Shown here: piece after piece, positions 1-64,000 of the stretch
How positions within the stretch are numbered: the first letter of the stretch is position 1
Layout: each line of letters starts with the position of its first letter
DNA from: Gammaproteobacteria bacterium
Lineage (GTDB): Bacteria; Pseudomonadota; Gammaproteobacteria; JAUZRS01
Direction of reading: 5' to 3'
Length of the DNA: 64,000 nucleotides
NCBI GenBank assembly: GCA_030949385.1
Contig: JAUZSP010000006.1
Location: 128,121-192,120, forward strand
Made by a program: the position numbers and the translations under genes
Notes under the pieces: generated by a model
The model's input: only the letters and a program-made list of their open reading frames with translations
Told to the model about the DNA's origin: nothing
Databases searched by the model: none

Positions 1-1
1 A

Positions 2-1054
2 ATTGAGCAGATCATCTGCGCTGCTCGTCAGGGGGATCTCAGTCAACGCATTTCAATGCAGGGCAAAGAGGGCTTTTTTAATGTTCTGGGTGGTGGCATT
101 AATCAGTTAAGTGAAGTGATTCATGGGGTGTTTAGTAACATCAATGACGTGATGGCAAAAATGGCGCAAGGGCAATTGAATAACCGCATGGAAGGCGAAT
201 ATCAAGGTCTGTTTGCCGAGGTGAAAGAGAACGTCAATCAGACGTTCTGCCGTTTGGAAGAGATGTTATTGCAGATTCAACAGGCCGCCGATGAGATCAA
301 CCACTCTTCAAAGCAGATTGCAGAGGGTAACGAAGCCCTTTTTTCTCGCAGTGAAGAGCAAGCCAGTTCCTTGGAAGAGACGGCCTCCAGTGTCGAGCAG
401 TTGACCAGCACCGTGCGCCAAAATGCAGATAACGCTCAGCAGGCCAACGGTTTGGCCATTGAAGCATCAAAAACCGCAGTGCAAGGTCAACAGGTGATGC
501 TGGATGCGGTCAAAGCGATGCAGATGATCGGCCAGTCCAGTAAAAAAATTGCCGAGATTATCGGGGTGATTGATGAAATATCGTTCCAAACGCAACTGTT
601 GGCACTGAATGCCAGTGTGGAAGCGGCGCGCGCGGGTGAACAGGGGCGGGGGTTTGCTGTGGTGGCCACTGAGGTACGCAGTTTAGCTGAACGCAGTACC
701 ACAGCGGCTAAGGAGATTAAAACATTGATTCAAGAGAGTGTGCGAAAAATTGAGGTAGGGACGCGCTTGGTGAACGATTCGGGAGACTCATTGGATGAAA
801 TTGTTATTCGAGTGAAAACCGTCAGTGGCATTATTGGTGAAATTGCTGCGGCCAGCGAGGAGCAATCGCAGGGCATCAAGCAGGTCAATCAAGCGGTGAT
901 GACGATGGATGACTTGACCCAAAAAAATGCGGCCTTGGCAGAAAACACCTCACAGACCAGTGGCTCTATGAATCAACAGGTCAATCAGATGATGGTGCAG
1001 TTAACGTTTTTCGATTTTTCGGCGGAAAAGGACAAGCGGAAGGTGTCGTCATAA
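2..1054 (+). CDS. Methyl-accepting chemotaxis protein, C-terminal part (5' end outside window)
   Basis: The reading frame is open from base 2, upstream of the first ATG at 56, so the gene begins before the window. The first residues (GDLSQRIS, then KEGFF) look like the end of a HAMP-type repeat. The rest is a coiled-coil signalling domain with the conserved hairpin tip EISFQTQLLALNASVEAARA and flanking GRGFAVVATEVRSLAERS. This is the cytoplasmic part of a chemoreceptor that controls CheA through CheW. The ligand-sensing domain is not visible, so the stimulus is unknown. The protein ends in a short charged tail with no CheR-binding pentapeptide. Confidence 0.93.
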   Translation: MEQIICAARQGDLSQRISMQGKEGFFNVLGGGINQLSEVIHGVFSNINDVMAKMAQGQLNNRMEGEYQGLFAEVKENVNQTFCRLEEMLLQIQQAADEINHSSKQIAEGNEALFSRSEEQASSLEETASSVEQLTSTVRQNADNAQQANGLAIEASKTAVQGQQVMLDAVKAMQMIGQSSKKIAEIIGVIDEISFQTQLLALNASVEAARAGEQGRGFAVVATEVRSLAERSTTAAKEIKTLIQESVRKIEVGTRLVNDSGDSLDEIVIRVKTVSGIIGEIAAASEEQSQGIKQVNQAVMTMDDLTQKNAALAENTSQTSGSMNQQVNQMMVQLTFFDFSAEKDKRKVSS

Positions 1055-1100
1055 CCGCTTAAGCCGTTTCTTCGGCACAGTGGCCGAAGAGGCGATGACC

Positions 1101-1400
1101 TTAGGAGGGTTGATCTGTTTTTCTGGGTGTTACAACGGCTGGGATTGTGTCGTTGTTTTTGGGTGATGTCGCTTTTGGAGTCGGGATGATGGTGGAGGTT
1201 GTGCTGCGTTTTTTGGCTTGTGAGCGGCAGTAGGCTTTGACGCTGGTGCCTCGTTGGGTGGTGTAACTTTCGATCCAACGACAGTTGTTGTCACTGTGGC
1301 AGGCTTCGTTAGCCAATCCTTTGCAGGGAGAGTTGGCCTGTGTGATGGGAGTGAAGAGCAGCAACGTGAGGCTAAAAGAGGAGAGCAGGGGCAGTTTCAT
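1101..1400 (-). CDS. Small secreted cysteine-containing protein
   Basis: Encodes 99 aa. It begins with a signal peptide (MKLPLLSSFSLTLLLF, cleavage probably after TQA). A cysteine-bearing core follows: PCKGLANEACHSDNNCRW, and later KAYCR. The C-terminal part is rich in Ser, Thr, Pro and Lys. An AAGGA ribosome binding site lies just upstream of the ATG. The four cysteines could form two disulfides in the periplasm. I know similar small PCKGL...C..W...AYCR proteins only as uncharacterised. It is convergent with the chemoreceptor gene. Confidence 0.6.
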   Translation of the reverse strand: MKLPLLSSFSLTLLLFTPITQANSPCKGLANEACHSDNNCRWIESYTTQRGTSVKAYCRSQAKKRSTTSTIIPTPKATSPKNNDTIPAVVTPRKTDQPS

Positions 1401-1481
1401 GGCAATGTCCTTTGAGGTTTAGACGATGAAGGTCGTCTTATAATCCTCAAAAAACAGGCCAAAAAATGCTGTTTCAGATGA

Positions 1482-1682
1482 CTATTTTAGCAGTTTAAAC
1501 AGCCCAAACGCCGTGCTAATACCGCCAAGAACAAACAGAATCATCGCCCGGTCGCTGGGCATACCGTTGAAGGTTTGACTCAGTTGAGAGCCCAGTGAGT
1601 CGGAGACGCTAAAACCCCATGCCAGCAGAGCCACACCGATGGCGAGTAATACAACCCCCATCTGTTGTTTTTTTAATTTCAT
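1482..1682 (-). CDS. DUF3185-like small inner-membrane protein
   Basis: Encodes 66 aa with two predicted membrane helices (residues ~9-26 and ~46-64) joined by a short polar loop containing SDSLGSQLSQTFNGMPSDRA. This pattern resembles the DUF3185 family of small membrane proteins. A good AGGAGA ribosome binding site precedes the ATG. It lies 14 bp downstream of ccmI on the same strand and may be the last cistron of the ccm operon. Function unknown. Confidence 0.65.
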   Translation of the reverse strand: MKLKKQQMGVVLLAIGVALLAWGFSVSDSLGSQLSQTFNGMPSDRAMILFVLGGISTAFGLFKLLK

Positions 1683-1696
1683 TTATGCTCTCCTAA

Positions 1697-3409
1697 TTAA
1701 CGAATGTATTGAATCATCAAGTTGACCGTGGTGCTTTGGCCAACGGTGACCGGCTGCACTTCGCCAAACAAGTCTCCCCTCTGGCCGATGGCGTTGCCAC
1801 TTTTGGAGATGCGCGCGCCAACGATCACTTGCTTGAAGCTGGAAAGTTTCATTTGCGGCATCATTGCCATCGCGTCGTTAAGGGTCAGTTGCAAAGGCAG
1901 GTCTTTGACCTGCTTGCGTACTGCTGCCAACGGCATGGGTGGGCCACGCAACGCTTTGGCGTAGATAAACAAGGCATCTTCTGGAGAGGCGCGTGAGGTC
2001 AAATCGGGCGACAAGCGGATGCTGACGTTGATCGCATCGGCAGCGACCGCTGCTTGTGTAGCCTGAGCAGCGGTGGGAGTTACAACGGCAGTGGGGGTGA
2101 CATCTGGGCGTTGTGCATGACCTTTGATCTGTTTGATCAAGATTTTAACCACCGCCTCTTGGCCAACGGTAACCGATTGTACTTCGGCGTAAAAATCCCC
2201 GTCTTGAGCGATGGCGTTGCCGCTTTTTGAGATGCGCGCGCCGACGTTAACTTGGTCAAAGTTGGAGAGTTTCATCTGCGGTATCATGGCCATGCTGTCA
2301 TTCAAGGTGATGCTCAGTGGCAGATCAATGGCTTTTTTGCGTACCGCTGCCAGTGGCATCGGTGGTCCACTCATGGCCTTGGCGTAGATAAAGAGGCTGT
2401 CTTCAATGGCCACTTTGGCCGCCAAACTGGGGTCTAGGTCGATTTCCAAACGAATGGAGTCTTTGCCCAAGGTGGCGGGAGCAGCGGCTTGAGCAGCGCT
2501 GGCGATGCTGGGCAGCGTTTTGAAGTTGGTGATGGGCTGCTGCAATTTTTGTTCGGCGCTGTTGATGAGCTGCCGCAGTGCTGCTTGCGATTCAGGATCA
2601 TCGTCCATATTGGGTTCGAGTCGTTTCCAGTAGTTGAGCGCCGCTGGGTAGTCTTTTTTCTCCTGCATGGCCATGCCAGCCAGCCACAGCCCTTGGGTGT
2701 TGTTGGGGTTTAACTCCAAGGCTTGGAAGACTTGTTCGGCGGGTTTGCCGGTCAAACGCCCTCCTTGGGTCATGGCCAGCGCATCGGCGTATTGCACCAA
2801 GACTTCGGGGTCATTGGGGCCGATTAAGGATAAAAGTTCTTCCCAAGCATCAACGGCATCGTTGTACTGTTTGAGCGTCATGTAGGAGCGCGCCAGCATG
2901 TACCAGCCTTGTGGATTATTGGGTTTGTCAGCCAATTTTTGTTTTAGGCTAACGATCATTTCATCTACGGTGGGCATGGTGCCGCCGTTCTGAGCGACCA
3001 TACTGTTGATTTCGCGGTTTGCACCAGCACCGGGGCCGGACATCTCCATCGCATCCAAATCACCTCGAGTCAGATACAGGCTGACGGCCAAAATGGGCAC
3101 CATGCTGGTGATAATGACCGCTACTAGCTTGCTGCTCTGGATGTTGGATTCTGTTTTCGGTGCCTGTTCTTTTTTCAGGTCGTTGGCCAGTTGTTGTTCC
3201 AGATCTTTCTGGATCTGCTGGTATTGAGGCTCGCTGTGTTGCCCAGCTTGATATTCGGCCTCCAGCTCTTTGAGGCGTTGTTTGGCGATGTTGACGTTGA
3301 TCTGGTTGAGATCACGGTCAATGTATTGTTTGGGACGCAACAGCGTCGGCAACAGTAAAGCAAGCGCCGCCAATAACATGGCAACGGAAATTATCCAAAA
3401 CAAAATCAT
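1697..3409 (-). CDS. ccmI: Cytochrome c maturation protein CcmI with duplicated C-terminal domain
   Basis: Encodes 570 aa. There are two N-terminal membrane helices (residues ~2-24 and ~95-113) around a cytoplasmic coiled coil, then a periplasmic TPR region (~145-290). This is the arrangement of CcmI/CycH, which chaperones apocytochrome c to the CcmFH haem lyase. The C-terminus holds two copies of one ~110-residue beta-type domain (~319-427 and ~460-570). Each contains LFIYAKA, PPMPLAAVRK and VGARISKSGNAI, joined by an Ala/Thr/Pro linker. Most CcmI proteins I know have at most one such domain. The start overlaps the ccmH stop by 4 bp (ATGA). Confidence 0.92.
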   Translation of the reverse strand: MILFWIISVAMLLAALALLLPTLLRPKQYIDRDLNQINVNIAKQRLKELEAEYQAGQHSEPQYQQIQKDLEQQLANDLKKEQAPKTESNIQSSKLVAVIITSMVPILAVSLYLTRGDLDAMEMSGPGAGANREINSMVAQNGGTMPTVDEMIVSLKQKLADKPNNPQGWYMLARSYMTLKQYNDAVDAWEELLSLIGPNDPEVLVQYADALAMTQGGRLTGKPAEQVFQALELNPNNTQGLWLAGMAMQEKKDYPAALNYWKRLEPNMDDDPESQAALRQLINSAEQKLQQPITNFKTLPSIASAAQAAAPATLGKDSIRLEIDLDPSLAAKVAIEDSLFIYAKAMSGPPMPLAAVRKKAIDLPLSITLNDSMAMIPQMKLSNFDQVNVGARISKSGNAIAQDGDFYAEVQSVTVGQEAVVKILIKQIKGHAQRPDVTPTAVVTPTAAQATQAAVAADAINVSIRLSPDLTSRASPEDALFIYAKALRGPPMPLAAVRKQVKDLPLQLTLNDAMAMMPQMKLSSFKQVIVGARISKSGNAIGQRGDLFGEVQPVTVGQSTTVNLMIQYIR

Positions 3410-3894
3410 GAGTGTTTATCTTTGTCGGTTAACAGGTCGTGGGCGTGTTGCAGCTCTTCCGTTTGGCTGGCCGTTTGGCTGGCTTTGTTGTTTTTGGCTT
3501 CTTCTTTTTGGCGACGCACAAAACGCAACAGGGTTGTCAGGCCAAGGGCTAAGATTAAGAAAGGCCCTAGCCAAAGCAACAGGGTGTTGAGCTGAAAAGG
3601 CGGTTTGTAGAGCACAAAATCGCCGTAACGCTGCACCATGTAGGCTTTGATCTCGGTTGGGCTTTTGCCTTCGCTGATCATGTCGTAGGTCTGTTGTTTC
3701 AGATCCAGCGCCAGTTCTGCATGAGAGTCGGCCAAGGTCTGGTTTTGACAGACCAAACAGCGCAGCTCTTCTGTCAGTTGGTGATAATCTGCCTCAGCTT
3801 CAGGGGTCTTAAAGGTTAAGGATTTCATTTCAGCCGAGGCGGAAAAACCGCTCAATAATAGAGCAGTGAGGGTAAAGGCCATCCAAAATTTCAT
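3406..3894 (-). CDS. ccmH: Cytochrome c maturation protein CcmH
   Basis: Encodes 162 aa. A signal peptide is followed by a periplasmic helical domain with the redox motif LRCLVCQNQT, then one C-terminal membrane helix (~105-121) and a short charged cytoplasmic tail. CcmH reduces the CXXCH cysteines of apocytochrome c and works with CcmF and CcmG. This is the short CcmH form without fused TPR repeats; the TPR part is the separate ccmI gene downstream. It overlaps the ccmG stop by one base. Confidence 0.95.
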   Translation of the reverse strand: MKFWMAFTLTALLLSGFSASAEMKSLTFKTPEAEADYHQLTEELRCLVCQNQTLADSHAELALDLKQQTYDMISEGKSPTEIKAYMVQRYGDFVLYKPPFQLNTLLLWLGPFLILALGLTTLLRFVRRQKEEAKNNKASQTASQTEELQHAHDLLTDKDKHS

Positions 3895-4427
3895 TAGGCG
3901 GCTTCTCCTTTCAGTTGGGCAATCAAGGGCAACAAGGTTTCATTGAGAGATTGTCGGGTCACCGGACCGATGTGTTTGTAACGCACAATGCCCTTTTTAT
4001 CGATGACAAAGGTTTCTGGTGCGCCGTAGACACCCCAATCAATCGCCACCCGGCCGTCGGCATCGACGGCGTTGGCGTAGTAGGGGTTGCCAAGGCGTTG
4101 TAACCAGCGTTGTGCTTCACCGTTGTCGTCTTTGTAGTTAAGACCGACGATGGGCAGCAGGTTGCGCCGACTGAGATCAACCAGCAGCGCATGTTCTGCG
4201 CGACAAGAGACACACCACGTCGCCCAGACATTGAGCAGCCAAACTTGGCCTTGCATGTCTTTGGGTGACAAATTTTGCTGTGCATTGTCCAAACGCGGCA
4301 GAGAGAACTCCGGTGCCGGTTTGCCAATGAAGGGCGAAGGCACCTCTTTGGGATCGAGGGTTAGCCCCACGCCCAAAAAAAACGCGATCAGCACAAACAC
4401 ACCCAAGGGCAGGAAATAACGAGACAT
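3894..4427 (-). CDS. ccmG: Thiol:disulfide interchange protein CcmG (DsbE)
   Basis: Encodes 177 aa: an N-terminal membrane anchor (~5-22) and a periplasmic thioredoxin fold with active site WATWCVSC and the family motif YGAPETFVIDKKG. CcmG passes electrons from DsbD to CcmH or apocytochrome c during haem ligation. A DsbD is encoded in this window at 53.5-55.4 kb and could be its electron donor. It sits between ccmF and ccmH with one-base overlaps at both ends. Confidence 0.95.
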   Translation of the reverse strand: MSRYFLPLGVFVLIAFFLGVGLTLDPKEVPSPFIGKPAPEFSLPRLDNAQQNLSPKDMQGQVWLLNVWATWCVSCRAEHALLVDLSRRNLLPIVGLNYKDDNGEAQRWLQRLGNPYYANAVDADGRVAIDWGVYGAPETFVIDKKGIVRYKHIGPVTRQSLNETLLPLIAQLKGEAA

Positions 4428-6397
4428 TAGGCGGCCTCCGTTGCACCGCTGGGCGCAGTGGAGGTTTTACGTCCCATACGATAACGGCGATCCGAAGCGG
4501 CTAACAGTCCACCAAAAGCCATAAACAACGCACCCATCCAAATCCAACGAATAAAGGGTTTGTGGTAAAGACGCAAGCTCCACGCGCCGCCTCGGTCGAG
4601 TTTTTCACCCAACGCAACGTAGAGATCACGGAACAACCCTTCGTCGATGGCCGCTTCGGTCATGGGCATTTTTTGTACCCGATACTCGCGTTTTTCTGGG
4701 TGCAACGTGGCCACTTTTTCACCGTCTTGGAAGACAGTGACCAAGCCTCGTTTGGCGATGTAGTTGGGGCCGGGAACCTCATCCACACCTTCAAACTGGA
4801 AGTCGTAACCGCCCATGGAGTAGCTTTGACCCACTTCCATGCGTACGTCCTGTTCGCTGCTGTAGGTGCTGGTGAGGGTGATGCCGACCACAAACACAGC
4901 GATGCCCAAATGAGCGGTGCTCATGCCCCAGAAACTGCGGGGAATTTGAGTCAATGCGCGCCATTTGTCGCTTTTGTGTTCGATGCGGTTCAACACGCCT
5001 TGAACGGTGGCCAAGGTCACCCACCAAGCCAAAGTCAGACCCAGCATCGCTTCCCATGTGATTGTGGGCAGGGTAAAGCTGAGACCAATGCCGAGCAGTA
5101 CACTGGCGATCATCGCCCAGCGCAGCTTGGCAAAGATGCGCCCAATGCTGTCTTTACGCCAATGGGTCATTGCGCCCATGCCGACTAAAACAGCCAGTGG
5201 CAGGGTCAAGGGGATGAAGACTTTGTTGAAGTAGGGGGGACCTACGGAGATTTTGCCCATGCCCAGCGCATCAATAATTAATGGGTAGAGGGTGCCGAGC
5301 AAAATACTGGCAGCGGCAGCGGTTAACAGAACGTTGTTTAGCAGCAGACCGGTTTCTCGTGAGACTACTTCAAAGCCGACGTTGCTGCGAATTTGTGGTG
5401 CACGCCACGCGTAGAGCAGCAGTGAGCCGCCGATGACAATGATTAAGAAGGCAAGAATAAAGACACCGCGTCCTGGATCGGTGGCAAAAGCGTGTACCGA
5501 GGTCAACACACCGGAACGCACCAAGAAAGTACCGAGCAGGCTTAAGGAGAAGGCGAAGATCGCCAATAGTACGGTCCACGCTTTAAAGGCACCGCGTTTC
5601 TCGGTGACCGCCAAAGAGTGAACCAGAGCAGTACCGACTAACCACGGCATAAAGGAGGCGTTTTCGACCGGATCCCAGAACCACCAGCCGCCCCAGCCAA
5701 GCTCATAATAAGCCCACCAACTGCCCAGTGCGATGCCCACGGTCAGGAAGACCCAAGCAAGGTTTGTCCAAGGACGTGACCAACGAGCCCAAGCGGAATC
5801 CAGACGACCGCCAATCAAGGCAGCAATGGCAAAGGCAAAGGCAACAGAAAAACCGACATAACCGAGATAGAGCATCGGTGGATGAATGGCCAAGCCGGGA
5901 TCTTGCAGCAGCGGGTTAAGATCTCGTCCCTCCAAAGGAGCCGGAATCAGGCGGTCAAAGGGGTTGGAGGTAAAGAGCATGAAGAGGATAAACCCCATGC
6001 TGATCAGTCCCATCACCGCCAGCACGCGGGCGACAACGATCTCCGGCACACTGCGGCTGAAAAAGCTGATGGCCGTGCTCCAACCGGCCAACATAAGCGC
6101 CCACAACAGCAACGAACCTTCATGCGCGCCCCAGACCCCAGAGATCAGGTAAATGACGGGCAGATGGGTGTTGGAGTTCTGTGCCACGTAGGCCAGTGAG
6201 AAGTCATGCACCAAAAAGGCGTAGGTAAGTAAACCGTAAGAGATCAGGACAAAAAGGGTTTGCGCGAGCGTGGCCGGTTTGGCCAGTGCGATCCAATTTT
6301 GATTACCACGAGCGGCACCCAGCAGTGGAAAGACCACTTGGACGATGCTCATACAAAGGGCAAGGATAAGGGCAAAATGCCCCAGTTCAGCAATCAT
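4427..6397 (-). CDS. ccmF: Haem lyase subunit CcmF
   Basis: Encodes a polytopic inner-membrane protein of about 656 aa. The WWD signature WGGWWFWDPVENASFMPW and surrounding histidine-bearing helices identify CcmF, which takes haem from holo-CcmE and attaches it to apocytochrome c. I placed the start at 6397 (MIAELGHFALILAL), the family's usual N-terminus. An in-frame ATG 14 codons upstream would overlap ccmE heavily. The chosen ATG overlaps the ccmE stop by one base (TAATG), indicating translational coupling. Confidence 0.96.
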   Translation of the reverse strand: MIAELGHFALILALCMSIVQVVFPLLGAARGNQNWIALAKPATLAQTLFVLISYGLLTYAFLVHDFSLAYVAQNSNTHLPVIYLISGVWGAHEGSLLLWALMLAGWSTAISFFSRSVPEIVVARVLAVMGLISMGFILFMLFTSNPFDRLIPAPLEGRDLNPLLQDPGLAIHPPMLYLGYVGFSVAFAFAIAALIGGRLDSAWARWSRPWTNLAWVFLTVGIALGSWWAYYELGWGGWWFWDPVENASFMPWLVGTALVHSLAVTEKRGAFKAWTVLLAIFAFSLSLLGTFLVRSGVLTSVHAFATDPGRGVFILAFLIIVIGGSLLLYAWRAPQIRSNVGFEVVSRETGLLLNNVLLTAAAASILLGTLYPLIIDALGMGKISVGPPYFNKVFIPLTLPLAVLVGMGAMTHWRKDSIGRIFAKLRWAMIASVLLGIGLSFTLPTITWEAMLGLTLAWWVTLATVQGVLNRIEHKSDKWRALTQIPRSFWGMSTAHLGIAVFVVGITLTSTYSSEQDVRMEVGQSYSMGGYDFQFEGVDEVPGPNYIAKRGLVTVFQDGEKVATLHPEKREYRVQKMPMTEAAIDEGLFRDLYVALGEKLDRGGAWSLRLYHKPFIRWIWMGALFMAFGGLLAASDRRYRMGRKTSTAPSGATEAA

Positions 6398-6864
6398 TAA
6401 TACATTCCTTCCGGCATAGATGTTTGACCCTCTTTCCATTTACCGGCCTTTTTCAGAGCGTCGGCAACTTCGGGAGGCATGTAGTTTTCGTCGTGTTTGG
6501 CCAGCACTTCAGAGGCGGTAAAACGCCCCGTATCGTCGAGCTTGCCTTTGGCAATGATGCCCTGACCTTCGCGGAACAGGTCGGGCAGGATGCCAGCGTA
6601 ATAAATGGGCAGACTTTTATCGCCATCGGTGACGATGAACTGCACCGTCAGGCTGCCATTCTCGCGGGTGACGCTGCCGGTTTTAACCAAGCCACCTACG
6701 CGGAAATTGTGTCCTACGGGTGCTTCGCCAGCGGCCACTTGGGTGGGGCTGAAAAAGAACATCACATTGGATTGAAAGGCGTTCAGCATCAGCATGGTGG
6801 TGATGGAGACACCCCCAACCATCAGACCGATGAGCAATAGGCGTTTTTTACGTACGGGGTTCAT
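6397..6864 (-). CDS. ccmE: Haem chaperone CcmE
   Basis: Encodes 155 aa: one N-terminal membrane helix and a periplasmic OB-fold beta barrel. The motif LAKHDENYMPPEV carries the histidine that binds haem covalently and the nearby tyrosine (HxxxY type). CcmE receives haem from CcmC/CcmAB and delivers it to CcmF. The start overlaps the ccmD stop as ATGA. Confidence 0.96.
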   Translation of the reverse strand: MNPVRKKRLLLIGLMVGGVSITTMLMLNAFQSNVMFFFSPTQVAAGEAPVGHNFRVGGLVKTGSVTRENGSLTVQFIVTDGDKSLPIYYAGILPDLFREGQGIIAKGKLDDTGRFTASEVLAKHDENYMPPEVADALKKAGKWKEGQTSMPEGMY

Positions 6865-7031
6865 GTTTCACTCCCTGATCGAGCCACACGGCGAGCGATC
6901 TGTTGTTTAATCTGTTGCTGGTCGCGTTTTGCGAAAAGGTAGAGGGCGATCATAACGACCGTCGTCAGACCGTAAGAAGACCAGACGTAAAGGGCGTAAC
7001 CGCCCATATGAAAAAATTCGCTCACACTCAT
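6861..7031 (-). CDS. ccmD: Haem exporter protein CcmD (small membrane protein)
   Basis: A 56-aa ORF that automated callers easily miss. It begins MSVSEFFHMGGYALYVWSSY, continues with a single membrane helix (~18-34), and ends in a Gln/Arg-rich cytoplasmic tail (FAKRDQQQ...). FxMGGYxxYVWxxY is the CcmD pattern. CcmD binds CcmC and CcmE and helps release holo-CcmE. Both ends overlap their neighbours as ATGA (ccmC stop/ccmD start and ccmD stop/ccmE start), which supports the assignment. Confidence 0.95.
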   Translation of the reverse strand: MSVSEFFHMGGYALYVWSSYGLTTVVMIALYLFAKRDQQQIKQQIARRVARSGSET

Positions 7032-7759
7032 TTTTTAAACAGCTCCTGTACCCAGCCGGTTTTCTGTTCGCGGCGCAAAATTTCTGTGCGGGTGCGAATC
7101 AGCAAAACGTGGGCGAAAAAGACCTTAAACGCGCCTGCCATCAGCAGCAGTGGAATTAACATGCTGATATGGATGGAGGGGGTGTCCATTTTGGTAATGG
7201 TGGCCGGTTGATGCAAGGTGTACCACCACTCTACGGAGTAGTGAATGATGGGGATATTAATTACCCCAACCAGCGCTAAAATTGCGCCCGCGCGAGCGGC
7301 GGTACGTGTGTCTTCAATGGCTGCTTGCAAGGCGATAAAACCGAGGTAGAGAAACAGCAAAATCAGCTCCGAGGTTAAACGTGCATCCCAGACCCACCAA
7401 GTACCCCACATGGGTTTACCCCAAAAGGAACCGGTGACCAGTGCCAAAAGGGTAAAGGCGGCTCCAATGGGAGCCGCAGCAGAGGCGACCATGTCGGCCA
7501 TCTTCATTTTCCAGACCAGGCCAACCCCGCCAGCGAGCGCCATCACCATGTAGATGAACATCGACATCCAAGCCGCAGGCACATGGACAAAAATAATGCG
7601 GTAGCTTTCGCCCTGTTGATAATCCGGTGGTGCGCTGAAGCTGTAATAAAGACCGCTGATCAATAACAGCAGAAACAGGCCACCCGTCCAGGGCAGGAAA
7701 CGACCGGCAATGCGGTAGACGTGTTTGGGTGACCCCAGACGAAAAAACCAAGCAAACAT
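7028..7759 (-). CDS. ccmC: Haem exporter/handling protein CcmC
   Basis: Encodes 243 aa with six predicted membrane helices and the WWD tryptophan-rich motif MWGTWWVWDARLTSEL. CcmC loads haem onto CcmE in the periplasm. Conserved histidines flank the WWD domain (for example IFVHVPAAW and IIHYSVEWW). It is separated from ccmB by about 126 bp, the only sizeable gap in the ccm operon. Confidence 0.96.
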   Translation of the reverse strand: MFAWFFRLGSPKHVYRIAGRFLPWTGGLFLLLLISGLYYSFSAPPDYQQGESYRIIFVHVPAAWMSMFIYMVMALAGGVGLVWKMKMADMVASAAAPIGAAFTLLALVTGSFWGKPMWGTWWVWDARLTSELILLFLYLGFIALQAAIEDTRTAARAGAILALVGVINIPIIHYSVEWWYTLHQPATITKMDTPSIHISMLIPLLLMAGAFKVFFAHVLLIRTRTEILRREQKTGWVQELFKK

Positions 7760-7770
7760 GAATATCCTCT

Positions 7771-7789
7771 TAAAAACCCGTTTTCGGGT
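7771..7789 (-). terminator. Small stem-loop between ccmB and ccmC
   Basis: On the minus strand ACCCG-AAAA-CGGGT is followed at once by a T run. The 5-bp stem with an AAAA loop resembles a weak intrinsic terminator or an mRNA-processing hairpin inside the ccm operon. It lies in the ccmB-ccmC gap. The effect on expression is inferred only. Confidence 0.3.
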
Positions 7790-7885
7790 GCAATTTTGAG
7801 CGTGGTGGCTTAGCGTAGCCTGAACAGAGACCGTAATGGGGTGACGGAGTTCCCAACCCTCTGTTTATCCGCCCAGCGTATGTTT

Positions 7886-8572
7886 TTAGCTGCTCAGACT
7901 GATGCGCAGTGCAGCGGCAATGGCCATCGGAGCCAGAGTAATGGAGAGCATGAGTAGAGCGGCTAAAAATGACAGCTGAGCTTCAATGGATAACCCCATA
8001 CCAGCAACGCCCACGGCGCTGGCGGCAAAAATCAAAATGGGAATATACAGGGGCAGCACCAAGAGGGAAAGCAAAACGCCGCCTCGGCGTAGGCCGACGG
8101 TGAGCGCCGCGCCAATGGCACCGATCAGAGTCAGGGCGGGAGTTCCCAGTGCCAAGGTCATCATTAAGGCTGGGATTGCTTCACTGGAGAGGTTCATTAA
8201 AACGGCCAGCAGCGGTGAAAGCAGGATCAACGGCAGGCCGGTGAGCAGCCACTGGGCGCTGACTTTAGCCAACACCAACACAGAGACCGGATGGGGGCTG
8301 ATGATCAGCTGTTCCAGTGAACCGTCGTCGTAGTCGGAACGAAACAGGCTGTCCAGAGAGAGCATGGCGGCCAGCAGCGCTGCGACCCAGATCACCCCAG
8401 GTGCCATTTCACGCAGGGCGTTTGGCTCAGGTCCGACACCTAAAGGGAAGAGGGTGACAACAATAATAAAAAACAGCAGGGGATTGACCCACTCACTGCG
8501 CCGCCGCGCGGCCAACAGCAAATCCCTGCGTAAAAGCAGCCAAAAAACGGACAACATACTGGTTTCATTCAT
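7886..8572 (-). CDS. ccmB: Haem exporter permease CcmB
   Basis: Encodes 228 aa with about six membrane helices, preceded by LLLRRDLLLAARRRSEWVNPLLFF, the typical CcmB N-terminus. CcmB is the membrane partner of the CcmA ATPase and is needed to release haem-loaded CcmE. I chose the ATG at 8572 because it overlaps the ccmA stop as ATGA. A longer in-frame extension to 8734 would lie inside ccmA and carries no CcmB-like sequence. An ATG at 8557 is a possible alternative. Confidence 0.93.
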   Translation of the reverse strand: MNETSMLSVFWLLLRRDLLLAARRRSEWVNPLLFFIIVVTLFPLGVGPEPNALREMAPGVIWVAALLAAMLSLDSLFRSDYDDGSLEQLIISPHPVSVLVLAKVSAQWLLTGLPLILLSPLLAVLMNLSSEAIPALMMTLALGTPALTLIGAIGAALTVGLRRGGVLLSLLVLPLYIPILIFAASAVGVAGMGLSIEAQLSFLAALLMLSITLAPMAIAAALRISLSS

Positions 8573-9207
8573 GGGTTTAGGTGCAATGTTTTGAGTGGGT
8601 AGTCGCCCAGTTGCAGGGGGTGGTGAGTGGTGAAGACCACCATACCACCGGCTTGAGCGTGTTTGATCAGTTCGGCTTCGATGACGGCGCGACCGCGCAC
8701 ATCCAGTGCGGTCAGAGGTTCGTCTAGAATCCACAGTTTGGTATTGGTCACCAGTAGGCGAGCTAAAGCCACGCGGCGGCGCTGACCGGCAGAGAGGGCG
8801 CGACAGGGTACGTCATCACGGTTGAGCAAGCCCAGCAGTTGCAGAGCCTGCTGTGGGCTCATATTCGCCCGTGCGTTGGCCAGACTGCGATCCATGCGTA
8901 AATTCTCAATCGGAGTCAATTCGCCTTTGAAGCCGTTGTGGTGACCGACGTAGGTCAGTTGGCTGCCAAATTCGGCGCGCATTTTGTGCAGCGGTTTGCC
9001 TTGCCAAAGTACGTCGCCTTCGTCGGCCAATACCAATCCGCAGAGAATGCGCAGCAGAGTGGTCTTGCCGCTGCCGTTTTCGCCGTCGATCTGCAAAATG
9101 TCGCCGGGAGAGAGGTCAAAGTTGACGTCAGCAAACAGCAGGTGGTCACCGCGATAGCAGGTCAGTTCCACGCCTGATAAATGGTGCTCGGTGGTTGTTG
9201 AATTCAT
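8569..9207 (-). CDS. ccmA: Haem exporter ATP-binding protein CcmA
   Basis: Encodes a 212-aa ABC ATPase with Walker A GENGSGKTT, signature LSAGQRRRVALARL and Walker B LWILDEPLTALD. With CcmB and CcmC it powers release of holo-CcmE. It is the first gene of the ccmABCDEFGHI operon. The bases before the ATG do not form a strong ribosome binding site, so the start at 9207 is less certain than the product. Confidence 0.95.
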   Translation of the reverse strand: MNSTTTEHHLSGVELTCYRGDHLLFADVNFDLSPGDILQIDGENGSGKTTLLRILCGLVLADEGDVLWQGKPLHKMRAEFGSQLTYVGHHNGFKGELTPIENLRMDRSLANARANMSPQQALQLLGLLNRDDVPCRALSAGQRRRVALARLLVTNTKLWILDEPLTALDVRGRAVIEAELIKHAQAGGMVVFTTHHPLQLGDYPLKTLHLNP

Positions 9208-9601
9208 AAGGAGCGAGTTTTCCAGCGCTGTGAGGTGAGGGATCTGCTTAGCTAGCTAGGCTACCAGCGCGGAATCATAGGCGGAACAGCCGTGAGAACG
9301 CAAACGCTGATCGCGGTTTTTATCGAAAAAAGTGCATTTTATGGTCTGAATGTGACGGTGTTTTGTAAGGTTGAGGTTACAAAAACAGCCTTGGTGGGCT
9401 GAAAAACGTTTATTTAGCAGGAATACATTGAAAAAAATGTGAACTTGGTCGAGAATGCGGCACCTGCTTAAGTAAAAAACAAGAAAAAGTGGGTAAATGA
9501 GACAAAGATCTCGTCTTAAACAGGATAAATGTAAGTTCGTGATCCGATTGATAATGGGTCTAAAAATGAGCATTTTGAGCGTATTTTAGGAGGATATTGT
9601 T
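9208..9601. other. Intergenic region between ccmA and a divergent small gene
   Basis: About 390 bp between divergent genes, so promoters for both sides should be here. A short TAGCTAGCTA palindrome lies near 9248-9258. A weak 105-aa minus-strand frame (9256-9573) has no signal, motif or ribosome binding site and I do not call it a gene. The last 20 bases carry the ribosome binding site of the downstream gene. I see no RNA gene or repeat. Confidence 0.5.
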
Positions 9602-9832
9602 GTGACTATGAAACCTATATGGGGGTTTTTGCTGCTATTGCCAATTTTACCCAGTTGGCAGTCGTCATCTGCCGTTCAGCAGGTGACAAGTTCAGTTCCT
9701 GATGTCGGTTTGCATGGGAGTGTGTTGCGAGAAGGTATAACTTCTTCAGGCAGTACTCTGTTTCGTCTTGGTTATGAAAACGCCTTCTGTTGTACCAGTA
9801 CCGGTTTTACCTACTCTCGGTTATCTCGGTAG
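9602..9832 (+). CDS. Small secreted protein of unknown function
   Basis: Encodes 76 aa, probably from GTG 9602, since AGGAGG ends 8 bases upstream. An ATG at 9608 is possible but more distant. The N-terminus is a signal peptide (PIWGFLLLLPILPSW). The mature part is Ser/Gly/Thr-rich with an adjacent cysteine pair near the end (AFCCTS). I recognise no family. The strong ribosome binding site and signal peptide are the main support. Confidence 0.5.
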   Translation: MTMKPIWGFLLLLPILPSWQSSSAVQQVTSSVPDVGLHGSVLREGITSSGSTLFRLGYENAFCCTSTGFTYSRLSR

Positions 9833-9988
9833 TTGATAAGAAAAAACGTTTAAAAAACGGCTTGAGTTGTTTTGCCTGAATTCTGTGAGATGGGCGTTAG
9901 ATCCATTCACAGAGGCTGAACGCGGCCATCTTATTTGTTTTGATCCTTTTATCAAAATAACAAACTTTTAGCGCGCGTGGAGAAAAAA

Positions 9989-10573
9989 GTGAACAGTCGT
10001 CGTCGAGTGTTGTTTGTCGGCTTGCAGGTGGTGATCGTCTTATGCACCACTGCTTATGCCAGTTACCAGATGCAGGGTCAATCCTCAGGGGAGTCGATCA
10101 TTGCAGTAGAGCCTATCATTGAGCTTCAGGCTGAAAAAGTGCAACTGCCGGTTTTTCAGACGGTGCCAAAGCTGACCTTAAACGATCTGCAAGGTGAGTC
10201 GCGTAATTTGCAGCAGTGGCAAGGTCAGGTGGTGGTGTTGAATTTTTGGGCCAGTTGGTGTCGTCCCTGTCAAAGCAATGTGCAGCAGTTGGTTCGCCTG
10301 CAACAACAGTATGCCGAACAAGGTCTGCAAGTGGTGGGTTTGGGAGTGGGTAATCAGCGTGATTTGAAACAGGCAAAACGACTGTTGGCGATGAATTATC
10401 CTGTGTTGGTAATGAATCCAGCGGAGAGTCATCGACTGTTATTGGAGTGGGGCAACGGTGACAACATTGTGCCTTACACGGTAATTATTGATCGCCAAGG
10501 GCGTTTTCGTTATCAGCAGAGTGGGGTGATGGATCTGGCCGCGTTTGATCGGCAGTTGCAGCTTTTGTTGTAA
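9989..10573 (+). CDS. TlpA/ResA-like membrane-anchored thioredoxin
   Basis: Encodes about 194 aa. An N-terminal membrane anchor (VLFVGLQVVIVLCTTAYA) is followed by a periplasmic thioredoxin-like domain with active site WASWCRPC and VIIDRQGRFRY. I prefer GTG 9989 because GGAGA sits 5 bases upstream; a GTG at 9977 is also in frame. It is probably a thiol reductant for periplasmic cysteines, perhaps in cytochrome c or oxidase assembly given the nearby ccm operon. An AT-rich inverted repeat (TTTTGAT...ATCAAAA, about 9938-9957) lies upstream and could be an operator. Confidence 0.85.
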   Translation: MNSRRRVLFVGLQVVIVLCTTAYASYQMQGQSSGESIIAVEPIIELQAEKVQLPVFQTVPKLTLNDLQGESRNLQQWQGQVVVLNFWASWCRPCQSNVQQLVRLQQQYAEQGLQVVGLGVGNQRDLKQAKRLLAMNYPVLVMNPAESHRLLLEWGNGDNIVPYTVIIDRQGRFRYQQSGVMDLAAFDRQLQLLL

Positions 10574-10584
10574 TCAGCCTCTTT

Positions 10585-11274
10585 TTAGCTGCTGTGGGTT
10601 GTGAGCAAGGGGATGACGTTTTCAAACAGACCGAACTTCAATGCCAGTGCCAGAAGAACAGCGATAAACAGCAGTCGTAACAGATCTTGGCCAAGAGTGG
10701 CTAAGAAGGTCGGCTTATTATTTAACAGATAATCCAATTTCTGTTCTAAACGGTTGATCTCGTTGTGAGTGGTGTTGTTTGTCTGCTGGGGTTCTGGTCG
10801 GGGCTGAGGAGAGGGGCTGGATTTTTTTTGTTTGGCTGGTTTTTGTTTGTTGGGATTGGCGTTAGCCTGTTCACTAGCATCGTTTAGGGCATTTTTTACC
10901 GATTGCAGAATGTGGCGTTTTGAGAAGGGTTTTTCAATGTACTCCAGAGTTGTCAGATTGGGTGAGGCATAGGAGAAGAATTTTTTCTGTGTCTCTGCAT
11001 CTTTGACGGCAGTTAAGGCGAACACTTTGATGGGGTAAGCGTGCTGCTTTAACAGATAATTTAAAAAGGAAAAACCGTCTCTTTCAGGCATGAGAATATC
11101 TAAAAATATGAGTTGGATTTTATCTTTTTCCTGTCGCAGCACCTCAATGGCCTCGACCACACTGGGAGTGATGAACACCTCATAGTGGGCATTGCTGAGA
11201 ATGATTTTCAGTGAGTGTAGAATGGTGAGACTGTCATCCACCACCAAAATGGCCGGTTTTTTGGGTTGGGGCAT
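10585..11274 (-). CDS. CheY-like receiver domain with C-terminal membrane anchor
   Basis: Encodes 229 aa. Residues ~7-128 are a receiver domain with acidic pocket VVDD, phosphoacceptor region LIFLDILMPERDG, and the conserved Thr/Ala (FALTA) and Lys (EKPF) positions. A Pro/Gln/Lys-rich linker (~135-165) leads to a short coiled coil (NRLEQKLDYLL) and a single membrane helix (~198-218). No DNA-binding or enzymatic output domain is present. A membrane-tethered receiver is unusual. It may titrate phosphoryl groups or signal locally to a membrane partner. It is convergent with the thioredoxin gene. Confidence 0.85.
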   Translation of the reverse strand: MPQPKKPAILVVDDSLTILHSLKIILSNAHYEVFITPSVVEAIEVLRQEKDKIQLIFLDILMPERDGFSFLNYLLKQHAYPIKVFALTAVKDAETQKKFFSYASPNLTTLEYIEKPFSKRHILQSVKNALNDASEQANANPNKQKPAKQKKSSPSPQPRPEPQQTNNTTHNEINRLEQKLDYLLNNKPTFLATLGQDLLRLLFIAVLLALALKFGLFENVIPLLTTHSS

Positions 11275-11404
11275 ACCGTTGCTCTACTGGTTAAAAACGG
11301 AGGTGCTGAATTCGCTGATCGTTTAAGCATGAGAGTATAGCGGAGTTAGCAGACAGAGTTCTGAGTTGCTGGATTATTCGATTTTTTGTTAGGAGAAAAC
11401 CGTT

Positions 11405-12343
11405 ATGCCGTTGATGAGCGAAACCTCTCTGCTGGTGCTGATTTTGGTCGTGTTGGCTTTGGTGATGATTTTTGCGGGAGTGAAAACCGTCTCGCAAGGC
11501 ATGGAGTACACCGTTGAACGCCTGGGAAAATACACTCGCACTTTAAAGCCAGGTCTGAATTTTTTGATCCCGTTTTTGGATCGTGTTAGCCATGAAATTA
11601 ATATGAAAGAGCAGGTGTTGGACATTGATCAACAATCGGTGATTTCACTGGACAACGCGGCGGTCATGGCCGATGGCATTGTCTTTTATCAGGTCGTCAG
11701 TGCGGCAAAATCAGCCTATGAAATCAGTGATTTAGAGTTGGCGATGCGCAATTTATGCTTGACCAACATTCGTACCGTGTTGGGTTCAATGTCATTGGAT
11801 GACATGCTTTCCAATCGTGAAGTGATCAATTCACAACTGTTGGGGGTGGTGGACGAAGCCACTGATCCGTGGGGGGTTAAAGTGACGCGCATTGAAATTA
11901 AAGATCTGGAACCACCGGAAGATCTGGTGGAGGCAATGTCGCGACAGATGAAAGCGGAACGGCAAAAACGGGCGGAAATTCTAGAGGCAGAAGGTAAGCG
12001 TCAATCGGAAGTGTTGGCCGCTGAGGGTAAAAAACAGGCGACTATTTTGGAAGCTGAAGGTTTAAAGGAAGCGGCTTTTAGAGAGGCAGAAGCCCGTGAA
12101 CGACTGGCGAAAGCAGAAGCCACGGCGACCTTAATGCTTTCAGAGGCGGTGAAAAAAGGCGATGAGCGGGCGTTGAATTATTTTGTGGCGCAAAAATACA
12201 TTGAGGCACTGACGGTGATCGGCAGCGCCGAAAATGCGAAGTTGGTTTTGATGCCGTTAGAGGCCGCCAGCGTCATTGGTGCCATTGGTGGCATCAGTGA
12301 AGTAGTGAAAAAGATGGGGTCAAAACATTCTGGGGAAGCGTAG
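11405..12343 (+). CDS. SPFH/band-7 membrane protease-associated protein (QmcA/stomatin-like)
   Basis: Encodes 312 aa: an N-terminal membrane segment, an SPFH domain (TVERLGKYTRTLKPGLNFLIPFLDRV), then a long Ala/Glu coiled coil with repeated LxAEGxxQ units. Such proteins form large membrane rings (flotillin/stomatin/QmcA) linked to membrane quality control. TAGGAG stands 9 bases before the ATG. The stop codon abuts the NfeD-like gene, its usual partner. Confidence 0.92.
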   Translation: MPLMSETSLLVLILVVLALVMIFAGVKTVSQGMEYTVERLGKYTRTLKPGLNFLIPFLDRVSHEINMKEQVLDIDQQSVISLDNAAVMADGIVFYQVVSAAKSAYEISDLELAMRNLCLTNIRTVLGSMSLDDMLSNREVINSQLLGVVDEATDPWGVKVTRIEIKDLEPPEDLVEAMSRQMKAERQKRAEILEAEGKRQSEVLAAEGKKQATILEAEGLKEAAFREAEARERLAKAEATATLMLSEAVKKGDERALNYFVAQKYIEALTVIGSAENAKLVLMPLEAASVIGAIGGISEVVKKMGSKHSGEA

Positions 12344-12357
12344 TGGAGCTTTTTCCT

Positions 12358-12777
12358 ATGAGCCATTGGAGCTGGCTGATTTTGGCACTGTTGCTGGTGA
12401 TGCTGGAAGTCTTTGTGCCGAGTACCTTTTTTCTCTGGATGGGGGTTGCAGCTGGGCTGGTTGCTGCTCTGTTGTGGTTGTTGCCTGATCTTTCTTGGCA
12501 AGCGCAATGGCTTTTGTTCGGTCTCTTTTCTCTGCTGTCGTTGACGTTTTGGTTTCGCTTTGCAAAAAAAGTCCCACTGCAAAGCGATGAGCCGCTGTTA
12601 AATCAGCGCGCTCAACAGCAGGTGGGCAAAGTGTTGGTGTTGCAAGAGGCGATTGTTAATCGACGCGGCAAGGTGCGCATCGGTGACAGCGTGTGGCTGG
12701 TGGAGGGCGATGATCGTGCCGCCGGTGAGCAGGTTACTGTGCTTTCCGTGCAGGGTTCGATCCTCAAGGTGGAGTGA
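12358..12777 (+). CDS. NfeD-like membrane protein
   Basis: Encodes 139 aa: three or four membrane helices, then an OB-fold NfeDC domain ending VLSVQGSILKVE. NfeD proteins act with SPFH proteins in the inner membrane. I chose ATG 12358, since GGAG lies 9 bases upstream. A GTG overlapping the previous stop (12343) would add five residues. Confidence 0.88.
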   Translation: MSHWSWLILALLLVMLEVFVPSTFFLWMGVAAGLVAALLWLLPDLSWQAQWLLFGLFSLLSLTFWFRFAKKVPLQSDEPLLNQRAQQQVGKVLVLQEAIVNRRGKVRIGDSVWLVEGDDRAAGEQVTVLSVQGSILKVE

Positions 12778-12781
12778 GTGT

Positions 12782-13456
12782 TTAACGCTCTCGATTGAGA
12801 TTGATGTTTTTGGCGCGTAGGCCGTGTTCAACAGCCAGCACCGCCGCTTCTACCCGAGAATGAATTTTCAATTTGCGTAAAATGGCTTTGACGTGCAGCT
12901 TGACCGTGCCGTCAGAGATACCCAGATTGCGCGCAATCACCTTATTGCTCTGTCCCTCAGCCAATAGGCCAAGGATTTCTGTTTCCCGTGGGGTGAGTTC
13001 ATCAAAGGGGCTGCGCTCCAGCGGCGCGGCGGGGATATTGCCCTGTACCACTTTGGCCAGCACAGGGGTTAGGGTGGGCGCAACCACGGTTTTGCCACCC
13101 ATAATTTCACGCAGTGCCACCACCAGCTCGTCCGGTTCCATGTCCTTGAGCAAATACCCGCGCGCCCCACTGCGCAGTGCTTCGACCAAATCTCGTTCAT
13201 CGCTGCTGGTGGTGAGCATTACAATCGGCACCTTCAGGCCGCTTTGACGCAGTTGGCGCAGCACCCCCAAACCGTCGATTATGGGCATTCGCATGTCCAA
13301 TAAAACGATGTCGGGGGAGAGTTCTTGTGCCAAACGAATGCCTTCATGACCTTCACCAACGGAGGCGATGACCTCAATGCCGCGTCGTCCGAGTAGGCTC
13401 TGGAGACCTTCACGAAACAGGGTATGATCATCAATGACGATAATGCGTAAATTCAT
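12782..13456 (-). CDS. NarL-family (LuxR-type) response regulator
   Basis: Encodes 224 aa. The receiver domain has VIDDH, phosphoacceptor LLDMRMP and MLTTS. It is followed by a LuxR-type helix-turn-helix (LTPRETEILGLLAEGQSNKVIARNLGISDGTVKLHVKAI). The layout matches NarL/NarP. It overlaps the upstream sensor kinase by 26 bp, so the pair is co-translated. A nitrate/nitrite-type regulon is inferred from family only. Confidence 0.93.
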   Translation of the reverse strand: MNLRIIVIDDHTLFREGLQSLLGRRGIEVIASVGEGHEGIRLAQELSPDIVLLDMRMPIIDGLGVLRQLRQSGLKVPIVMLTTSSDERDLVEALRSGARGYLLKDMEPDELVVALREIMGGKTVVAPTLTPVLAKVVQGNIPAAPLERSPFDELTPRETEILGLLAEGQSNKVIARNLGISDGTVKLHVKAILRKLKIHSRVEAAVLAVEHGLRAKNINLNRER

Positions 13457-15110
13457 AGGGGTTCTTTCTGTTGACGTCGGTTAAAGAATTGGGTGTGGTT
13501 TTATTTGGGTAGTCAAAGGTAAGCACAATGCGCGTGCCTTCACCGCGTTCGCTTTCGATCTGTAATTCCCCCCCAATACGAATGGCGCGATCTTTCATAA
13601 TGGTCAGGCCTAAATGCTCTCCCTGAGCGTTGGGGCCTGAGGGGGAGTTGATGCCGACGCCATCGTCTTCCACCAAAACCCGAAACTGGCCGTGATGGTC
13701 GCCGCTGAGAAAGACACGTACCGCCTTGGCTTGGCTGTGTTTGCGAATGTTGGCCAAGCTCTCTTGTACAATGCGCAAGACCTGCATTTCTACCTCGATG
13801 GGCAGGTTGATGTTGGGCCACTCTTTTTGTAAAAAAATCGGAATGCTGGAGCTGCCACGAAAACGTTGAATGACCTTCTCGACAGCGGGGATCAGACCCC
13901 GTTTGTCCATTGGCGCGCGGAAGTGAGCAATCAACTCGCGCAGCTCGGTGTTGGCTTCGTCGAGGGTGTTTTCGATCCGCTCCAACTCTTGCCATGTGCT
14001 GGCTTCGTCTTCTTGGTGCAGGGTTTCATCCAGCACCCGCACTTGAAAACGCATGCTGACCAAGGTCTGCGCCAGTGAGTCGTGCAGCTCGTTGGCCAGT
14101 CGGGTGCGCTCTTCCATAATGGAGAGGCGGTTGGCTTCATCATCTAAACGGGCTTTTTCAATCGCCATGCCCAGATGGCGGCCAATGCTGATGAAGAGCT
14201 CTTTGTAGTCGTCCCAAGCAGCGATGGTTTCGCGGCTGACGAACAAATTGTAGACCCCCAAGGTGCGATCTCGGTATTGCAGCGGCACGGCAATCATGCC
14301 TAATGTATTCTCTTCGTCATCGCTGAAAAAAGCGCGTCCAACGATTTTTCCGCAGGGCAGCAGGTCGTTTTGCCAGATGTTTTGTTGTTCGCTGTCGTTG
14401 GCCACCCGCCCACAGAGGCAGCTGTTGGAGGGTACGATCTGTTCACGCTCTTTCATGTCATCGTCTAGCCCTAAGCTGGCCACTAAGCGCATTTCCCCCA
14501 CATCGTTTACCAATCTTACCGCCGCTGCGCGGGCATCAATGGCGTCTTTTAAGGTGTGTAAAAAACGGGTGAGCAGGTCATTGATGTCTCGAGAGGCGTT
14601 GATGCTGGCAGCGACATCGTAGAGAATCGCCAGTGAGCGGGTTTTTTGTGTGGTGTGGGTGGTGTGTCTTTGCAGCTGTTGTTCGGTGTCTTGTGCCAGA
14701 GTGTGCAGCATTTCGCCTAAGCTGTTGATGTCTTCGATCAATTCGGAAAATTCACCGTGTTTGGGGACGGCGATGCGGGCTTTTAAATCACCTCCACGCA
14801 TGCGCAGTACCCATTCGCGTAAGTGTAACAATGGCTCGACGAAGTCACGCCAGATAACCGTAAAACCGAATGCAACCAGAGTTAAACCCAGCAGGGAAGT
14901 GATGGTGCGCAGATTGTCAGCAAAGTCGTTATGAGCCTCTGGCAGGATGAGGTTGTAGATGCCAAGCAAGGCTAAAATGACGCACAGACCCAAGGAAATA
15001 ATGGTAAGGCGGTGATGGGTGAGAAATTCGTAGCGCCGTTGCCAGTTAAGGTTGGTATTGGCGCTGGATGCGGTCTCTGTATTCGAGTTGTTGTTGGAAT
15101 TATTGCGCAT
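13431..15110 (-). CDS. NarX-type sensor histidine kinase with HAMP and GAF domains
   Basis: Encodes 559 aa. There are two membrane helices (~33-53 and ~68-88), then a HAMP domain (EPLLHLREWVLRMRGGDLKARI), a GAF domain (~170-310) and a HisKA_3 kinase core with phospho-histidine motif RLANELHDSLAQTL and HATPase motif VEDDGVGI. The loop between the helices is short, so sensing may occur in the GAF domain; cysteines there (SNSCLCG) might bind a cofactor. The N-terminus is Asn/Ser-rich. The partner is the overlapping NarL-type regulator. Confidence 0.92.
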   Translation of the reverse strand: MRNNSNNNSNTETASSANTNLNWQRRYEFLTHHRLTIISLGLCVILALLGIYNLILPEAHNDFADNLRTITSLLGLTLVAFGFTVIWRDFVEPLLHLREWVLRMRGGDLKARIAVPKHGEFSELIEDINSLGEMLHTLAQDTEQQLQRHTTHTTQKTRSLAILYDVAASINASRDINDLLTRFLHTLKDAIDARAAAVRLVNDVGEMRLVASLGLDDDMKEREQIVPSNSCLCGRVANDSEQQNIWQNDLLPCGKIVGRAFFSDDEENTLGMIAVPLQYRDRTLGVYNLFVSRETIAAWDDYKELFISIGRHLGMAIEKARLDDEANRLSIMEERTRLANELHDSLAQTLVSMRFQVRVLDETLHQEDEASTWQELERIENTLDEANTELRELIAHFRAPMDKRGLIPAVEKVIQRFRGSSSIPIFLQKEWPNINLPIEVEMQVLRIVQESLANIRKHSQAKAVRVFLSGDHHGQFRVLVEDDGVGINSPSGPNAQGEHLGLTIMKDRAIRIGGELQIESERGEGTRIVLTFDYPNKTTPNSLTDVNRKNPYEFTHYRH

Positions 15111-15203
15111 GTCAAAAGCCGTGGGTCTGCGCCCAGAGTCAAAAAGGCAGTATAACAGCGAATAATGCCTCTGGGTTTATTCCCAAGTTTAGAGTGTTTC
15201 GCG

Positions 15204-15398
15204 TTAAGTGCAGCCCTCGTCGTCGTCATCCTCGTCCTCATCGTTAACAACGACGGCTTGTTCAGCAAGATCATTGCTGGGAGGGGGCGCTTCGGCAGCA
15301 GGGGTGTTGAATAACATGTTTGGAGTGGCTTGAGCGCTGTTGGCCAAGCTCAGGTTCAGTAACAGCAGCGTGATGGCCAACGGTAAGGTGTATTTCAT
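15204..15398 (-). CDS. Small secreted protein with acidic C-terminal tail
   Basis: Encodes 64 aa from the ATG at 15398, which has a GGAGAGAG ribosome binding site. A signal peptide (MKYTLPLAITLLLLNLSLANSAQA) precedes a short Pro/Ala-rich mature part ending NDEDEDDDDEGCT. A run of about nine acidic residues followed by a cysteine could bind cations in the periplasm. No family recognised. It lies upstream of the sensor kinase on the same strand. Confidence 0.5.
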   Translation of the reverse strand: MKYTLPLAITLLLLNLSLANSAQATPNMLFNTPAAEAPPPSNDLAEQAVVVNDEDEDDDDEGCT

Positions 15399-15546
15399 CT
15401 CTCTCTCCACGTGACCCAAATTGGGTCAAAGTTGTGTTGTATGCCTGCTTTCTTGCTGAAAGTTAGGCTTAAGAATGTTCTATGGGGAGTAGGGTCTCAG
15501 TTGAGTTCGGATAAAAATAGTATTTTTGCCCTTTTGAAGCTCTGTT

Positions 15547-15816
15547 TTAGCGACTTTTGACGGCGTGGATCACAAAACGGCGTTCAAAATAGACCGTAAA
15601 CTGAGGGTAGTGCCAGCGGGTGATGGGTGGTTTACCTACCGCTGATTCGATCTGCATCGGCTCGCCAAGTTGTTCGCGCACCGTTTTCATGCTGGTGCCA
15701 CGCTCGGGCATGGTCTCTTCGACGGTGCGAGTGGGAATATCAATAACCTCAGCGGTTAAAATAGGGCTGCTGAGACTCAAGGCAAAGGCCAGTAGGCTGG
15801 CGTGAAGAGTGGGCAT
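15547..15816 (-). CDS. Small periplasmic protein, conserved SMxxV...PPITRW family
   Basis: Encodes 89 aa from ATG 15816, which has a GGAG ribosome binding site. A signal peptide (MPTLHASLLAFALSLSSPILTA) is followed by PERGTSMKTVREQLGEP, then GKPPITRWHYPQFTVYFERRFVIHAV. I recognise this as a conserved gammaproteobacterial hypothetical family with a small alpha/beta fold resembling BamE/SmpA. Function unknown. Confidence 0.65.
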   Translation of the reverse strand: MPTLHASLLAFALSLSSPILTAEVIDIPTRTVEETMPERGTSMKTVREQLGEPMQIESAVGKPPITRWHYPQFTVYFERRFVIHAVKSR

Positions 15817-16008
15817 GGTCGACTCCTTTGGGGTTTCTATTTTTATACCTGTGGTGATCGGCACTGGCAACCCTTAGTTTGATCTAAACAGGCCAGTTCA
15901 TAACTCTATTTTCTGTTGTGATACTTTTGTTATCAATCAGAGACACTCCCGTGATGTTTGTTGCCGATGATGCAGGCTCCACAGTCGATACAACAGAGAG
16001 AATGCATC

Positions 16009-16710
16009 ATGAAAACATCACTACACGGTTTGGTTGTTGCAATGGGGCTTGTGCTGTCCACCTCCGCCATGGCCGCCGACATCAGCGTGACCGTTGAGAA
16101 CTTGAGCCACGGCAATCACTTCACCCCGTTATTAATCGCCGCTCATCCGGCGGCTACACATCTGTTCCAAACGGGCAGCGCCGCTTCAGCTAATTTACAA
16201 GCGATGGCCGAAGGGGGGGATATTGCCGGTTTGGTCGCGGACATGGCCGCTGGCTCTGCTGATGTGATTGAAAACCCAGCGATGGGTCTGCTGGCTCCAG
16301 CAGCATCCAGCAGCGGCACGTTGATGACCGCTACGGCCAATACGCACCTTTCTGTGGTGTCGATGATCTTGCCCACCAATGACGGTTTTATTGGCCTCAA
16401 TGGCATTGAAATTCCGACCGCAGCAGGCACCTACGTCTACTACGTCAACGGTTACGATGCGGGAACCGAAGCCAATAATGAGTTGGTCAATGGCGGTGGC
16501 GCAGCCAATGTTTTGGGTATTCCGGCCGATCCTGGTGGAGCCAACGGCAGCGGTGGTACCGGTGTGACCACGATCGAAAGCAATATGACGGTACACATTC
16601 ATCGCGGTGTGTTGGGTGATTTTGATCCTGCTGGCGGGGTCAGTGATCTGGACTCCAGTGTGCATCGCTGGTTAAACCCCATTGCCAAAGTGACTCTGAC
16701 CGTTAATTAA
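16009..16710 (+). CDS. Spondin-domain secreted protein (first of two)
   Basis: Encodes about 233 aa from ATG 16009, which starts a clear signal peptide (MKTSLHGLVVAMGLVLSTSAMA); an in-frame start 17 codons upstream is less likely. The mature protein is a spondin-N-like domain: ISVTVENLSHGNHFTPLLIAAH, NTHLSVVSMILPTNDGFIGLNG, YDAGTEANNEL, and a closing HRWLNPIAKVTLTV. Bacterial spondin-domain proteins are extracellular or periplasmic beta-sandwiches of unknown role. A paralogue follows 15 bp downstream, then a two-component system. Confidence 0.88.
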   Translation: MKTSLHGLVVAMGLVLSTSAMAADISVTVENLSHGNHFTPLLIAAHPAATHLFQTGSAASANLQAMAEGGDIAGLVADMAAGSADVIENPAMGLLAPAASSSGTLMTATANTHLSVVSMILPTNDGFIGLNGIEIPTAAGTYVYYVNGYDAGTEANNELVNGGGAANVLGIPADPGGANGSGGTGVTTIESNMTVHIHRGVLGDFDPAGGVSDLDSSVHRWLNPIAKVTLTVN

Positions 16711-16725
16711 TTTTGGAGAGGGATC

Positions 16726-17433
16726 ATGAACATTAAAAAGATCATTACGACCTTAGGTCTCGCCAGTGCCGTTATCGCTTTACCGGCCTGCAACAGCTCA
16801 AATAATACGGTTACTCCTGCGCCAACACCGCAGATGTACACGGTGACGGTGAGCAATTTGACTCAAAATCAGCCCTTGTCGCCCGTTGCGCTTATTTTTC
16901 ACGGCAGCGTGTATCGTGCTTGGATGAGTGCGCAAGCGGCCAGTGTGGCGCTGGAACAGTTGGCCGAAGGCGGCGATAACAGCGCCTTGTTGGCCGATGC
17001 CGATGCTAATGCCGATACGGTGTTGACTCAATCCGGTGCGGGAGTGATTCCTCCCGGTGGGTTTGAGAGTGTCACGGTGACTCTGGATCAAGCCACTCGG
17101 ATGAGTTTGGTGACAATGTTGGTGAACACCAATGACGCGTTTACCGGCCTCAATACCCTCTCGTTAGCAGCGATGAACGTTGATGATACGCTGAGTCGTG
17201 CGGTCACGGCTTACGATGCGGGAACCGAGTTGAACGATGAGTTGATGAGCAACATCCCAGGGCCCGCTGCGGGTGGCGAAGGCTTTAATGCAGCGCGCAA
17301 CGACAGAGTGGATAAGGTCTTGGTTCATGCGGGGGTGATCAGCGTTGATGACGGTTTGACCACGTCGGCATTAAACGAATCACATCGGTTTGATAACCCA
17401 GTGGCGCGTATTACAATCACGCGTACCCAGTAA
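16726..17433 (+). CDS. Spondin-domain lipoprotein (second of two)
   Basis: Encodes 235 aa. The signal peptide ends in a lipobox (VIALPAC), so the protein is probably lipid-anchored at Cys22. The spondin-N-like domain shares TVTVSNLTQNQPLSPV, LVTMLVNTNDAFTGLN, YDAGTELNDEL and HRFDNPVARITIT with the upstream paralogue, so the pair arose by duplication and differ in anchoring. It sits in one operon with the response regulator and kinase that follow. Confidence 0.88.
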   Translation: MNIKKIITTLGLASAVIALPACNSSNNTVTPAPTPQMYTVTVSNLTQNQPLSPVALIFHGSVYRAWMSAQAASVALEQLAEGGDNSALLADADANADTVLTQSGAGVIPPGGFESVTVTLDQATRMSLVTMLVNTNDAFTGLNTLSLAAMNVDDTLSRAVTAYDAGTELNDELMSNIPGPAAGGEGFNAARNDRVDKVLVHAGVISVDDGLTTSALNESHRFDNPVARITITRTQ

Positions 17434-17459
17434 GGTAACAGGTCAGGTTGGAAGCTTCG

Positions 17460-18170
17460 ATGTCCGAAACGAAAAAAATATTAGTGGTGGAGGATAACGC
17501 CGATCTGGCCAGTTTAATTCAGCTGCACTTGCACGATCTTCATGCAGAGGCGGATATCGCCAAAGACGGTGGTCTGGCAGTGCAGCTTTTTAATCAACAG
17601 CACTACGATTTGGTTATTCTTGATCTGATGTTGCCGGTTTTGGATGGCATCAGTGTCTGTAAAAAAATACGCGAAACCTCTTCTACAGTCCCGATTGTTA
17701 TCTTAACCGCCAAAAACAGCGAATTGGATCGTGTCTTGGGCTTGGAGATTGGCGCAGATGATTATGTGACCAAACCCTTCAGTATTCCCGAATTGATGGC
17801 GCGGATTAAAGCTCGTTTTCGCAGCATTGATGCCTTTAATGAACATAAAAACAGCGCTGAGCCTATTTTGCAGTTTAAGGGACTGCGTTTGGAACATAAA
17901 AAACGCTTGGTTTATGTTGACAACAGAGCCGTTGATCTGACCGTAAAAGAGTTTGAACTGTTGGCCTTTTTTATGCGCTCACCAAATCAAGTCTTCTCTC
18001 GAATTCAACTGCTGGATAAAGTCTGGGGCTATCATTACGAGGGTTATGAACATACGGTCAATACGCACATTAACCGCTTGCGTGCCAAAATTGAAACCGA
18101 AGCAGAAAAACCAAAGTACATCATCACCGTTTGGGGTGTGGGTTATAAATTTTCCAGCGAGATAGATTAA
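17460..18170 (+). CDS. OmpR/PhoB-family response regulator
   Basis: Encodes 236 aa. The receiver has VVEDN, phosphoacceptor LVILDLMLPVLDG and the Lys in VTKPFS. The C-terminal winged helix ends EGYEHTVNTHINRLRAKIE...YIITVWGVGYKF. I start at ATG 17460; the in-frame TTG at 17448 has no advantage. It follows the spondin genes by 26 bp and precedes its kinase by 3 bp, so it probably controls this operon. Confidence 0.93.
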   Translation: MSETKKILVVEDNADLASLIQLHLHDLHAEADIAKDGGLAVQLFNQQHYDLVILDLMLPVLDGISVCKKIRETSSTVPIVILTAKNSELDRVLGLEIGADDYVTKPFSIPELMARIKARFRSIDAFNEHKNSAEPILQFKGLRLEHKKRLVYVDNRAVDLTVKEFELLAFFMRSPNQVFSRIQLLDKVWGYHYEGYEHTVNTHINRLRAKIETEAEKPKYIITVWGVGYKFSSEID

Positions 18171-18173
18171 ATT

Positions 18174-19638
18174 ATGTGGCACAACCTTTACAATAAACTG
18201 GCCATAGGTCTAACTTTAATTCTTCTCTTGGTAGGGTTGTTGTATGTCGGGGTGGTTCTCTCCATCAATAAAAACAACAGCCTCTCCACCGATCAGGCGC
18301 TGAATCGAGAGCTGGCCAAGCATCTGGTGGCAGAGAGAAATCTGGTGGCGGAAAACCGCATTAATCAGGCCGCGCTTAAAAAAGCCTTTATGTATTACAT
18401 GAATATCAATCCAAGCATTGAGATTTATTTGTTGGATTTGCAAGGAAAAATCCTCTCCTACTCCGCTGAGCCTGGAAAAGTGAAATTAAACCGCATTTCT
18501 TTGGCACCTTTGCATGAGTTTTTTGCGGCTAAAAACTTCCCTATTTTGGGTGATGATCCGCGTAATTATGGCAAACAGAAGGTTTTTTCTGTCACACCTG
18601 TGCCGAACAAACAGAATCCTGAAGGGTATCTGTACGTTATTTTACGGGGTGAGCAATTTGATGCTATTGAGGTGGTGGCGAAAAACAAACGTCTTTTGAC
18701 ACTGAGTATTTGGTTGATTGGGGTCAGTCTTGGCATAGGTCTGTTGGTTGGTTTGCTGGGGGTCTACTTTATTACCCGTCGTTTGAAACTGCTTTCTCAG
18801 TCAGCAGACGTATTTTCCCAGAGCGGTTTTAGTCAGGCTGTGCCGTTGAGCTTCTCGGCAAAAAACGGTGACGAGATTGATCGACTGGCTGAGACTTTTA
18901 ACCACATGTCAGCGAAAATCGTCCAGCAGCTAAAATCACTGAAAAAACAAGACGAAGCCCGTTGTGAAATGGTGGCCAATATTTCACACGATCTGCGTAC
19001 GCCGCTGGCGGCGCTGCACGGTTACATTGAAACTCTGATCTTAAAACAGGCGAGTTTAACCGCAGAACAGCAACAGCATTATTTGAAAAGTGCCCTGAAC
19101 AACAGTGTGCGTTTAAGCCAATTGATTGATGAGTTGTTTGAGTTGGCAAGGCTGGAGTCGGCAGAGACTAAGGCCAAAATGGAGCCGTTTTCCATTGCTG
19201 AGCTGGCTTCTGATGTGATTCAACAATACGCGCCTATTGCCAGTGAGCAGAATAATCGCTTAAGCATGGAATGTTTTGAAGCTCCGCCTTTTGTTAGTGC
19301 AGACATTGGTATGATTCAACGGGTCTTGGAAAATTTAATTTCCAATGGTTTGCGCCACACAGAAAACGGTGCGGTTGTTTTAAGCCTCAGCAAAGCACAC
19401 GAAAAAAATCAATGTGCGTATCAAAGATACCGGCTTGGGAATGGCTGAAACGGAGTTGAACAATATTTATCAACGTTTTTATCAGATCAATAACCCCGAG
19501 CGCAGCGGAGACAATTCAGGTTTGGGTTTGGCCATTGTCAAACGCATTATGCAGCTGCATCAGATTGAGATTGTGGTGGAGAGTGCGCTGGGAGAGGGCA
19601 CCTGTTTTAGTTTTCAGTTGCCCGTGGTGAATGTCTAG
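18174..19638 (+). CDS. Sensor histidine kinase, interrupted by a frameshift at an A7 run
   Basis: The first frame runs 18174-19448: two membrane helices around a periplasmic sensor of ~140 aa, HAMP, HisKA with HDLRTPLAALHGY, and the N box ENLISNGLRHTENG. It then loses sense. The ATP-lid and C-terminus (RIKDTGLGMAETELNN..., GLGLAIVKRIM) continue in the +1 frame to 19638. The switch falls on seven consecutive A at 19402-19408. Removing one A restores HEKINVRIKDTGLG. The cause may be a sequencing indel, a real mutation or transcriptional slippage. As read, the protein lacks the G boxes and would be inactive. Confidence 0.85.
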
Positions 19639-20501
19639 CCGGAGGTTTGAATTTGTCGTCGTAATGTCAAAAACCACGGCAGATAACCAAAAGGGGTAAA
19701 GCCAACCACAAAACCCAATATCACGCCTGAACCCGACATCACCCCATGTTTCAGATGAAAAAAGCCGTTAATGTAGTGCTGGTAATACAACTCCACTGCT
19801 AAAGCCAAAAGTAGAAAGAGCAACAGCAGCCCCAAACGTGGCCATAAACTGGGATAAAGCTGCATAAAGCCAAGAGTGAAAACAGAAAACAGCAGAAACC
19901 GATAGCTGTTGCGTCCGAGAAAATGCAGGCTGGTTGCGTCGCGTAAATCGTCACAGATCAGCAGCAAAGCCGGTAGCATTAACAAGAAGCCAAGCCAAAA
20001 CCAGAGACGATGCCACTTGATGGAGAGTTGCAGCTCCACCCGCTCAGCAGCGCCACCGATACGACTCTGTTTGAGAATCTGTGGCAAGGCTTGACGTTGA
20101 CCCCGCAGCCAGGCCTCAAAATAGAGCAGCAGACGGCTTAAAAAGCCAAAACCCAGCAACCATGCCAGACCGACACCCAAGGTATTGGCCAACATATCCC
20201 AATAATCAAAACTGCGATAAGAGGTTAAACCTTGCAAAAATTCAATGCCAATCCCTTGGCCAGCGAAGAGCAACGCCAATAAAAAGCGGTGTCGATGACG
20301 TGGGTAGAGCTGCATAAACCAACCCATAGAAGTGCCATAAGCCACCATGTGTAAAAATTTATCGCTGTGGGTGTAACCCCAATCACCTTGCAAAGCAATC
20401 AGCGACATTAGCGTAACCGTACCGACCCAAAGGCAGCCGATAAAAAACCAGAAACGCCACCAATGCAGTTGGTAGGGTGTTTGAATTTCCTTATTCGTCA
20501 T
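19635..20501 (-). CDS. VanZ-like multi-pass membrane protein
   Basis: Encodes 288 aa with about eight predicted membrane helices. The N-terminal half carries the VanZ-like pattern DKFLHMVAYG...GIEFLQGLTSYRSFDYWDMLANTLGVGLAWLLG. The C-terminal half looks like a diverged second copy without the conserved acidic residues. VanZ-like proteins are poorly understood. The stop overlaps the end of the convergent histidine kinase gene by a few bases. Confidence 0.75.
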   Translation of the reverse strand: MTNKEIQTPYQLHWWRFWFFIGCLWVGTVTLMSLIALQGDWGYTHSDKFLHMVAYGTSMGWFMQLYPRHRHRFLLALLFAGQGIGIEFLQGLTSYRSFDYWDMLANTLGVGLAWLLGFGFLSRLLLYFEAWLRGQRQALPQILKQSRIGGAAERVELQLSIKWHRLWFWLGFLLMLPALLLICDDLRDATSLHFLGRNSYRFLLFSVFTLGFMQLYPSLWPRLGLLLLFLLLALAVELYYQHYINGFFHLKHGVMSGSGVILGFVVGFTPFGYLPWFLTLRRQIQTSG

Positions 20502-20507
20502 TGTATG

Positions 20508-21110
20508 TTACGCACCCGCAGCGACTTTTAGGGCTTGCAGTTCCTCAAATGCCACTCGAATGGCTTTGATATAGAGCTGCCCCTTCAAGGCAAAGGTGCT
20601 CATCTTTCTTTGTATGCTTAAGGTCTCCAAGCGAGCACTCGCATAAAGAGACATAAAAATATGATTGCTCTGCGTTCGAACGACTTTTGTCGGCGATTTT
20701 GCTAAGGCCGTATTCGATTTGATGTTTTTATGCAGCAGTTCAACTTTCTTTGTAAAAACTTGGCGGTGTAAAAGAACGGGGAATTCCAGACCTTTTACCC
20801 ACCCTTGTATGGGCTTTTCTGACCAAAGTAAGGAGTCAATTCGAACAAAGCGACCTTGTTTTTTATCCTCTAAACTCAACGCAACCAAACGATTGCTTTT
20901 CAAGGCTAAAATAAACTTATTTTTTAGCTTTTCGTGGATAAACTGCATGTTTTCACTGGAGGAAAACCAACTGTCTGCCAAGACGTAACGCCATTTGAGC
21001 TGATTTTTACGGCAAGTGAGCAACATGTTTCTTAACATCTCATTTTTTGTTATCACACTCTTTCTTTTCTCCTTTTGGCTTTTAATATCACTGAACCGTA
21101 TCGTCAAATA
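20508..21110 (-). pseudogene. Transposase remnant (DDE family, IS4/IS701-like)
   Basis: A 199-aa frame without the N-terminal half expected of a DDE transposase. YVLADSWFSSSENMQFI matches the region around the second catalytic Asp of DDE transposases with a D-S-W-F motif. The C-terminal half looks intact. Upstream the frame ends in stops within 15 bases, right where the truncated response regulator ends, and it has no normal start. I see no terminal inverted repeats. This is a decayed insertion. Confidence 0.7.
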
Positions 21111-21118
21111 TCAGTTAT

Positions 21119-21527
21119 TCATGAGCTCTCTGCTAGGCGGTAGCCGATCTTTCGTATGGTGTGCAGCAAAGGGTGTTTAAAGGGTTTGTCTATGGCTTGT
21201 CTTAGGTGATGGATGTGGGTTTTAAGCGCATCGCTGTTGCAGGGGTTGCCCCCCCAAATTTCATCTTCCAGCTGTTCCCGTTTGAGTACATGGGGGGAGG
21301 CTCGCATTAATGCTTCGAGCAGTTTGAGTGCTATGGGGTTGAGTTTGATGGGTTGTTGATTGCGCTGTACTTCAAAGGTTTGGGGGTTAAAGCTGAGATC
21401 AGCAACAGATAGAATGAAGCCCCGAAATTCCGTCTTGAGCAGGGTCGGTGAGATAGCCTTGTTCATCAAGGTAATCAACCATGTTGGCGAGAATGTCGGG
21501 GTTGTCTTCAATGACTAGTATTTTCAT
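21119..21527 (-). pseudogene. OmpR-family response regulator with deleted receiver domain
   Basis: Translation from ATG 21527 gives a normal receiver start (MKILVIEDNPDILANMVDYL) but reaches a stop after 42 codons. From about 21425 the sequence continues in another frame as a complete winged-helix output domain (ILSVADLSFNPQTFEVQRNQ ... HTIRKIGYRLAES). About 85 residues of receiver, including the phosphoacceptor Asp, are missing at the junction. The likely history is an internal deletion that also shifted the frame. It is adjacent to the transposase remnant. Confidence 0.8.
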
Positions 21528-21539
21528 GGGTTTTTGTCG

Positions 21540-22736
21540 TTATTTACTGCCCGCACTCCATTTAAAACCAAATCCATAATGTTCATCGGCCTCTTTATGC
21601 CCTTGATTAAAATAACGCTCCTCTTTGGTGATCTCAAATTGGGAGCCGTTGCGTTTAAAGGCGGCGGCAACACAGAAGCGCGCTCGTGGGTCGGGGGCGT
21701 TGAGCTGGATTAAGGTTTCATTGCCGTGCGGATCTTTGATGGTCAAGCGCCCATCCACCGAGCTGAAATCATCGGCACCTTCGTAAATCATGGCAAACAC
21801 AACCATAAAGTCGATCAAATCGGGGCGGTAGACGGTGAGGTTTTCGCCATCATGGGCGCTGCCGCTGCGGTCGTCTTTGTCCAATAATATATAGGGCTCT
21901 TCAAATTGCTCGCCAAAGTTGCCTCCCAAAGGTTGAATAACCCCTTGTTGGCCGTTGTTCATGCGGACAAAACAGCCCAGATCCAAATCCGGTGCTTTTG
22001 CGCTACCAAAACCAAACAGGCCTTTCTTTTGGCTGCCGCTGTTCCAGTTTAGATTGATTTTAATGGGTTGGGGGGCGCTGGTTTTTTGCAGTGAAATGGT
22101 TTGGCTGTCGCCCTTTTTTTCCAGAGTAATTTTACTGAGGTTGAGTTTACTGGGTTTTTTCGCCGGTGCGGGGTTGGCAGCAGGAGGAGGGCTATCGTGA
22201 ATCTCTTCACCACCAAAGTAGGCCAACAGGGCGCTGAGACCGCCGTTGAAGCCTTGAGCGGTGATGCCAAAACGCCATTCTTTTTTTAAATAGAGGTCGC
22301 CGATCAGCAGGGCTTTTTCTTGTTTAAAGTGGCTGCCATTAAATTCAAATCGAGCGAGTTCCTGACCTTGGCTACTCAAGCGTAAATAGCCTGTTTGAAT
22401 CTGTGCCATGGTGGCTGCGCCATCCAGCGTTGCGGTAAAGGTCAGTTTTTGGATGTTGGTGGGCAGTGTGCTGAGATTAACGGTGAAGGTTTGTGTCTGT
22501 TGGTTGCCGTTGTGTTGTTTATCTTGGATGACAAGGGAGCGACAAGGGGATGCGGTTTGATTAAAAAAAATAAGGTAACGGTCATCGGAGAGCGTGCCTT
22601 TGTCATCGACCCCAAAACAGGAAAAATCCAGTTCAACGGCCTGTTCAAATTGGAGGGAGAGGCTCACTTCGAGGCTGGTAAGGTCGCTGGTGAGGGCGGC
22701 TAAGGTGCTTTTTTGGCCTGCTATAAAGGATTTCAT
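21540..22736 (-). CDS. terA: Tellurium-resistance protein TerA
   Basis: Encodes 398 aa from ATG 22736. The N-terminal half is TerD-like (FSCFGVDDKGTLSDDRYLIFFNQ, GDLYLKKEWRFGITAQGFNGGL). After a Pro/Ala linker (~195-210) comes the TerA-type domain (LDLGCFVRMNNGQQGVIQPLGG, LLDKDDRSG, HYGFGFKW). TerD-type domains bind calcium through Asp-rich loops and are thought to act at the membrane in stress and phage responses. It is last in the ter cluster. Confidence 0.85.
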   Translation of the reverse strand: MKSFIAGQKSTLAALTSDLTSLEVSLSLQFEQAVELDFSCFGVDDKGTLSDDRYLIFFNQTASPCRSLVIQDKQHNGNQQTQTFTVNLSTLPTNIQKLTFTATLDGAATMAQIQTGYLRLSSQGQELARFEFNGSHFKQEKALLIGDLYLKKEWRFGITAQGFNGGLSALLAYFGGEEIHDSPPPAANPAPAKKPSKLNLSKITLEKKGDSQTISLQKTSAPQPIKINLNWNSGSQKKGLFGFGSAKAPDLDLGCFVRMNNGQQGVIQPLGGNFGEQFEEPYILLDKDDRSGSAHDGENLTVYRPDLIDFMVVFAMIYEGADDFSSVDGRLTIKDPHGNETLIQLNAPDPRARFCVAAAFKRNGSQFEITKEERYFNQGHKEADEHYGFGFKWSAGSK

Positions 22737-22793
22737 GGAAGAAGTCTGCCGTACGAGGCCATGACCGATTAAGGTCATGGCGATGGAGGGGTG

Positions 22794-23402
22794 TTAGAAG
22801 TGGCTTTTTGAAAAGGTCTCTAAGGTAGCCTCCAATTTTTTATCATCAGTGGCTTGACCCAGTGAGTTGAATTTCCACTCGCCGTTCTTTTTGTACAGTT
22901 TACCCATAATCATGCTGACTTTTCCAGCAAAAGTGCTGTCATTGGCAATGTCAAATGTGGCGAACACATCGTTCACTTGAGTCGGGGTGCCTTCGTAAAT
23001 GCGAATGCAAGCGAAAGGGATGTCTTTGAAGTCTTGGCCTTGAAAGCTGTTTAAAATAAACGCCAATTGAGAGACTTCTGGTGCCAAACGAGCCAAGTCA
23101 AGATTGATCACTTCGTTGTCCAAGCCATCATCGCCGTCCATGTCACCGGTCAGATCGTCACCGGAGTGCTGCACACCCAAGCATTTGGATTTTAAGTTGC
23201 CAAAATAGACCAAGTCGATCATTTTTCCCGCTTCGTTGAACAGACCCACAGAGGCATCGAGATCGACGGCGACCATTTTTTTACCGCCAAACAGCCCTTT
23301 TTTCTCCATTGCTCCCCAGTTCACGCCAATGCACATTTTTTGTAATGCAGAGCCGTTTTTTTCCAACGAAATGCGTTGTCCTTTTTGCAATGAAATTGCC
23401 AT
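22794..23402 (-). CDS. TerD-family protein (TerZ/TerX-like)
   Basis: Encodes 202 aa. It shows the TerD pattern: MAISLQKGQRISLEK, VDLDASVGLF, HSGDDLTGDMDGDDG, and a closing GKLYKKNGEWKFNSLG. The insertion KKGLFGGKKMVAVDLDASV and the ending resemble TerZ/TerX more than TerD. The Asp-rich loops are the expected Ca2+ sites. It lies between the aldolase-like gene and terA on the same strand. Confidence 0.85.
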   Translation of the reverse strand: MAISLQKGQRISLEKNGSALQKMCIGVNWGAMEKKGLFGGKKMVAVDLDASVGLFNEAGKMIDLVYFGNLKSKCLGVQHSGDDLTGDMDGDDGLDNEVINLDLARLAPEVSQLAFILNSFQGQDFKDIPFACIRIYEGTPTQVNDVFATFDIANDSTFAGKVSMIMGKLYKKNGEWKFNSLGQATDDKKLEATLETFSKSHF

Positions 23403-23456
23403 TGGTAATATCCTTTGGGTTTATACCCGAGTGGTTAAAATGAAACGAAAAATGAA

Positions 23457-24395
23457 TTATTTTAAATGAGTACCGTTGTTTTGATTGTGTATAAGGTGAG
23501 CTGAATTTTTTGTTCGATTGTGTGCCAACTGCAAGGTGCGCTGTGCCCAATTTGCATGACAACTTTTTTCCATCATCTCACCGTCCATTAAAAACACCGC
23601 TGCCGCGTGTGTGTCGATGACCGCCGCAGCGTGTTGTTGGTGTTGGGCAGTGTAGTGGCTGTAATGGCGTTCGATGACGCTGACTTGCTTGGGGTGGATG
23701 GCTGTTTTGGCGTAAAAACCGTAACTGATGTCGCGTTCCAGCTCTTGGCTGAGGGTCTGTTCATCGTCAATAAAATCAAACACAGGGGCGCTGAGATTGT
23801 AACCAAAGGGTCTAAACGCCAGAATTAATTGGTCGATGATCATGCGCAACGGGGTGTCGTAGGCGATTAAACCAGGTAGACGTTTAAGCCCCATTAAATT
23901 AAGCAGATCGTTGCCACCAATGCGCAGGCAGACAATGGGCAGAGTAAAATCGTCCAGCAGGCTGCGTATTTTGGGCAGAGCCACGCTGTCGAGCACCTGT
24001 ACGGTCTCCAATGTGGGCATGATTGAAAAAACGCTGTTTTGTCGTAACAGTATTTTTTTATAGCCGTGCAGGCTGCCAAGGTCGGCCTTGGGAAGGACGA
24101 AGCCGTCGATGTGTTCGATGCCAGGCATGGCTAAAATTTCGGCCAATACCTCGGCATTGCGCGGGCGAATAAAACGTCGCACCGCGCAGCTGGGGGTCAG
24201 GTGTTTTAGGCTGTGGCGCAAATTGGCCAGTGCGCTGGGCAGCTCGTCTTCGGTGACGGCATCTTCACAGCAAAAGACCATTGAGCGAGCTTGAGAGGTG
24301 CCTTGTTGTAGAATTGTGGCCAGTTTGGGATGGGTACACGGCATGTAGAGTGAGGCTCCCAGCTCAAAATAAGAGACGCGCGTATTCTGCTTCAC
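23457..24395 (-). CDS. HpcH/HpaI aldolase/citrate lyase-like protein of the ter cluster
   Basis: Encodes 312 aa of the CitE/HpcH-like TIM-barrel family: LGASLYMPCTHPKL near the N-terminus, CCEDAV at the metal/substrate region, GFVLPKAD, and a closing AKTAIHPKQVSVIERHY. In ter-associated biosynthetic operons this enzyme occurs with the PRTase, StiP and HAD genes found here. The product of such pathways is not known to me. It overlaps the StiP-like gene by 4 bp. Confidence 0.85.
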   Translation of the reverse strand: MKQNTRVSYFELGASLYMPCTHPKLATILQQGTSQARSMVFCCEDAVTEDELPSALANLRHSLKHLTPSCAVRRFIRPRNAEVLAEILAMPGIEHIDGFVLPKADLGSLHGYKKILLRQNSVFSIMPTLETVQVLDSVALPKIRSLLDDFTLPIVCLRIGGNDLLNLMGLKRLPGLIAYDTPLRMIIDQLILAFRPFGYNLSAPVFDFIDDEQTLSQELERDISYGFYAKTAIHPKQVSVIERHYSHYTAQHQQHAAAVIDTHAAAVFLMDGEMMEKSCHANWAQRTLQLAHNRTKNSAHLIHNQNNGTHLK

Positions 24396-25525
24396 ACGTT
24401 GGCCTTTAAAACATTTTTAATTAACGCGCAGGCGTTGAGGGGCATTGTCGGACGTTCTAAAATGGGGATCTTTTTTTCTTCCGCCAGTTGACGCAGGTGC
24501 GCTACATCGGCTGAGTTAGGCTCTTTGAGCAGCAGCAGATCGGGCACACGGCGGAGCATGACCCGAGTTGCTTCAGATATTCCGGGTTTAATGCGGTTGA
24601 TGTCGCTGATTTGGAATTCTCGTTGCAGATCGTTTAAAAAATGACTTACGGTGGTTTGGCGTTGTGCTTGGCTGGTGGGCAGTTCGGCGGCGCAGTGGCT
24701 GGGGTCTACCTCTGCCATGACGGTGTCGATGAACCAGTTGGAGCAGTCCACTGCGTGTAAATGAGAATAACGGACGCAGCCGTGAAAATCATCTTTTCCA
24801 ACGTGCGTATTCAAAATAGAACGTGAAATTAAGCCGGAGACGGTGGAGTTCATTAGAGCATTGGGCATGGTGTAGTCGTCAAACGTGGCGGCCACATCGG
24901 CGCTGCCGCCGATGTCAGAGACCACAAACAGTTCTGGCGCAATGTGGCAGCCTCGGCTGCGATTGTATTGCTCAATGCTCTGTTTTAATTCGCGGGTGAT
25001 GACCCCTTTGGCGGTCCAGCCGTCAATAAAGACCAACGATTGATCGGTTATTTTTTGTTGCTCAAGCAGGTAGTCTAAGGCGACGTAGTCTAGGCCTTTA
25101 TCTCGAATAATGCTGATGCTGTAGTGAACGCTGTTGATTTTAAGGTGTTGTTGAAGGGTGCGCTGCAACAATACCCCGATGGGGGTGCCTGCGCGTGCTA
25201 AGGAGAGCAGGCAGATGGGGTTTTTGCTGTCTCTGGCGGAGGCAATTTTTTTTGCCAGCGTCATGATTTCTGCGGCCAAGCGGCGTTTGTAGCGCTGGGT
25301 CATTTCTTTAAAGAGCTCGGTGTAGGGGGCACTGGGAGCCGCTTCACGGTGAATCATTTCGGAGTAGTGGGCTTGCCCCGATTGAATCAGATATTCTTTG
25401 TTGGCTACGCTTTGAAAACCGGCGGGCACGGTTTTGAGTAAAAAACGGCAGTCGTCGGCGCGGTAACTGCCGAGCAGCGGTTCAGGAAAGATGCGTTTTT
25501 TTTGCTTTTCTGCTGCGTGTGTCAT
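24392..25525 (-). CDS. StiP-family protein of the ter cluster (PRTase-like)
   Basis: Encodes 377 aa. The pattern LLSLARAGTPIGVLLQR, SIIRDKGLDYVALDYLL, VFIDGWTAKGVITREL belongs to the family named StiP, annotated as cysteine protease or PRTase-like in ter operons. A C-terminal pelota-like segment (~295-370, RVPDLLLLKEPNSADVAHL...) follows. The reaction is uncertain. It overlaps its neighbours by 4 bp on both sides, as in a single polycistron. Confidence 0.82.
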   Translation of the reverse strand: MTHAAEKQKKRIFPEPLLGSYRADDCRFLLKTVPAGFQSVANKEYLIQSGQAHYSEMIHREAAPSAPYTELFKEMTQRYKRRLAAEIMTLAKKIASARDSKNPICLLSLARAGTPIGVLLQRTLQQHLKINSVHYSISIIRDKGLDYVALDYLLEQQKITDQSLVFIDGWTAKGVITRELKQSIEQYNRSRGCHIAPELFVVSDIGGSADVAATFDDYTMPNALMNSTVSGLISRSILNTHVGKDDFHGCVRYSHLHAVDCSNWFIDTVMAEVDPSHCAAELPTSQAQRQTTVSHFLNDLQREFQISDINRIKPGISEATRVMLRRVPDLLLLKEPNSADVAHLRQLAEEKKIPILERPTMPLNACALIKNVLKANV

Positions 25526-26283
25526 GTGCCCATCCAGTGATCCAGCTGACTGCCAATGGGAAAAAGACCGAAGTGCGTTTGGCGTAGAAAGGCCAGATCG
25601 GAGACGGAGTCGCCAAACCCCATAACCAATTCGTGCTTATGAATCTGCAACTGCTCGGTGACAAATTGCACCGCTTTGGCTTTGCAGGTGTAGGGTGGCA
25701 ACAGGGCTAAATTTGCGCCGTTGCGGTGCCAGCGTTCGCCCTGTTTGAGCTGCGGTTTCAGGTGCTCCATTAAATAATCGAGTTGACTCTCTTGATAATG
25801 TAAACGGTCGGCTTTAATAGAGAGGTAGGCGGTCATGCCTGCTTCGGTAATGGGGTGACAGGCAATGGGAAACGCCTGTTGCTTGATGTAGCTGTTCAGT
25901 GTTTCGTTGAGTCTGTCGAGGTGTTCTGCCCACGCGCTAAGGTCGTGGTTGTGTTGTTGTGAAGCGAGCCACGTTTGACAGGGTTGGTTCTCTTCGGTGA
26001 GTACCATCGCTCCGTGGCTGACGATGCGGTAACTGTGAAAGTCGTCCAATAAAACGCGATCCATTGCCGCTTGGTTACGCCCCGTGACCGGAATCAAAAT
26101 GGCACCGCCGGTTTTTAACAGTTGCAGCAGTAGGCGTTGTGGCGGCGTGGTGTAAGAGAGTGGTTTTTGTTCACGATCCACGGCACCGGCCAGCAGATGG
26201 CTGTGATCGGCTAATTTGCGTTTGGTCTGAATCAGGGTATCGTCCAGATCGGTAAAAATCAGGGTGCGGGCGTTTGCGTTCAT
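25522..26283 (-). CDS. HAD-superfamily hydrolase of the ter cluster
   Basis: Encodes 253 aa. HAD motif I is LIFTDLDDTLIQ near the N-terminus. A sucrose-phosphatase-type cap follows, then motif IV-like GFGDSVSDLAFL. It is probably a phosphatase acting on a sugar- or nucleotide-like intermediate with the neighbouring PRTase and aldolase. The substrate is unknown. Four-base overlaps link it to the genes before and after. Confidence 0.87.
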   Translation of the reverse strand: MNANARTLIFTDLDDTLIQTKRKLADHSHLLAGAVDREQKPLSYTTPPQRLLLQLLKTGGAILIPVTGRNQAAMDRVLLDDFHSYRIVSHGAMVLTEENQPCQTWLASQQHNHDLSAWAEHLDRLNETLNSYIKQQAFPIACHPITEAGMTAYLSIKADRLHYQESQLDYLMEHLKPQLKQGERWHRNGANLALLPPYTCKAKAVQFVTEQLQIHKHELVMGFGDSVSDLAFLRQTHFGLFPIGSQLDHWMGT

Positions 26284-27371
26284 GGCTTGGTCTGCGGGTT
26301 GTGTTGTGTTGTTAACAGTGGTGGTAGACCGTGCTGCGCTCGTTGGCTTTCGTCTTCCAGCACAAAGAGGCTCTCTCCTGCGCTGCTGTGTTGAAAATTG
26401 TAAAGATAGTGGCGCAGAGGGCGTTCATCAATGGCAAAACTGAGTTTGTTGCTGATGCCGTCGGTGTGAGCGATGGGGGAGCGGGTGGTGGATTGGAAAT
26501 GCACCAAACGCCCCTGTTTTTCGGTTGCTTCGGCGATTAAAAAAGGCAAATAAAGGTGTTCGCCATCACCGATGACGGTCAGAGGATTATCACCGGCAAC
26601 GGGATGAACAGCACCTTGATAGGGCATTTTGAGGCCGAAGCGTCCCAGATCCTCACGGCCTTTAACGTGGCTCAGGTCGCGATCCACGTCGGCGGGCAGG
26701 TGAGCTTGATACGTGGGGTTGGGAGTGAAGCTAAACTGGCCTTCCAGCAGGGTGACAAAACGTACCGGCACGGGAAATTGACTCAGTTGTTGGCGTGCTT
26801 GTTCATCCAGCCAACTGACCAAGGCGACGATCACAACTTCTTTGACCTCGGGCAGTTTGGGCAGCAGTCGTTCTGCCAGCCGTTGCAGGGTTCGGCCCGT
26901 GGTGATTTCATCGTCCACTAAGATCAGGCGTTGGCTTTTTTGTATGTCGGCTAATAGGGCAGGGTGTGGCTGATAAAAAAGATGATCAACGGCGTGGCTG
27001 TGGGCTTCATCCAGTGACAGCCACAGGAGGTGATCGGTCTGGCAGCGGGTGGTGTGTTGATAAAAAACCGCCGCGTTTTGCACTCGACTGAGGCTGTCGG
27101 CCACTCCGGCTCCTAAGCCGGTGGCGGTTTCGGCCATGCCGACCACGTAGCTGCGGGTTCCGGCTTGAATCAGTTGGGCTAATTCATCGTAAGCCGCGCG
27201 CATGGCTGAGGGGGCAACAGGCCAATGTTTGCCTAAAATTTTGGAGATAAACAGAAAACCTCGTTTGGGGTTTTCACGACTGGCAAAGGTTAATAATTCA
27301 TCTAATGATCGGCGGCTCGTGTGGATGGAAATGTCCAGTTGTCCAGCGGCAATGGTGACAGAAAGGGTCAT
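26280..27371 (-). CDS. Phosphoribosyltransferase-like protein with TRSP domain
   Basis: Encodes 363 aa. A PRTase fold with the PRPP loop LILVDDEITTGRTL is followed by a C-terminal TRSP-type domain (~240-360). Proteins of this layout occur in ter gene clusters and are thought to make a nucleoside-like molecule. It is the first gene of the four-enzyme block and is separated from terD by about 100 bp containing two stem-loops. Confidence 0.83.
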   Translation of the reverse strand: MTLSVTIAAGQLDISIHTSRRSLDELLTFASRENPKRGFLFISKILGKHWPVAPSAMRAAYDELAQLIQAGTRSYVVGMAETATGLGAGVADSLSRVQNAAVFYQHTTRCQTDHLLWLSLDEAHSHAVDHLFYQPHPALLADIQKSQRLILVDDEITTGRTLQRLAERLLPKLPEVKEVVIVALVSWLDEQARQQLSQFPVPVRFVTLLEGQFSFTPNPTYQAHLPADVDRDLSHVKGREDLGRFGLKMPYQGAVHPVAGDNPLTVIGDGEHLYLPFLIAEATEKQGRLVHFQSTTRSPIAHTDGISNKLSFAIDERPLRHYLYNFQHSSAGESLFVLEDESQRAQHGLPPLLTTQHNPQTKP

Positions 27372-27416
27372 AAAAGGGAGCCAAAAAATTAAAATAAAGA
27401 AGGGTTATTTGGAAGT

Positions 27417-27448
27417 GTGAGCGAAAATCCAAGAGGATTTTTGCTCAC
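27417..27448 (-). other. Long stem-loop between terD and the biosynthetic genes
   Basis: GTGAGC, one mismatch, then AAAATCC pair with GGATTTT...GCTCAC around a four-base loop (about 13 of 14 bp). A second small hairpin (GGCTTAAAAAGCC) lies next to terD at about 27452-27464. There is no T run after the large stem, so it is more likely an mRNA stabiliser or processing site than a terminator. It would protect or separate the terD message from the downstream enzyme messages. Confidence 0.5.
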
Positions 27449-27470
27449 AGGGGCTTAAAAAGCCAAGGGG

Positions 27471-28046
27471 TTACATATTAACGCCGTACTCGTTGGCCAT
27501 TGCAGATAGACCACCGGCATAGCCTTGACCGACGGCTTTGAATTTCCACTCACCGTTGTGGCGGTACAGTTCGCCAAAAATCATCGCGGTTTCGATGGAG
27601 TAATCTTCGGTCAGGTCGTAACGGCAGACTTCGTTGCCGGTTTCGTCGTTGACGACCCGAATGAAGGCGTTGGCCACTTGGCCAAAGTTTTGGTTGCGGG
27701 CTTCAAAGTCGTGAATGGTGACGGTCACGGCAATTTTGTTGATTTCTGCGGGTACCGCTGCCAGATCAACTTTGACGCTTTCATCATCGCCATCACCTTC
27801 GCCGCTGCGGTTGTCGCCCATGTGATTTACCGAACCGCACTGTGAGCTGGCTTGGTTGTAAAAAACAAAGTCGTGATCACCACGGACTTTGCCGCTGTCG
27901 CCAAGTAAAAAGACCGAGGCATCTAAATCAAACTCGACACCGTCGGTGGCGCGTTCATCCCAGCCCAACCCGATCAGAATTTTTTTGATTCCAGGATCGG
28001 TTTTTTCCAGTGAAAGATTGCCACCTTTGGATAACGAAATTGCCAT
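27471..28046 (-). CDS. terD: Tellurium-resistance protein TerD
   Basis: Encodes 191 aa, the canonical TerD/TerE length. [45 protein letters not shown] and [20 protein letters not shown] are all typical, including both Asp-rich calcium sites. It lies between the TerC-like gene and the enzyme block. Confidence 0.95.
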
Positions 28047-28139
28047 AATTAAACTTCCCTTCGTATAAAAAACGACAGACGGATGCTGTCACGGAGCGAT
28101 TACGGGTTTATTGTAACCGCTAAATAAAGTGGTGTGTGA

Positions 28140-29171
28140 TTACTGAGCAGCTTTGCTGTTTTCTTGGCGTTTGATCAGCCATGAATGGCCAAATGCAACG
28201 CCGATAAACCCCGCACCGATGAGGCCGGTAAGCACCTCTGGGATGTGCGTAAAGGTTTTAAGAATCATGATTACCGCCAAGGCAATGATGGCGTAAAAAG
28301 CCCCGTGTTCCAAGTATTTGTAAATGGATAAGGTGCCTTTTTCCACCAACATGATGGTCAAAGAGCGGACAAACATAGCACCGATACCGAGGCCGATGGC
28401 GATGATAAACAGGTCGGTGGTGATGGCAAACGCGCCAATCACACCATCAAAGCTGAAAGAGGCATCGAGGATTTCCAAATACATAAACATGGCCAAGCCG
28501 CTTTTGGCGGCTAGACCTGCTGCGGCGCGTTGTGCTTCGCGGTTCTCCATCCATTTGGCCAAGGAGTGAATGGCCAAATAGGTGAAAATACCGCTCAGAG
28601 CAGAGGCGATGAAGCCGTGTCGGTCGGCTTCTTGCAGAGCGCCGTAGGCCACACTGAGGATCAGACCGGCGGTTAATAACACCGTCATGTAGGGGATTTT
28701 CCCCAATGCCATGATCGGTTTTTCAATCAGAGGGATCCAGTGCTCTTTTTCATCGTCCAAGAAAAAGTCTAGGCCAACCATTAATAAGAAAGAGCCGCCA
28801 AAGCCCATCAAGTTAATGTGTGCTAACTCCATATGGTGGGCATAGACTTCAGGGGTGTTCATCGCAATATTAAGGGCTCCCCAAGGGCTTACTTGGGCAA
28901 TGATGCTAACAATAATGACCGGAAACAAAATACGCATACCAAAAACGGCAATCAGCATCCCCCAGGTCAGAAAGCGTCGTTGCCATTTGGGGCTCATGTC
29001 TTTTAATACGGTGGCGTTGACCACCGCGTTATCAAACGACAGAGAAATTTCCAATACGCACAAAACGGAGACCAAAAAGAGGGCTTCAAGCCCACCGATG
29101 TAAAAGGCCGCAGTGATGCCAATGAAGGTGACGATAAAGCTGCCAGTGAAAAAGCGTAAATTACCGCTCAT
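28140..29171 (-). CDS. TerC-like integral membrane protein (DUF475 branch)
   Basis: Encodes 343 aa with about nine membrane helices. The TerC-superfamily signature SFDNAVVNATVLKDM contains the acidic residues proposed to bind metal, and a second copy SFDGVIGAFAIT lies in the second half. Members export manganese or other divalent ions, and TerC partners TerB in tellurite resistance. The sequence is closer to the DUF475 branch than to plasmid TerC. Confidence 0.88.
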   Translation of the reverse strand: MSGNLRFFTGSFIVTFIGITAAFYIGGLEALFLVSVLCVLEISLSFDNAVVNATVLKDMSPKWQRRFLTWGMLIAVFGMRILFPVIIVSIIAQVSPWGALNIAMNTPEVYAHHMELAHINLMGFGGSFLLMVGLDFFLDDEKEHWIPLIEKPIMALGKIPYMTVLLTAGLILSVAYGALQEADRHGFIASALSGIFTYLAIHSLAKWMENREAQRAAAGLAAKSGLAMFMYLEILDASFSFDGVIGAFAITTDLFIIAIGLGIGAMFVRSLTIMLVEKGTLSIYKYLEHGAFYAIIALAVIMILKTFTHIPEVLTGLIGAGFIGVAFGHSWLIKRQENSKAAQ

Positions 29172-29196
29172 AGGTCTGTACCTTAAAATAAAGCAT

Positions 29197-29234
29197 AAAA
29201 AAGACCCCCGCCGATATTGAAAGCGGAGAGGGTC
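29197..29234 (-). terminator. Intrinsic terminator after terB
   Basis: On the minus strand a stem formed by GACCC + CCGC and GCGG + GGGTC (three-base bulge, ten-base loop) is followed by six T. It lies between terB and the TerC-like gene, so it would reduce transcription into the rest of the ter cluster and leave terB the most abundant message. Confidence 0.65.
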
Positions 29235-29254
29235 GAGGTGTGTTGCTGTTGTGC

Positions 29255-29704
29255 TTAGTCGATAAAGTCGTTGGCATCCAAACCCAGTTCACGGCCAATT
29301 TTGATCACCATCGCTTTTTCGCTTTGATCAAAATCGCCATCGGATTTACCAATGGAGACCACCATTCTCAGTACCAGACGGGCTTCGTCGTCTTTGCCTT
29401 TGATTTTGGCCAGCGCATCCATTGCTTTGGCTTCGCCCATGTCCAGATCCATTTCCAATGCGGAGAGGTATTCGTTAAAGGCTTCCAGTACATCGACGCG
29501 GCTGTAGATGGAGAGAGCGGGGTTGTTTTCGATAAAGACGCGCATTTTGTCTTTTTCTACTTGATCAATGCTGCCGTCGGCAAAACTGACCAGCGCACTG
29601 CCGGACATGGCGGCGTGCAGGAATTTTTTGGATTTGAACTTGAGTGCGTCGGTTTTCAGCTCAGAGAGTTTGTCGCTGCCACGTTGTAATAAATCTTTAA
29701 ACAC
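29255..29704 (-). CDS. terB: Tellurite-resistance protein TerB
   Basis: Encodes 149 aa, all helical. ALVSFADGSIDQVEKDKM and VVSIGKSDGDFDQSEKAMVIKIGRELGLD are the two symmetry-related metal-binding helices of TerB. TerB links TerC at the membrane with cytoplasmic TerD proteins. It is the first gene of the ter cluster and has its own terminator downstream. Confidence 0.95.
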   Translation of the reverse strand: MFKDLLQRGSDKLSELKTDALKFKSKKFLHAAMSGSALVSFADGSIDQVEKDKMRVFIENNPALSIYSRVDVLEAFNEYLSALEMDLDMGEAKAMDALAKIKGKDDEARLVLRMVVSIGKSDGDFDQSEKAMVIKIGRELGLDANDFID

Positions 29705-29843
29705 GATGGGTGATTCCTTAATGGTTGAGTAGAGAGCAGCCTTATGAGCTGCCGTTCTTTGGCTCGGGCTGGCTCGAATGGAGAGAGACCGTGCAGCAGA
29801 AGAAAAGTTTTACCGTCGGCCTCTTTTTTTATTCGTCAGCGGT

Positions 29844-30500
29844 TTAGGTGATGATTCGAGCACCGCCTTCTTGACCCAAAATCAGCACATCCGCTGGCCG
29901 TTGAGCAAAAATACCGACGGTGACCACACCAGCAATGGCGTTGATGGTCTGCTCCAGATGAACCGGTTGCATGATCTGCAGGCCGTGAACGTCAAGGATC
30001 AGGTTGCCGTTGTCGGTGGTGAAGCCTTCACGCAGCACCGGCTGACCGTCCAGCTTAACCAATTCTCGTGCCACATGGCTGCGCGCCATCGGGATAACTT
30101 CGATGGGCAGTGGGAAACTGCCCATCACATCCACCAGTTTGGATTCATCGGCGATGCAGATGAATTTTTCGCTCGCGCCAGCAACGATCTTCTCGCGGGT
30201 CAGTGCGCCGCCGCCGCCTTTGATCAGATGCAGTTCGCGGTTGGATTCATCGGCACCATCGACGTAGAGCGACAGCGGGCCGGTGTTGTTGAGTTCCATC
30301 ACCTCGATGCCGTGACCGCGCAGCCGCGCAGCACTGGCCTCAGAGCTGGCCACAGTGCCGTCGATCTTGCCTTTGAGTTTGGCCAGCAGGTCGATAAAGT
30401 GGTTGGCGGTGGAGCCGGTGCCGATGCCGACAATCATCCCTGGTTCCACGTATTCAATCGCCGCTTCAGCGGCTTGTCGTTTCAAGTCATCAGCCGTCAT
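29844..30500 (-). CDS. rpiA: Ribose-5-phosphate isomerase A
   Basis: Encodes 218 aa. The motifs [37 protein letters not shown] and [14 protein letters not shown] match RpiA, including the catalytic Asp/Glu/Lys region. It interconverts ribose-5-phosphate and ribulose-5-phosphate in the pentose phosphate pathway. The divergent rpiA/ilvA arrangement is common in gammaproteobacteria. Confidence 0.97.
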
Positions 30501-30653
30501 GGTGATTCTTCCTAATGCGAAAAGGGATTCATCTTACCTGTGAACGATAAGGGATGAAAGTCGCGTGCGAATTAGGGTGGTGTTGCTGGGGGTGATGGCG
30601 CAAAATGCCGAGCCTTTTTGCGCAAACTGCCCCCTTGGTATTACGATACGATT

Positions 30654-32168
30654 ATGACTGACCGTTACATAAAAAAAATCCTCTCCGCTCGTGTGTACGA
30701 CGTGGCCAGCGAAAGTCCGCTGGAATACGCTCCCAACTTGTCGCGCAAGCTCTCCAATCGTGTGTTGTTAAAGCGTGAAGATCAGCAGCAGGTCTTCTCT
30801 TTCAAGCTGCGCGGCGCGTACAACAAAATGTACCAACTCAGCCAGCAGGGCGATTTGGTCGGAGTGATTGCCGCTTCGGCGGGCAACCACGCTCAAGGGG
30901 TGGCGCTGGCGGCGAAAAAGTTGGGGGTGAAGGCGATCATTGTCATGCCACGCACCACCCCTGCGATTAAGGTGGAGGCGGTCAAAGCGTTGGGAGCCAA
31001 GGCGATTTTGCACGGCGATGCTTACGACGATGCCTACGCTCACGCCCGTGAGCTGGAGCAGGAGAAGGGGTATCCTTTTATTCACCCTTACGACGATGAA
31101 GATGTGATTGCCGGTCAAGGCACGGTGGGGTTGGAGATCTGTCGTCAGCACCCCGACCGTGTGGATGCGCTGTTTGTCCCCATCGGTGGTGGCGGCTTGA
31201 TCGCGGGGGTGGCGGTGTTGATGAACTACCTGCGCCCTGAGGTGAAGATCATTGGTGTGGAGCCGGACGACGCCAACTCGATGCAGTTGGCGCTGGCGAA
31301 AAAACGCCGCGTGGTGCTGGATCAGGTGGGTATTTTTGCTGACGGTGTGGCGGTGAAACAGGCGGGCAAAGCGCCCTACGATCTCTGCAAAAAATACGTT
31401 GATGAGGTGATCACGGTTTCGGTGGATGAGATGTGCGCGGGCATTAAAGAGATCTTTAATGAGACGCGCACGGTGACCGAACCGGCGGGGGCGCTGGCGG
31501 TGGCGGGGCTGAAAAAATACGTTGAGCGTGAAGGCGTAACGGGCCAGACCTTGATCGCCATCAACAGCGGCGCGAACATTAATTTTGATCGATTGCGCCA
31601 TGTGGCAGAGCGTGCCGAGTTGGGTGAGCAGCGGGAGATGCTGTTGGCGGTGACCTTGGCAGAAAAAGCGGGCAGTTTTCGTACCTTTTGCCAAGCGTTA
31701 GGACGGCGGGGAGTGGTGACGGAGTTTAATTATCGTTACGGCGATGAGCAGCAGGCGAAAATTTACGCCGGAGTAAAAATCGCGGGTGAATCGGAGCGCG
31801 GTGAGCTGTTGGCGCATTTAACAGAGGCCGGTTATGAGGTGTTGGATTTGAGCGACAACGAAATGGCCAAAACCCACATTCGTTATATGGTGGGTGGTCG
31901 TGCGCAAATGGTTCGTGATGAGAGGCTGTTTCGCTTTGAATTTCCCGAACGTCCGGGTGCCTTACCGGCCTTTTTAAATCAGGTGGGCAAGGGCTGGAAC
32001 ATCAGCCTGTTTCATTATCGCAATCACGGCTCGGCTTTTGGACGGGTTCTGTGTGGCATTCAGGTGCCGGATCAAGAGTATGAGCGGTTTTTGAGTCATC
32101 TGGAAAAATTGGGTTTTGCGTATTGGAATGAAAGTGATAATCCGGCCTATCGGGCGTTTTTGTTGTAG
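30654..32168 (+). CDS. ilvA: Threonine ammonia-lyase, biosynthetic
   Basis: Encodes 504 aa. The PLP lysine lies in REDQQQVFSFKLRGAYNKM, and the phosphate-binding loop is GGGGLIAGVAV. Two C-terminal ACT-like regulatory domains (~325-504) would bind isoleucine and valine. It converts threonine to 2-oxobutanoate, the first committed step to isoleucine. I start at ATG 30654 (MTDRYIKKILSARVYDVA), the usual N-terminus. An upstream in-frame ATG adds an atypical stretch. Confidence 0.97.
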   Translation: MTDRYIKKILSARVYDVASESPLEYAPNLSRKLSNRVLLKREDQQQVFSFKLRGAYNKMYQLSQQGDLVGVIAASAGNHAQGVALAAKKLGVKAIIVMPRTTPAIKVEAVKALGAKAILHGDAYDDAYAHARELEQEKGYPFIHPYDDEDVIAGQGTVGLEICRQHPDRVDALFVPIGGGGLIAGVAVLMNYLRPEVKIIGVEPDDANSMQLALAKKRRVVLDQVGIFADGVAVKQAGKAPYDLCKKYVDEVITVSVDEMCAGIKEIFNETRTVTEPAGALAVAGLKKYVEREGVTGQTLIAINSGANINFDRLRHVAERAELGEQREMLLAVTLAEKAGSFRTFCQALGRRGVVTEFNYRYGDEQQAKIYAGVKIAGESERGELLAHLTEAGYEVLDLSDNEMAKTHIRYMVGGRAQMVRDERLFRFEFPERPGALPAFLNQVGKGWNISLFHYRNHGSAFGRVLCGIQVPDQEYERFLSHLEKLGFAYWNESDNPAYRAFLL

Positions 32169-32181
32169 GTTAAAATGGGTT

Positions 32182-32700
32182 ATGAAATACGATCCAAATA
32201 TTCATCACCGCCGTTCAGTTCGTTTGAAAGGATTTGATTATGCGTGCTGTGGGTTGTATTTCGTGACCATTTGCAGTCAGAATCGGTTGAATCTGTTTGA
32301 TGATATTTTAGACCATATAATGGTTTTGAATACTGCGGGAAAAATGCTTAATAAAATATGGCAGGGTATGCCAGATCAGCACAAAAATATTAGGCTGCAT
32401 GAGTACGTTGTTATGCCGAATCATTTTCACGCTATTATTGAAATTACATCCGTAGGGGCGGATTCTATATCCGCCCGCACTGGACTGGGAACCGTCGTTC
32501 AGACGTTTAAGCGTTTTACCACGGTGGAATACATAAAAAGGGTGAGGCAACATATTCTACCTGCCTTTGATGGAAAAATTTGGCAGCGAAATTATTGGGA
32601 GCATATTATTCGTAATGAAGATGAATCCACCCATCTTGCCCAATATATTATGGATAACCCTAGAAAATGGGCGTTGGATAAATTAAATAACGGTGTTTAG
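32182..32700 (+). CDS. REP-associated tyrosine transposase (RAYT), Y1_Tnp family
   Basis: Encodes 172 aa from ATG 32182. VVMPNHFHAIIEI holds the His-hydrophobic-His metal site of Y1 transposases, WQRNYWEHIIRNEDE is typical of RAYTs, and the catalytic tyrosine is probably in AQYIMDNPRKW. RAYTs cut and move REP palindromes. This gene contains a REP hairpin in frame (32451-32478, read as GADSISAR) and has another directly downstream, so it is embedded in its likely substrate. It was inserted between ilvA and fau. Confidence 0.88.
   Translation: MKYDPNIHHRRSVRLKGFDYACCGLYFVTICSQNRLNLFDDILDHIMVLNTAGKMLNKIWQGMPDQHKNIRLHEYVVMPNHFHAIIEITSVGADSISARTGLGTVVQTFKRFTTVEYIKRVRQHILPAFDGKIWQRNYWEHIIRNEDESTHLAQYIMDNPRKWALDKLNNGV
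32451..32478 (+). repeat. REP palindrome inside the RAYT coding sequence
   Basis: The sequence starts CGTAGGGGCGGAT and closes ATCCGCCC, a 7-bp stem with a short loop and a GTAGGGG head. It is read in frame as part of the RAYT protein. The same head and a near-identical stem occur inverted at 32708-32733. Confidence 0.8.
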
Positions 32701-32707
32701 GCATCAA

Positions 32708-32733
32708 GGGCGGATATGGAATCCGCCCCTACG
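32708..32733 (-). repeat. REP palindrome overlapping the fau stop codon
   Basis: Inverted copy of the REP unit (GGGCGGAT...ATCCGCCCCTACG). Its head, read on the minus strand as CGTAGGGGC, supplies the TAG stop of fau, so insertion may have set the current fau C-terminus. Confidence 0.8.
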
Positions 32734-33310
32734 CCGTAACCACACAATCTAAAGCCACATCCCAAGGCTCTGCTTCCAGAGTTTCAACCTGCTGGAATCC
32801 ATGAGCAAGGCCAACCAACAACGGTTTTTTACCCTGTTTATTATTCTGCTTAAATTCAAAGGTACGGTCGTAATAACCGCCGCCCATGCCGAGGCGATTG
32901 CCCTTGTTGTCAAAGGCCAGCAGCGGCACCAAAACCAAATCTAAATTTTCTGCTTTGATTAATTGTTCGTTGGTTACTATCGGCTCGGGAATGCGAAATT
33001 GATTGGCCTGCATTGGGCTGTTGTGCTGGTAAGGAGCAAAGTGCAGTTGGTGGTCATCGGTGAGAAGGGGCAGATAGAGGTTTTTGCCGAGTTTTTCGGC
33101 GTGTTGCAAAATAGCTGCGGTTTCGATCTCGCCGCGCACCGACCAGTAGGCAGCAATGTGCTGGCTGTTGATAAATTCGGCTCGCTGGAAGAGCTGCTTT
33201 TGAAGGGCTAAAGCAGAGTGCTGCTGCTGTGCGGGTGTGAGTTTTAGGCGACGTTGAATCATCTGCTGGCGCAGAGTTACGCGATTTGGTGGGTTTTTGG
33301 ATTGTTTCAT
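32729..33310 (-). CDS. fau: 5-formyltetrahydrofolate cyclo-ligase
   Basis: Encodes 193 aa (YgfA/Fau/MTHFS). N-terminal Lys/Arg-rich helix, VRGEIETAAIL, and the signature LLAFDNKGNRLGMGGGYYDRTF with the ATP/folate-binding glycines. It converts 5-formyl-THF to 5,10-methenyl-THF. It follows the 6S RNA gene directly, as in E. coli. Confidence 0.95.
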   Translation of the reverse strand: MKQSKNPPNRVTLRQQMIQRRLKLTPAQQQHSALALQKQLFQRAEFINSQHIAAYWSVRGEIETAAILQHAEKLGKNLYLPLLTDDHQLHFAPYQHNSPMQANQFRIPEPIVTNEQLIKAENLDLVLVPLLAFDNKGNRLGMGGGYYDRTFEFKQNNKQGKKPLLVGLAHGFQQVETLEAEPWDVALDCVVTA

Positions 33311-33328
33311 AACGGAAAAAATAAAACT

Positions 33329-33518
33329 GAATCGCTCCGTAACCGCCGTCGCTGAAAACCGACCTTGAACTGGGAGAGTTCAAGTGGGAGTAGGTGAACG
33401 ATATCAGGCTTTCCGCCGTGGCGGACGTGCACAACAACCGCGATCAACCCAGTTCCCAGAGTACGAAATTAAGCTCAAGGGCATAATGGCTCAACTGACC
33501 AACAGCACAGAGCGACTC
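33329..33518 (-). ncRNA. ssrS: 6S RNA
   Basis: Identified from position (zapA - 6S - fau order) and sequence. The 5' end GAGTCGCTCTGTG pairs with the 3' end CGGAGCGATTC as the closing stem. The 3' half contains CACTTGAACTCTCCCAGTTCAAGG, matching the conserved CACCTTGAACC...GGTTCAAGG region of E. coli 6S. The length of about 190 nt fits. 6S RNA mimics an open promoter and sequesters sigma-70 RNA polymerase in stationary phase. Exact ends are inferred from the closing stem. Confidence 0.88.
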
Positions 33519-33547
33519 AACTCCATAGTCCAATAAAATGGCGGGAT

Positions 33548-33880
33548 TTACAAGCTACTTTTATCATTAATTTCCTGAGGCTCTGCATCGGCATCAAGGG
33601 CGTGTTGGATTTTAAGTTGCAAATCATCCAGTTGCTGATGAATTTGTCCGTTGTCTGCTTGCTGGTGTTTAAGCTGCAACAGCTCATGAGCGATGTTGAG
33701 CGCGGTGACGGTGGCCAGACGGTCGGTGCCGATGAATTTGCCCCGGCTGCGGATATCGCTCATTTTATGATCTAAGTACTCTGCTGCTTCTAGCAGTGCA
33801 TTGGTTTCTGTTTCGCGGCAAGAGACTTGGTACTCACGATCTAAAATAGTCAGTTTGACTGAAACCTGTTCATCGCTCAT
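33548..33880 (-). CDS. zapA: Cell division protein ZapA
   Basis: Encodes 110 aa. VSVKLTILDREYQVSC and LEAAEYLDHKMSDIRSRGK...RLATVTALNIAHELLQLK match ZapA, with a C-terminal coiled coil. ZapA cross-links FtsZ filaments in the Z ring. The gene lies just upstream of 6S RNA and just downstream of a TIGR02449-type gene. Confidence 0.94.
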   Translation of the reverse strand: MSDEQVSVKLTILDREYQVSCRETETNALLEAAEYLDHKMSDIRSRGKFIGTDRLATVTALNIAHELLQLKHQQADNGQIHQQLDDLQLKIQHALDADAEPQEINDKSSL

Positions 33881-34108
33881 CTACTGCCCCTCCATGCTTT
33901 TTAGGCGTGAGATCATTGCCTCGACGCGGTTGCGCGCCAGTTCGTTTTTTTCAACCAACTGGGCGCGTTCTAAATGGAGCTGTCGCGCTTGTTCTTTGAG
34001 CAGGCGGTTTTCATCGCGCTGCTGTTGGCACAGAGCCAACAGTTGATCCAGTTGTTGCTGTAGTTGAACCAGTTTTTGCTCAACGCTGAGTGGGGATTGA
34101 TTTTCCAT
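33881..34108 (-). CDS. TIGR02449-family coiled-coil protein
   Basis: Encodes 75 aa from ATG 34108. Almost the whole protein is one coiled coil (QKLVQLQQQLDQLL...ENRLLKEQARQL...ELARNRVEAMISRLKSMEGQ). This small family always sits beside zapA and resembles ZapB in form, so a cell-division role is plausible but inferred. An in-frame ATG 14 codons upstream is possible but off-family. It abuts zapA. Confidence 0.82.
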   Translation of the reverse strand: MENQSPLSVEQKLVQLQQQLDQLLALCQQQRDENRLLKEQARQLHLERAQLVEKNELARNRVEAMISRLKSMEGQ

Positions 34109-34218
34109 AAAGCGATAGTAGGGTGAGTGGGCGTGAGGGTCAATCCTCATGCGCGTTTATGCCGCCTTAGTCGAGTGCTAAGATGGCGTTTTTTTATTCT
34201 TCAAGAGACCACCTTCTT

Positions 34219-34785
34219 ATGCCAAACCTCGATTACCTTGTAGTGAATGACGCACTCTCCCGCATTGATGCGGCCATGAATGCGGCGGAGAGCCACGCCA
34301 TGTTGTGTGGGATGCTCTGTGCCTGTGGCCGTCTGGAGGCGGATGAGTGGTGTAAAAAGGTGCTGGAAGAGCAGGATGAAAACAACGTCTTGGTGCAAGA
34401 GTGTCGTCGTGAGTTGGATAAAGTGGCCGCGCAGGTGCAACAGCAGTTGGATGACCGAGAAGAGTTTAGTTTGCGTCTGTTTTTGCCCGACGATGAAACT
34501 CCGATGGCGGAGCGCGTTGAAGCCTTGAGTAAGTGGTGTGAATGTTTCTCCTTTGGTTTGGGGGTCGCAGTGCCGGTCTGTTGCAACGGCGATCTGCCGG
34601 AAGAGAGTCAAGAGCTGCTGAAGGATCTGTTGGAGATTTCCAAAGCGGTGATGGACGATGAAGAAGAGGATGAGGTGGAAGAGGAAGCGTATATGCAGAT
34701 TTGTGAGTACGTACGCATGGGGGTGTTGTTGATTCGGGACGAGTTGCAGCCGCTGCGAGGTGAGATTCCAGCAATTAAACATTGA
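34219..34785 (+). CDS. ygfB: UPF0149 family protein YgfB
   Basis: Encodes 188 aa from ATG 34219 (MPNLDYLVVNDALSRI). Helical UPF0149 fold with HAMLCGMLCA near the N-terminus, FSFGLGVA in the middle and an acidic stretch (DDEEEDEVEEEA) in the C-terminal half. Molecular function is uncertain. It is divergent from the zapA side and heads the pepP-ubiH operon as in E. coli. Confidence 0.92.
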   Translation: MPNLDYLVVNDALSRIDAAMNAAESHAMLCGMLCACGRLEADEWCKKVLEEQDENNVLVQECRRELDKVAAQVQQQLDDREEFSLRLFLPDDETPMAERVEALSKWCECFSFGLGVAVPVCCNGDLPEESQELLKDLLEISKAVMDDEEEDEVEEEAYMQICEYVRMGVLLIRDELQPLRGEIPAIKH

Positions 34786-34786
34786 G

Positions 34787-34848
34787 ATGGATTGCCGCTT
34801 TCGCGGCAATGACGAATATAAGCGCCACAATGACGAATATAAGCACCA
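34787..34848. repeat. Family-A palindromic repeat with 2x21-bp tail
   Basis: A variant of the element seen at 37.9, 41.6 and 44.2 kb: ATGGATTGCCGC-TT-TCGCGGCAATGACGA. Base changes in both arms (GCC/GGC instead of CCC/GGG) keep the hairpin paired. The tail CAATGACGAATATAAGC... is present twice in tandem (34807-34827 and 34828-34848). It lies between ygfB and pepP. Confidence 0.7.
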
Positions 34849-34865
34849 CTCAAAACAGGATCACT

Positions 34866-36167
34866 ATGAATAAAAAAGAGTTTGTCAAACGTCGTAAGCA
34901 GTTGATGCGCAGTGTGGGTAAAGAGGGCATCGCCATTTTGGCCGCCTCTCCCGTGCGCCAGCGCAACCGTGATGTGGAGTACCCCTATCGTCAAGAGAGT
35001 GATTTTCTCTATCTGAGTGGTTTTTCGGAGCCGGAGGCGGTGCTGGTGCTGATACCAAAACGCCCCGCAGGCGAGTTTTTGCTCTTTTGTCGTGAGAGCG
35101 ACCCTGAGCAGGAGATCTGGCACGGGCGACGTGCGGGGTTGGCGGGTGCGGTGGAGGAGTACGGTGCCGATGATGCGTTCCCTATCAGCGATATGGATGA
35201 GATTTTGCCCGGTTTGATGGAGGGGCGTAAGCGGGTCTTCTACACCATGGGTCAAGATGAAGGGTTTGATCGTCGGGTGGTGGAGTGGGTCAATCAATTG
35301 CGCGCTAAAGTGCGTTCGGGGCTGCAAGCGCCAAGCGAATTTATCGACCTTGATTACCATCTGCACGACTTGAGATTGTTTAAAAGCCGTTTTGAAGTGG
35401 CCACCATGCGCGAGGCGGCGCGTATTTCGATGCGCGCACACAAACGGGCAATGCAGATCTGTCGTCCGGGAATGATGGAGTACGAGCTGGAGGCGGAGTT
35501 TCTGCACGAGTTTCGTTCTGCTGGAGCGGAACCGGCCTACTCCTCCATCGTCGGTGGCGGTGAGAACGGCTGTATTTTGCACTACACCGAGAACAATCAA
35601 AAGCTCAATGACGGCGAGTTGGTGTTGATTGATGCCGGTGCGGAACACGAAGGCTACGCCTCCGATGTGACCCGCACCTTTCCCGTTAACGGTCGTTTTA
35701 GTCCTGCACAAAAAGAGATCTACGAGTTGGTATTGGCTTCACAAGAGGCGGCGTTTTTGAAGTGCAAACCAGGTAATCACTGGAACGATCCTCACGAAGC
35801 GGCGGTGAAGGTGTTGACCAAAGGGCTGGTGGAGCTGGGCTTGCTGAAAGGCAAACCGGCGGCTTTGATCAAAGAGGCTGCGTACCGGCAGTTTTACATG
35901 CACCGCACCGGTCACTGGTTGGGGATGGATGTGCATGATGTGGGTGAATACAAAGTGGGGGATGGCTGGCGCTTGTTGGAGCCGGGCATGGCGATGACGG
36001 TGGAGCCTGGGTTGTACATTACGCCCGCTCGCGGGGTGGCAAAACGCTACCACAACATCGGCGTGCGCATTGAAGATGACATTGTTATTACCCGTGATGG
36101 TTACGATCTGCTCAGCCGAGGCATTCCTAAAACCGTGGCAGAGATTGAAGCTGAGATGGCGAAGTAG
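34866..36167 (+). CDS. pepP: Xaa-Pro aminopeptidase PepP
   Basis: Encodes 433 aa from ATG 34866 (MNKKEFVKRRKQLM). The pita-bread metalloprotease ligands are all present: LVLIDAGAEHEGYASDVTRTFP (Asp, Asp), HRTGHWLGMDVHDVG (His), TVEPGLY (Glu) and VRIEDDIVI (Glu). It removes N-terminal residues preceding proline. The upstream in-frame region is repeat sequence, not protein. It is 2 bp from ubiH. Confidence 0.95.
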   Translation: MNKKEFVKRRKQLMRSVGKEGIAILAASPVRQRNRDVEYPYRQESDFLYLSGFSEPEAVLVLIPKRPAGEFLLFCRESDPEQEIWHGRRAGLAGAVEEYGADDAFPISDMDEILPGLMEGRKRVFYTMGQDEGFDRRVVEWVNQLRAKVRSGLQAPSEFIDLDYHLHDLRLFKSRFEVATMREAARISMRAHKRAMQICRPGMMEYELEAEFLHEFRSAGAEPAYSSIVGGGENGCILHYTENNQKLNDGELVLIDAGAEHEGYASDVTRTFPVNGRFSPAQKEIYELVLASQEAAFLKCKPGNHWNDPHEAAVKVLTKGLVELGLLKGKPAALIKEAAYRQFYMHRTGHWLGMDVHDVGEYKVGDGWRLLEPGMAMTVEPGLYITPARGVAKRYHNIGVRIEDDIVITRDGYDLLSRGIPKTVAEIEAEMAK

Positions 36168-36169
36168 CG

Positions 36170-37396
36170 ATGCCTGATCAGAGCAAGTCCGAGCACGATG
36201 CAGAGTACGATCTGATTTTGGTGGGCGGCGGCATGGTGGGCGCAACCCTCGCCTGTGCGCTGCAACAGAGTGGGTTGAAAATCGCTCTGTTGGAGGTGTA
36301 TCCGTTTGCCTCAGCGCAGCAGCCGAGTTACGACGACCGTTCCACGGCGCTCTCTTTTGGCTCCCGGGGGCTGTATGAAAAGCTCGGTCTGTGGACGGAG
36401 CTGCGGGAGGGGGCGACGGCGATTGATAAGATCCACATTTCAGATCGTGGCCATTTTGGCGCGGCGCGGCTGGACTGTCAGGAAGAGGGGGTGGATGCGC
36501 TGGGGTATGTGATCGAGAACCGTATTTTGGGGCAGGTGCTGGCGGAACGTTTGGAATTGCAAGGAGGCATTGAGTTGATTATGCCCGCGCAGGTGGAGCG
36601 GGTGGAGAACGGCAGCGATGGGGTGACTGTGACGCTGCAACAGGCGGGGGAGTTGCGTTGTTTGCAGGCCAAGTTGGTGGTGGTGGCGGACGGCAGTGAG
36701 TCGGCGCTGCGTCAGCAGTTGGGTGTGCCGACGGAGCAGAAACGCTACGGCCAGACGGCGATTATCTGCAATATCAGCACGGATCGTCAGCATAATAACG
36801 TCGCTTATGAGCGTTTTACCGACAGTGGCCCCTTGGCGCTGTTGCCGCTTTCGGCGGGGCGTTGTGCTTTGGTGTTGAGCTGCCTTGATGAGCAGGTTGA
36901 GGCGCTGTTGGCGCTCAGTGATGCGGAGTTTATCGCTCATGTGCAGCGGCGTTTTGGCCATCGCTTGGGGTATTTTACTCGGGTGGGGCGGCGTTCGAGT
37001 TATCCGTTGCAGCTGCTGGAGACAGAATCGCAGCAGCAGGGGCGGGTGTTGTTGCTGGGCAACGCAGCGCGCACCCTGCATCCGGTGGCGGGGCAGGGTC
37101 TGAACTTGGCGCTGCGGGATATGGACGCGCTGTTGGAGTCTCTGTTGGCGGCGGCGCGCAGCGGTGCGGATCTGGGTGCGCCGGTTTTGCTGGCTGAGTT
37201 TGTTGAAGCGCGCCGTGCCGATCAGCGCCAAGTGGTGCGCATCACTGACGGTCTGGTGACGCTGTTTTCCAATGGGTTTGCTCCCGTGGTGGCGTTGCGT
37301 GGTGCGGGGTTGTTGGCGTTGGATCTGCTGCCTGCGCTGCGTCATCGTTTGGCGAAACAGATGATGGGTTTGGGGGGACGGTTGCCTCGTTGGTAG
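36170..37396 (+). CDS. ubiH: 2-octaprenyl-6-methoxyphenol hydroxylase UbiH
   Basis: Encodes 408 aa. FAD-binding GGGMVGATLACAL at the N-terminus, the DDRSTALSFGSRGLYEKLGLW stretch typical of UbiH, and LLGNAARTLHPVAGQGLNLALRD near the C-terminus. It is a flavin monooxygenase of ubiquinone synthesis. In E. coli ubiI follows directly. Here ubiI is about 5.6 kb away, on the far side of the CRISPR island. Confidence 0.94.
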   Translation: MPDQSKSEHDAEYDLILVGGGMVGATLACALQQSGLKIALLEVYPFASAQQPSYDDRSTALSFGSRGLYEKLGLWTELREGATAIDKIHISDRGHFGAARLDCQEEGVDALGYVIENRILGQVLAERLELQGGIELIMPAQVERVENGSDGVTVTLQQAGELRCLQAKLVVVADGSESALRQQLGVPTEQKRYGQTAIICNISTDRQHNNVAYERFTDSGPLALLPLSAGRCALVLSCLDEQVEALLALSDAEFIAHVQRRFGHRLGYFTRVGRRSSYPLQLLETESQQQGRVLLLGNAARTLHPVAGQGLNLALRDMDALLESLLAAARSGADLGAPVLLAEFVEARRADQRQVVRITDGLVTLFSNGFAPVVALRGAGLLALDLLPALRHRLAKQMMGLGGRLPRW

Positions 37397-37450
37397 TGGG
37401 AGAGGGGTCGGTTTTAAACCTACCTGTGATGATTGTGGCGGTGTCACAGG

Positions 37451-37481
37451 GTAGGGCGCATTAACCAAGGGGCAATGCGCC
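37451..37481 (+). repeat. Family-B palindromic repeat at the left edge of the CRISPR island
   Basis: GTAGGGCGCATTAACC...GGGGCAATGCGCC, a diverged copy of the REP-like unit clustered around the RAYT at 51.4 kb. It starts 54 bp after the ubiH stop. Another copy is at 41886-41916, to the right of the array. Confidence 0.7.
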
Positions 37482-37499
37482 GATAAATTCAAGCAAGAG

Positions 37500-37674
37500 C
37501 AAAGCCCCAAGCAATCGGGGCAATGTTTCAAACGTTCAACTATTCGTTATCAGACTCCGTTTCCCACTGAATTTCTCCGCTTTCACTTGCACTCAAATCA
37601 CGCATTGGGCTATCTCCTTTAGATAACGATACCAGATTTCTTAATCCCTTCTTCATTAGGGCAATGTTTCAAAC
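37500..37674. repeat. Possible relic of a second CRISPR-like repeat type
   Basis: Two segments end in GGGCAATGTTTCAAAC, at about 37518-37533 and 37659-37674. Each is preceded by a C-rich arm that can pair with the G run (GCCCC...GGGGC and TCCCT...AGGG). They are 141 bp apart, about two repeat-plus-spacer periods. No intact third copy is visible between them. The ...TTTCAAAC ending resembles CRISPR repeats, but the evidence is thin. Confidence 0.35.
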
Positions 37675-37885
37675 TCTTAAAAATACACCTTTGTCAGATA
37701 CAAACATCCTTTCTAGTCAACACCCTAAAACAGCGGCATCACATCAGGTGGGCGTACCAATCATTGACGCTTAATTTCAAAAAAAACTCATTTGTTGTGC
37801 TCCTCGTTGTTCGATGAGTGAAGTCTAGCGGTTTCTATGGGCGTTATGGATTTGGCAAGCTTGTCTTATCTTTTTTTATGAGGTG

Positions 37886-37921
37886 GTGCGAAATCTAGCC
37901 TCGTTAGAAGGGGTCTGAGAC
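37886..37921 (+). repeat. Solitary decayed CRISPR repeat upstream of the cas genes
   Basis: Matches the main array repeat at 30 of 36 positions (GTGCGAAATC...GGGGTCTGAGAC). The bases before it (TTTTTTTATGAGGT) resemble the end of the main leader (TTTTTTTAGGAGGT). The bases after it (TTTAAGTCT, then a family-A repeat) resemble the end of the main array (TTTAAATCT, then the same element). It therefore looks like a leader, one repeat and a trailer, with no spacers. Confidence 0.8.
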
Positions 37922-37937
37922 TTTAAGTCTCCATGCT

Positions 37938-38021
37938 ATGGCAGACCTTATGGATTCCCGCCTTCGCGGGAATGACGGGAGTGATGGGAGTGATGGGAGT
38001 GATGGGAGTGATGGGAGTGAC
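37938..38021. repeat. Family-A palindromic repeat with 6x9-bp tail
   Basis: Hairpin GGATTCCCGCC-TTC-GCGGGAATGAC followed by a tandem array of 9-bp units (GGGAATGAC, then GGGAGTGAT four times, then GGGAGTGAC; 37968-38021). The unit is clearly derived from the right arm of the hairpin. A 71-aa frame read through it is a repeat artefact. Confidence 0.85.
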
Positions 38022-38147
38022 GATGCACTTCTTTTTAACCAACTGTGTAACAGCCGTTAAGAATCGCGGCGACAAGCTTGCCATTTCACCTCTTTATTTC
38101 CCTTTCGCTTATTGTCGCTCTCTCAAGTTTAGGGAGGGGGTTTTTTG

Positions 38148-38426
38148 ATGAAAAAACGGGCGGCCATTATCGCGTATGACATTTCTTGTGATCGTCGGCG
38201 TTATCGGGTGTTAAAAATTTTAAAAGAGTGGCGTTTGGATGGGCAAAAATCGGTGCATGAGTGTCTGCTGAGCGAGTCGCAGGCCGAAGAGCTGTTTTTG
38301 CAACTTGCGGAATTTATTCAGGCAGAGGATCGTTTGTTGTTGGCGTGGTTGCACGGTCATCGTGAGGGATCTTCCCGTGGTGTGGGACAGATGGCGGTCA
38401 AAAAAGGCATTATTTTGCTCAATTAG
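38148..38426 (+). CDS. cas2: CRISPR-associated endoribonuclease-fold protein Cas2
   Basis: Encodes 92 aa. The ferredoxin-like fold starts RAAIIAYDISCDRRRYRVLKIL with the conserved Asp, then LDGQKSVHECLLS and RLLLAWLHG. Cas2 dimers bridge Cas1 dimers in the spacer-integration complex. ATG 38148 has the strong ribosome binding site AGGGAGGGGG. It opens a four-gene operon with a second Cas2-type gene, cas1 and a reverse transcriptase. Confidence 0.9.
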   Translation: MKKRAAIIAYDISCDRRRYRVLKILKEWRLDGQKSVHECLLSESQAEELFLQLAEFIQAEDRLLLAWLHGHREGSSRGVGQMAVKKGIILLN

Positions 38427-38440
38427 AGGGAGCGTGGTTG

Positions 38441-38788
38441 ATGCAGAAAAAAGGGTGGTATCTGATTGCCTATGACATTAAGCAGGCGCGTCGCTTGAAA
38501 CGTGTTCACCGTTTTTTCAAAAAAAGAGCGTTGTGGGTGCAGCAGTCGGTGTTTTTTGCTCAGTGCAGTGAAGCGGAGTTGCACGACTGGCTGAATGAGG
38601 CGCTGACGTTGATGGAGTCAAAAGAGGATGATTTGCGGGCTTGGCCGATTTATCACCCAAGTAAGGTGTGGTTGCAGGGAGAGTCGCCTTTCAGAGAGGG
38701 CTTGACGGTGCCGGATCGGTCGCGTTCAGAGCGTGAGGGTAATCCGTTGACACGGCTGTTTCGACGTTTTTTGGGGGAGGTTCGGTGA
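38441..38788 (+). CDS. Second Cas2-type protein
   Basis: Encodes 115 aa. WYLIAYDIKQARRLKRVHRFFKKRALWVQQSVFFAQCSEAELHDWL is a Cas2 fold with the catalytic-position Asp kept. It is only weakly similar to the first Cas2 and carries a ~40-residue basic C-terminal extension (VPDRSRSEREGNPLTRLFRRFLGEVR). AGAGGGAG precedes ATG 38441. The stop overlaps the cas1 start as GTGA. It could form heterodimers with the first Cas2, or bind the reverse transcriptase or RNA; this is inference. Confidence 0.85.
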   Translation: MQKKGWYLIAYDIKQARRLKRVHRFFKKRALWVQQSVFFAQCSEAELHDWLNEALTLMESKEDDLRAWPIYHPSKVWLQGESPFREGLTVPDRSRSEREGNPLTRLFRRFLGEVR

Positions 38789-39768
38789 GCGATTTTTTGT
38801 TGGTGATTGATCGACGTGACACGGTGGTTACGCTGAACGGTGGTGCGTTGCGGGTGGTGCGTTCTGGAGAGACGGCTCAGCAGGTGCCGTTGGGTTTGCT
38901 GGGACAGGTGGTGGTTTACGGCGCGCCTCAGGTGGGGTGTGATGTGTGGCGAGCCTTGTCAAAACGGGGCATTCCGGTGGTGCTGCACTCTTTGCGCGGG
39001 GCGTTGGAGAGCGTTTATATGGGGAGTGTATTGGGGGCTTCCATTGCGGTTCGAGTGGCACAGCATCGTTTGGTGCAGTCGGGCAGCGTTGCGGTGGCGC
39101 AGGATCTTGTTTTGGCTAAGGTGCAGGGGTATCGCCTGTTGTTGGCGCAGTTGCCCGATGGTGAGGGGGTTCGTGAGTCGTTGCGGCAGCGGTTGGATTC
39201 TGTGCCCTCAGCGGAGGGGTGTTCGACCTTGATGGGCATTGAGGGAGCCTGTGGTGCGCTTTGGTGGGGCTGGTTGGCGACGCATTTGCCTGCGTGTTGG
39301 TTGTTTTCGGGGCGTAATCGCCGTCCACCTCAAGATCCGGTTAATGCGTTGCTGTCCTTGAGCTACACCTTGTTGGAGTCTGAGGTGTTGGCGGAGATTC
39401 AGCGTCAAGGGTTTGATCCGGCGTTGGGTTTTTTGCATGGCATCGTGCCGGGACGATCTTCGTTGGTGTTTGATTTGATGGAGCCTTTGCGTGCGGGGGT
39501 GGATGCGTTTGTATTGTCGCTGCTGGATGAGGTGTTGTTGCCGAGTCATTTTAGTGGTGTGGGTGAGGGGTGTCGGTTGGATAAAGAGGGTCGGGCGCTT
39601 TTTTATCGGGCGTGGGCAAAGGCGAGAACGGCGTGGCCTCTGTTGCCCTTTGGGATGGAGTGTGGCGATGAGGCGAGTTTGATGAGGTGTTGTGGTTTTG
39701 TGGCGAAGGGTGTTCGTCACAGTTTGGGGCGTTATTCACCGAGTACGGGGGAGAAAATCTGTGGCTGA
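38785..39768 (+). CDS. cas1: CRISPR integrase Cas1
   Basis: Encodes 327 aa from GTG 38785, with GGGGGAGG upstream. The metal-binding triad is intact: Glu153 (LMGIEGACG), His218 (GFLHG) and Asp230, with Glu233 nearby (SLVFDLMEPLR). The NRRPPQDPVNALLSLSYTLL helix is also typical. Cas1 inserts prespacers at the leader-repeat junction. It is not fused to the reverse transcriptase; the two genes overlap by 8 bp. Confidence 0.94.
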   Translation: MSDFLLVIDRRDTVVTLNGGALRVVRSGETAQQVPLGLLGQVVVYGAPQVGCDVWRALSKRGIPVVLHSLRGALESVYMGSVLGASIAVRVAQHRLVQSGSVAVAQDLVLAKVQGYRLLLAQLPDGEGVRESLRQRLDSVPSAEGCSTLMGIEGACGALWWGWLATHLPACWLFSGRNRRPPQDPVNALLSLSYTLLESEVLAEIQRQGFDPALGFLHGIVPGRSSLVFDLMEPLRAGVDAFVLSLLDEVLLPSHFSGVGEGCRLDKEGRALFYRAWAKARTAWPLLPFGMECGDEASLMRCCGFVAKGVRHSLGRYSPSTGEKICG

Positions 39769-40597
39769 GTTATTGGATCGGGTCTTGAGCCCTGAGGTGA
39801 TGAATCGTGCGTGGCGTGGCTTGAAGCAGGATCGAGCGCAGTGGATGCCAGGTGTGAGCCGAGCTTCCATTGAGAAGGATTGGGTGTTGCATTTGATGCG
39901 TTTGATGGAGGAGGTGAGGGCTGGTGAGTATCAACCGGCGGGGTTGCGTCGTTTTACGATTGCGAAGGCGGATGGCGGTAAGCGGGTGTTGTCGGCGTTG
40001 ACGTTGCGGGATAAGTTGGTGCAAAAGGCGTGTCAGATTGTGCTTGATCCGTTGGCGGAGCGGTTGTTTTCCAATGACAGTTACGCTTATCGGCGGGGTC
40101 GGAGTGTGGAGATGGCGGTTTCTAAGGCGAAGGAGCGGGTGCTGTGTGGTTTGGATTGGTTGGTGGATGCGGACATTCGTACCTTTTTTGATGCTATTCC
40201 GCATGGTGCGTTGCGTAAGGTGTTGCGTGAGTTGGTTAAGGATAAGGATCTGTTGCGGTTGTTGGACCGTTGGTTGGCGGTGGGGTGCTCTCATCAGAGT
40301 CTGTTTGGTCGGCGGCGTGGGATTCCTCAGGGTGCGATTTTATCGCCGCTTTTTTGTAATCTGTATCTGAATCAGATGGATCGCTTGTGGGATAAACAAA
40401 ACATTCAATTTGTTCGTTTTGCCGATGATTTTTTGCTGTTTGCTCCAGATCAAAAACGGGCTGAGCAGATGTTGCGTTACACGGAAAAGCAGTTGTCTAA
40501 GTTGGGTTTGGAGCTGCATGATAAAAAAACGCGGGTGTGTCATAGCGGTGATAAAGTGATTTTTTTAGGGAAGAAGTTGTCTAAACGGCGTTGGTGA
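39761..40597 (+). CDS. Stand-alone CRISPR-associated reverse transcriptase
   Basis: Encodes 278 aa from GTG 39761, which lies 7 bases after GGGGGAG and inside the end of cas1. RT motifs in order: TLRDKLVQKACQIVLDPLAE, SYAYRRGRS, Asp136/Asp138 in LVDADIRTFFDAI, RGIPQGAILSPLFCNLYL, and FADD at 220-223 in place of YADD. The thumb region is short and there is no maturase (domain X) or endonuclease, so it is not a group II intron. The context indicates a role in acquiring spacers from RNA. It resembles the retron/group II-like RTs found next to cas1. Confidence 0.92.
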   Translation: MAELLDRVLSPEVMNRAWRGLKQDRAQWMPGVSRASIEKDWVLHLMRLMEEVRAGEYQPAGLRRFTIAKADGGKRVLSALTLRDKLVQKACQIVLDPLAERLFSNDSYAYRRGRSVEMAVSKAKERVLCGLDWLVDADIRTFFDAIPHGALRKVLRELVKDKDLLRLLDRWLAVGCSHQSLFGRRRGIPQGAILSPLFCNLYLNQMDRLWDKQNIQFVRFADDFLLFAPDQKRAEQMLRYTEKQLSKLGLELHDKKTRVCHSGDKVIFLGKKLSKRRW

Positions 40598-40724
40598 GGT
40601 AGAGTATGGGCTTCGTTACTTCACCTTTAGATCCTATTTAAAAGTTAACTTTTTTGATGAATTTAAGTTGTATTTTTATGGCTTGTAAGCAGTTGAAAAA
40701 TAAGGAGATTTTTTTAGGAGGTCA
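40598..40724 (+). promoter_or_regulatory. CRISPR leader
   Basis: An AT-rich 127-bp region between the RT gene and the first repeat. It contains a perfect 14-bp palindrome, AAAAGTTAACTTTT (40640-40653), which may end RT transcription or bind an integration host factor. The 3' end TTTTTTTAGGAGGTCA abuts repeat 1. New spacers should enter here. The array promoter presumably lies here too, but I cannot fix its boxes. Confidence 0.75.
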
Positions 40725-41527
40725 GTACGAAACCTAGCCCCGTTAGAAGGGGATTAAGACGATTTATAATGATGGGCAATCCCAAACGAGGATGTACGAA
40801 ACCTAGCCCCGTTAGAAGGGGATTAAGACGTACTTATAACGCCTATACCCGTAGTTGTGAGTACGAAACCTAGCCCCGTTAGAAGGGGATTAAGACCAGC
40901 TGATACTTCACGGTGTAAGCCTAGCTACTATCGGTACGAAACCTAGCCCCGTTAGAAGGGGATTAAGACGGCTGTGAATTTGGGACAATCCCAAACCCAC
41001 AGCGTACGAAACCTAGCCCCGTTAGAAGGGGATTAAGACCGTTCCACGGCGTCGACATCCATGTGGGGGAGGTACGAAACCTAGCCCCGTTAGAAGGGGA
41101 TTAAGACACAGCGGGGTGTACCCCAATCACCAGATCTGTACGAAACCTAGCCCCGTTAGAAGGGGATTAAGACATACTGGTGGTTTCTTCTGTTGCAAAT
41201 GCCGCTAAAGTACGAAACCTAGCCCCGTTAGAAGGGGATTAAGACTTATACATGGCTCAGCCACCTGTCCGCTAGCTATGTGGTACGAAACCTAGCCCCG
41301 TTAGAAGGGGATTAAGACCTTGCATCGTTAAATGCATCAAACTGCTTTGTACGAAACCTAGCCCCGTTAGAAGGGGATTAAGACTTGCAACAGGAGCAGT
41401 TTCAATAGCATTTTGTACGAAACCTAGCCCCGTTAGAAGGGGATTAAGACTCTCTGTGAGCGATGAGCTCTGTGAGATGTCGCCGTCATGCGTACGAAAC
41501 CTAGCCCCGTTAGAAGGGGATTAAGAC
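40725..41527 (+). CRISPR. CRISPR array, 12 repeats and 11 spacers
   Basis: Twelve identical 36-bp repeats begin GTACGAAACC and end GGGGATTAAGAC, with internal stem CCCC-GTTAGAA-GGGG. Repeat starts: 40725, 40794, 40861, 40934, 41004, 41072, 41138, 41210, 41283, 41349, 41415, 41492. Spacers are 33, 31, 37, 34, 32, 30, 36, 37, 30, 30 and 41 nt. The last eight bases (ATTAAGAC) would form the crRNA 5' handle, so transcription should run on the plus strand from the RT side. The variable spacer length fits type III-like systems. No effector genes are present in the window. Confidence 0.98.
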
Positions 41528-41539
41528 TTTAAATCTCAA

Positions 41540-41740
41540 GTCTGTGGCAAGCCCTATGGATTCCCGCCTTCGCGGGAATGACGAGCTTTGTGGGAATGAC
41601 GAGCTTTGTGGGAATGACGAGCTTTGTGGGAATGACGAGCTTTGTGGGAATGATGAGCTTTGTGGGAATGATGAGCTTTGTGGGAATGATGAGCTTTGTG
41701 GGAATGACGAGCTTCGCGGGAATGATGAGCAAAAAATAAA
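41540..41740. repeat. Family-A palindromic repeat with 18-bp tandem expansion
   Basis: Hairpin GGATTCCCGCC-TTC-GCGGGAATGACG, then the 18-bp unit GGGAATGACGAGCTTTGT repeated from 41574; nine GGGAATG starts at 18-bp spacing, the last partial at 41718. Unit 8 has a GCTTCGCGGG variant and several units carry GATGAG for GACGAG. The tail GAGCAAAAAATA is shared with the single-copy element at 44.2 kb. Apparent ORFs on both strands here are repeat translations. Confidence 0.9.
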
Positions 41741-41742
41741 CC

Positions 41743-41776
41743 TCCCCTAACCCCTCTTTGTTAAAGAGGGGAAACC
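41743..41776. repeat. CCCCTCTTTG...AAAGAGGGG hairpin
   Basis: The sequence CCTCCCCTAACCCCTCTTT-GTT-AAAGAGGGGAAACC forms a strong hairpin. A related element, CCCTCCTTTG-AC-AAAGGAGGG with the adjoining TTGGGGAGG, lies at 60600-60628. These look like copies of a short dispersed repeat. Confidence 0.55.
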
Positions 41777-41885
41777 AAATCGTATTGCTTGATTCTTCTG
41801 GTGGTTGAATTTACGGTGCTTTTTGGTCTTTGGCTTCCTGCTTTGAAAGAGGGGGCGAGGGGCTTTGCTCTTGCTTGGTTTGATT

Positions 41886-41916
41886 GGCGCACTGCCCTTT
41901 GGTTAGTGCGCCCTAC
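41886..41916 (-). repeat. Family-B palindromic repeat right of the array
   Basis: GGCGCACTGCCCTTTGG-TTAGTGCGCCCTAC, the inverted orientation of the unit at 37451-37481. The two copies bracket the cas genes and array. No protein-coding gene lies between the array (41527) and cas6 (42070); the region is repeats and otherwise featureless sequence. Confidence 0.7.
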
Positions 41917-42069
41917 GCAGGGCGCTCTACGCAGTCTTGAAGGGCGTGTTTTGACATTGAGTTATAAAGCCTCTTAGCGAGGCTTTTTTTGTGCCTTCTG
42001 AGTGATTAATCTTCTAAATACTGAGTGATTGGCATAGACTGCACAGCGCCTTTGAACTTGGAGAACCCC

Positions 42070-43014
42070 ATGACCTCACCCGCCGTGCCGCTGGCTCAGT
42101 ATCGTTTTACCTTACGGGCATTGGAGCCTATTTGTTTGCCTGATTACAGCGGCTCCGCGTGGCGCGGGGTGTTTGGCCATGCCTTGAAAGATCTGGCCTG
42201 CGTGACCAAACAGAAAACCTGTTCGAGCTGTCAGCTCTATCGCGGCTGTGTTTACAGCTATTTGTTTGAAACCCCACCGCCGCTGGGCAGTGAAAAAATG
42301 GCCAACGGCTCTGCCGCACCTCACCCCTATATTTTGGTGCCAAGCGACGCAAAAGTGCTTCAGGTGGGGGAGACGTATGCGTTGGGTTTGACCCTGTTTG
42401 GCCGGGCTAATCGCCATTTGGACTATGTGATTTATGCCTTGAATAAGGCCGGTGAGCGGGGCATTGGCCGAGATCATGGGCGTTTTGAGCTGCACACGGT
42501 GGCGCAGAAGAGCGCCGATGGCAGCCATCAAATCATCTACAAAAAGGGCGAATCGGTGCGATCCCAACCCCTGTTTGAGCGTGATGTTCCGGCGTTGCCC
42601 GATGCAGTAACGATCACCTTGCATACGCCCTTACGTTTGCGCTCGAAGGGTAAAAATGTGCGCCCTGAGGGGTTCCTCTTTCGACAGTTTTTCTCCAGCT
42701 TATTAAGACGCTTTTCATTGCTGCGTTATTTTCACAGCGACGCGCCTTTGCGGGGTGATGTGGTTCAGTTGGCGGCGTTGGCGCACTCGGTAACGTTGTT
42801 GGAAGCGGATCTGCGCTGGCACGAATGGCGGCGTTATTCCAGTCGGCAGAAAAATGTGATTCCTATGGGCGGTATTGTGGGTTCTTTTTGCATTAAAACC
42901 TCTCAACTGGCTCCGCTGTGGCCTTACCTTTGGCTCGGACAGCAGATGCACACCGGCAAGGGCAGCAGTATGGGTTTGGGGCGTTACTCACTGATGTTAG
43001 AGGCTAAAAAATGA
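42070..43014 (+). CDS. cas6: CRISPR pre-crRNA endoribonuclease Cas6 (RAMP)
   Basis: Encodes 314 aa from ATG 42070 with GGAG upstream. N-terminal RAMP fold with AWRGVFGHALKDLACV and a four-cysteine cluster (TCSSCQLYRGC plus CV), then a C-terminal Cas6 domain ending in the glycine-rich loop GKGSSMGLGRY. The N-terminal cysteines are typical of a Cas6 subgroup with PYILVP and LTLFG motifs. It would cut the array transcript at the repeat hairpin. The stop overlaps the ubiI start as ATGA, so cas6 is translationally coupled to a housekeeping gene. Confidence 0.88.
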   Translation: MTSPAVPLAQYRFTLRALEPICLPDYSGSAWRGVFGHALKDLACVTKQKTCSSCQLYRGCVYSYLFETPPPLGSEKMANGSAAPHPYILVPSDAKVLQVGETYALGLTLFGRANRHLDYVIYALNKAGERGIGRDHGRFELHTVAQKSADGSHQIIYKKGESVRSQPLFERDVPALPDAVTITLHTPLRLRSKGKNVRPEGFLFRQFFSSLLRRFSLLRYFHSDAPLRGDVVQLAALAHSVTLLEADLRWHEWRRYSSRQKNVIPMGGIVGSFCIKTSQLAPLWPYLWLGQQMHTGKGSSMGLGRYSLMLEAKK

Positions 43015-44210
43015 AACAAACACGGTTTGATGTGATTGTGGTGGGGGCGGGCATGGTGGGTGCGGCGTTGGCCTGTGCTTTGGGTTTGGGTGGCAAACGG
43101 GTGGCGCTGCTGGAGCCTCATTTGCCCGTCTCGTTTGATCTTGATGCCGAGCCGGATCTGCGCGTCTCGGCCATTAACCGTGCTTCGCAAGCGCTGTTTG
43201 AGCGGCTCGGGGTATGGCAGACGCTGGCGGCGCAGCGCATCAGCCCCTTTGAAAACATGACGGTTTGGGATGCCACCGGCTCCGGTGAGATTCATTTTGA
43301 CAGCGCTGAGATGGGGGAGCCGTATTTGGGGCACATCATCGAGAATCGCTTGGTGCAGTGGGCGTTGTTGCAGCGGTTGGCACAACTGGCGTCGGTGACG
43401 GTGATCGAGGCGGCTTTGAGTGAACTGGCCTTTGAGCCGGATCAGGTGACGGTGAGCTTGGCGGACGGCACCGAGTTGAGCGCAGAGGTGCTGGTGGGTG
43501 CGGATGGGGCGCATTCACGGGTGCGTGCGTTGGCGGGCATTGAGGTGCAGAGCCGGGCGTATGATCAAAAGGGCATCGTCTGTCATGTGGCGACGGAAAA
43601 GCCCCATCAGCGCACGGCGTGGCAGCGTTTTTTGCCCAGCGGCCCATTGGCCTTTTTGCCCCTTGCCGATGGGCGCTGTTCCCTTGTCTGGTCTTGTGAC
43701 GATGCGGTGGCGGAGCAGATGATGGCGCTCTCTGATGAGGATTTTCGGCTTGAATTGGCGCAGGCGTTTGATCGGCGTTTGGGAGCGGTGACGGCGGTCA
43801 GTGAGCGGGCGGCGTTTCCGCTGCTGCGTCGTCATGCCGAGCAGTACGTTAAACCGCGTTTGGCCTTGGTGGGCGATGCGGCGCACACCATCCATCCGCT
43901 GGCGGGGCAGGGGGTGAACATCGGTCTGTTGGATGCGTCGGCCTTGACGGAGAGTCTACTGGAGTCGAAAGGCGACCTTGGGCAACTGCGGGTGTTGCGG
44001 CGTTACGAGCGTTGGCGGCGCGGTAATAACAGTCTGATGATGCATTCGATGGACGGTTTTTATGGGTTGTTTGGTAACGATCATCTGCCGCTGGTGCAGT
44101 TGCGTAATTTTGCGCTTTCGTTTGCGGATCGTGTCTCGCCGTTGAAGTCGCAGTTGATGCGTCATGCGATGGGGTTGGAGGGCGATTTGCCGGAGTTGTC
44201 GCGCAGTTGA
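43011..44210 (+). CDS. ubiI: Ubiquinone-biosynthesis flavin hydroxylase UbiI (VisC)
   Basis: Encodes 399 aa. FAD motif GAGMVGAALACAL, DLRVSAINRASQALFERLGVW and GDAAHTIHPLAGQGVNIGLLD. It is closer to UbiI/UbiF/VisC than to UbiH (no DDRSTALS stretch). It hydroxylates a polyprenylphenol at C5. It should be co-transcribed with ubiH but is now directly behind cas6. Confidence 0.92.
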   Translation: MKQTRFDVIVVGAGMVGAALACALGLGGKRVALLEPHLPVSFDLDAEPDLRVSAINRASQALFERLGVWQTLAAQRISPFENMTVWDATGSGEIHFDSAEMGEPYLGHIIENRLVQWALLQRLAQLASVTVIEAALSELAFEPDQVTVSLADGTELSAEVLVGADGAHSRVRALAGIEVQSRAYDQKGIVCHVATEKPHQRTAWQRFLPSGPLAFLPLADGRCSLVWSCDDAVAEQMMALSDEDFRLELAQAFDRRLGAVTAVSERAAFPLLRRHAEQYVKPRLALVGDAAHTIHPLAGQGVNIGLLDASALTESLLESKGDLGQLRVLRRYERWRRGNNSLMMHSMDGFYGLFGNDHLPLVQLRNFALSFADRVSPLKSQLMRHAMGLEGDLPELSRS

Positions 44211-44226
44211 ATCCACATGAATCTAT

Positions 44227-44281
44227 GACAGACCCTATGGATTCCCGCCTTTGCGGGAATGACGAGCAAAAAATACACCTC
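44227..44281. repeat. Family-A palindromic repeat, unexpanded
   Basis: GACAGACCCTATGGATTCCCGCC-TTT-GCGGGAATGACGAGCAAAAAATA. This copy has no tandem tail and shows the ancestral form from which the 9-, 18- and 21-bp expansions elsewhere derive. It lies just after the ubiI stop. Confidence 0.85.
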
Positions 44282-44358
44282 TCCGCCAGACTGTAGTGAT
44301 CAAGTAAATCTGGCCAAAGATTAGGAGCTAATTCCAAAATTGTTGCTCAGACTTGAAT

Positions 44359-44413
44359 TAGATCCATATAAGATCCATATTAGATGCTATATTTAGCGCC
44401 TAATATGGATCTT
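44359..44413 (+). promoter_or_regulatory. Operator/promoter of the toxin-antitoxin pair
   Basis: A perfect 14-bp inverted repeat, AAGATCCATATTAG (44370-44383) and CTAATATGGATCTT (44400-44413), separated by 16 bp. A third direct half-site AGATCCATAT starts at 44360. A TATATT hexamer lies between the arms. This fits autoregulation by the antitoxin-toxin complex. Confidence 0.75.
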
Positions 44414-44427
44414 ATTGAGGTGTTATT

Positions 44428-44679
44428 ATGAGGCAAATACTCTCCAGTTGCTCCGCAAGTATTTCAGAATTAAAGAAAAATCCCACGGCACTGCTGAATG
44501 AAGCTGAAGGTGCGCCTATTGCGATACTCAATCACAATGTTCCAGCAGCCTATCTCATACCAGCAGAAACCTATGAGTGGTTAATGGATAAGTTGGAAGA
44601 CGTTGAGCTGGCGCAAATTGTGAGGGATCGAGCCGGTGAAAAATCACAGGCAATAGAAATTGATCTTGATGATTTATAA
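44428..44679 (+). CDS. Phd/YefM-family antitoxin
   Basis: Encodes 83 aa. The N-terminal Phd/YefM fold (ASISELKKNPTALLNEAEGAPIAILNHNVPAAYLIPAETYEWL) binds DNA and the acidic C-terminal tail (AIEIDLDDL) binds the toxin. GAGG lies about 9 bases before the ATG. It overlaps the toxin gene by 11 bp. Confidence 0.92.
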   Translation: MRQILSSCSASISELKKNPTALLNEAEGAPIAILNHNVPAAYLIPAETYEWLMDKLEDVELAQIVRDRAGEKSQAIEIDLDDL

Positions 44680-44953
44680 CATCAAGTTTTTGCCGAGTGC
44701 TTTGAAAGAGTGGAAAAAGCTGGCTCCTCCGATACGTAAGCAATTCAAAAAAAAGCTTGAAGAGAGGGTAAAAAATCCACACAACCTAGCAAGCCAACTG
44801 CATGGCTTTACAAACGTGTATAAAATCAAATTACGCTCAGTGGGGTATCGTTTGGTGTATGAAGTAAACGACAGTGAAGTCATCGTTTATGTCATTGCTG
44901 TGGGTAAAAGAGACCGAGGTTTGGTGTACAGCAAAGCAGAAAAACGAAAGTAG
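44669..44953 (+). CDS. RelE/StbE-family mRNA interferase toxin
   Basis: Encodes 94 aa. FLPSALKEWKKLAPPIRKQFKKKLEERVKNP, then VYKIKLRSVGYRLVYEV and VIAVGKRDRGLVY, matches RelE toxins that cut mRNA on the ribosome. The basic and aromatic residues expected of the active site are present. It starts inside the antitoxin stop region, so antitoxin is made first. Confidence 0.92.
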   Translation: MIYNIKFLPSALKEWKKLAPPIRKQFKKKLEERVKNPHNLASQLHGFTNVYKIKLRSVGYRLVYEVNDSEVIVYVIAVGKRDRGLVYSKAEKRK

Positions 44954-45002
44954 ATGAATTTTCCCGTTAAAACAAATGGCAAAATCCAACCTAAGCGCAC
45001 AC

Positions 45003-45031
45003 TTGGCCTTTTCAATCATCTGGTTTATAGT
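45003..45031 (+). promoter_or_regulatory. Sigma-70 promoter of the gcv operon
   Basis: TTGGCC (45003-45008), 17 bp, then TATAGT (45026-45031). Initiation would be near 45038, about 13 bases before the first riboswitch stem, which is well placed for the glycine riboswitch transcript. Confidence 0.7.
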
Positions 45032-45050
45032 ACGCGCCTCAACGCATGAT

Positions 45051-45217
45051 CTACTGCGGGAGATTCCCACCAAGGGAAGCCGAAGGCGCAACCCGTCCGG
45101 AAACGCTCAGGCAAACGGACCGCAGTAGAGAGTTGGCTCTGGAGAGTGGCTTTAGCGCCCGCCGAAGGGGAATGGTTCCGTTGGAACCGGTATCTCTCAG
45201 GTAACAGGACAGAGGGG
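45051..45217 (+). ncRNA. Tandem glycine riboswitch
   Basis: Aptamer I is closed by a perfect 9-bp stem CTACTGCGG (45051-45059) / CCGCAGTAG (45120-45128) and contains GGGAGA...GCCGAAGG...CGCTCAGGCAAACGGAC. Aptamer II (about 45131-45217) contains TCTGGAGAG...GCCGAAGGGG...TCTCAGGTAACAGGACAGAGG. These are the conserved glycine-aptamer cores. It sits directly upstream of gcvT. Glycine binding would switch on the cleavage genes. Confidence 0.96.
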
Positions 45218-45252
45218 CGACCGTTGCATTATTGCAACCGCGTCCCTTTTTT
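45213..45252 (+). terminator. Riboswitch expression platform (intrinsic terminator)
   Basis: AGGGGCG pairs with CGTCCCT, then GTTGCA pairs with TGCAAC around a TTAT loop, with one bulge and one mismatch between. Six T follow (45247-45252). The left arm overlaps the closing stem of aptamer II, so glycine binding should block terminator formation. This predicts control by transcription attenuation. Confidence 0.8.
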
Positions 45253-45270
45253 CATTACGGAGCCACACAG

Positions 45271-46353
45271 ATGAACGCACGCACCCCGTTGTACGCCCTC
45301 CATGAAGCCCACGGTGGCAAGATCGTCGATTTTGCAGGTTGGGATATGCCGATTCATTACGGCTCGCAAGTCCAAGAACATCATCAAGTACGCAGCGATG
45401 CGGGTATGTTTGACGTCTCCCACATGGTGGTGGTGGATCTCGAAGGCGAACAGGTGATTGCCTTTTTGCGTAACCTGCTCGCTAACGATGTGGCACGGCT
45501 GAAAACTTCGGGCAAGGCGCTCTACAGCTGCATGTTGAACGAAGCCGGTGGCGTGATTGACGATCTGATCGTCTACTACATGGACGACCGCTGGTTCCGC
45601 ATGGTGGTGAACGCCGGTACCCGCGAAAAAGATCTCGCGTGGATCAACACACAAGCCGCTGCCTTTGGCGTGAGTGTCACGGAACGCGACGAGCTGGCCA
45701 TGATCGCGGTGCAAGGCCCCAACGCGCGGGATCGGGCGTTGTCGGTGATGCCCCCCGCAGTGGCCAGCGCCTCTGCGGAACTGAAACGTTTTTTTGCCAC
45801 CGACTGCGAGGGTTGGTTTGTGGCGCGCACCGGCTACACCGGCGAAGACGGTTTCGAGGTGGTGTTGCCCGCAGAGCAGGCGGCGGAGTTTTGGTCGGCG
45901 TTGGCTAACGCCGGAGTAAAACCGATTGGTCTCGGCGCACGGGACACCTTGCGTTTGGAAGCGGGCATGAACCTTTACGGCAACGACATGGACGAAAGCA
46001 CCACGCCGCTGGTGGCGGGGCTGGGGTGGACGGTGGTGCTGGACGACGAACGTGATTTTATCGGCAAAGCGGTGTTGGTAAGCCAAAAAGCCGAGGGTGT
46101 GCCGAGTAAGCTGGTGGGGCTGAAATTGAGTGGGCGCGGTGTGTTGCGCTCGCATCAAAAAGTGAAGCTGGCCGATGGCGGTGAAGGTGAAACCACCAGC
46201 GGTACCTTTTCGCCTACGCTGGGTTACGCCATTGCGATGGCGCGGGTTCCAGCCAACATCGGTGCAACTTGCGAGGTGGAAATTCGGGGTAAATGGGTTG
46301 CCGCAGAGGTGGTGAAATACCCCTTTGTGCGCGACGGCAAAGCCTGTAATTAA
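45271..46353 (+). CDS. gcvT: Glycine cleavage system T protein (aminomethyltransferase)
   Basis: Encodes 360 aa from ATG 45271. [32 protein letters not shown] and [12 protein letters not shown] are typical, with the C-terminal GCV_T domain ending [15 protein letters not shown]. It transfers the methylene group from lipoyl-H protein to THF. First gene after the glycine riboswitch. Confidence 0.97.
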
Positions 46354-46371
46354 GCGTTTTTTAAAAATAGA

Positions 46372-46457
46372 CGTAGGGGCGCACCTGTGTGTGCGCCCTG
46401 AATTGTATGCGGGGTTTGAGGGCTGACACATAGGTCAGCCCCTACGGTCACATAGGT
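46372..46457. repeat. Pair of inverted REP palindromes
   Basis: Unit 1 is GTAGGGGCGCAC...GTGCGCCC (about 46373-46399) and unit 2 is GGGCTGAC...GTCAGCCCCTACG (about 46430-46457). Both carry the GTAGGGG head, facing inward as in a BIME. A partial third copy of the second arm (ACATAGGTCAGCC) follows. Same head as the REPs around the RAYT at 32.2 kb. Located between gcvT and gcvH. Confidence 0.75.
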
Positions 46458-46509
46458 CAGCCTTCACAGAATGATTTATAATCTAAAGCAAATAAACGAG
46501 GAGATATTC

Positions 46510-46899
46510 ATGAGCGATCTGCCAACAGAATTGAGATACACCCAAAGCCACGAGTGGGTACGCAACAACGAAGACGGTACCTTTACCGTCGGCATCACCG
46601 ACCACGCCCAAGAGTTATTGGGTGACATCGTTTTTGTCGAGACCCCAGAAGAAGACGCTGAGATTGAAGCCGGTGACGGTTGTGCGGTGGTGGAGTCGGT
46701 GAAAGCCGCCTCTGACATCTACATGCCCATCAGCGGTATCGTGGCCTCGGCCAACGGTGAATTGGCCGACACCCCCGAAGCGATTAATGACGATGCCTAT
46801 CAGGCCGGTTGGATTTTCACGATTAAAAGCGACGGTGCTGAGTGGGATAATTTACTGACCGTTGAGCAATACGAAGCCTTGTTGGAAGAAGACGAGTAG
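46510..46899 (+). CDS. gcvH: Glycine cleavage system H protein
   Basis: Encodes 129 aa from ATG 46510 with GAGGAG upstream. The lipoyl lysine lies in [12 protein letters not shown]. It shuttles the aminomethyl group among P, T and L proteins. It follows gcvT with an intervening REP pair. Confidence 0.97.
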
Positions 46900-46980
46900 C
46901 CTGATTTACTGTACCTGATTTGAAAATCAAGGGCATAATGGCTCTGGTTTTCATTGAAAAAGTACTTAAAGGATCTCAAT

Positions 46981-47550
46981 ATGTTGAAAAAAGGATTGTT
47001 ATTGTCAGTTGCCGCTCTGATGCTGAGTACGCCTCTTTATGCTGAAGATTTGGAGAAGCGCGCCGCAGATGCACGGAAAGTGATTAAAGAGTTTGCTACC
47101 ACCCTTAAAGGTGAGATGAAAGCGGGGATGAAAGCCGGTGGGCCGACTAAGGCGATTAAGGTCTGTAATCTGCGCGCAACTCATATTGCGATTAATTCCA
47201 GTGCCACGTCCAATTGGGATGTGGGTCGTACCAGTTTGAAGGTGCGTAATCACATGAACGACCCGGACGCTTGGGAAAAAGCGGTGCTGCTCAAATTTGA
47301 ACAGCGCAAAAAAGCCGGTGAAAATGTAAAGAAAATGGACTTTTATGAAGTCGTAGACCGTTATGGTGAGAAGCAATTTCGTTATATGAAAGCGATCCCA
47401 ACCGGTCCGATCTGTTTGCAGTGTCACGGAGAAAAACTCGATGTGGCTGTGATCATGCGCCTCAATACCTTGTATTCAGAGGATCAAGCTCGCGGTTACA
47501 AATTGGGTGACATTCGTGGTGCGTTCACCCTAAGTCAACCGATGAACTGA
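46981..47550 (+). CDS. DUF3365 (Tll0287-like) c-type haem protein
   Basis: Encodes 189 aa from ATG 46981 (AAGGA upstream). A signal peptide (LKKGLLLSVAALMLSTPLYA) precedes a Tll0287-like sensor fold with one CXXCH haem motif near the C-terminus (GPICLQCHG). The N-terminal VCNLRA cysteine is typical of the family. The role is probably periplasmic redox or haem sensing. It lies between gcvH and gcvPA and is closed by its own terminator, so it seems to be a passenger in the gcv cluster. Confidence 0.87.
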   Translation: MLKKGLLLSVAALMLSTPLYAEDLEKRAADARKVIKEFATTLKGEMKAGMKAGGPTKAIKVCNLRATHIAINSSATSNWDVGRTSLKVRNHMNDPDAWEKAVLLKFEQRKKAGENVKKMDFYEVVDRYGEKQFRYMKAIPTGPICLQCHGEKLDVAVIMRLNTLYSEDQARGYKLGDIRGAFTLSQPMN

Positions 47551-47577
47551 GGTTTCTCTGAGTTATCTGTTGTATTG

Positions 47578-47606
47578 GCGTCCCGCTTTGTCGGGGCGCT
47601 TTTTTA
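47578..47606 (+). terminator. Intrinsic terminator between the haem protein gene and gcvPA
   Basis: GCGTCCCG-CTTTGT-CGGGGCGC, an 8-bp stem with one G-T pair, followed by seven T. It would end transcription before gcvPA, so gcvPA/gcvPB need a separate promoter or read-through. Confidence 0.8.
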
Positions 47607-47624
47607 TTAGATTGGATAAAAGTT

Positions 47625-49025
47625 ATGCCATTTATTCCCCACACCCCCGATGAAGTTCAAGCCATGCTGACCACCATTGGGGTGAACAGCATTGAAGATC
47701 TGTTTGATGAAGTGCCTGCTAATTTGCGCATTGGCGAGCTGGACAAGGTTCCATCCGCGATGATGGAGATGGAGATCTCCCGGCTGATGAAACAGCGCGC
47801 CGCCCAAGACGGCGAGGCGCTCTGTTTTATCGGTGCCGGTGCGTACGGCCATCACATTCCCGCTGCGGTCTGGCAGATCGTCTCCCGTGGGGAGTATTAC
47901 AGTGCCTACACACCGTACCAAGCGGAGGCGAGCCAAGGCACCTTGCAGTTGGTTTACGAGTTCCAATCCATGATGACCGCGTTGACGGGGATGGAGGTCT
48001 CCAATGCCTCGCTTTACGACGGTGCTTCGGCGCTGGCGGAAGCGGTTTTGATGGCGGTGCGCGCCAATCGCAAAAGCAAATCGAAAACCATTTTGCTGCC
48101 GCGCACGGTTAACCCCAGTTACCGCAAAGTGACGCACAACATCGTCAATAATCAGAAGGTTTGTTTGCAAGAGCTGCCCTTTGTTTTGGAGCAAGGCACG
48201 GTTGATATGAGCGCACTGGAAGCTCATGCCGGTGAAGACATCACCGCCGTGGTGATTCAGCAGCCCAACTTCTTTGGCTCCTTGGAAGAGGTGGATGCGA
48301 TCACCGATTGGGCTCACGCCAACGGCGCTTTGCTCATCGCGGTGGTGAACCCCATCAGCTTGGCGCTGCTCAAGCCACCTGGCGAGTGGGGGGCTAAAGG
48401 CGCGGACATTGTCATCGGTGAAGGCCAGCCTTTGGGTGTACCGCTGGCTTCCGGTGGCCCTTATTTTGGGTTTATGTGCTGCAATAAAAACTTGGTGCGG
48501 CAGATGCCCGGACGCATTGTCGGTCAGACCGTCGATCTGGAGGGCAAGCGCGGTTTTGCTTTGACTTTGCAGGCGCGAGAACAGCACATTCGCCGTTCCA
48601 AAGCGACCTCAAACATCTGCACCAACCAAGGTTTGATGGTGACCGCTGCGACCATTCACATGGCGCTGTTGGGGCCAGAAGGCTTGAGTCGCGTGGCGCG
48701 CAGCAGCCACCGTAACACCCACAGTTTGGCGCAGCAATTGACCGCGTTGCAGGGGGTTGCGTCTCGTTTTACGGGCAGCCACTTCCATGAAACGGTCATC
48801 ACTTTTGACGAGGTGCCGGTGAGTGAAATGTTAACCGCACTGGCGGCGCACAACGTCCTTGGCGGTTATGATCTGAGCGAGGAGTACCCTGAACTGGGCA
48901 ACGCGCTGTTGATCTGTTCCACCGAAGTACACACGCAAGCGGACTTTGATGCTTATGTGCAGAAAGTCGAGCGTGTTTTGACTCTGCGTGGCAGCGGTCA
49001 ATGTCCTGTGCAGCCTAAATTTTAA
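47625..49025 (+). CDS. gcvPA: Glycine dehydrogenase subunit 1 (P protein, alpha)
   Basis: Encodes 466 aa. [43 protein letters not shown] and [22 protein letters not shown] are typical of the N-terminal half of split P protein. The PLP-binding lysine is in the other subunit. Start ATG 47625. Confidence 0.96.
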
Positions 49026-49038
49026 TCGAGGTACGATG

Positions 49039-50498
49039 ATGTTAATTCACGAAAGATCCAAACCCACTCGTCGTGCGTCAGCACAGATGCCCGCCACGTC
49101 CGTCGAGGTGGAGGGCATTCCAGCAGAACTGCTGCGCCGCACCCCGCCCGCTCTGCCCGAGGTTTCGGAGATGCAGGTGGTGCGTCACTACACCGCGCTG
49201 TCGCAGAAAAATTTTTCCATTGACACCCAGTTCTATCCGCTGGGTTCGTGCACGATGAAGTACAACCCACGCGCCAGCAACACCTTGGCCATGCTGCCTG
49301 GCATGGTGGCGCGTCACCCCTTGGCTCCCGTGAGTCACAGCCAAGGGTTTATGGCCTGTATGTACGATTTACAAGAGATGCTCAAAGAAGTAACGGGGAT
49401 GAAAGAGGTCTCTCTGTCGCCTGCCGCAGGCGCGCAGGGCGAATTTGCGGGGGTGGCGATGATTCGCGCCTACCACGATGCCCGTGGTGACAGCGAACGT
49501 TGTGAAATTTTAGTCCCCGATGCAGCCCACGGCACCAACCCCGCCTCGGCGGTGATGTGTGGCTACAAGGTGCGGGAAATCCCCACCGGCCCGAGTGGCG
49601 ATGTGGATGTGGAGGCGCTGAAAGCGGTGGTGGGCCCCCAGACGGCGGGCATCATGCTCACCAACCCTTCGACGGTGGGGGTGTTTGATCGCCAGATTGA
49701 AGCGATTGCCAAAACTGTGCATGACGCGGGGGGTCTGCTCTATTACGACGGTGCTAATCTGAACGCCATTTTGGGCAAGGTGCGTCCGGGTGATATGGGT
49801 TTTGATGTGATTCACATGAACCTGCATAAAACCTTCTCCACCCCGCACGGTGGCGGTGGTCAGGAGCGGGGCCGGTGGGCGTGAGCGAACGTCTGATTCC
49901 CTACCTGCCGGTGCCGATGGTGGCCAAAGCGGCAGACGGTTATAAGTGGTTGTTGGAAAAGGATTGCCCTGACTCCATCGGGCGCTTATCGGCCTTTGCC
50001 GGTAACGCAGGGGTGTTGATTCGGGCGTATGTGTATGCGCGCATGTTGGGACGAGAGGGAATGCCACGGGTGGCAGAGTATGCCACCTTGAACGCCAACT
50101 ACATGATGGTGCGTTTGGCGGAGGCGGGTTTTGATCTGGCTTACAAAGATCGGCGCGCCACCCATGAGTTTATCGTCACCTTGAAACGACAGGCCAAAGA
50201 GTTGGGTGTCAATGCGATGGATTTTGCCAAACGTCTGTTGGATTACGGCTACCATGCACCGACCACCTATTTCCCCTTGCTGATTCCTGAATGTTTGTTG
50301 ATCGAACCGACGGAGACGGAAACCCAAGCGGAGTTAGACGGGTTTATCGAGGTGATGAAAACCATTCAAGCGGAAGCGGAAGAGAACGCCGACTTGGTGA
50401 AAGGCGCGCCTTACACCTTGCCCGTGCGTCGTCTGGATGATGTCAAAGCGGCGCGGGAATTGAACTTGGCCTACACGCCTGCCAAAGCCGACGAGTAG
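49039..50498 (+). CDS. gcvPB: Glycine dehydrogenase subunit 2 (P protein, beta), frameshifted
   Basis: The first frame runs to a stop at 49884 and the second covers 49875-50498. Together they give a full subunit: [44 protein letters not shown], the PLP lysine in [16 protein letters not shown], then [16 protein letters not shown]. The break is at about 49860. The reading GGTCAGGAGCGGGG would restore the conserved GGGGPGAGPVGV if one C were added (GGTCCAGG). A single missing base, sequencing error or real. GAGG precedes ATG 49039 by 7 bases. Confidence 0.93.
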
Positions 50499-50857
50499 TG
50501 GCTAAAACCGGCAACACCGGTCTGAAACGCATCCTCAATGCGGGGCGTTATTCGTGGCTGGGTCTAAAAGCCGCCTACCGTGGTGAGGCGGCCTTTCGCC
50601 AAGAACTGTGGTTGGTTTTGGTGTTGGCACCTTTAGCGTTGTGGTTTGGTGAGGGCGGTGTTGAAAAGGCGCTGCTGCTGGGATCCTTGCTGATCGTTTT
50701 GATCGTCGAGTTGTTAAACTCGGCCATCGAGGCGGTGGTGGATCGTTTTGGTGATGAGTGGCATGAGCTGTCGGGTATGGCCAAAGACATGGGTTCGGCG
50801 GCGGTGCTGCTGGCGCTGTTGCTGGTGCTGTTAACTTGGGGCTTGGTGCTCTGTTAA
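50498..50857 (+). CDS. dgkA: Diacylglycerol kinase
   Basis: Encodes 119 aa from GTG 50498, overlapping the gcvPB stop (TAGTG). Three membrane helices and the signature ELLNSAIEAVVDRFGDEWHELSGMAKDMGSAAV. It phosphorylates diacylglycerol released during periplasmic glucan or LPS synthesis. Confidence 0.96.
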   Translation: MAKTGNTGLKRILNAGRYSWLGLKAAYRGEAAFRQELWLVLVLAPLALWFGEGGVEKALLLGSLLIVLIVELLNSAIEAVVDRFGDEWHELSGMAKDMGSAAVLLALLLVLLTWGLVLC

Positions 50858-50875
50858 ACGGAAGAAATTAAAATT

Positions 50876-51073
50876 ATGATGATCTTGAATATTACCGGTA
50901 TGAGCTGTGGTCACTGCACTGCGGCAGTGGAAAAAGCCTTGTTGGCCGTTGCGGGTGTTGAGAGTGTGACGGTGGATCTGGAGACTAATTCGGCCACGGT
51001 GGACGGTTCTGCGGCGGTTGATGTTTTGATTGCGGCGGTGGTTGAAGAGGGTTATGAGGCGGTTGTGGCTTAG
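50876..51073 (+). CDS. Heavy-metal-associated (CopZ-like) metallochaperone
   Basis: Encodes 65 aa, the size of a single HMA domain. The metal site is GMSCGHCTAAVEKAL and the fold ends VVEEGYEAVV. It probably carries Cu(I). No copper ATPase lies nearby in the window. ATG 50876 or 50879 are both possible. Confidence 0.92.
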   Translation: MMILNITGMSCGHCTAAVEKALLAVAGVESVTVDLETNSATVDGSAAVDVLIAAVVEEGYEAVVA

Positions 51074-51082
51074 GTTTGTTTT

Positions 51083-51248
51083 GTTGTTTTAAAGGTGTAA
51101 TGCCCTTCGGTTATTACACCCCACAATGGTATTTTGCGTTGCGTTGCGTTGCGTTGCGTTGCGTTGTTTTAAAGGTGTAATGCCCTTCGGTTATTACACC
51201 CTACAATGGTGTTCTGCGTAGGGCGCAATAACCAAAGGGCATTGCGCC
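51083..51248. repeat. Family-B palindromes within an 80-bp tandem duplication and a GCGTT microsatellite
   Basis: GTTTTAAAGGTGTAATGCCC...TTATTACACC occurs twice, 80 bp apart (palindromes 51094-51120 and 51174-51200). Six GCGTT units (51136-51165) separate the copies. A third palindrome in opposite orientation, GTAGGGCGCAATAACC...GGGCATTGCGCC, is at 51218-51248. After it, a 41-bp segment (CGTTGATAAAAAAA.GGCATAACTTCGAT) is repeated with small changes. The region to 51407 holds no gene. Confidence 0.85.
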
Positions 51249-51407
51249 GTTGATAAAAAAATGGCATAACTTCGATGCGCCGTTGATAAAAAAACAGCAT
51301 AACTTCGATTTAATTTAATCATCGTAACCCAATTTTATTTCACACTCTCCCGCCCAATCTTCTGGGTAAATCCCCTCTTTCACATATTTGTGAAACGTTG
51401 AATAGGG

Positions 51408-51845
51408 TCAATCAGAAACCTGTTTTACCCAACCGTGTTTTACCGGATTAAAGTGAACGTAATCCATGTGGGCTTGGTAGTCATTTTCATCTCGAATTAA
51501 GTGCTCCCAAAAACGGCGTTGCCATACGCCACGCTCTCCTCGTCTTATTCTGACATCCGAGCGTTGTTCTGTAGCGGGCAGTTGCTTGGAAAATTCCATT
51601 TTTATCAATCGCCAACGCAGAGAAAAATCTGCATCATCAGGTGGAAGCTCAATAATACAGTGCATGTGTTCTGGTAAAACGACCCAGCTGTGAATTAAAA
51701 AAGGATGGCGTTTTTTGACCGATTGAACCACCGCTCGTAACGAAGCGATGTGTTGGATGAGTAAGTTGTTATTGCGTCTGTGCAATAAATTAACGGTGAA
51801 AAAATAGGTGCCTCCAGAATGCCAAAGACGGCGATAGTTGGGCAT
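51408..51845 (-). CDS. REP-associated tyrosine transposase (RAYT)
   Basis: Encodes 145 aa from ATG 51845. WVVLPEHMHCIIELPP holds the His-x-His site, WQRRFWEHLIRDENDYQAHMDYVHFNPVKHGWV is the RAYT C-terminal signature with the probable catalytic tyrosine. It belongs to a different RAYT subgroup from the one at 32.2 kb. Family-B palindromes flank both sides (three on each), its likely substrate. Confidence 0.93.
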   Translation of the reverse strand: MPNYRRLWHSGGTYFFTVNLLHRRNNNLLIQHIASLRAVVQSVKKRHPFLIHSWVVLPEHMHCIIELPPDDADFSLRWRLIKMEFSKQLPATEQRSDVRIRRGERGVWQRRFWEHLIRDENDYQAHMDYVHFNPVKHGWVKQVSD

Positions 51846-51872
51846 GTTAATAGTCAAATGTTTAGGAATAAT

Positions 51873-51996
51873 GGCGCAATGCCTTGCAGTTATTGCGCCC
51901 TACGTTGTTATGGGGTGTGTTTGTAGGGTGCAATAACCAACGGGCATTGCACCTGTTTGGCGTGATGGCGCAATGCCCTGCGGTTATTGCGCCCTA
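51873..51996. repeat. Cluster of three family-B palindromes
   Basis: Copies at 51873-51903 (inverted, ...GCGCCCTAC), 51923-51953 (GTAGGGTGCAATAACC...GGGCATTGCACC) and 51967-51996 (inverted). In the middle copy both arms carry the compensating change C to T / G to A, so the hairpin is maintained. They lie just upstream of the RAYT gene and next to the selO stop. Confidence 0.88.
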
Positions 51997-52007
51997 CGGA
52001 TCGGAGT

Positions 52008-53489
52008 CTACGAAGAACAACTGACGCTGATTTCCGCTGCCCATTCCGGTGGTTTGGCGGCGTAGGCTTCCATCTCGGGCTGCTCATCAAACGGCTGTTG
52101 CAGCAGCTTGAGCAGGTTTTCCACCTCAGAGAAATCTTTTTGCTCTGCTTTGGCGATGGCATTTTGCGCTAAATAATTGCGTAAAATGTATTTCGGGTTT
52201 ATTTTATTCATCTGCTGTTGGCGTTCGTCATCTTTGCTCTCTTCGGCGTGCAAACGTGCGCGATAACTCTCCAACCACGGCTGTAATTTTTCCGCTTCTT
52301 TAAACTGCGTTAACCAACCTTCATCGCCGCTTTTATCAGCCACTTTAATCTGGCTTAAATGACGAAAGACCAACGTGTAATCGGCACCTTGTAACTGCAT
52401 TAAGCCCAATAACGCCTGCGCTAATTCGATGTCTTCTTTTTGCTCGGTTTGCAGGCCGAGTTTTTGCCGCAGTCCTTGATGATAAAACGTGAGGTGGTGG
52501 CCTTGGTGCTGTTGCAGTACTTTTTGCGCTTTTTCTGCCGCTGTTTCGGGGTCTTCATCCAGCAACGGCAGCAGGGTTTGGGCAAAACAGCTCACGTTCC
52601 AGAGGCCGATTTGCGGCTGTTGATCGAAGGCGTAACGCCCACTGTGGTCGGAGTGGTTGCAGATAAAATGCGGGTCGTACTGATCCAGAAATCCAAACGG
52701 GCCGTAGTCGATGGTCAGCCCTAAAACAGACATGTTGTCGCTGTTCATCACCCCGTGAGCAAAACCGACCAACTGCCACTGAGCGATCATTTTGGCGCTG
52801 CGTTGGCTGACCACTTTCAGCAGCGCCAGATAAGGCTCGTCTTCTTGTTGCAGTTCGGGGTAGTGCTGTTCGATGAGGTAATCGGCCAGTTGCTGTACCT
52901 GATCGTATTGACCACGATAATAAAACAGCTCAAAGGTACCAAAACGGATAAAGGTGGGGGCCATGCGCATCACCGTGGAACCGCTTTCGATCTGCTCACG
53001 ATAGACCTCATCGGGGGTGCCGGTGATGGCCAAAGCGCGGGTGGTGGCGATGCCCAGTGCGGCCATCGCTTCGCTGCAAAGGTACTCGCGGATGCTGGAG
53101 CGCAGCACGGCGCGGCCATCGGCGTTGCGAGAGAAGGGGGTCGGGCCTGCGCCTTTCAGTTGCAGTTCCCAGCGGCCATGTTTGCCCTCTACGTCACCGA
53201 GTAAAATGGCGCGGCCATCACCGAGTTGTGGCACAAAATGGCCAAATTGATGTCCGGCGTAGATTTGCGCCAAGGGCTGAGCTTCGGGAGGGATGCGGTT
53301 GCCGCTGACGGTTTCGATAAAGTCAGAACTGGTGGTGCTGGCAAGATCAAGGTCGATCAAATCCGCAGCGGCAGGGCTGACGCTGATCAGATAGGGGTTG
53401 CTCACCGGAGTGGGGTTTTGCTTGGCGTAAAAGTCATCGCCCAATTGAGCGAAGCCGTTGTGCCAATTTAAATCGTTGAGTGTTTTCAT
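52008..53489 (-). CDS. selO: Protein adenylyltransferase SelO (YdiU)
   Basis: Encodes 493 aa, full length for SelO. AQIYAGHQFGHFVPQLGDGRAILLGD, ELQLKGAGPTPFSRNADGRAVLRSSIREYLCSEAM and the pseudokinase motif FAHGVMNSDNMSVLGLTIDYGPFGF are present. The C-terminus SVSCSS has cysteine at the eukaryotic selenocysteine position. SelO AMPylates proteins in the redox stress response. The start overlaps the dsbD stop... that is, ATGA is shared with the downstream end of dsbD's coding order. Confidence 0.96.
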   Translation of the reverse strand: MKTLNDLNWHNGFAQLGDDFYAKQNPTPVSNPYLISVSPAAADLIDLDLASTTSSDFIETVSGNRIPPEAQPLAQIYAGHQFGHFVPQLGDGRAILLGDVEGKHGRWELQLKGAGPTPFSRNADGRAVLRSSIREYLCSEAMAALGIATTRALAITGTPDEVYREQIESGSTVMRMAPTFIRFGTFELFYYRGQYDQVQQLADYLIEQHYPELQQEDEPYLALLKVVSQRSAKMIAQWQLVGFAHGVMNSDNMSVLGLTIDYGPFGFLDQYDPHFICNHSDHSGRYAFDQQPQIGLWNVSCFAQTLLPLLDEDPETAAEKAQKVLQQHQGHHLTFYHQGLRQKLGLQTEQKEDIELAQALLGLMQLQGADYTLVFRHLSQIKVADKSGDEGWLTQFKEAEKLQPWLESYRARLHAEESKDDERQQQMNKINPKYILRNYLAQNAIAKAEQKDFSEVENLLKLLQQPFDEQPEMEAYAAKPPEWAAEISVSCSS

Positions 53490-55366
53490 GGTTTGAGTGC
53501 TGTTTGAGTGTGGGCGGCAAAGTTCTCGGCGTTCATAAAACCGACTACGCGGTAATGTTTCTGCTCTAGGCTGTTTTTATCAAAAAACAGAATGGCCGGT
53601 GGGCCGAAGAGGCCGAAGTGTTTCAGCAAAGCTTGGTCTTGTGCGTCGTTGTCGGTGACATCGGCTTTTAGCAGCAGACTGTTTTTTAACGCGCTCTGCA
53701 CCGTGGCATCACTGAAGGTGAAACTTTCCATCTCTTTACAGGAGATGCACCAGTCGGCGGTGAAGTCGAGCATCACCGTCTGGCCGTTGTTTTTCGCCAG
53801 CGCCAAGGCTTGTTCCAAACCGTCGATGCCTTTGATGTTACGAAAGTTGAGCTGACCGTTGACGGTGCTGCCATTGCTCATCATGACTGGAGCGCCCGCC
53901 AAGCCTTTCAGGGGTGTAAGCAGGCTGGTGCCACCGGCTGCTGCGCCGATCATCAGCATCACGCCGTAGAGCAGCAGCGCCAGACCGAAACCTTTCCAGA
54001 GTTTGACCCAGCCGGAGATGTTTTCTTTCAGTGGCTCCAGCGCGCCCATGTAGATGGCGGAGCTGATCAGCAGCAGCGCCCAGAGCAGCATGGTGATGGC
54101 CAGTGGCAGAATGCGTTCCAGCATCCAGATGGCCATGCCGAGGATCATCACGCCAAAGACCGCCTTGACCGCATCCATCCAGCCGCCTGCGCGGGGCAGC
54201 AGTTTGCCTGCGGAGGTGCCGATGGCGATCAGCGGTGCGCCCATGCCCATGCCGAGCGCAAACAGAGCCACTCCGCCAAGCAGGGCATCGCCGCTGTCGG
54301 CGATGTAGATCAGCGCGCCGACTAAAGGGGCGGTGACACAAGGGCCGACGATCAGGGCGGAGAGAAAGCCCATAATGGCCACCCCAAGGTAGTTGCCGCC
54401 GTGCTGTTTGTTGCTAAAGGCGGTCAATTTGCTCTGGATGCGATTCGGCATTTGCAGTTCGTAGAAGCCAAACATGGAGAAGGAGAGCGCCACAAAGAGC
54501 GCCGCAAACAGGCTCAAGATCCACGGGTTCTGGAACCACGCTTGGATGCCGACCCCAGAAAGCCCCACCGCCACGCCGAGCACGGTGTAGGTGGCGGCCA
54601 TGGCCAACACATAGACCAGCGAAAGGGTGAAGGCGTGGCGGGTGGTGACTTTTTCTCCTTGGCCGACGATGATGCTGGAGAGGATCGGGATCATGGGGAA
54701 GACGCAAGGGGTCAGTGCCAGCAGCAGACCGGCGGCAAAAAAAGCCAAAATCGTTGTCCAAAAACCGCTGCCGCTGAGGGTTTTGGCGATTTGATCTTGT
54801 TCGCTTAAAGGGGGGCTGTTGCTCTCTGTGCTGAGGGCGGTGGTTGTGCTGCCGTTGGCGCTGAGTTGCAGCGGGATGACTTTGTCCTGCGGTGGGTAGC
54901 AGATGCCGGTGATCTCTGAGCAGCCTTGGTAGCGCAGTTTCAGCTCGACCTCTCTGTTGCTGCTGTCACCAACGATGGGCAGGACGATGTTGGCGTTGTC
55001 ATGATAGACCTGTACCTCACCGGAGAAGGGGTCAAGTTTGCTCTCGGAGGGGGCAAACCGAGGTGTGCCTAGGCTGAGAGCCTCGGCGTTGGCAAGGCTG
55101 AATTTAAAGCGTTTTTGATAGAGGTAGTGGCCTTCGGCGATCTTGACATTGACCTCGATTTCGCCCTGTTCATTCAGGCTGGCGCTGGGTATAAAGGCTT
55201 GGTCGGGCATCAAGATCTCATCTTGAGAGCGGTTGCTGCCCAGTTGTTGTGAGAATTGGGAGAGCTGTTGAACGGCCTCTTGAGCCGAGTCGCTGGCATT
55301 GGCCAGTGGGGTTTGGCTCACGCTGAACAACAGGGTGAGCAGAAGAGCGGTAATGGTTTTGATCAT
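53486..55366 (-). CDS. dsbD: Thiol:disulfide interchange protein DsbD
   Basis: Encodes 626 aa. Signal peptide, periplasmic alpha domain with the CSEITGIC cysteine pair (~150), eight-helix beta domain with cysteines in LALTPCVFPMIP and IVGPCVTAPLVG, and C-terminal thioredoxin-like gamma domain with DWCISCKEME. All six catalytic cysteines are visible. It carries electrons from cytoplasmic thioredoxin to periplasmic CcmG, DsbC and TlpA-like proteins. Its 3' end overlaps the selO start by 4 bp. Confidence 0.96.
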   Translation of the reverse strand: MIKTITALLLTLLFSVSQTPLANASDSAQEAVQQLSQFSQQLGSNRSQDEILMPDQAFIPSASLNEQGEIEVNVKIAEGHYLYQKRFKFSLANAEALSLGTPRFAPSESKLDPFSGEVQVYHDNANIVLPIVGDSSNREVELKLRYQGCSEITGICYPPQDKVIPLQLSANGSTTTALSTESNSPPLSEQDQIAKTLSGSGFWTTILAFFAAGLLLALTPCVFPMIPILSSIIVGQGEKVTTRHAFTLSLVYVLAMAATYTVLGVAVGLSGVGIQAWFQNPWILSLFAALFVALSFSMFGFYELQMPNRIQSKLTAFSNKQHGGNYLGVAIMGFLSALIVGPCVTAPLVGALIYIADSGDALLGGVALFALGMGMGAPLIAIGTSAGKLLPRAGGWMDAVKAVFGVMILGMAIWMLERILPLAITMLLWALLLISSAIYMGALEPLKENISGWVKLWKGFGLALLLYGVMLMIGAAAGGTSLLTPLKGLAGAPVMMSNGSTVNGQLNFRNIKGIDGLEQALALAKNNGQTVMLDFTADWCISCKEMESFTFSDATVQSALKNSLLLKADVTDNDAQDQALLKHFGLFGPPAILFFDKNSLEQKHYRVVGFMNAENFAAHTQTALKP

Positions 55367-55513
55367 AATAATTTGGGTGTGTTTGAGGTTGAAGATTCTT
55401 TAAAGACCGAAAGCAGGCCAGCAAGTTCGTGGGCGCTATTGTACATCACGGCACTTGCCTATCCACAGGCAGGGCTTTAGGGTGCGGGTATTTTTTCTTA
55501 AAGGGGGTGTGTG

Positions 55514-55864
55514 ATGAGCAAGCAAGTTGAGTTTGAGAAGACAGAAACGTGGGTGCGGGTGGTGTTTTGGTTGCTGTCGGTGCCTGCTGTGGGTGCGGTG
55601 CTGTTTTACAGCATGGTGTTTTTGATGTTGACCCCGATTGCGGGAAAAGCACTGCCCGAAGAGCAGGCTTATTTATGGTGGATTCCGGCGCTGGCGTTGC
55701 TGGTGCAGATGGTGGTGTTGGCTAAATCCATGCGTTTGATTTTGGCGGATGACAGCCGTGGTTTGCTGCCCTTTTATCTTATTTTGGGTGGCTCGGTGTT
55801 GGCGCTGTTGTGCTTTTTGGGCGGCTGGGCTTTGAATTTGGATGCGTTGAATACGGGGCATTAA
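55514..55864 (+). CDS. Small four-helix membrane protein of unknown function
   Basis: Encodes 116 aa from ATG 55514 with an AGGGGG ribosome binding site. Predicted membrane helices at ~14-38, ~51-68 and ~83-106. No motif recognised. It is divergent from dsbD and lies upstream of fxsA. Confidence 0.6.
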   Translation: MSKQVEFEKTETWVRVVFWLLSVPAVGAVLFYSMVFLMLTPIAGKALPEEQAYLWWIPALALLVQMVVLAKSMRLILADDSRGLLPFYLILGGSVLALLCFLGGWALNLDALNTGH

Positions 55865-55918
55865 AAGTCACCTTGCCGTATGATGAACGCCATCAAGCCT
55901 AACAAGGAATAAAAAGTA

Positions 55919-56365
55919 ATGAAGCCGCTCGCCATCTTAACCCTGATTTTTATCGTTGTGCCGGTGCTGGAAATCTATCTGCTGATTCAGGTGGGTGGCA
56001 TCATCGGTGCGCCGTGGACAATCTTTTTGGTGCTGTTTACCGCCATTTTGGGCGGTGCGATGTTGCGCTCTCAGGGGATGTCGGCCTTGGCGAGGGCACA
56101 AACGGCGCTGCAACAAGGATCTTTGCCTGCCCGTGAGATGGTGGATGGTCTGTTCTTGCTGGTGGGTGGGGCGTTTTTGCTCACCCCTGGCTTTTTCACC
56201 GATGCCTTGGGTTTTGCTTGTCTGATGCCGCCGCTGCGGGCGTTGATGTTTCACTTCATTGTGAAACGCGTTCAATTCAGTGACATGAACATGGGTGGCG
56301 GACACTCTGCTTCGCGTTCCCAGCAAAACAACACCATTGAGGGTGAGTTCCGCCGCGACGATTGA
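55919..56365 (+). CDS. fxsA: FxsA family membrane protein
   Basis: Encodes 148 aa: three or four membrane helices with PVLEIYLLIQVGGIIGAPWT and LLVGGAFLLTPGFFTDALGF, typical of FxsA. In E. coli FxsA relieves F-plasmid-mediated exclusion of phage T7. Located immediately upstream of groES, as in E. coli. Confidence 0.93.
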   Translation: MKPLAILTLIFIVVPVLEIYLLIQVGGIIGAPWTIFLVLFTAILGGAMLRSQGMSALARAQTALQQGSLPAREMVDGLFLLVGGAFLLTPGFFTDALGFACLMPPLRALMFHFIVKRVQFSDMNMGGGHSASRSQQNNTIEGEFRRDD

Positions 56366-56402
56366 TTCTGCAAAAATATCCCCCTTTCTTCTCTGTTTGG
56401 CT

Positions 56403-56459
56403 CTTGAATTCTCAAAAGCCGTCCCTATCATTAGCTCACTCACTTGGGTTGAGTGCTAA
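56403..56459 (+). promoter_or_regulatory. Sigma-32-like promoter and imperfect CIRCE before groES
   Basis: CTTGAAT (56403-56409), 13 bp, CCCTATCA (56423-56430) fits the heat-shock sigma-32 consensus. Directly after it, TTAGC-TC-ACTC, nine bases, GAGTGCTAA (56431-56459) is a CIRCE whose left arm carries two extra bases. This suggests dual control, with HrcA binding perhaps weakened. Confidence 0.75.
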
Positions 56460-56512
56460 CGAGCGCTGTTTTCAGCCTATTTTCAATAACTTATTTTTAG
56501 GAGAGTTCCTCA

Positions 56513-56803
56513 ATGAACATTCGTCCATTACATGACCGTGTGGTCATCAAGCGTATGGAAGAAGAGCGTATGAGTGCAGGCGGCATCGTGATCCCTGATT
56601 CCGCAACCGAAAAACCCGTGCGTGGCAAAATTGTCGCAGTGGGCAACGGCAAAGTAAACGACAAAGGTGATGTGCGTCCTTTGGATGTCAAAGTCGGTGA
56701 CATGGTGCTGTTTGGCAAATTCGCAGGCATCGAAATCAAGCTGGATGGCGAAGAGTTGCTGGTGATGCGTGAAGACGATCTGGTCGCTGTAATCGAAGGC
56801 TAA
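56513..56803 (+). CDS. groES: Co-chaperonin GroES
   Basis: Encodes 96 aa. [31 protein letters not shown] with the mobile loop, ending [11 protein letters not shown]. The heptameric lid of GroEL. AGGAGAG lies upstream of the ATG. Promoter region described separately. Confidence 0.98.
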
Positions 56804-56842
56804 GCCTTTGTTTTTTATTCAATTTCGCTAAAAAGTTTATAG

Positions 56843-58519
<1,677 letters not shown>

Positions 58520-58536
58520 CTCAGCGTTCAAACGCT

Positions 58537-58574
58537 AAAAAGCCCCGTCGGAGTGATCTGGCGGGGCTTTTTTT
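58537..58574 (+). terminator. Intrinsic terminator of groESL
   Basis: AAAAAGCCCCG and CGGGGCTTTTTTT form a stem of at least 7 bp with a 14-base loop and a T run. Because A and T runs flank both sides it may also act on the convergent nrdB side. Confidence 0.88.
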
Positions 58575-58616
58575 GTGGGTTTTTTTAATGTTGGGTTTTC
58601 ATGCTTCTGTATGGGA

Positions 58617-59762
58617 TCAATCCCAATTCAATGCACCGCCGGTTTGGTATTCGGTGACGCGGGTTTCAAAGAAGTTTTTCTCTTTGCGTAGGTTGGCCTG
58701 TTCGTCCAGCCACGGCAGCGCATTTTCAGCGCCGGGGAAGGGTTCTTCTAGCCCTAAGCTGCGTGCGCGGCGGTTGGCGATAAAGTGGAACTGACCCAAA
58801 TGCCCTTCAGCAGAGTAGCCCAAAATGGGGTTGCGCAGAATGTAGCTGGCGTAGCCTTTTTCGGCGGCTTCTGCTTCGTCCCACATCTCACGAATCGCCT
58901 TGGGGTCGAGGGTGATGTTCTCTTCTTGGATGATCTGTTTCACCACTCGAATGCCAAAGGAGCAGTGCATTACCTCGTCACGCATGATGTATTGCAGTTG
59001 TTCGGCGGTGCCTTTCATCAAGCCACGCCGTTGCAGGGCGAAGATGGGGCTGAAACCGTTGTAGAACCAGCAGCCTTCGAAAATGGCGGCAAAGAAGATG
59101 TAGGCCATGACAAAGTTTTGCAGTTCGTCGCGGTCAGTGAGGTCGATGTCGGGGCGCATGATGGAGCTGAGACGACGATCTGCCAGCTGGATTTTGGCAT
59201 TGATCTCCGGCACGACACGGTAGCGGTTGTAGATCTCCGATTGATCCAGACCGATGGTTTCGATGCAGTGTTGGTAGGTCCAGGTGTGCAGTGCCTCCTC
59301 GTAGACTTGGCGGGCTTGGTAGATCTGCAATTCAGGTGCGGTCATCTTCTCCATCACCGCCAAGCCGATGTTACGCATCGCCATGATGTCGGAGGTGGTT
59401 AGATAAGAGAGTACGTTTTCATAGACGTGGCGCTCTTCGGCGGTGAGTTTGTGGTGGTAGTCGTGGATGTCTTGGGTCATGTTGACATCCAAGGGAGTCC
59501 AGTGGTTTTTGTTGGCGTTGAGGAAGTAGCTCCACGCCCACGGGTATTTAAACGGTGCCAGTTGGTTGATGTCGGTTTTGCCGTTGACGACTCGTTTGTC
59601 ATCGGGGTTGACCGGTTGCAGACCTTGTGGGGCTTTGTTGGCCGTGGGGGTGCTGCTGTTCTCGATGGCAGGGGCGCTGTTTTCTGTTGTTTCTGCCACG
59701 GCTGAGGTTTTTGTGCTGCTGGCCGGTTTGGCGTTTGCTAGTGGGTCATCCCAATTGAGCAT
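58617..59762 (-). CDS. nrdB: Class I ribonucleotide reductase, beta subunit NrdB
   Basis: Encodes 381 aa. Iron ligands and radical site: EEALHTWTYQHC keeps E-x-x-H-x-x-x-Y, so the radical tyrosine is present; later FEGCWFYNGF and RDEVMHCSFGIR supply the remaining Glu/His ligands. The first ~50 residues are a Ser/Thr/Ala-rich low-complexity extension. The C-terminal TGGALNWD would bind NrdA. It provides the tyrosyl radical for deoxynucleotide synthesis. Confidence 0.95.
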   Translation of the reverse strand: MLNWDDPLANAKPASSTKTSAVAETTENSAPAIENSSTPTANKAPQGLQPVNPDDKRVVNGKTDINQLAPFKYPWAWSYFLNANKNHWTPLDVNMTQDIHDYHHKLTAEERHVYENVLSYLTTSDIMAMRNIGLAVMEKMTAPELQIYQARQVYEEALHTWTYQHCIETIGLDQSEIYNRYRVVPEINAKIQLADRRLSSIMRPDIDLTDRDELQNFVMAYIFFAAIFEGCWFYNGFSPIFALQRRGLMKGTAEQLQYIMRDEVMHCSFGIRVVKQIIQEENITLDPKAIREMWDEAEAAEKGYASYILRNPILGYSAEGHLGQFHFIANRRARSLGLEEPFPGAENALPWLDEQANLRKEKNFFETRVTEYQTGGALNWD

Positions 59763-59871
59763 GGTGTTGTTCCTTTGATTCGTAGGGTGGATACTTTTTT
59801 GTGTCCACGCGATGTTTGGTTGTGTATTGGTGGTTTGAGATGCTTGTGTTTATTTATTTGATATTAAATTA

Positions 59872-60477
59872 TTAATATAATAATGAACCAAATCCCCAAA
59901 TAATGGTTGCTATTATGATGGAGGATAATATATGAGACTGAATGGTTTCTATGTTGAAGGATATAAATTTTTTTTTAAGCTCTAATTCCAATAATGGCTT
60001 CAGCTCTTCTTCAATATTTTTTGGGAGGTTTGTTAGATACTCTGCTAATTCTGCATTGCTTTGGTTAACTTTTTCTTTGCTTTTTTGTATTTTTTCATCA
60101 CCCATGTCATGCAGGATGTTGATGGTATATAAGCTTGAGTCAAGTGCTGAATGAATTGAAAGATCTGATTTTTTCCCATGAAAATTTATTATTTTTTTGA
60201 TTGTTTCGTTCTTCATATCTAGGATTATGGCCTTGGAGGAAAGTATTTTTCCATTAATCCTGAACTCGCTAAAAAGTAAAAGAGCTAAGGCTAGTGCTCC
60301 AAAACGATCGAAGAAGAATAGATTTTGGTTGTAGCTTTGGATGGCGTAGTGAGCTGGATAAGAAAAAATAATAATAAATGTAGATAGCCAAAAAAACCAA
60401 AATCCCCACTTATCAATTTTATGGTAAATCTTGTATTTTTCTAGAGTGCTTATTTTTGGTGGGTTGTCTTGTTCCAT
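59872..60477 (-). CDS. AT-rich orphan membrane protein between nrdA and nrdB
   Basis: Encodes 201 aa. Membrane helices at ~27-45, ~55-68 and ~180-199; between them a Lys/Glu/Ile-rich domain of ~110 residues probably faces the cytoplasm. Codons are strongly A/T-rich, unlike both neighbours, which suggests recent acquisition. No family recognised. Confidence 0.65.
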   Translation of the reverse strand: MEQDNPPKISTLEKYKIYHKIDKWGFWFFWLSTFIIIFSYPAHYAIQSYNQNLFFFDRFGALALALLLFSEFRINGKILSSKAIILDMKNETIKKIINFHGKKSDLSIHSALDSSLYTINILHDMGDEKIQKSKEKVNQSNAELAEYLTNLPKNIEEELKPLLELELKKKFISFNIETIQSHILSSIIIATIIWGFGSLLY

Positions 60478-60599
60478 AATTAAATTAGTTCTTTATAATA
60501 TGCTGATTTTTAAGTGTTTTAAGGCCTACCCTTCCTTTTTTTCTAAGGGGAAGGTGTAGTGCTGTTAAAGTCTCGGGCAAGAGTTTAAACGCAGCGCGC

Positions 60600-60632
60600 C
60601 CTCCTTTGACAAAGGAGGGTTGGGGAGGATTT
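60600..60632. repeat. CCCTCCTTTG...AAAGGAGGG hairpin after nrdA
   Basis: CCCTCCTTTG-AC-AAAGGAGGG is a near-perfect palindrome followed by TTGGGGAGGATTT. It resembles the element at 41743-41776. It starts a few bases beyond the nrdA stop and could serve as a 3' mRNA stabiliser, but it has no T run on the nrdA strand. Confidence 0.55.
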
Positions 60633-60633
60633 C

Positions 60634-63600
60634 CTACTGACACGCCTCACAATCCGGTTCTAAGATTGAGCACATTTTGGGTGCTTTGTTGCTCTCTTCT
60701 TCCACCGCATCGCCGCTGTCCCCAGAGGTTTTTTCTGCTGCCGTCGCGCCAATGGAGCGCAGGTAGTAGGTGGTTTTTAGACCGCGAATCCACGCCAGTT
60801 TGTACATGTTGTCCAGCTTCGGCCCGAGGGTTCGGCCATGTACAGGTTGAGCGATTGGGCTTGATCAAGCCACTTTTGTCGCCGTGCAGCGGCCTCGATC
60901 AACCAGCGAGCGTCCATCTCAAAAGCGGTGGCGTAGAGGGCTTTTAGCTCCTCAGGAATGCGGTCGATGGTCTGCAAGCTGCCATCGTAGTATTTCAGAT
61001 CATTGACCATCACCTGATCCCACAGACCCCAACTGTTTCAGGTCGTGAACCAAGTGCGGGTTGATGACGGTGAACTCGCCGGAGAGGTTCGATTTCACAA
61101 ACAGGTTCTGATAGGTCGGCTCGATGGATTGGGTCACCCCACAGATATTGGAGATGGTGGCGGTGGGTGCAATGGCCATCGTATTGGAGTTGCGCATCCC
61201 CTGTTTTTTTACCGTCTGGCGCAGGCTGTCCCAATCTAGGCTCTGGCTCATGTCGGTCTGCAAATAGGCACCGCGACTGTCGGCCAAGGTTTGCAAAGAG
61301 TCGATGGGCAGAATGCCCTGATCCCAGAGAGAGCCTTGGTAGCTTTTGTAGCTGCCCCGTTCGGCGGCCAGATCACTGGAAGCTTGGATGGCAAAATAGC
61401 TGATGGTCTCCATGCTCAGATCGGCAAAGCTGACCGCTTCGTTGCTGCCGTAGGGCACACGCATTTTATAGAGCGCGTCTTGGAAGCCCATCAAACCCAT
61501 GCCTACGGGGCGATGACGCAGATTAGAACGCCGTGCTTTGGGGACGCTGTAGTAGTTGTAGTCGATGACGTTATCGAGCATCCGCATGGCGGTGGTGATG
61601 GTGCGCTGCAATTTGGCGGTGTCCAGCGTGCCGTCGTCACCGATGTGCGCAGGCAGGTTGATCGAACCCAAGTTGCAGACCGCAATCTCGTCGGCAGAGG
61701 TGTTCAAAGTTATCTCTGTACATAAATTACTGCTGTGAACCACGCCCACATGCTGCTGCGGTGAGCGAATGTTGCACGGATCTTTAAAGGTGATCCACGG
61801 ATGGCCTGTTTCAAACAGCATACCGAGCATTTTGCGCCACAGTTCCAATGCCGGTATTTGTTTGCTCAGCTTGATCTCACCGCGTTCCGCTTTGGCTTCG
61901 TATTCGCAATAACGGGTTTCAAATTCGCTGCCGTAGAGATCGTGCAGATCAGGAGTGTCGTCGGGCGAGAACAGCGTCCACTGTGCTTCTTCGGAGACGC
62001 GCTTCATAAACAGGTCGGGAATCCAGTTGGCGCTGTTCATGTCGTGGGTGCGACGACGCTCGTCACCGGTGTTTTTGCGCAGCTCTAAAAAGTCCTCGAT
62101 GTCCAAATGCCAGGTTTCCAGATAGGCGCACATGGCTCCCTTGCGTTTGCCACCGTTGTGCGCCAGCGCGCTGGTGGTCATGTACGACTCATCGCCCTCG
62201 ACCTTTAGATCGTAGACAAACGGCACAGCGGTGAGGGGGGTGACGGAGCGTACCCGACTGAAAATGTGGCCGTTCCAGCTCAGCCAGTTCTGCTTTTTGA
62301 GGGGTTGGCAGTTGACCCGCTCGGCAATCTCTTGAGTGGCTGGAATGCGCAGATCGTAGGATGTACACAGGCCGTTGAACTGAATGGTGCTGCCATCGGC
62401 ACGTTGGCCTTGATGGTTCTGTTGCCGTTCGCGGTACTGACCGGCAGAGGGCACACCCAAACGCAGCAGTTGATAACGCAAACCTTCAATCAGGGCTTGA
62501 GAGGTGTTGCTGAAGGTGATCTCTTTGCCGCGACTGACGTTGCCGTCGGTTTCGATCAAACCTTGAATCAGAGACAGGGTTTGTGAGCGGGGCAGGTGAG
62601 CGTAACGGCGGGCAATGCGTTTTTTGCCGTGGTGGTCGTAGAGGTCTTCGCGGCTGAAAGTAAAACCGCTGGCGCTGCCACGGACAAATTGACCGCTGGT
62701 GGCTTCACGGGCGAGACCGCAGTTTTGCGCCCAGCGAATTTGCAGATCATTTTCTCTCTCGCCGCTCTGCCAATAGTGCAAGCCGCGAGCCTCCAGATAA
62801 TTGCGGATAAAATCCAGATGGGCATCGCTGTTGGGGTTGGGGGAGATGCCCCACTCAAGGCCGTTTTTGCTGCAATGGCCGTCGCCGAGCAGCAGGCCGT
62901 AGAGGCGAGCGTCGTCGTCGTCAAAGCCGTCAACCGGTGTGACTTCTTGGGGGATCACTTGGGCAACAAAGTCGCCTTTTTTCAGTTCACCGGCATCACG
63001 CCACTGTGGGCTGACTTTGCCGCTCTCCAGTTGGCGGTAACTGCGTTGGTTGGTTTGCCCCAGAGGAAGGCCACTCAACGCCCAAAGGGGATGGCCGCTG
63101 GTGACGTGAAGCGGTGAGATGGCGTGTTTGACCTTGATTTCCACCATCGCATCGGTCTGGTTGTAGGCGAAGCGTTTTTGCACTTCGCGGTAGTGACCTC
63201 GTTGGCCTAAGACCAGATCACCGGCCTGCACGTCTTTGATTTTTTTGATGCCATCGCCGGTGTGCAGCAGGGTGTCGGGGGCAAAACATTGGTTCACGGC
63301 CACCGCCGTATCGTTGGCCACTTTCAGAAACGGCACCACCCCTTGGGATTTGCCGTTGGTGCCTTTGATGTGCGAGCCCATCGCCCGTACTGGGGTCCAG
63401 TCATTGCCCAGACCTCCGGCAAATTTGGAGAGCATGGCATCGTCTTTGATCGCATCAAAAATACCGTAAAGGTCATCGGGCACGGTGGTCAGATAACAGG
63501 AGCTGAGCTGCGGACGCAAGGTGCCGGAGTTAAACAGGGTTGGGGTGCTGCTCATAAAGTCGAAGCTGGAGAGCAGTTGGTAGAACTCGATGGCGCGGGT

Positions 63601-64000
63601 TTCTCTGTCCACTTCGTTGATCGCCAGTCCCATTGCGACGCGCATAAAGAAGGCTTGTGGCAGTTCAATGCGGGTGTCGTAGTGGTGGATAAAGTAGCGG
63701 TCATAGAGGGTTTGTAGACCGAGATAGGTGAACTGGTTGTCCCGTTCGGGCAGCAGGGCGTAACCGAGCCGTTCTAGGTCGTATTCGTTGGCCAGTTTTT
63801 CGTCTAGCAGTTCCAGCTCAGCGGCGCGTTTGATGTATTGGGCGAAGTAGTGCGGATAACGTTCGGCCATTTCGCTCTGGGTGGCTTCGCTGTTGTGGCC
63901 GCTGAGGAAGCTGAGGGCTTCGCGGCGCATGTGATCCATCAACAGACGTGCCGCCACTTGGCTGTAGTTGGGCTCCCGTTCGATCAACATACTGGCGCTC
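60634..64000 (-). CDS. nrdA: Class I ribonucleotide reductase alpha subunit NrdA, with intein and two frameshifts (5' end outside window)
   Basis: The frame is open to the window edge ([16 protein letters not shown]), so the N-terminal ATP cone is outside. Catalytic cysteines: LSSCYLT, NLCTEI and AVCNLGS; the C-terminal redox pair is in DCEAC. A 378-residue intein interrupts AVAVNQ / [13 protein letters not shown]. The long frame stops at 61000, but the protein continues in another frame ([22 protein letters not shown]) and returns to the first frame near 60822 ([18 protein letters not shown]...EACQ). An extra base in the C4 run at 61027-61030 and a missing base near 60822 compensate each other. 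Such a pattern suggests sequencing indels. Confidence 0.93.
62155..63288 (-). mobile_element. NrdA intein with LAGLIDADG homing endonuclease
   Basis: 378 residues from Cys1 ([17 protein letters not shown], block A) to the terminal His-Asn (SALAHN, block G), with block [10 protein letters not shown] and block [16 protein letters not shown]. Two dodecapeptide motifs, [12 protein letters not shown] and [11 protein letters not shown], mark the endonuclease. The residue after Asn is Gly, part of the native GGKRKG, instead of Cys, Ser or Thr used by standard splicing. The insertion point lies in a conserved active-site region of the alpha subunit. Confidence 0.93.

Follow-up and report, generated by a model that had tools for sequence, protein, structure and literature searches.

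Genes and repeats at the locus

The stretch of DNA analysed here (64,000 nt; the window) belongs to a genome of 2.87 Mb, designated G000; the other genome of the genus, from a sister species, is designated G001. The locus of interest is compact, an enzyme gene, a REP inside it and a REP on its 3′ side all lying inside about 550 bp. Its features, with the upstream and downstream neighbours, are the following.

30618..32168, plus strand: upstream ORF, listed with 516 aa and read from its sequence as threonine dehydratase-like
32182..32700, plus strand: RAYT (TnpAREP) gene, 172 aa, recognised from the ORF list, motifs, profile and fold matches
32452..32476, plus strand: internal REP with GTAG head, perfect 8-bp stem and 5-nt loop, lying in codons 91-99 (which extend to 32478)
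32708..32732, minus strand: inverted 3′ REP with the minus-strand sequence GTAGGGGCGGATTCCATATCCGCCC, in the interval between RAYT and fau, two convergent genes
32729..33310, minus strand: fau-like ORF, named 5-formyltetrahydrofolate cyclo-ligase in the first-pass annotation

The upstream ORF stops 13 bp short of the RAYT start. The RAYT product displays the complete core of a Y1 HuH enzyme: the HuH motif is NHFH (residues 80-83), a WQ pair occupies residues 134-135 (from residue 134 the protein reads WQRNYWEHIIRN) and a catalytic-type tyrosine, Y155, lies within YIMDNP. The protein passes the Pfam Y1_Tnp cut-off (25.3 bits against 23). Its top NCBIfam match is REP_Tyr_transpos (NF047646), with 69.3 bits and an E-value of 3.1e-19; as the cut-off is 80, the curated name is suggested but not reached, a shortfall that we take as divergence of the RAYT subclass. 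Sequence search returned the E. coli TnpAREP (PDB 4er8) as the sole solved chain (E 6.6e-5). An AlphaFold2 model built from 49 sequences (mean pLDDT 89, pTM 0.84) matches the IS608 and ISDra2 transposases as well as 4er8 in the PDB (Foldseek E 6.3e-7 for the latter) and has the same fold as this E. coli enzyme of subclass 2.2. The residues named for GTAG recognition in the E. coli protein, W94, Q95, E100, H101 and R104 (PMC6006769), have counterparts with the same spacing in W134, Q135, E140, H141 and R144, and in both proteins the tyrosine follows the tryptophan by 21 residues (Y115 in E. coli; PMC8266576). As is typical of TnpAREP/RAYT genes, GTAG-headed REPs adjoin the gene and are dispersed in the genome. 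A distant second RAYT-like match to the protein (33% identity, E 4.5e-10) lies elsewhere in the window, at 51435-51806 on the minus strand (G000:C6:179555-179926).

A REP hairpin read in frame

The internal REP, GTAGGGGCGGATTCTATATCCGCCC, consists of GTAG followed by GGGCGGAT-TCTAT-ATCCGCCC, with all 8 stem positions paired. It is read in the frame GTA GGG GCG, so that residues V91 to R99 (VGADSISAR), between H83 and Y155, are encoded through it. The presence of a full REP translated within the RAYT protein, proposed in the first-pass annotation, is thereby confirmed. The same annotation expected homologues to reveal an extra segment. The linker between the motifs is indeed longer, 50 aa as compared to 43 in the nearest REP-free homologue (+7) and 47 in the paralogue (+3), but the peptide is VGADSISAR and not the SVGADSISARTGLG anticipated. 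The net difference to the nearest REP-free gene amounts to 7 codons, not 8 or 9; no empty allele of the window gene that would fix the exact ends of the insert was found among the homologues compared. Homologues with the same residues and no REP pattern in their DNA, which would have pointed to fortuitous similarity, were absent from the comparison: the homologues carry other REPs at this place, or none.

Coding DNA does contain fortuitous short GC-rich palindromes, and the hairpin might be one of these and no REP at all. We regard this as practically excluded, for the head, stem and loop fit a repeat family whose pattern is matched 31 times in the genome, which refutes the chance reading. The 21-nt hairpin pattern, searched with up to two mismatches, occurs twice in the window as opposed to 0.05 times expected. 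Folded as single-stranded DNA, the element reaches −9.6 kcal/mol (shuffle mean −2.27; none of 200 shuffles as good). When the REP codons were recoded at random with synonymous codons, the full stem survived in 124 of 20000 trials only; hence the hairpin is not forced by the protein sequence.

REP families in the window genome and the sister species

The REP pattern has 31 matches in G000, one double-foot element being counted on both strands, and 23 in G001; the reversed control pattern gave 1 and 0, respectively. Several REP subfamilies coexist in the genus. The CGGATTCYATATCCG type goes with the window RAYT, and REPs of a CGCACC or CAGACC type accompany a paralogous RAYT that is 50% identical. 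In G001 the paralogue (gene C260:1055-1531) is flanked on both sides, by REPs at C260:916-941 and 1771-1796; in G000 a REP of the CGCACC/CAGACC type follows the gene. No REP was found in the linker of the paralogue. Short inverted REP pairs are present elsewhere, for example at G000:C10:881/936.

The genomic context of the REPs was surveyed in G000 with a mechanical ORF picker run around the fetched sites, yielding 32 REP rows. In five of them, that at fau included, the overlap with the adjacent ORF consists of exactly the four bases of GTAG; supplying a stop codon is therefore a habit in this genome. Seven others overlap a mechanically picked ORF by more than four bases: four are within short ORFs (82-95 aa), another two lie at the extreme start of longer ORFs, and the last is the RAYT element, the only one of the 32 that is interior to an ORF longer than 100 aa.

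In the sister species the RAYT gene differs from that of the window at 13 of 519 positions, with no difference in the 26 bases of either the internal or the 3′ REP. Since the sister species carries the identical internal REP, the insertion predates the split of the two species and is not very recent. The suggestion, made beforehand, of a recent in-frame insertion altering the protein thus holds for the insertion, its frame and the altered protein, and fails on its age. At the divergence of the gene 0.65 changes would be expected in 26 bases, so that finding none is no evidence for constraint, the comparison lacking power.

The inverted REP behind the RAYT gene and the end of fau

The 3′ REP sits 8 nt after the RAYT stop codon and differs from the internal copy by one loop base. 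Over 26 nt, the two arms (32451-32476 and 32708-32733) show 96% complementarity; separated by 231 nt of gene sequence, they do not form the short-spaced inverted pair that defines a REPIN. The GTAG head contains the TAG stop codon of fau (32729-32731), in agreement with the first-pass annotation, which had the inverted copy supply it.

Relatives of fau are present in 52 of 56 genomes. The fau search returned 25 loci, and C-terminal ends were obtained for 22, those of the window and of 21 others. The window product finishes with ...WDVALDCVVTA, that is, 11 residues with the W counted, and by reading of these ends all 21 others reach at least 15 residues from the corresponding W. The window protein (32729-32767, minus strand) accordingly ends at least four residues earlier than the other 21 fau products of the class. 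Because all of these run longer, the tail of the fau product was probably clipped by the REP, whose head apparently supplies the stop. We read the 3′ REP as an ordinary intergenic copy that happens to terminate fau; it was not among the terminators listed by the terminator scan.

The linker loop and its apparent tolerance of repeats

In the alignment of RAYT proteins the linker past the HuH strand is variable, some proteins having a few residues there and others long repeats; the adjoining strand and helix are conserved. The model places residues 91-99 in a loop that joins the strand 81-88 to the helix 102-122, and the pLDDT of this block is about 73 compared to 89 overall. The region has been seen as a peripheral extension (PMC6006769), and the model agrees. 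Linkers of relatives contain VxVxNN repeats in a 342-aa frame (L165), the unit GEALANQDF three times (L307), a triplicated REP unit (L028) or NNTEGGE repeats (L316). It seems that repeats are generally accepted in this loop.

Recurrence of internal REPs among RAYT relatives

Searches with the window protein gave 181 parsed loci, from which 74 ORFs with both motifs and 72 that could be cut into segments were obtained. As the query (P0001) includes the REP-encoded peptide, the sample may lean slightly towards REP-bearing genes. A gene was scored positive if a GTAG-headed hairpin with a stem of at least 7 lay in the linker between the HuH and Y motifs, and control segments were taken from the same genes. 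Such a hairpin was detected in 43 of the 72 genes and not in the other 29. Adding 80 further regions brought the set to 119 complete genes, 56 positive and 63 negative (the new batch by itself: 13 positive linkers out of 47), while the control segments had a headed hairpin in 4 cases of 238. The sample covers the class and phylum of the window, the phyla of a Pleurocapsa and a Flavobacterium genome, and scattered others.

Among 44 genes with forward heads, 37 read the head in the VGA frame and 7 in the other open frame; the third places TAG in frame and cannot occur in an open gene. No probability is attached to this preference because the genes are related. The dinucleotide preceding the head is mixed (CC 14, TC 6, AT 6 and CT 3 out of 37), and a common target dinucleotide was rejected; REPs of the window's own genome show a weak C at −1 (16/30). 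The internal REP matches REPs in the flanks of its own gene at 90% identity or more in 13 of 39 genes, as against 27 of 1482 comparisons with the flanks of other genes, a tally that leaves out L010, L022, L066 and the second L158 gene. No such match was found in the examined flanks of the remaining 26; many inserts may therefore be old or of outside origin.

A tree of 68 genes (4 of the 72 left out), calculated from a short alignment with the linker excluded, requires at least 18 changes in REP presence, though many of its forks are open. With shuffled labels the figure was 20.9 changes, and 45 of 500 shuffles were as low as 18; the well supported branches force 7 changes. In two closely related genes, L162 and L168, REPs occupy the same place and have a common stem, with different loops and downstream linkers, which suggests turnover of the insert.

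These data bear on the idea that the internal REP is regulatory, either because TnpAREP binds its own gene or message and so limits its production or because a hairpin in the mRNA slows translation or decay. The message does fold strongly (−21.4 kcal/mol, a value equalled in 2 of 200 shuffles) and the REP is unchanged in the sister species. Against this, the many related genes devoid of a detectable headed hairpin include the paralogue from the same genome, REP-bearing genes are scattered over the tree, L164 has a REP pair with one decayed arm that its near relative L169 has kept, and the identity between the sister species gives, as seen above, no sign of constraint. Covariation as proof of hairpin function was set aside, since different stems may merely mirror different REP families. 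Overall, we consider a regulatory role very unlikely. Self-regulation had been put forward in the first-pass annotation; apart from the existence of the hairpin, the analysis yielded no evidence for it.

A gene pair differing by one REP pair

In the tree, the window gene and its orthologue group (support 99/90) with L064 and L067, two genes of one other genus that make up the sister clade of the window gene. L064 has no REP and L067 has one. L067 contains exactly 72 extra nt, in frame, at ATTTCTTCT|ACGTGC; this insert begins with GTAGGGGCACCCC, finishes with GGGATTGCCCCT and constitutes an inverted REP pair. Flank identity between the two genes is 95.6% (274 nt) and 93.3% (1455 nt). The empty gene has a REP at its 5′ edge, which the second arm of the insert matches with 96.9% identity over 32 nt. 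The junction falls at a CT common to target and insert, a position that fits the C|T cleavage described for the enzyme of E. coli (PMC8266576); it comes from one pair only and is not general, because CT precedes just 3 of the 37 forward heads. From the two sequences, gain and loss are indistinguishable.

Two further candidates were discarded because neither is a clean REP insertion: the difference consists of 12 degenerate-repeat codons in L314/L315 and of tandem repeats in L150/L307. No earlier report of a filled and empty RAYT pair was noticed in the literature searched, to which subscription papers mostly did not belong. We regard the L064/L067 pair as the most useful addition of the analysis: a gene pair differing by exactly one REP pair provides a unit that can be tested in vitro, along with a target site, for group 4.

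Another possibility is that the enzyme preferentially inserts REPs into its own RAYT gene, with an insertion bias as opposed to mere tolerance and a loop that keeps a linked REP template. The excess of linker hairpins over control segments of the same genes speaks for such a bias, as do the position of the RAYT REP, unique among the 32 rows of the window genome, the own-flank matches and the resemblance of the L067 insert to the REP at the gene's 5′ edge. However, a tolerant loop would show an equal excess if insertions elsewhere in genes were selected against, genomes do not allow insertions to be measured per unselected site, and other tandem repeats (those of L307 and L316, for instance) gather in the linker too, which indicates general tolerance. 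Preferential insertion of this kind is, in our estimate, quite improbable. Slightly less doubtful, and still unlikely, is the proposal that RAYTs of the window kind repeatedly deposit their own REP in one loop, the resident template keeping repeat and enzyme together through horizontal transfer; if this were true, L064/L067 would represent a caught event.

Interpretation and relation to described systems

The reading that we favour, with a probability of about 0.8, is that a mobile REP of the neighbouring type became fixed in a permissive loop of the TnpAREP gene, clear of the catalytic motifs. A REP of the type adjoining the gene would have landed in frame in the β3/αC loop, between the HuH and tyrosine motifs. 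REP mobility itself would have made the insertion, and we infer that, in the simplest case, this or a related TnpAREP acted on single-stranded DNA, that the change was a gain and that the protein has remained active. The insert would then have been inherited vertically by at least two species. Because the loop is free to vary in length and sequence, the protein gains a short peptide that does not extend into the catalytic core. The enzymes assayed in PMC8266576 belong to groups 2 and 3 only, and REP movement is still deduced and not watched.

REPs inserted in frame in RAYT genes were already described by Quentin et al. 2018 (PMC6006769) for subclass 2.4, which corresponds to RAYT group 4, and for some members of subclass 2.8. 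Judged by the features in Table 1 of that paper, the window RAYT is probably of the subclass 2.4 kind: NHFH fits NH[IFV]H, WQ is common to both, a tail domain is absent to judge from the length, long GTAG REPs adjoin the gene, and the in-frame REP lies between the HuH and Y motifs. Relatives are spread across several phyla, as described for the subclass. It differs in having D for N in the Y motif (YIMDNP versus YIxNNP) and in its length, 172 aa compared to a median of 194. The REPs of the E. coli TnpAREP have a bulged stem, and the literature covered describes no internal REP for it. Di Nocera et al. 2013 (PMC3733652), dealing with intragenic GTAG and CGTC REPs, reported that GTAG REPs often give a TAG stop to flanking ORFs, as in the case of fau, and occur in frame within genes; the genes named in the literature covered are mainly replication and repair genes, and RAYT genes are described as REP-flanked. 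Since both papers describe habits, the window locus is a new instance of a described habit.

Other REPs in the genome

The window contains a third REP, at 46373-46398 on the plus strand, of the GCGCACC...GTGTGCGC subfamily found on either side of the paralogous RAYT in G001. A mechanically picked ORF of 350 aa on the minus strand begins inside or just beyond it (L233). Elsewhere in G000, the same two-REP pair with the same spacing occurs at C3:519058-519210 and C3:534747-534899 (L228 and L229), approximately 15.7 kb apart. Within each pair the REPs differ, one being of the GGAATATTTTCC type on the plus strand and the other of the GCATTCCATATGC type on the minus strand; the arrangement suggests the duplication of some larger unit.

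Follow-up and report, generated by a model that had tools for sequence, protein, structure and literature searches.

Why does a solitary, degenerate CRISPR repeat stand upstream of the first cas2 of a locus whose working array lies downstream of cas1? We considered this question in a stretch of 64,000 nucleotides (the window) within contig C6 of a genome of 2.87 Mb (G000). The CRISPR locus sits there between two ubiH/ubiI-like genes (36170-37396 and 43011-44210), whose names rest on their position beside pepP- and gcvT-like reading frames. It consists, in this order, of two cas2 genes, cas1, a group II-like reverse transcriptase (RT) gene, a leader, an array and cas6, and no effector gene was found in it (Table 1). 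We regard 37872-38023, with a probability of roughly 0.7, as the remains of a duplicate of the locus's own array, collapsed and spacerless.

With a group II intron-type RT beside cas1 and cas2, the locus qualifies as an RT-associated adaptation module. It resembles the type III modules in which the RT is separate from Cas1 (Toro et al., 2018, PMC6013744), where a group II-intron-like RT likewise lies beside Cas1 with the array adjacent, but here cas1 comes after two cas2 genes. These tandem cas2 genes (38145-38788) differ from each other, the same pair precedes cas1-RT in five relatives' loci (L060-L064), and it may give a mixed Cas2 dimer. Within the main array, spacers 1 and 4 (40761-40793 and 40970-41003) have GGG(A)CAATCCCAAAC in common.

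Table 1. Features of the relic, of the intact locus and of the corresponding deletion scar in the congener. Coordinates are those of the window unless another locus is named.
Feature	Coordinates	Strand	Remark
Inverted III-B locus scrap	37672..37874	-	replaces rest of leader
Leader-proximal end remnant TTTTTTTATGAGGT	37872..37885	+	13/14 to main leader
Solitary degenerate CRISPR repeat	37886..37921	+	30/36 to main repeat
Trailer remnant TTTAAGTCTC	37922..37931	+	9/10 to main trailer TTTAAATCTC
Family-A dispersed palindromic element	37932..37976	+	left-truncated like main-trailer copy
9-bp tandem repeats GGGAGTGAT	37977..38023	+	adjoin element end; main copy has 18-bp units instead
First cas2	38145..38426	+	
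Second cas2	38438..38788	+	
cas1	38785..39768	+	
Reverse transcriptase, group II intron type	39761..40597	+	
Main leader	40600..40724	+	carries AGTTAACTTTT and TTGTAAGC motifs
Main array	40725..41527	+	12 identical 36-nt repeats, 11 spacers
Main trailer TTTAAATCTC, family-A element, 18-bp tandem repeats	41528..41729	+	
cas6	42070..43014	+	
Deletion scar, RT fragment and cas6 end	L074 (G001:C184) ~100-165	minus	GCGTTAC junction

The solitary repeat (GTGCGAAATCTAGCCTCGTTAGAAGGGGTCTGAGAC) is identical at 30 of 36 positions to all 12 repeats of the main array (GTACGAAACCTAGCCCCGTTAGAAGGGGATTAAGAC), as originally predicted. The best matches in 60 mononucleotide shuffles of the 5.15-kb upstream region averaged 19.8 and did not exceed 22, and outside the main array and the relic no site in the window matched the main repeat at more than 21/36. 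The repeat is thus clearly derived from the local one, and neither a second repeat nor a spacer of the main family adjoins it. Directly 3' of it, the trailer sequence TTTAA[G/A]TCTC matches in register, as well as only 3 in 100,000 window positions do, and the similarity on this side extends without gaps over 126 nt at 79% (37886-38011 versus 41492-41617). On the 5' side, similarity covers 52 ungapped columns at 83% (37871-37921 versus 40709-40760), where a leader end of about 14 nt, TTTTTTTA[T/G]GAGGT, is common to the main array and the relic with a one-base offset. The score of the 24 nt 5' of the repeat was equalled by 0.055% of random window 24-mers. Among T6-bearing 24-mers the proportion was 1.9% when scored locally and 0.33% when the match had to lie at a fixed position from the repeat; at fixed position it was 0.015% of all 24-mers. 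The leader-end match is therefore moderately, not overwhelmingly, significant because of its T-run. Both flanks are homologous to the leader and the trailer of the intact array, strongly on the trailer side and in a shorter and weaker way on the leader side. Similarity is accordingly not limited to the repeat and the dispersed element, the outcome that would have spoken against the original prediction, but it exceeds them by only about 24 nt. Since pieces of both main-array ends surround a single repeat, 37872-38023 is, judged by its sequence, related by homology to the two ends of the array and represents their collapse into leader, repeat and trailer with no spacer left.

The family-A element next to the trailer remnant occurs at many sites in the genome. 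Among the copies examined, only the two at the CRISPR repeats have the truncated left end next to a repeat; in the others, either CACATGAATCTATGACA stands left of the shared portion or the element starts elsewhere, and the left (trailer) context of the relic was absent from all of them. Moreover, both CRISPR-associated copies carry the variant TGGCA, whereas the other full-length copies examined have TGACA. The claim that trailer and element follow the repeat just as they do at the main array is therefore upheld, down to the same truncation.

The leader-like segment that was proposed in front of the repeat fared less well. Its last 14 nt stand, but farther upstream, from about 37872-37875, the sequence is not a leader but an inverted scrap of a III-B locus. 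Read on the minus strand, the scrap joins two parts: 37756-37874 resembles, at 82% identity, the promoter region of a III-B small-peptide gene (L041:3507-3623), and 37672-37764 shows 74% identity to the sequence preceding the III-B cas6 (L041:4047-4139). Two decayed repeats of the III-B family lie farther upstream, at 37638-37674 (35/37) and at 37518-37533 (first 16 nt only). The relic, the III-B scrap and these decayed repeats together make the intergenic region a fossil patchwork from two CRISPR families. The two decayed III-B repeats (37518-37674 with what lies between them, minus strand) enclose a unique stretch of 103 nt, which was not found elsewhere in the two genomes of the genus that were searched and which holds an ORF of 21 amino acids, MRDLSASESGEIQWETESDNE (37540-37605, minus strand), with a good ribosome site. 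A third CRISPR system lies just past the window, 7.5 kb from its end (G000:C6:199583-211000, L081). It has cas3 and a long array with a 29-nt type I-E-like repeat, GTGTTCCCCACAGTCGTGGGGATTAACCG; this repeat is unrelated.

The III-B locus on contig C3 of the same genome (G000:C3:516001-536000, L041) provides a precedent for the layout. Its III-B (Cmr) effector is accompanied by its own cas6, a Csx1-like CARF-HEPN protein and another CARF protein, and two arrays of the same orientation lie one on either side of the cas genes. Between the two arrays, identity is 98% across 216 nt of leader and 99% across 199 nt of trailer; in addition, array 1 is preceded by a decayed duplicate of the 3'-terminal part of the cas2 that stands before array 2. 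On comparison of these sequences, the pair looks like a segmental duplication of the cas2 3' end, leader, array and trailer. As in the window, arrays of one orientation with homologous leaders and trailers stand around the cas genes; in the III-B locus, however, both arrays are intact, have different spacers and keep ends that are 98-99% identical, whereas one of the two copies in the window has collapsed and diverged. The relic of the window has this topology too, at an older stage and after collapse. Around the III-B cas genes lie several very small genes that encode hydrophobic peptides rich in glycine and alanine (L041 3560-4040 and 14250-15600). The III-B cas1 lacks its middle (L041 17130-17655), so the III-B arrays may depend on the cas1-cas2-RT of the window for new spacers.

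On the preferred reading, that of a collapsed second array, the leader end, array and trailer would have been copied upstream of cas2-cas2-cas1-RT in the same orientation, as the homology and the fresh III-B parallel suggest. Recombination between the first and the last repeat would then have removed all spacers and left leader, repeat and trailer. A rearrangement, whose junction is seen at about 37872-37875, would have set the inverted III-B scrap against the relic and shortened the leader to about 14 nt, and the leftover repeat would have drifted, as is seen in its changes, the crRNA tag included. The weakest link of this reading is the leader end, with its short and T-rich homology. If those bases were a chance T-run, only the trailer end (last repeat, trailer and element) might have been copied, perhaps through recombination between family-A elements. 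The strongest homology does lie on the trailer side, 1.9% of T6-bearing 24-mers equal the leader-end match, and no scrap of the RT 3' end was found before the relic, unlike the cas2 3' end in the III-B case. But the leader end also keeps its position relative to the repeat, a coincidence that the figures at fixed position make rare, and we consider a copy of the trailer end only rather improbable. The original prediction had also raised a duplication that inserted the cas genes; in a related reading, the cas genes would have entered one array and split it into two ends. Homologous array ends on either side of the cas genes would fit such an event, but a single split array would not give a leader end and a trailer end on each side, and the relatives keep the cas module with its own adjacent array; four members of the class among them retain cas2-cas2-cas1-RT, in five loci altogether. 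The III-B layout likewise supports array duplication over cas-gene insertion, since an array with its leader was plainly copied across cas genes there. We therefore give the insertion hardly any credence.

Does the leftover repeat still do anything? It had been suggested that a spacerless leader-repeat could still accept spacers. The repeat is of full length, its 5' junction is leader-like and a complete cas2-cas1-RT set adjoins it. However, the main and III-B leaders have two motifs in common at matching distances, AGTTAACTTTT near -80 and TTGTAAGC near -42, and both are absent at the relic, where the leader is reduced to about 14 nt. A spacer and a second repeat are missing as well, and the relic repeat has six changes while the 12 repeats of the working array are identical, so that continued acceptance of spacers is highly unlikely. 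A regulatory function of an ectopic repeat, as a crRNA-like or Cas6-binding RNA acting on the cas genes in the manner of CreA/CreTA or scaRNA, also seems very unlikely. The relic does lie just 5' of the cas operon, and its stem CCUC/GGGG could still form if one G-U pair is allowed. Degenerate repeats with functions do exist outside arrays: CreTA repeats, like the relic, lie near cas genes, and in that system type I Cascade is guided to a toxin gene by CreA (Cheng et al., 2022, PMC9458426), but neither a guide match nor such a target was found at the relic. For the 36 nt 3' of the relic repeat, no complement in the locus was better than those of shuffled guides, except for the homologous trailer. 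No sigma-70-like promoter was found in a scan of 37400-38200, the hairpin of the relic is no better than those of shuffles, and an Rfam search gave nothing for it.

In type III systems, the last 8 nt of the repeat become the 5' tag of the crRNA. This tag is ATTAAGAC or ATTGAGAC in six repeat families from this genome and its relatives and TCTGAGAC in the relic, where 3 of its 8 positions are changed; they account for half of the six changes in the repeat. Because such a share is by itself not unusual (hypergeometric 0.11), the relic shows a tag that was lost rather than one changed in a targeted way. Divergence is alike in the repeat (30/36) and in the adjoining trailer (22/30; Fisher p = 0.38), and there is therefore no sign of stronger constraint on the repeat. 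One degenerate repeat between both array-end pieces, with its tag changed, no second repeat and the leader motifs gone, bears out the suggestion of a dead array, and the relic is most likely without present function. The box GACAAGCTTGCC at 38071, also present in promoters of III-B small-peptide genes, is found between the relic and the first cas2, about 70 nt short of the latter. From this position, transcription of the cas genes would seem to begin 3' of the relic, and the operon is probably driven from there. Boxes of the type CAAGCTTG occur at 37856 and 38073 in the window and at 409, 3518, 14129, 15044 and 15678 in L041. They precede cas2 and most of the III-B small-peptide genes, in many cases with an AT-rich -10-like stretch about 35 nt farther on, and may be a shared operator.

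Close relatives of cas1 were sought in GTDB genomes and in samples of the class, order, family and genus, and one congener (G001) was compared. The relic is absent from G001, the sole congener compared, whose copy of the locus is deleted. In G001 a different gene lies between ubiH and ubiI. A stretch of 23 bases there matches the RT at 21/23, which none of 300 shuffles equalled, and this RT fragment is fused to the last cas6 codons at a 7-base shared sequence. Given this scar, the CRISPR locus was probably present in the common ancestor and then deleted in G001. More distant relatives were examined upstream of cas2 for a comparable relic, and nothing exceeded chance in G037 (in the gap from cas2 to the array), in the two loci of G365 or in G272. 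In G037 the array itself is placed upstream of cas2 in divergent orientation, so that such a position is by itself uninformative. In G016, a sequence 1.9 kb upstream of cas2 and apparently intergenic (L060 6121-6156, minus strand) matches the G016 repeat at 26/36 and is followed by a hairpin-like sequence; it is possibly a degenerate repeat, the only one upstream among the relatives examined.

Solitary repeats are known from other genomes. In Escherichia and Salmonella, a CRISPR locus may have just one repeat and may be degenerate, and arrays with similar leaders occur there within one genome (Touchon and Rocha, 2010, PMC2886076). Those degenerate loci are like the relic, but they lie at fixed chromosome spots, whereas the relic is part of an RT-containing adaptation module and has fragments of a second CRISPR family mixed in. 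No account of arrays duplicated around cas operons came up in our literature search. It is conceivable, though doubtful, that copying leader, array and trailer, with a neighbouring cas-gene end, across the cas genes is a recurrent route by which type III loci gain a second array. If so, this genome would hold one fresh case in the III-B locus and one fossil showing the fate of the spare copy.

Finally, as the fossil of a worn-out spare array the relic is fairly ordinary, and it points to no new mechanism of immunity. It bears on the gain and loss of arrays by CRISPR loci: array duplication around type III cas genes would be visible within one genome at two stages, as a fresh pair and as a fossil that has collapsed and is drifting.

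What the first reader, a model, noticed from the sequence alone, without database searches (positions are those of the whole stretch)
38148..43014. RT-cas1-cas2-cas2 adaptation module with array and cas6 but no effector, inserted between ubiH and ubiI
Seen: two Cas2-type ORFs, Cas1 with an intact E/H/D triad, a separate RT (FADD), leader, array and Cas6, with no Cas10, Cas7, Cas5, Cas3, Cas9 or other effector in 64 kb. Known: RTs beside cas1 acquire spacers from RNA and usually accompany type III effectors; ygfB-pepP-ubiH-ubiI is normally continuous. Inference: the module either supplies memory and crRNA to an effector elsewhere in the genome, or is a stand-alone RNA-recording system. Splitting a core ubiquinone operon marks it as an island.
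Basis: partly seen in the sequence, partly recalled or inferred. Interest (0 to 1): 0.85.

Follow-up and report, generated by a model that had tools for sequence, protein, structure and literature searches.

The report
Split RNA-sampling CRISPR memory module
A bacterial immune-memory gene cluster that may record RNA sits between two ubiquinone-synthesis genes without a weapon of its own; its likely weapon lies elsewhere in the same genome, in a locus whose own recording enzyme is broken, which makes this a tidy example of a known kind of split CRISPR system.

Summary
Window 38148-43014 holds cas2-cas2-cas1-RT, a 12-repeat array and cas6 between ubiH and ubiI, with no type III effector in the window. 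The whole genome answers the open question. A complete type III-B locus (Cmr1-6, Cas10 with GGDD, two CARF proteins, a 68%-identical Cas6, two arrays) lies on another contig. Its cas1 is destroyed: about 139 residues, catalytic glutamate included, are gone and the frame is broken. The window's cas1 is thus the only intact type III cas1, and its RT the only RT found. Repeats of both loci fold alike and end in the same 8-nt tag AUUAAGAC. Best explanation: the ubiH-ubiI module acquires spacers, possibly from RNA, makes crRNAs, and arms the distant Cmr complex in trans. A stand-alone recorder is disfavoured. The sister species keeps a 24-nt cas6 scar in front of ubiI, so the module was there in the genus ancestor and was lost in the sister; it is not a recent island. 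RT-cas loci without effectors are already described (about half of those in Silas 2017). New member of a known kind, useful as a natural complementation case.

The parts
38148..38426 (+). cas2a
   Evidence: TIGR01573 27.2 bits (cut-off 24.5), PF09827 48.5 bits
38441..38788 (+). cas2b
   Evidence: TIGR01573 31.6 bits, PF09827 52.1 bits
38785..39768 (+). cas1, E153/H218/D230 intact; inside the RT-associated Cas1 clade
   Evidence: PF01867 212.6 bits; alignment A1; tree
39761..40597 (+). reverse transcriptase, group II-intron-like, FADD, no maturase region; only RVT_1 hit in the genome
   Evidence: PF00078 132.7 bits, PADLOC RT 305 bits; alignment A2
40598..40724 (+). leader
   Evidence: between RT stop and first repeat; only loosely like the C3 leaders
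40725..41527 (+). CRISPR array, 12 identical repeats GTACGAAACCTAGCCCCGTTAGAAGGGGATTAAGAC, 11 spacers
   Evidence: hairpin plus 8-nt AUUAAGAC tail
41528..41735 (.). array trailer with 18-bp tandem repeats
   Evidence: family D2
42070..43014 (+). cas6; stop overlaps ubiI start (ATGA); 68% identical to the Cas6 of the distant Cmr locus
   Evidence: PF10040 58.7 bits, PADLOC Cas6 336 bits
37886..37921 (+). degenerate orphan copy of the array repeat, followed by the same trailer (126 nt, 79%): probable relic of a second array
   Evidence: family D4
37639..37674 (-). single repeat of the C3 (Cmr locus) type, 97% identical over 36 nt
37672..37874 (-). sequence like the stretch in front of cas6 in the C3 Cmr locus (82% over 119 nt, 76% over 86 nt)
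36170..37396 (+). ubiH (left neighbour)
   Evidence: ORF; second UbiI-family hit
43011..44210 (+). ubiI (right neighbour), 97% identical in the sister species

Best explanation
This is the adaptation and crRNA-processing half of a type III-B CRISPR system, working in trans with the effector half on another contig. Cas1-Cas2-RT captures fragments (by homology from RNA as well as DNA) and inserts them at the leader end of the 12-repeat array; Cas6 cuts the transcript at the base of each repeat hairpin, leaving the 8-nt tag AUUAAGAC; the crRNAs load into the Cmr complex encoded at C3, whose Cas10 makes cyclic oligoadenylate that activates the CARF proteins beside it. Shown here: intact genes, identical predicted tags, one complete Cmr locus with a destroyed cas1, no other intact type III cas1 and no other RT. 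Inferred: RNA capture, loading across loci, expression, activity.
For: One Cas10 in the genome, with Cmr1-6, CARF-HEPN Csx1, a CARF ring-nuclease-type protein, Cas6 and two arrays at C3:517-535 kb. The C3 cas1 lacks residues about 91-229 of 337 and is frame-broken; the only other full-length cas1 is type I-E. The RT is the only RVT_1 hit in the genome. Both repeats fold into a short hairpin followed by AUUAAGAC, and all 29 genome-wide matches to the shared repeat 3' end fall in the window array (12) and the C3 arrays (17). The two Cas6 are 68% identical. The same cas2-cas2-cas1-RT module sits next to type III effectors in relatives (L046, L047, L050, L052, L056, L058, L059), and all genomes searched that carry this module, a near relative of it or its Cas1 clade (17 handles, at least one genome twice) encode type III RAMP proteins. 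Precedent for RT modules acting in trans (PMC5513706) and for Cmr using crRNAs of another locus (PMC5576922).
Against: No expression or protein data. The repeats of the two loci differ in their 5' half, so each Cas6 may be specific. No protospacer was found for any spacer searched, so use against real targets is unproven. The sister species keeps the Cmr genes with no type III cas1, cas2 or RT found in its fragmented assembly, so the Cmr half can persist without this module.
Confidence: 0.68

Rival explanations
1. A decaying remnant: a once complete RT-type III-B locus at ubiH-ubiI lost its cmr genes, and what remains no longer works or is only a store of old spacers.
For: Relics around it: a degenerate orphan repeat with trailer, a lone C3-type repeat and a stray piece like the cas6 upstream region; loss of the module in the sister; cas6 ends directly on ubiI with no cmr gene after it.
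Against: All five genes are open and keep their catalytic motifs; 12 repeats are identical and 11 spacers all different.
Confidence: 0.2
2. The module also feeds new spacers into the C3 arrays, replacing the broken C3 cas1 (shared adaptation rather than two separate arrays). This is an extension of the best explanation, not exclusive of it.
For: C3 arrays have no intact cas1 of their own; both loci share the hairpin and the 3' end of the repeat; relatives with this module use repeats that look more like C3's (L046, L047).
Against: Leaders align only loosely and the 5' halves of the repeats differ; Cas1 specificity usually depends on leader and repeat ends (general knowledge).
Confidence: 0.25
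3. A stand-alone RNA-recording system with no interference role.
For: No effector in cis.
Against: A complete Cmr effector with a matching crRNA tag is in the genome.
Confidence: 0.05
4. The split is an assembly artefact (misjoined contigs).
For: Draft genome in 10 contigs.
Against: The module is inside a 449-kb contig with intact ubi genes on both sides, the Cmr locus inside a 585-kb contig; the sister species has the matching scar at ubiI and the Cmr genes on other contigs.
Confidence: 0.03

Closest known systems
RT-associated type III adaptation modules without effector genes (Silas et al. 2017, PMC5513706; Toro et al. 2017, PMC5541045)
   Same: RT next to cas1, array present, effector absent in cis; [quoted passage not shown] 41 of 110 records in Toro have no or partial effector
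   Different: Here the partner effector is identified in the same genome and its own cas1 is broken
cas2-cas2-cas1-RT modules next to effectors in other proteobacteria (L046, L047, L050, L056, L058, L059)
   Same: Gene order, separate (unfused) RT, two Cas2, Cas1 of one clade
   Different: Those have Cmr or other type III RAMP genes within about 10 kb
Marinomonas mediterranea III-B RT-Cas1 system
   Same: RT plus Cas1 plus Cas2 with a III-B effector; RNA spacer acquisition shown there; its Cmr can use crRNAs of another locus (PMC5576922)
   Different: RT is fused to Cas1 there and the locus is contiguous
Group II intron RTs / maturases
   Same: RT domain (TIGR04416 244 bits, below its 300-bit cut-off)
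   Different: No maturase region; beside cas1

Membership tests
RT-associated CRISPR adaptation module | RT of group II-like CRISPR type beside cas1 | tested here: met
RT-associated CRISPR adaptation module | Cas1 catalytic Glu/His/Asp present | tested here: met
   E153, H218, D230 invariant
RT-associated CRISPR adaptation module | Cas1 falls with other RT-associated Cas1 | tested here: met
   clade of 16 rows, 15 with RT, support 99
RT-associated CRISPR adaptation module | acquires spacers from RNA | not testable with these tools
   needs an acquisition assay; no protospacers found
Named RT-CRISPR clade of Toro/Silas (1-13) | position in the published RT phylogeny | not tested
   reference sequences of the published clades were not at hand
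Type III-B CRISPR-Cas locus (complete, contiguous) | cas10/cmr genes in the same locus | tested here: not met
   no RAMP or Cas10 hit on contig C6
[quoted passage not shown]
   C3:517-535 kb; shared AUUAAGAC tail
[quoted passage not shown]
   needs pull-down and small-RNA sequencing
Stand-alone RNA recorder | no type III effector in the genome | tested here: not met
Recent genomic island | site empty and unscarred in the sister species | tested here: not met
   24-nt cas6 3' remnant directly before ubiI in G001

The most novel reading that the evidence does not exclude
The module has taken over adaptation for the distant Cmr locus whose own cas1 is broken, and it preferentially stores fragments of structured RNA: spacers of arrays beside this separate-RT family fold somewhat better than spacers of arrays beside RT-less Cas1 relatives (genome means of z -0.43 against -0.18, p = 0.015 for 10 against 40 genomes; not seen for RT-Cas1 fusions). 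Spacer 4 of this array is a near-perfect 34-nt hairpin.
Probability: 0.15. Interest if true: 0.6.

Novelty: new member of a known kind. Interest (0 to 1): 0.36.

Why it matters
It gives a clean natural case for testing the published idea that RT adaptation modules serve type III effectors in trans: one genome, one Cmr complex, one broken and one intact type III cas1, two distinguishable repeats with the same tag. It also shows gain and loss of such a module at one site within a genus.

Tried and rejected
Protospacers: the array against phage and plasmid records gave only chance-level hits; eight spacer cores scanned in IMG/VR gave one 20-nt hit whose full spacer matches only 21 of 32 positions, rejected. 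Core of spacer 4 elsewhere in own genome: none. Rfam over the region: only glycine riboswitch aptamers. Spacer-hairpin signal: looked for only after seeing the spacers, modest, absent in RT-Cas1 fusions; kept as a lead. Structure prediction was not run because the families are clear from sequence. Stand-alone recorder and assembly artefact were considered and set low for the reasons given under the rivals.

Full report
What is there. Window 38148-43014 carries cas2a, cas2b, cas1, a separate reverse transcriptase, a 12-repeat CRISPR array and cas6 on the + strand, between ubiH (36170-37396) and ubiI (43011-44210). Profiles identify each gene. Cas1 keeps E153, H218 and D230; the RT keeps FADD. 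The RT starts at or near GTG 39761, overlapping the cas1 stop; cas6 ends in ATGA shared with the ubiI start. The exact 36-nt repeat occurs nowhere else in the genome.

The missing effector. A search of the window's own genome (2.87 Mb, 10 contigs, 98% complete) for RAMP proteins and Cas10 finds exactly one type III effector locus, on contig C3. Locus L025 shows: CARF-HEPN Csx1, array 1, Cas6, a CARF ring-nuclease-type protein, Cmr1, Cas10 (GGDD at residue 711), Cmr3, Cmr4, Cmr5, Cmr6, then cas2, a wrecked cas1, cas2 and array 2. The C3 cas1 lines up with a relative over residues 10-90 and 229-321 of 337, in two frames: about 139 residues, including the catalytic glutamate, are gone. Other cas1 in the genome: the window's, and a type I-E one. 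The only RVT_1 hit is the window's RT.

Compatibility of the halves. Both repeats fold into a short hairpin followed by AUUAAGAC, the expected 8-nt crRNA tag. The shared 3' end RARGGGATTAAGAC occurs 29 times in the genome: 12 in the window array, 17 in the two C3 arrays, never elsewhere, with zero hits for the reversed control. The two Cas6 proteins are 68% identical. This supports, but does not prove, a shared crRNA pool.

Relatives. In other proteobacteria the same cas2-cas2-cas1-RT set lies next to Cmr or other type III genes (L046, L047, L050, L052, L056, L058, L059). Leucothrix pacifica (L053) has the module with no effector recognised within 5 kb upstream and 10 kb downstream although its genome has RAMPs, so the split is not unique. 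All genomes searched that carry this module, a near relative of it or its Cas1 clade (17 handles, at least one genome counted twice) encode RAMPs. A Cas1 tree puts the window inside one RT-associated clade (support 99; 15 of 16 rows have RT) and the C3 relic among RT-less III-B Cas1 (support 86-88), so the genome seems to have held two different adaptation lineages. I did not place the RT in the published RT-CRISPR clades, for want of reference sequences.

History of the site. In nine more distant genomes of the class ubiH and ubiI are 9-164 bp apart. In the one other species of the genus held here, ubiI is 97% identical, and the sequence just before its ATG, GCGTTACTCACTGATGTTAGAGGC, is identical to the last codons of the window's cas6, not to the C3 cas6, which ends GCGTTATTCTTTAAGC. 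The rest of the gap there is a short cassette bounded by inverted repeats. So the module, or at least cas6, was at ubiH-ubiI in the genus ancestor and was lost in the sister. That sister keeps Cmr genes about 95-97% identical in DNA, with no type III cas1, cas2 or RT found, though its assembly is in 320 pieces. In the window, the ubiH side still shows a degenerate repeat with a copy of the array trailer, a lone C3-type repeat on the minus strand, and a piece resembling the sequence before the C3 cas6: traces of earlier arrays and perhaps of exchange with the Cmr locus.

Spacers. No spacer has a credible protospacer in phages or plasmids, nor in IMG/VR among the eight searched there. Several spacers form hairpins, spacer 4 almost perfectly. 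Across fetched loci, spacers of arrays beside this separate-RT family fold somewhat better than those beside RT-less Cas1 (genome level p = 0.015); RT-Cas1 fusions do not. This was looked for after the fact and is a lead, not a result.

Comparison with the literature. Silas et al. (PMC5513706) report that about half of RT-cas loci lack effector genes but often have an array, and propose function in trans with type III systems; Toro et al. (PMC5541045) list 41 of 110 records with a partial or unknown effector. Cmr use of crRNAs from another locus is shown in M. mediterranea (PMC5576922). The finding is therefore a new member of a known kind; the added value is that both halves, the broken cas1 and the scar in the sister are all visible in one small clade.

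Noticed in passing
window 37886-38011: Degenerate orphan repeat (GTGCGAAATCTAGCCTCGTTAGAAGGGGTCTGAGAC) followed by a copy of the array trailer, 79% identical over 126 nt to 41492-41617.
   Followed up: partly
window 37639-37674 (-) and 37672-37874 (-): A single repeat of the distant Cmr locus and a stretch like the one in front of its cas6 lie inverted between ubiH and cas2.
   Followed up: partly
window 40970-41003 (spacer 4): Spacer GGCTGTGAATTTGGGACAATCCCAAACCCACAGC is a near-perfect hairpin (-17.3 kcal/mol, z -4.6); its core is not found elsewhere in the genome or in IMG/VR.
   Followed up: partly
L154 (sister species) about 155-790: The ubiH-ubiI gap holds a short ORF that by eye resembles DUF559/Vsr-like endonucleases, bounded by inverted repeats, beside the cas6 scar.
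   Followed up: no
L041 6704-19117 (genome C6 about 198.7-211.1 kb): Complete type I-E system with an array of about 53 spacers, beginning about 6.7 kb right of the window.
   Followed up: partly
window 41550-41730: 18-bp tandem repeats GAGCTTTGTGGGAATGAC that seem to have grown out of a dispersed ATTCCCGCCTTCGCGGGAATGACG element in the array trailer.
   Followed up: no
window 45047-45214: Tandem glycine riboswitch aptamers in front of gcvT.
   Followed up: no
window 44428-44953: Phd/YafN-type antitoxin and RelE-type toxin pair between ubiI and gcvT.
   Followed up: no
L025 3402-4220 and 18952-19909: The two C3 arrays have near-identical leaders (98%) and trailers (99%); array 1 spacers are unusually variable in length (17-38 nt).
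   Followed up: no
L025 4772-4948 and 16736-17569: Within the Cmr locus: a small hydrophobic peptide ORF before cas6 and a MoaA-like radical SAM gene after cmr6.
   Followed up: no
L051: Thiospirillum jenense has cas2-cas2-cas1 of the RT clade but no RT found within the fetched flanks: possible RT loss.
   Followed up: no
L101: Desulfonema magnum has the RT module within about 20 kb of a 1787-residue open frame with several RAMP domains (Cas7-11-like by size).
   Followed up: no
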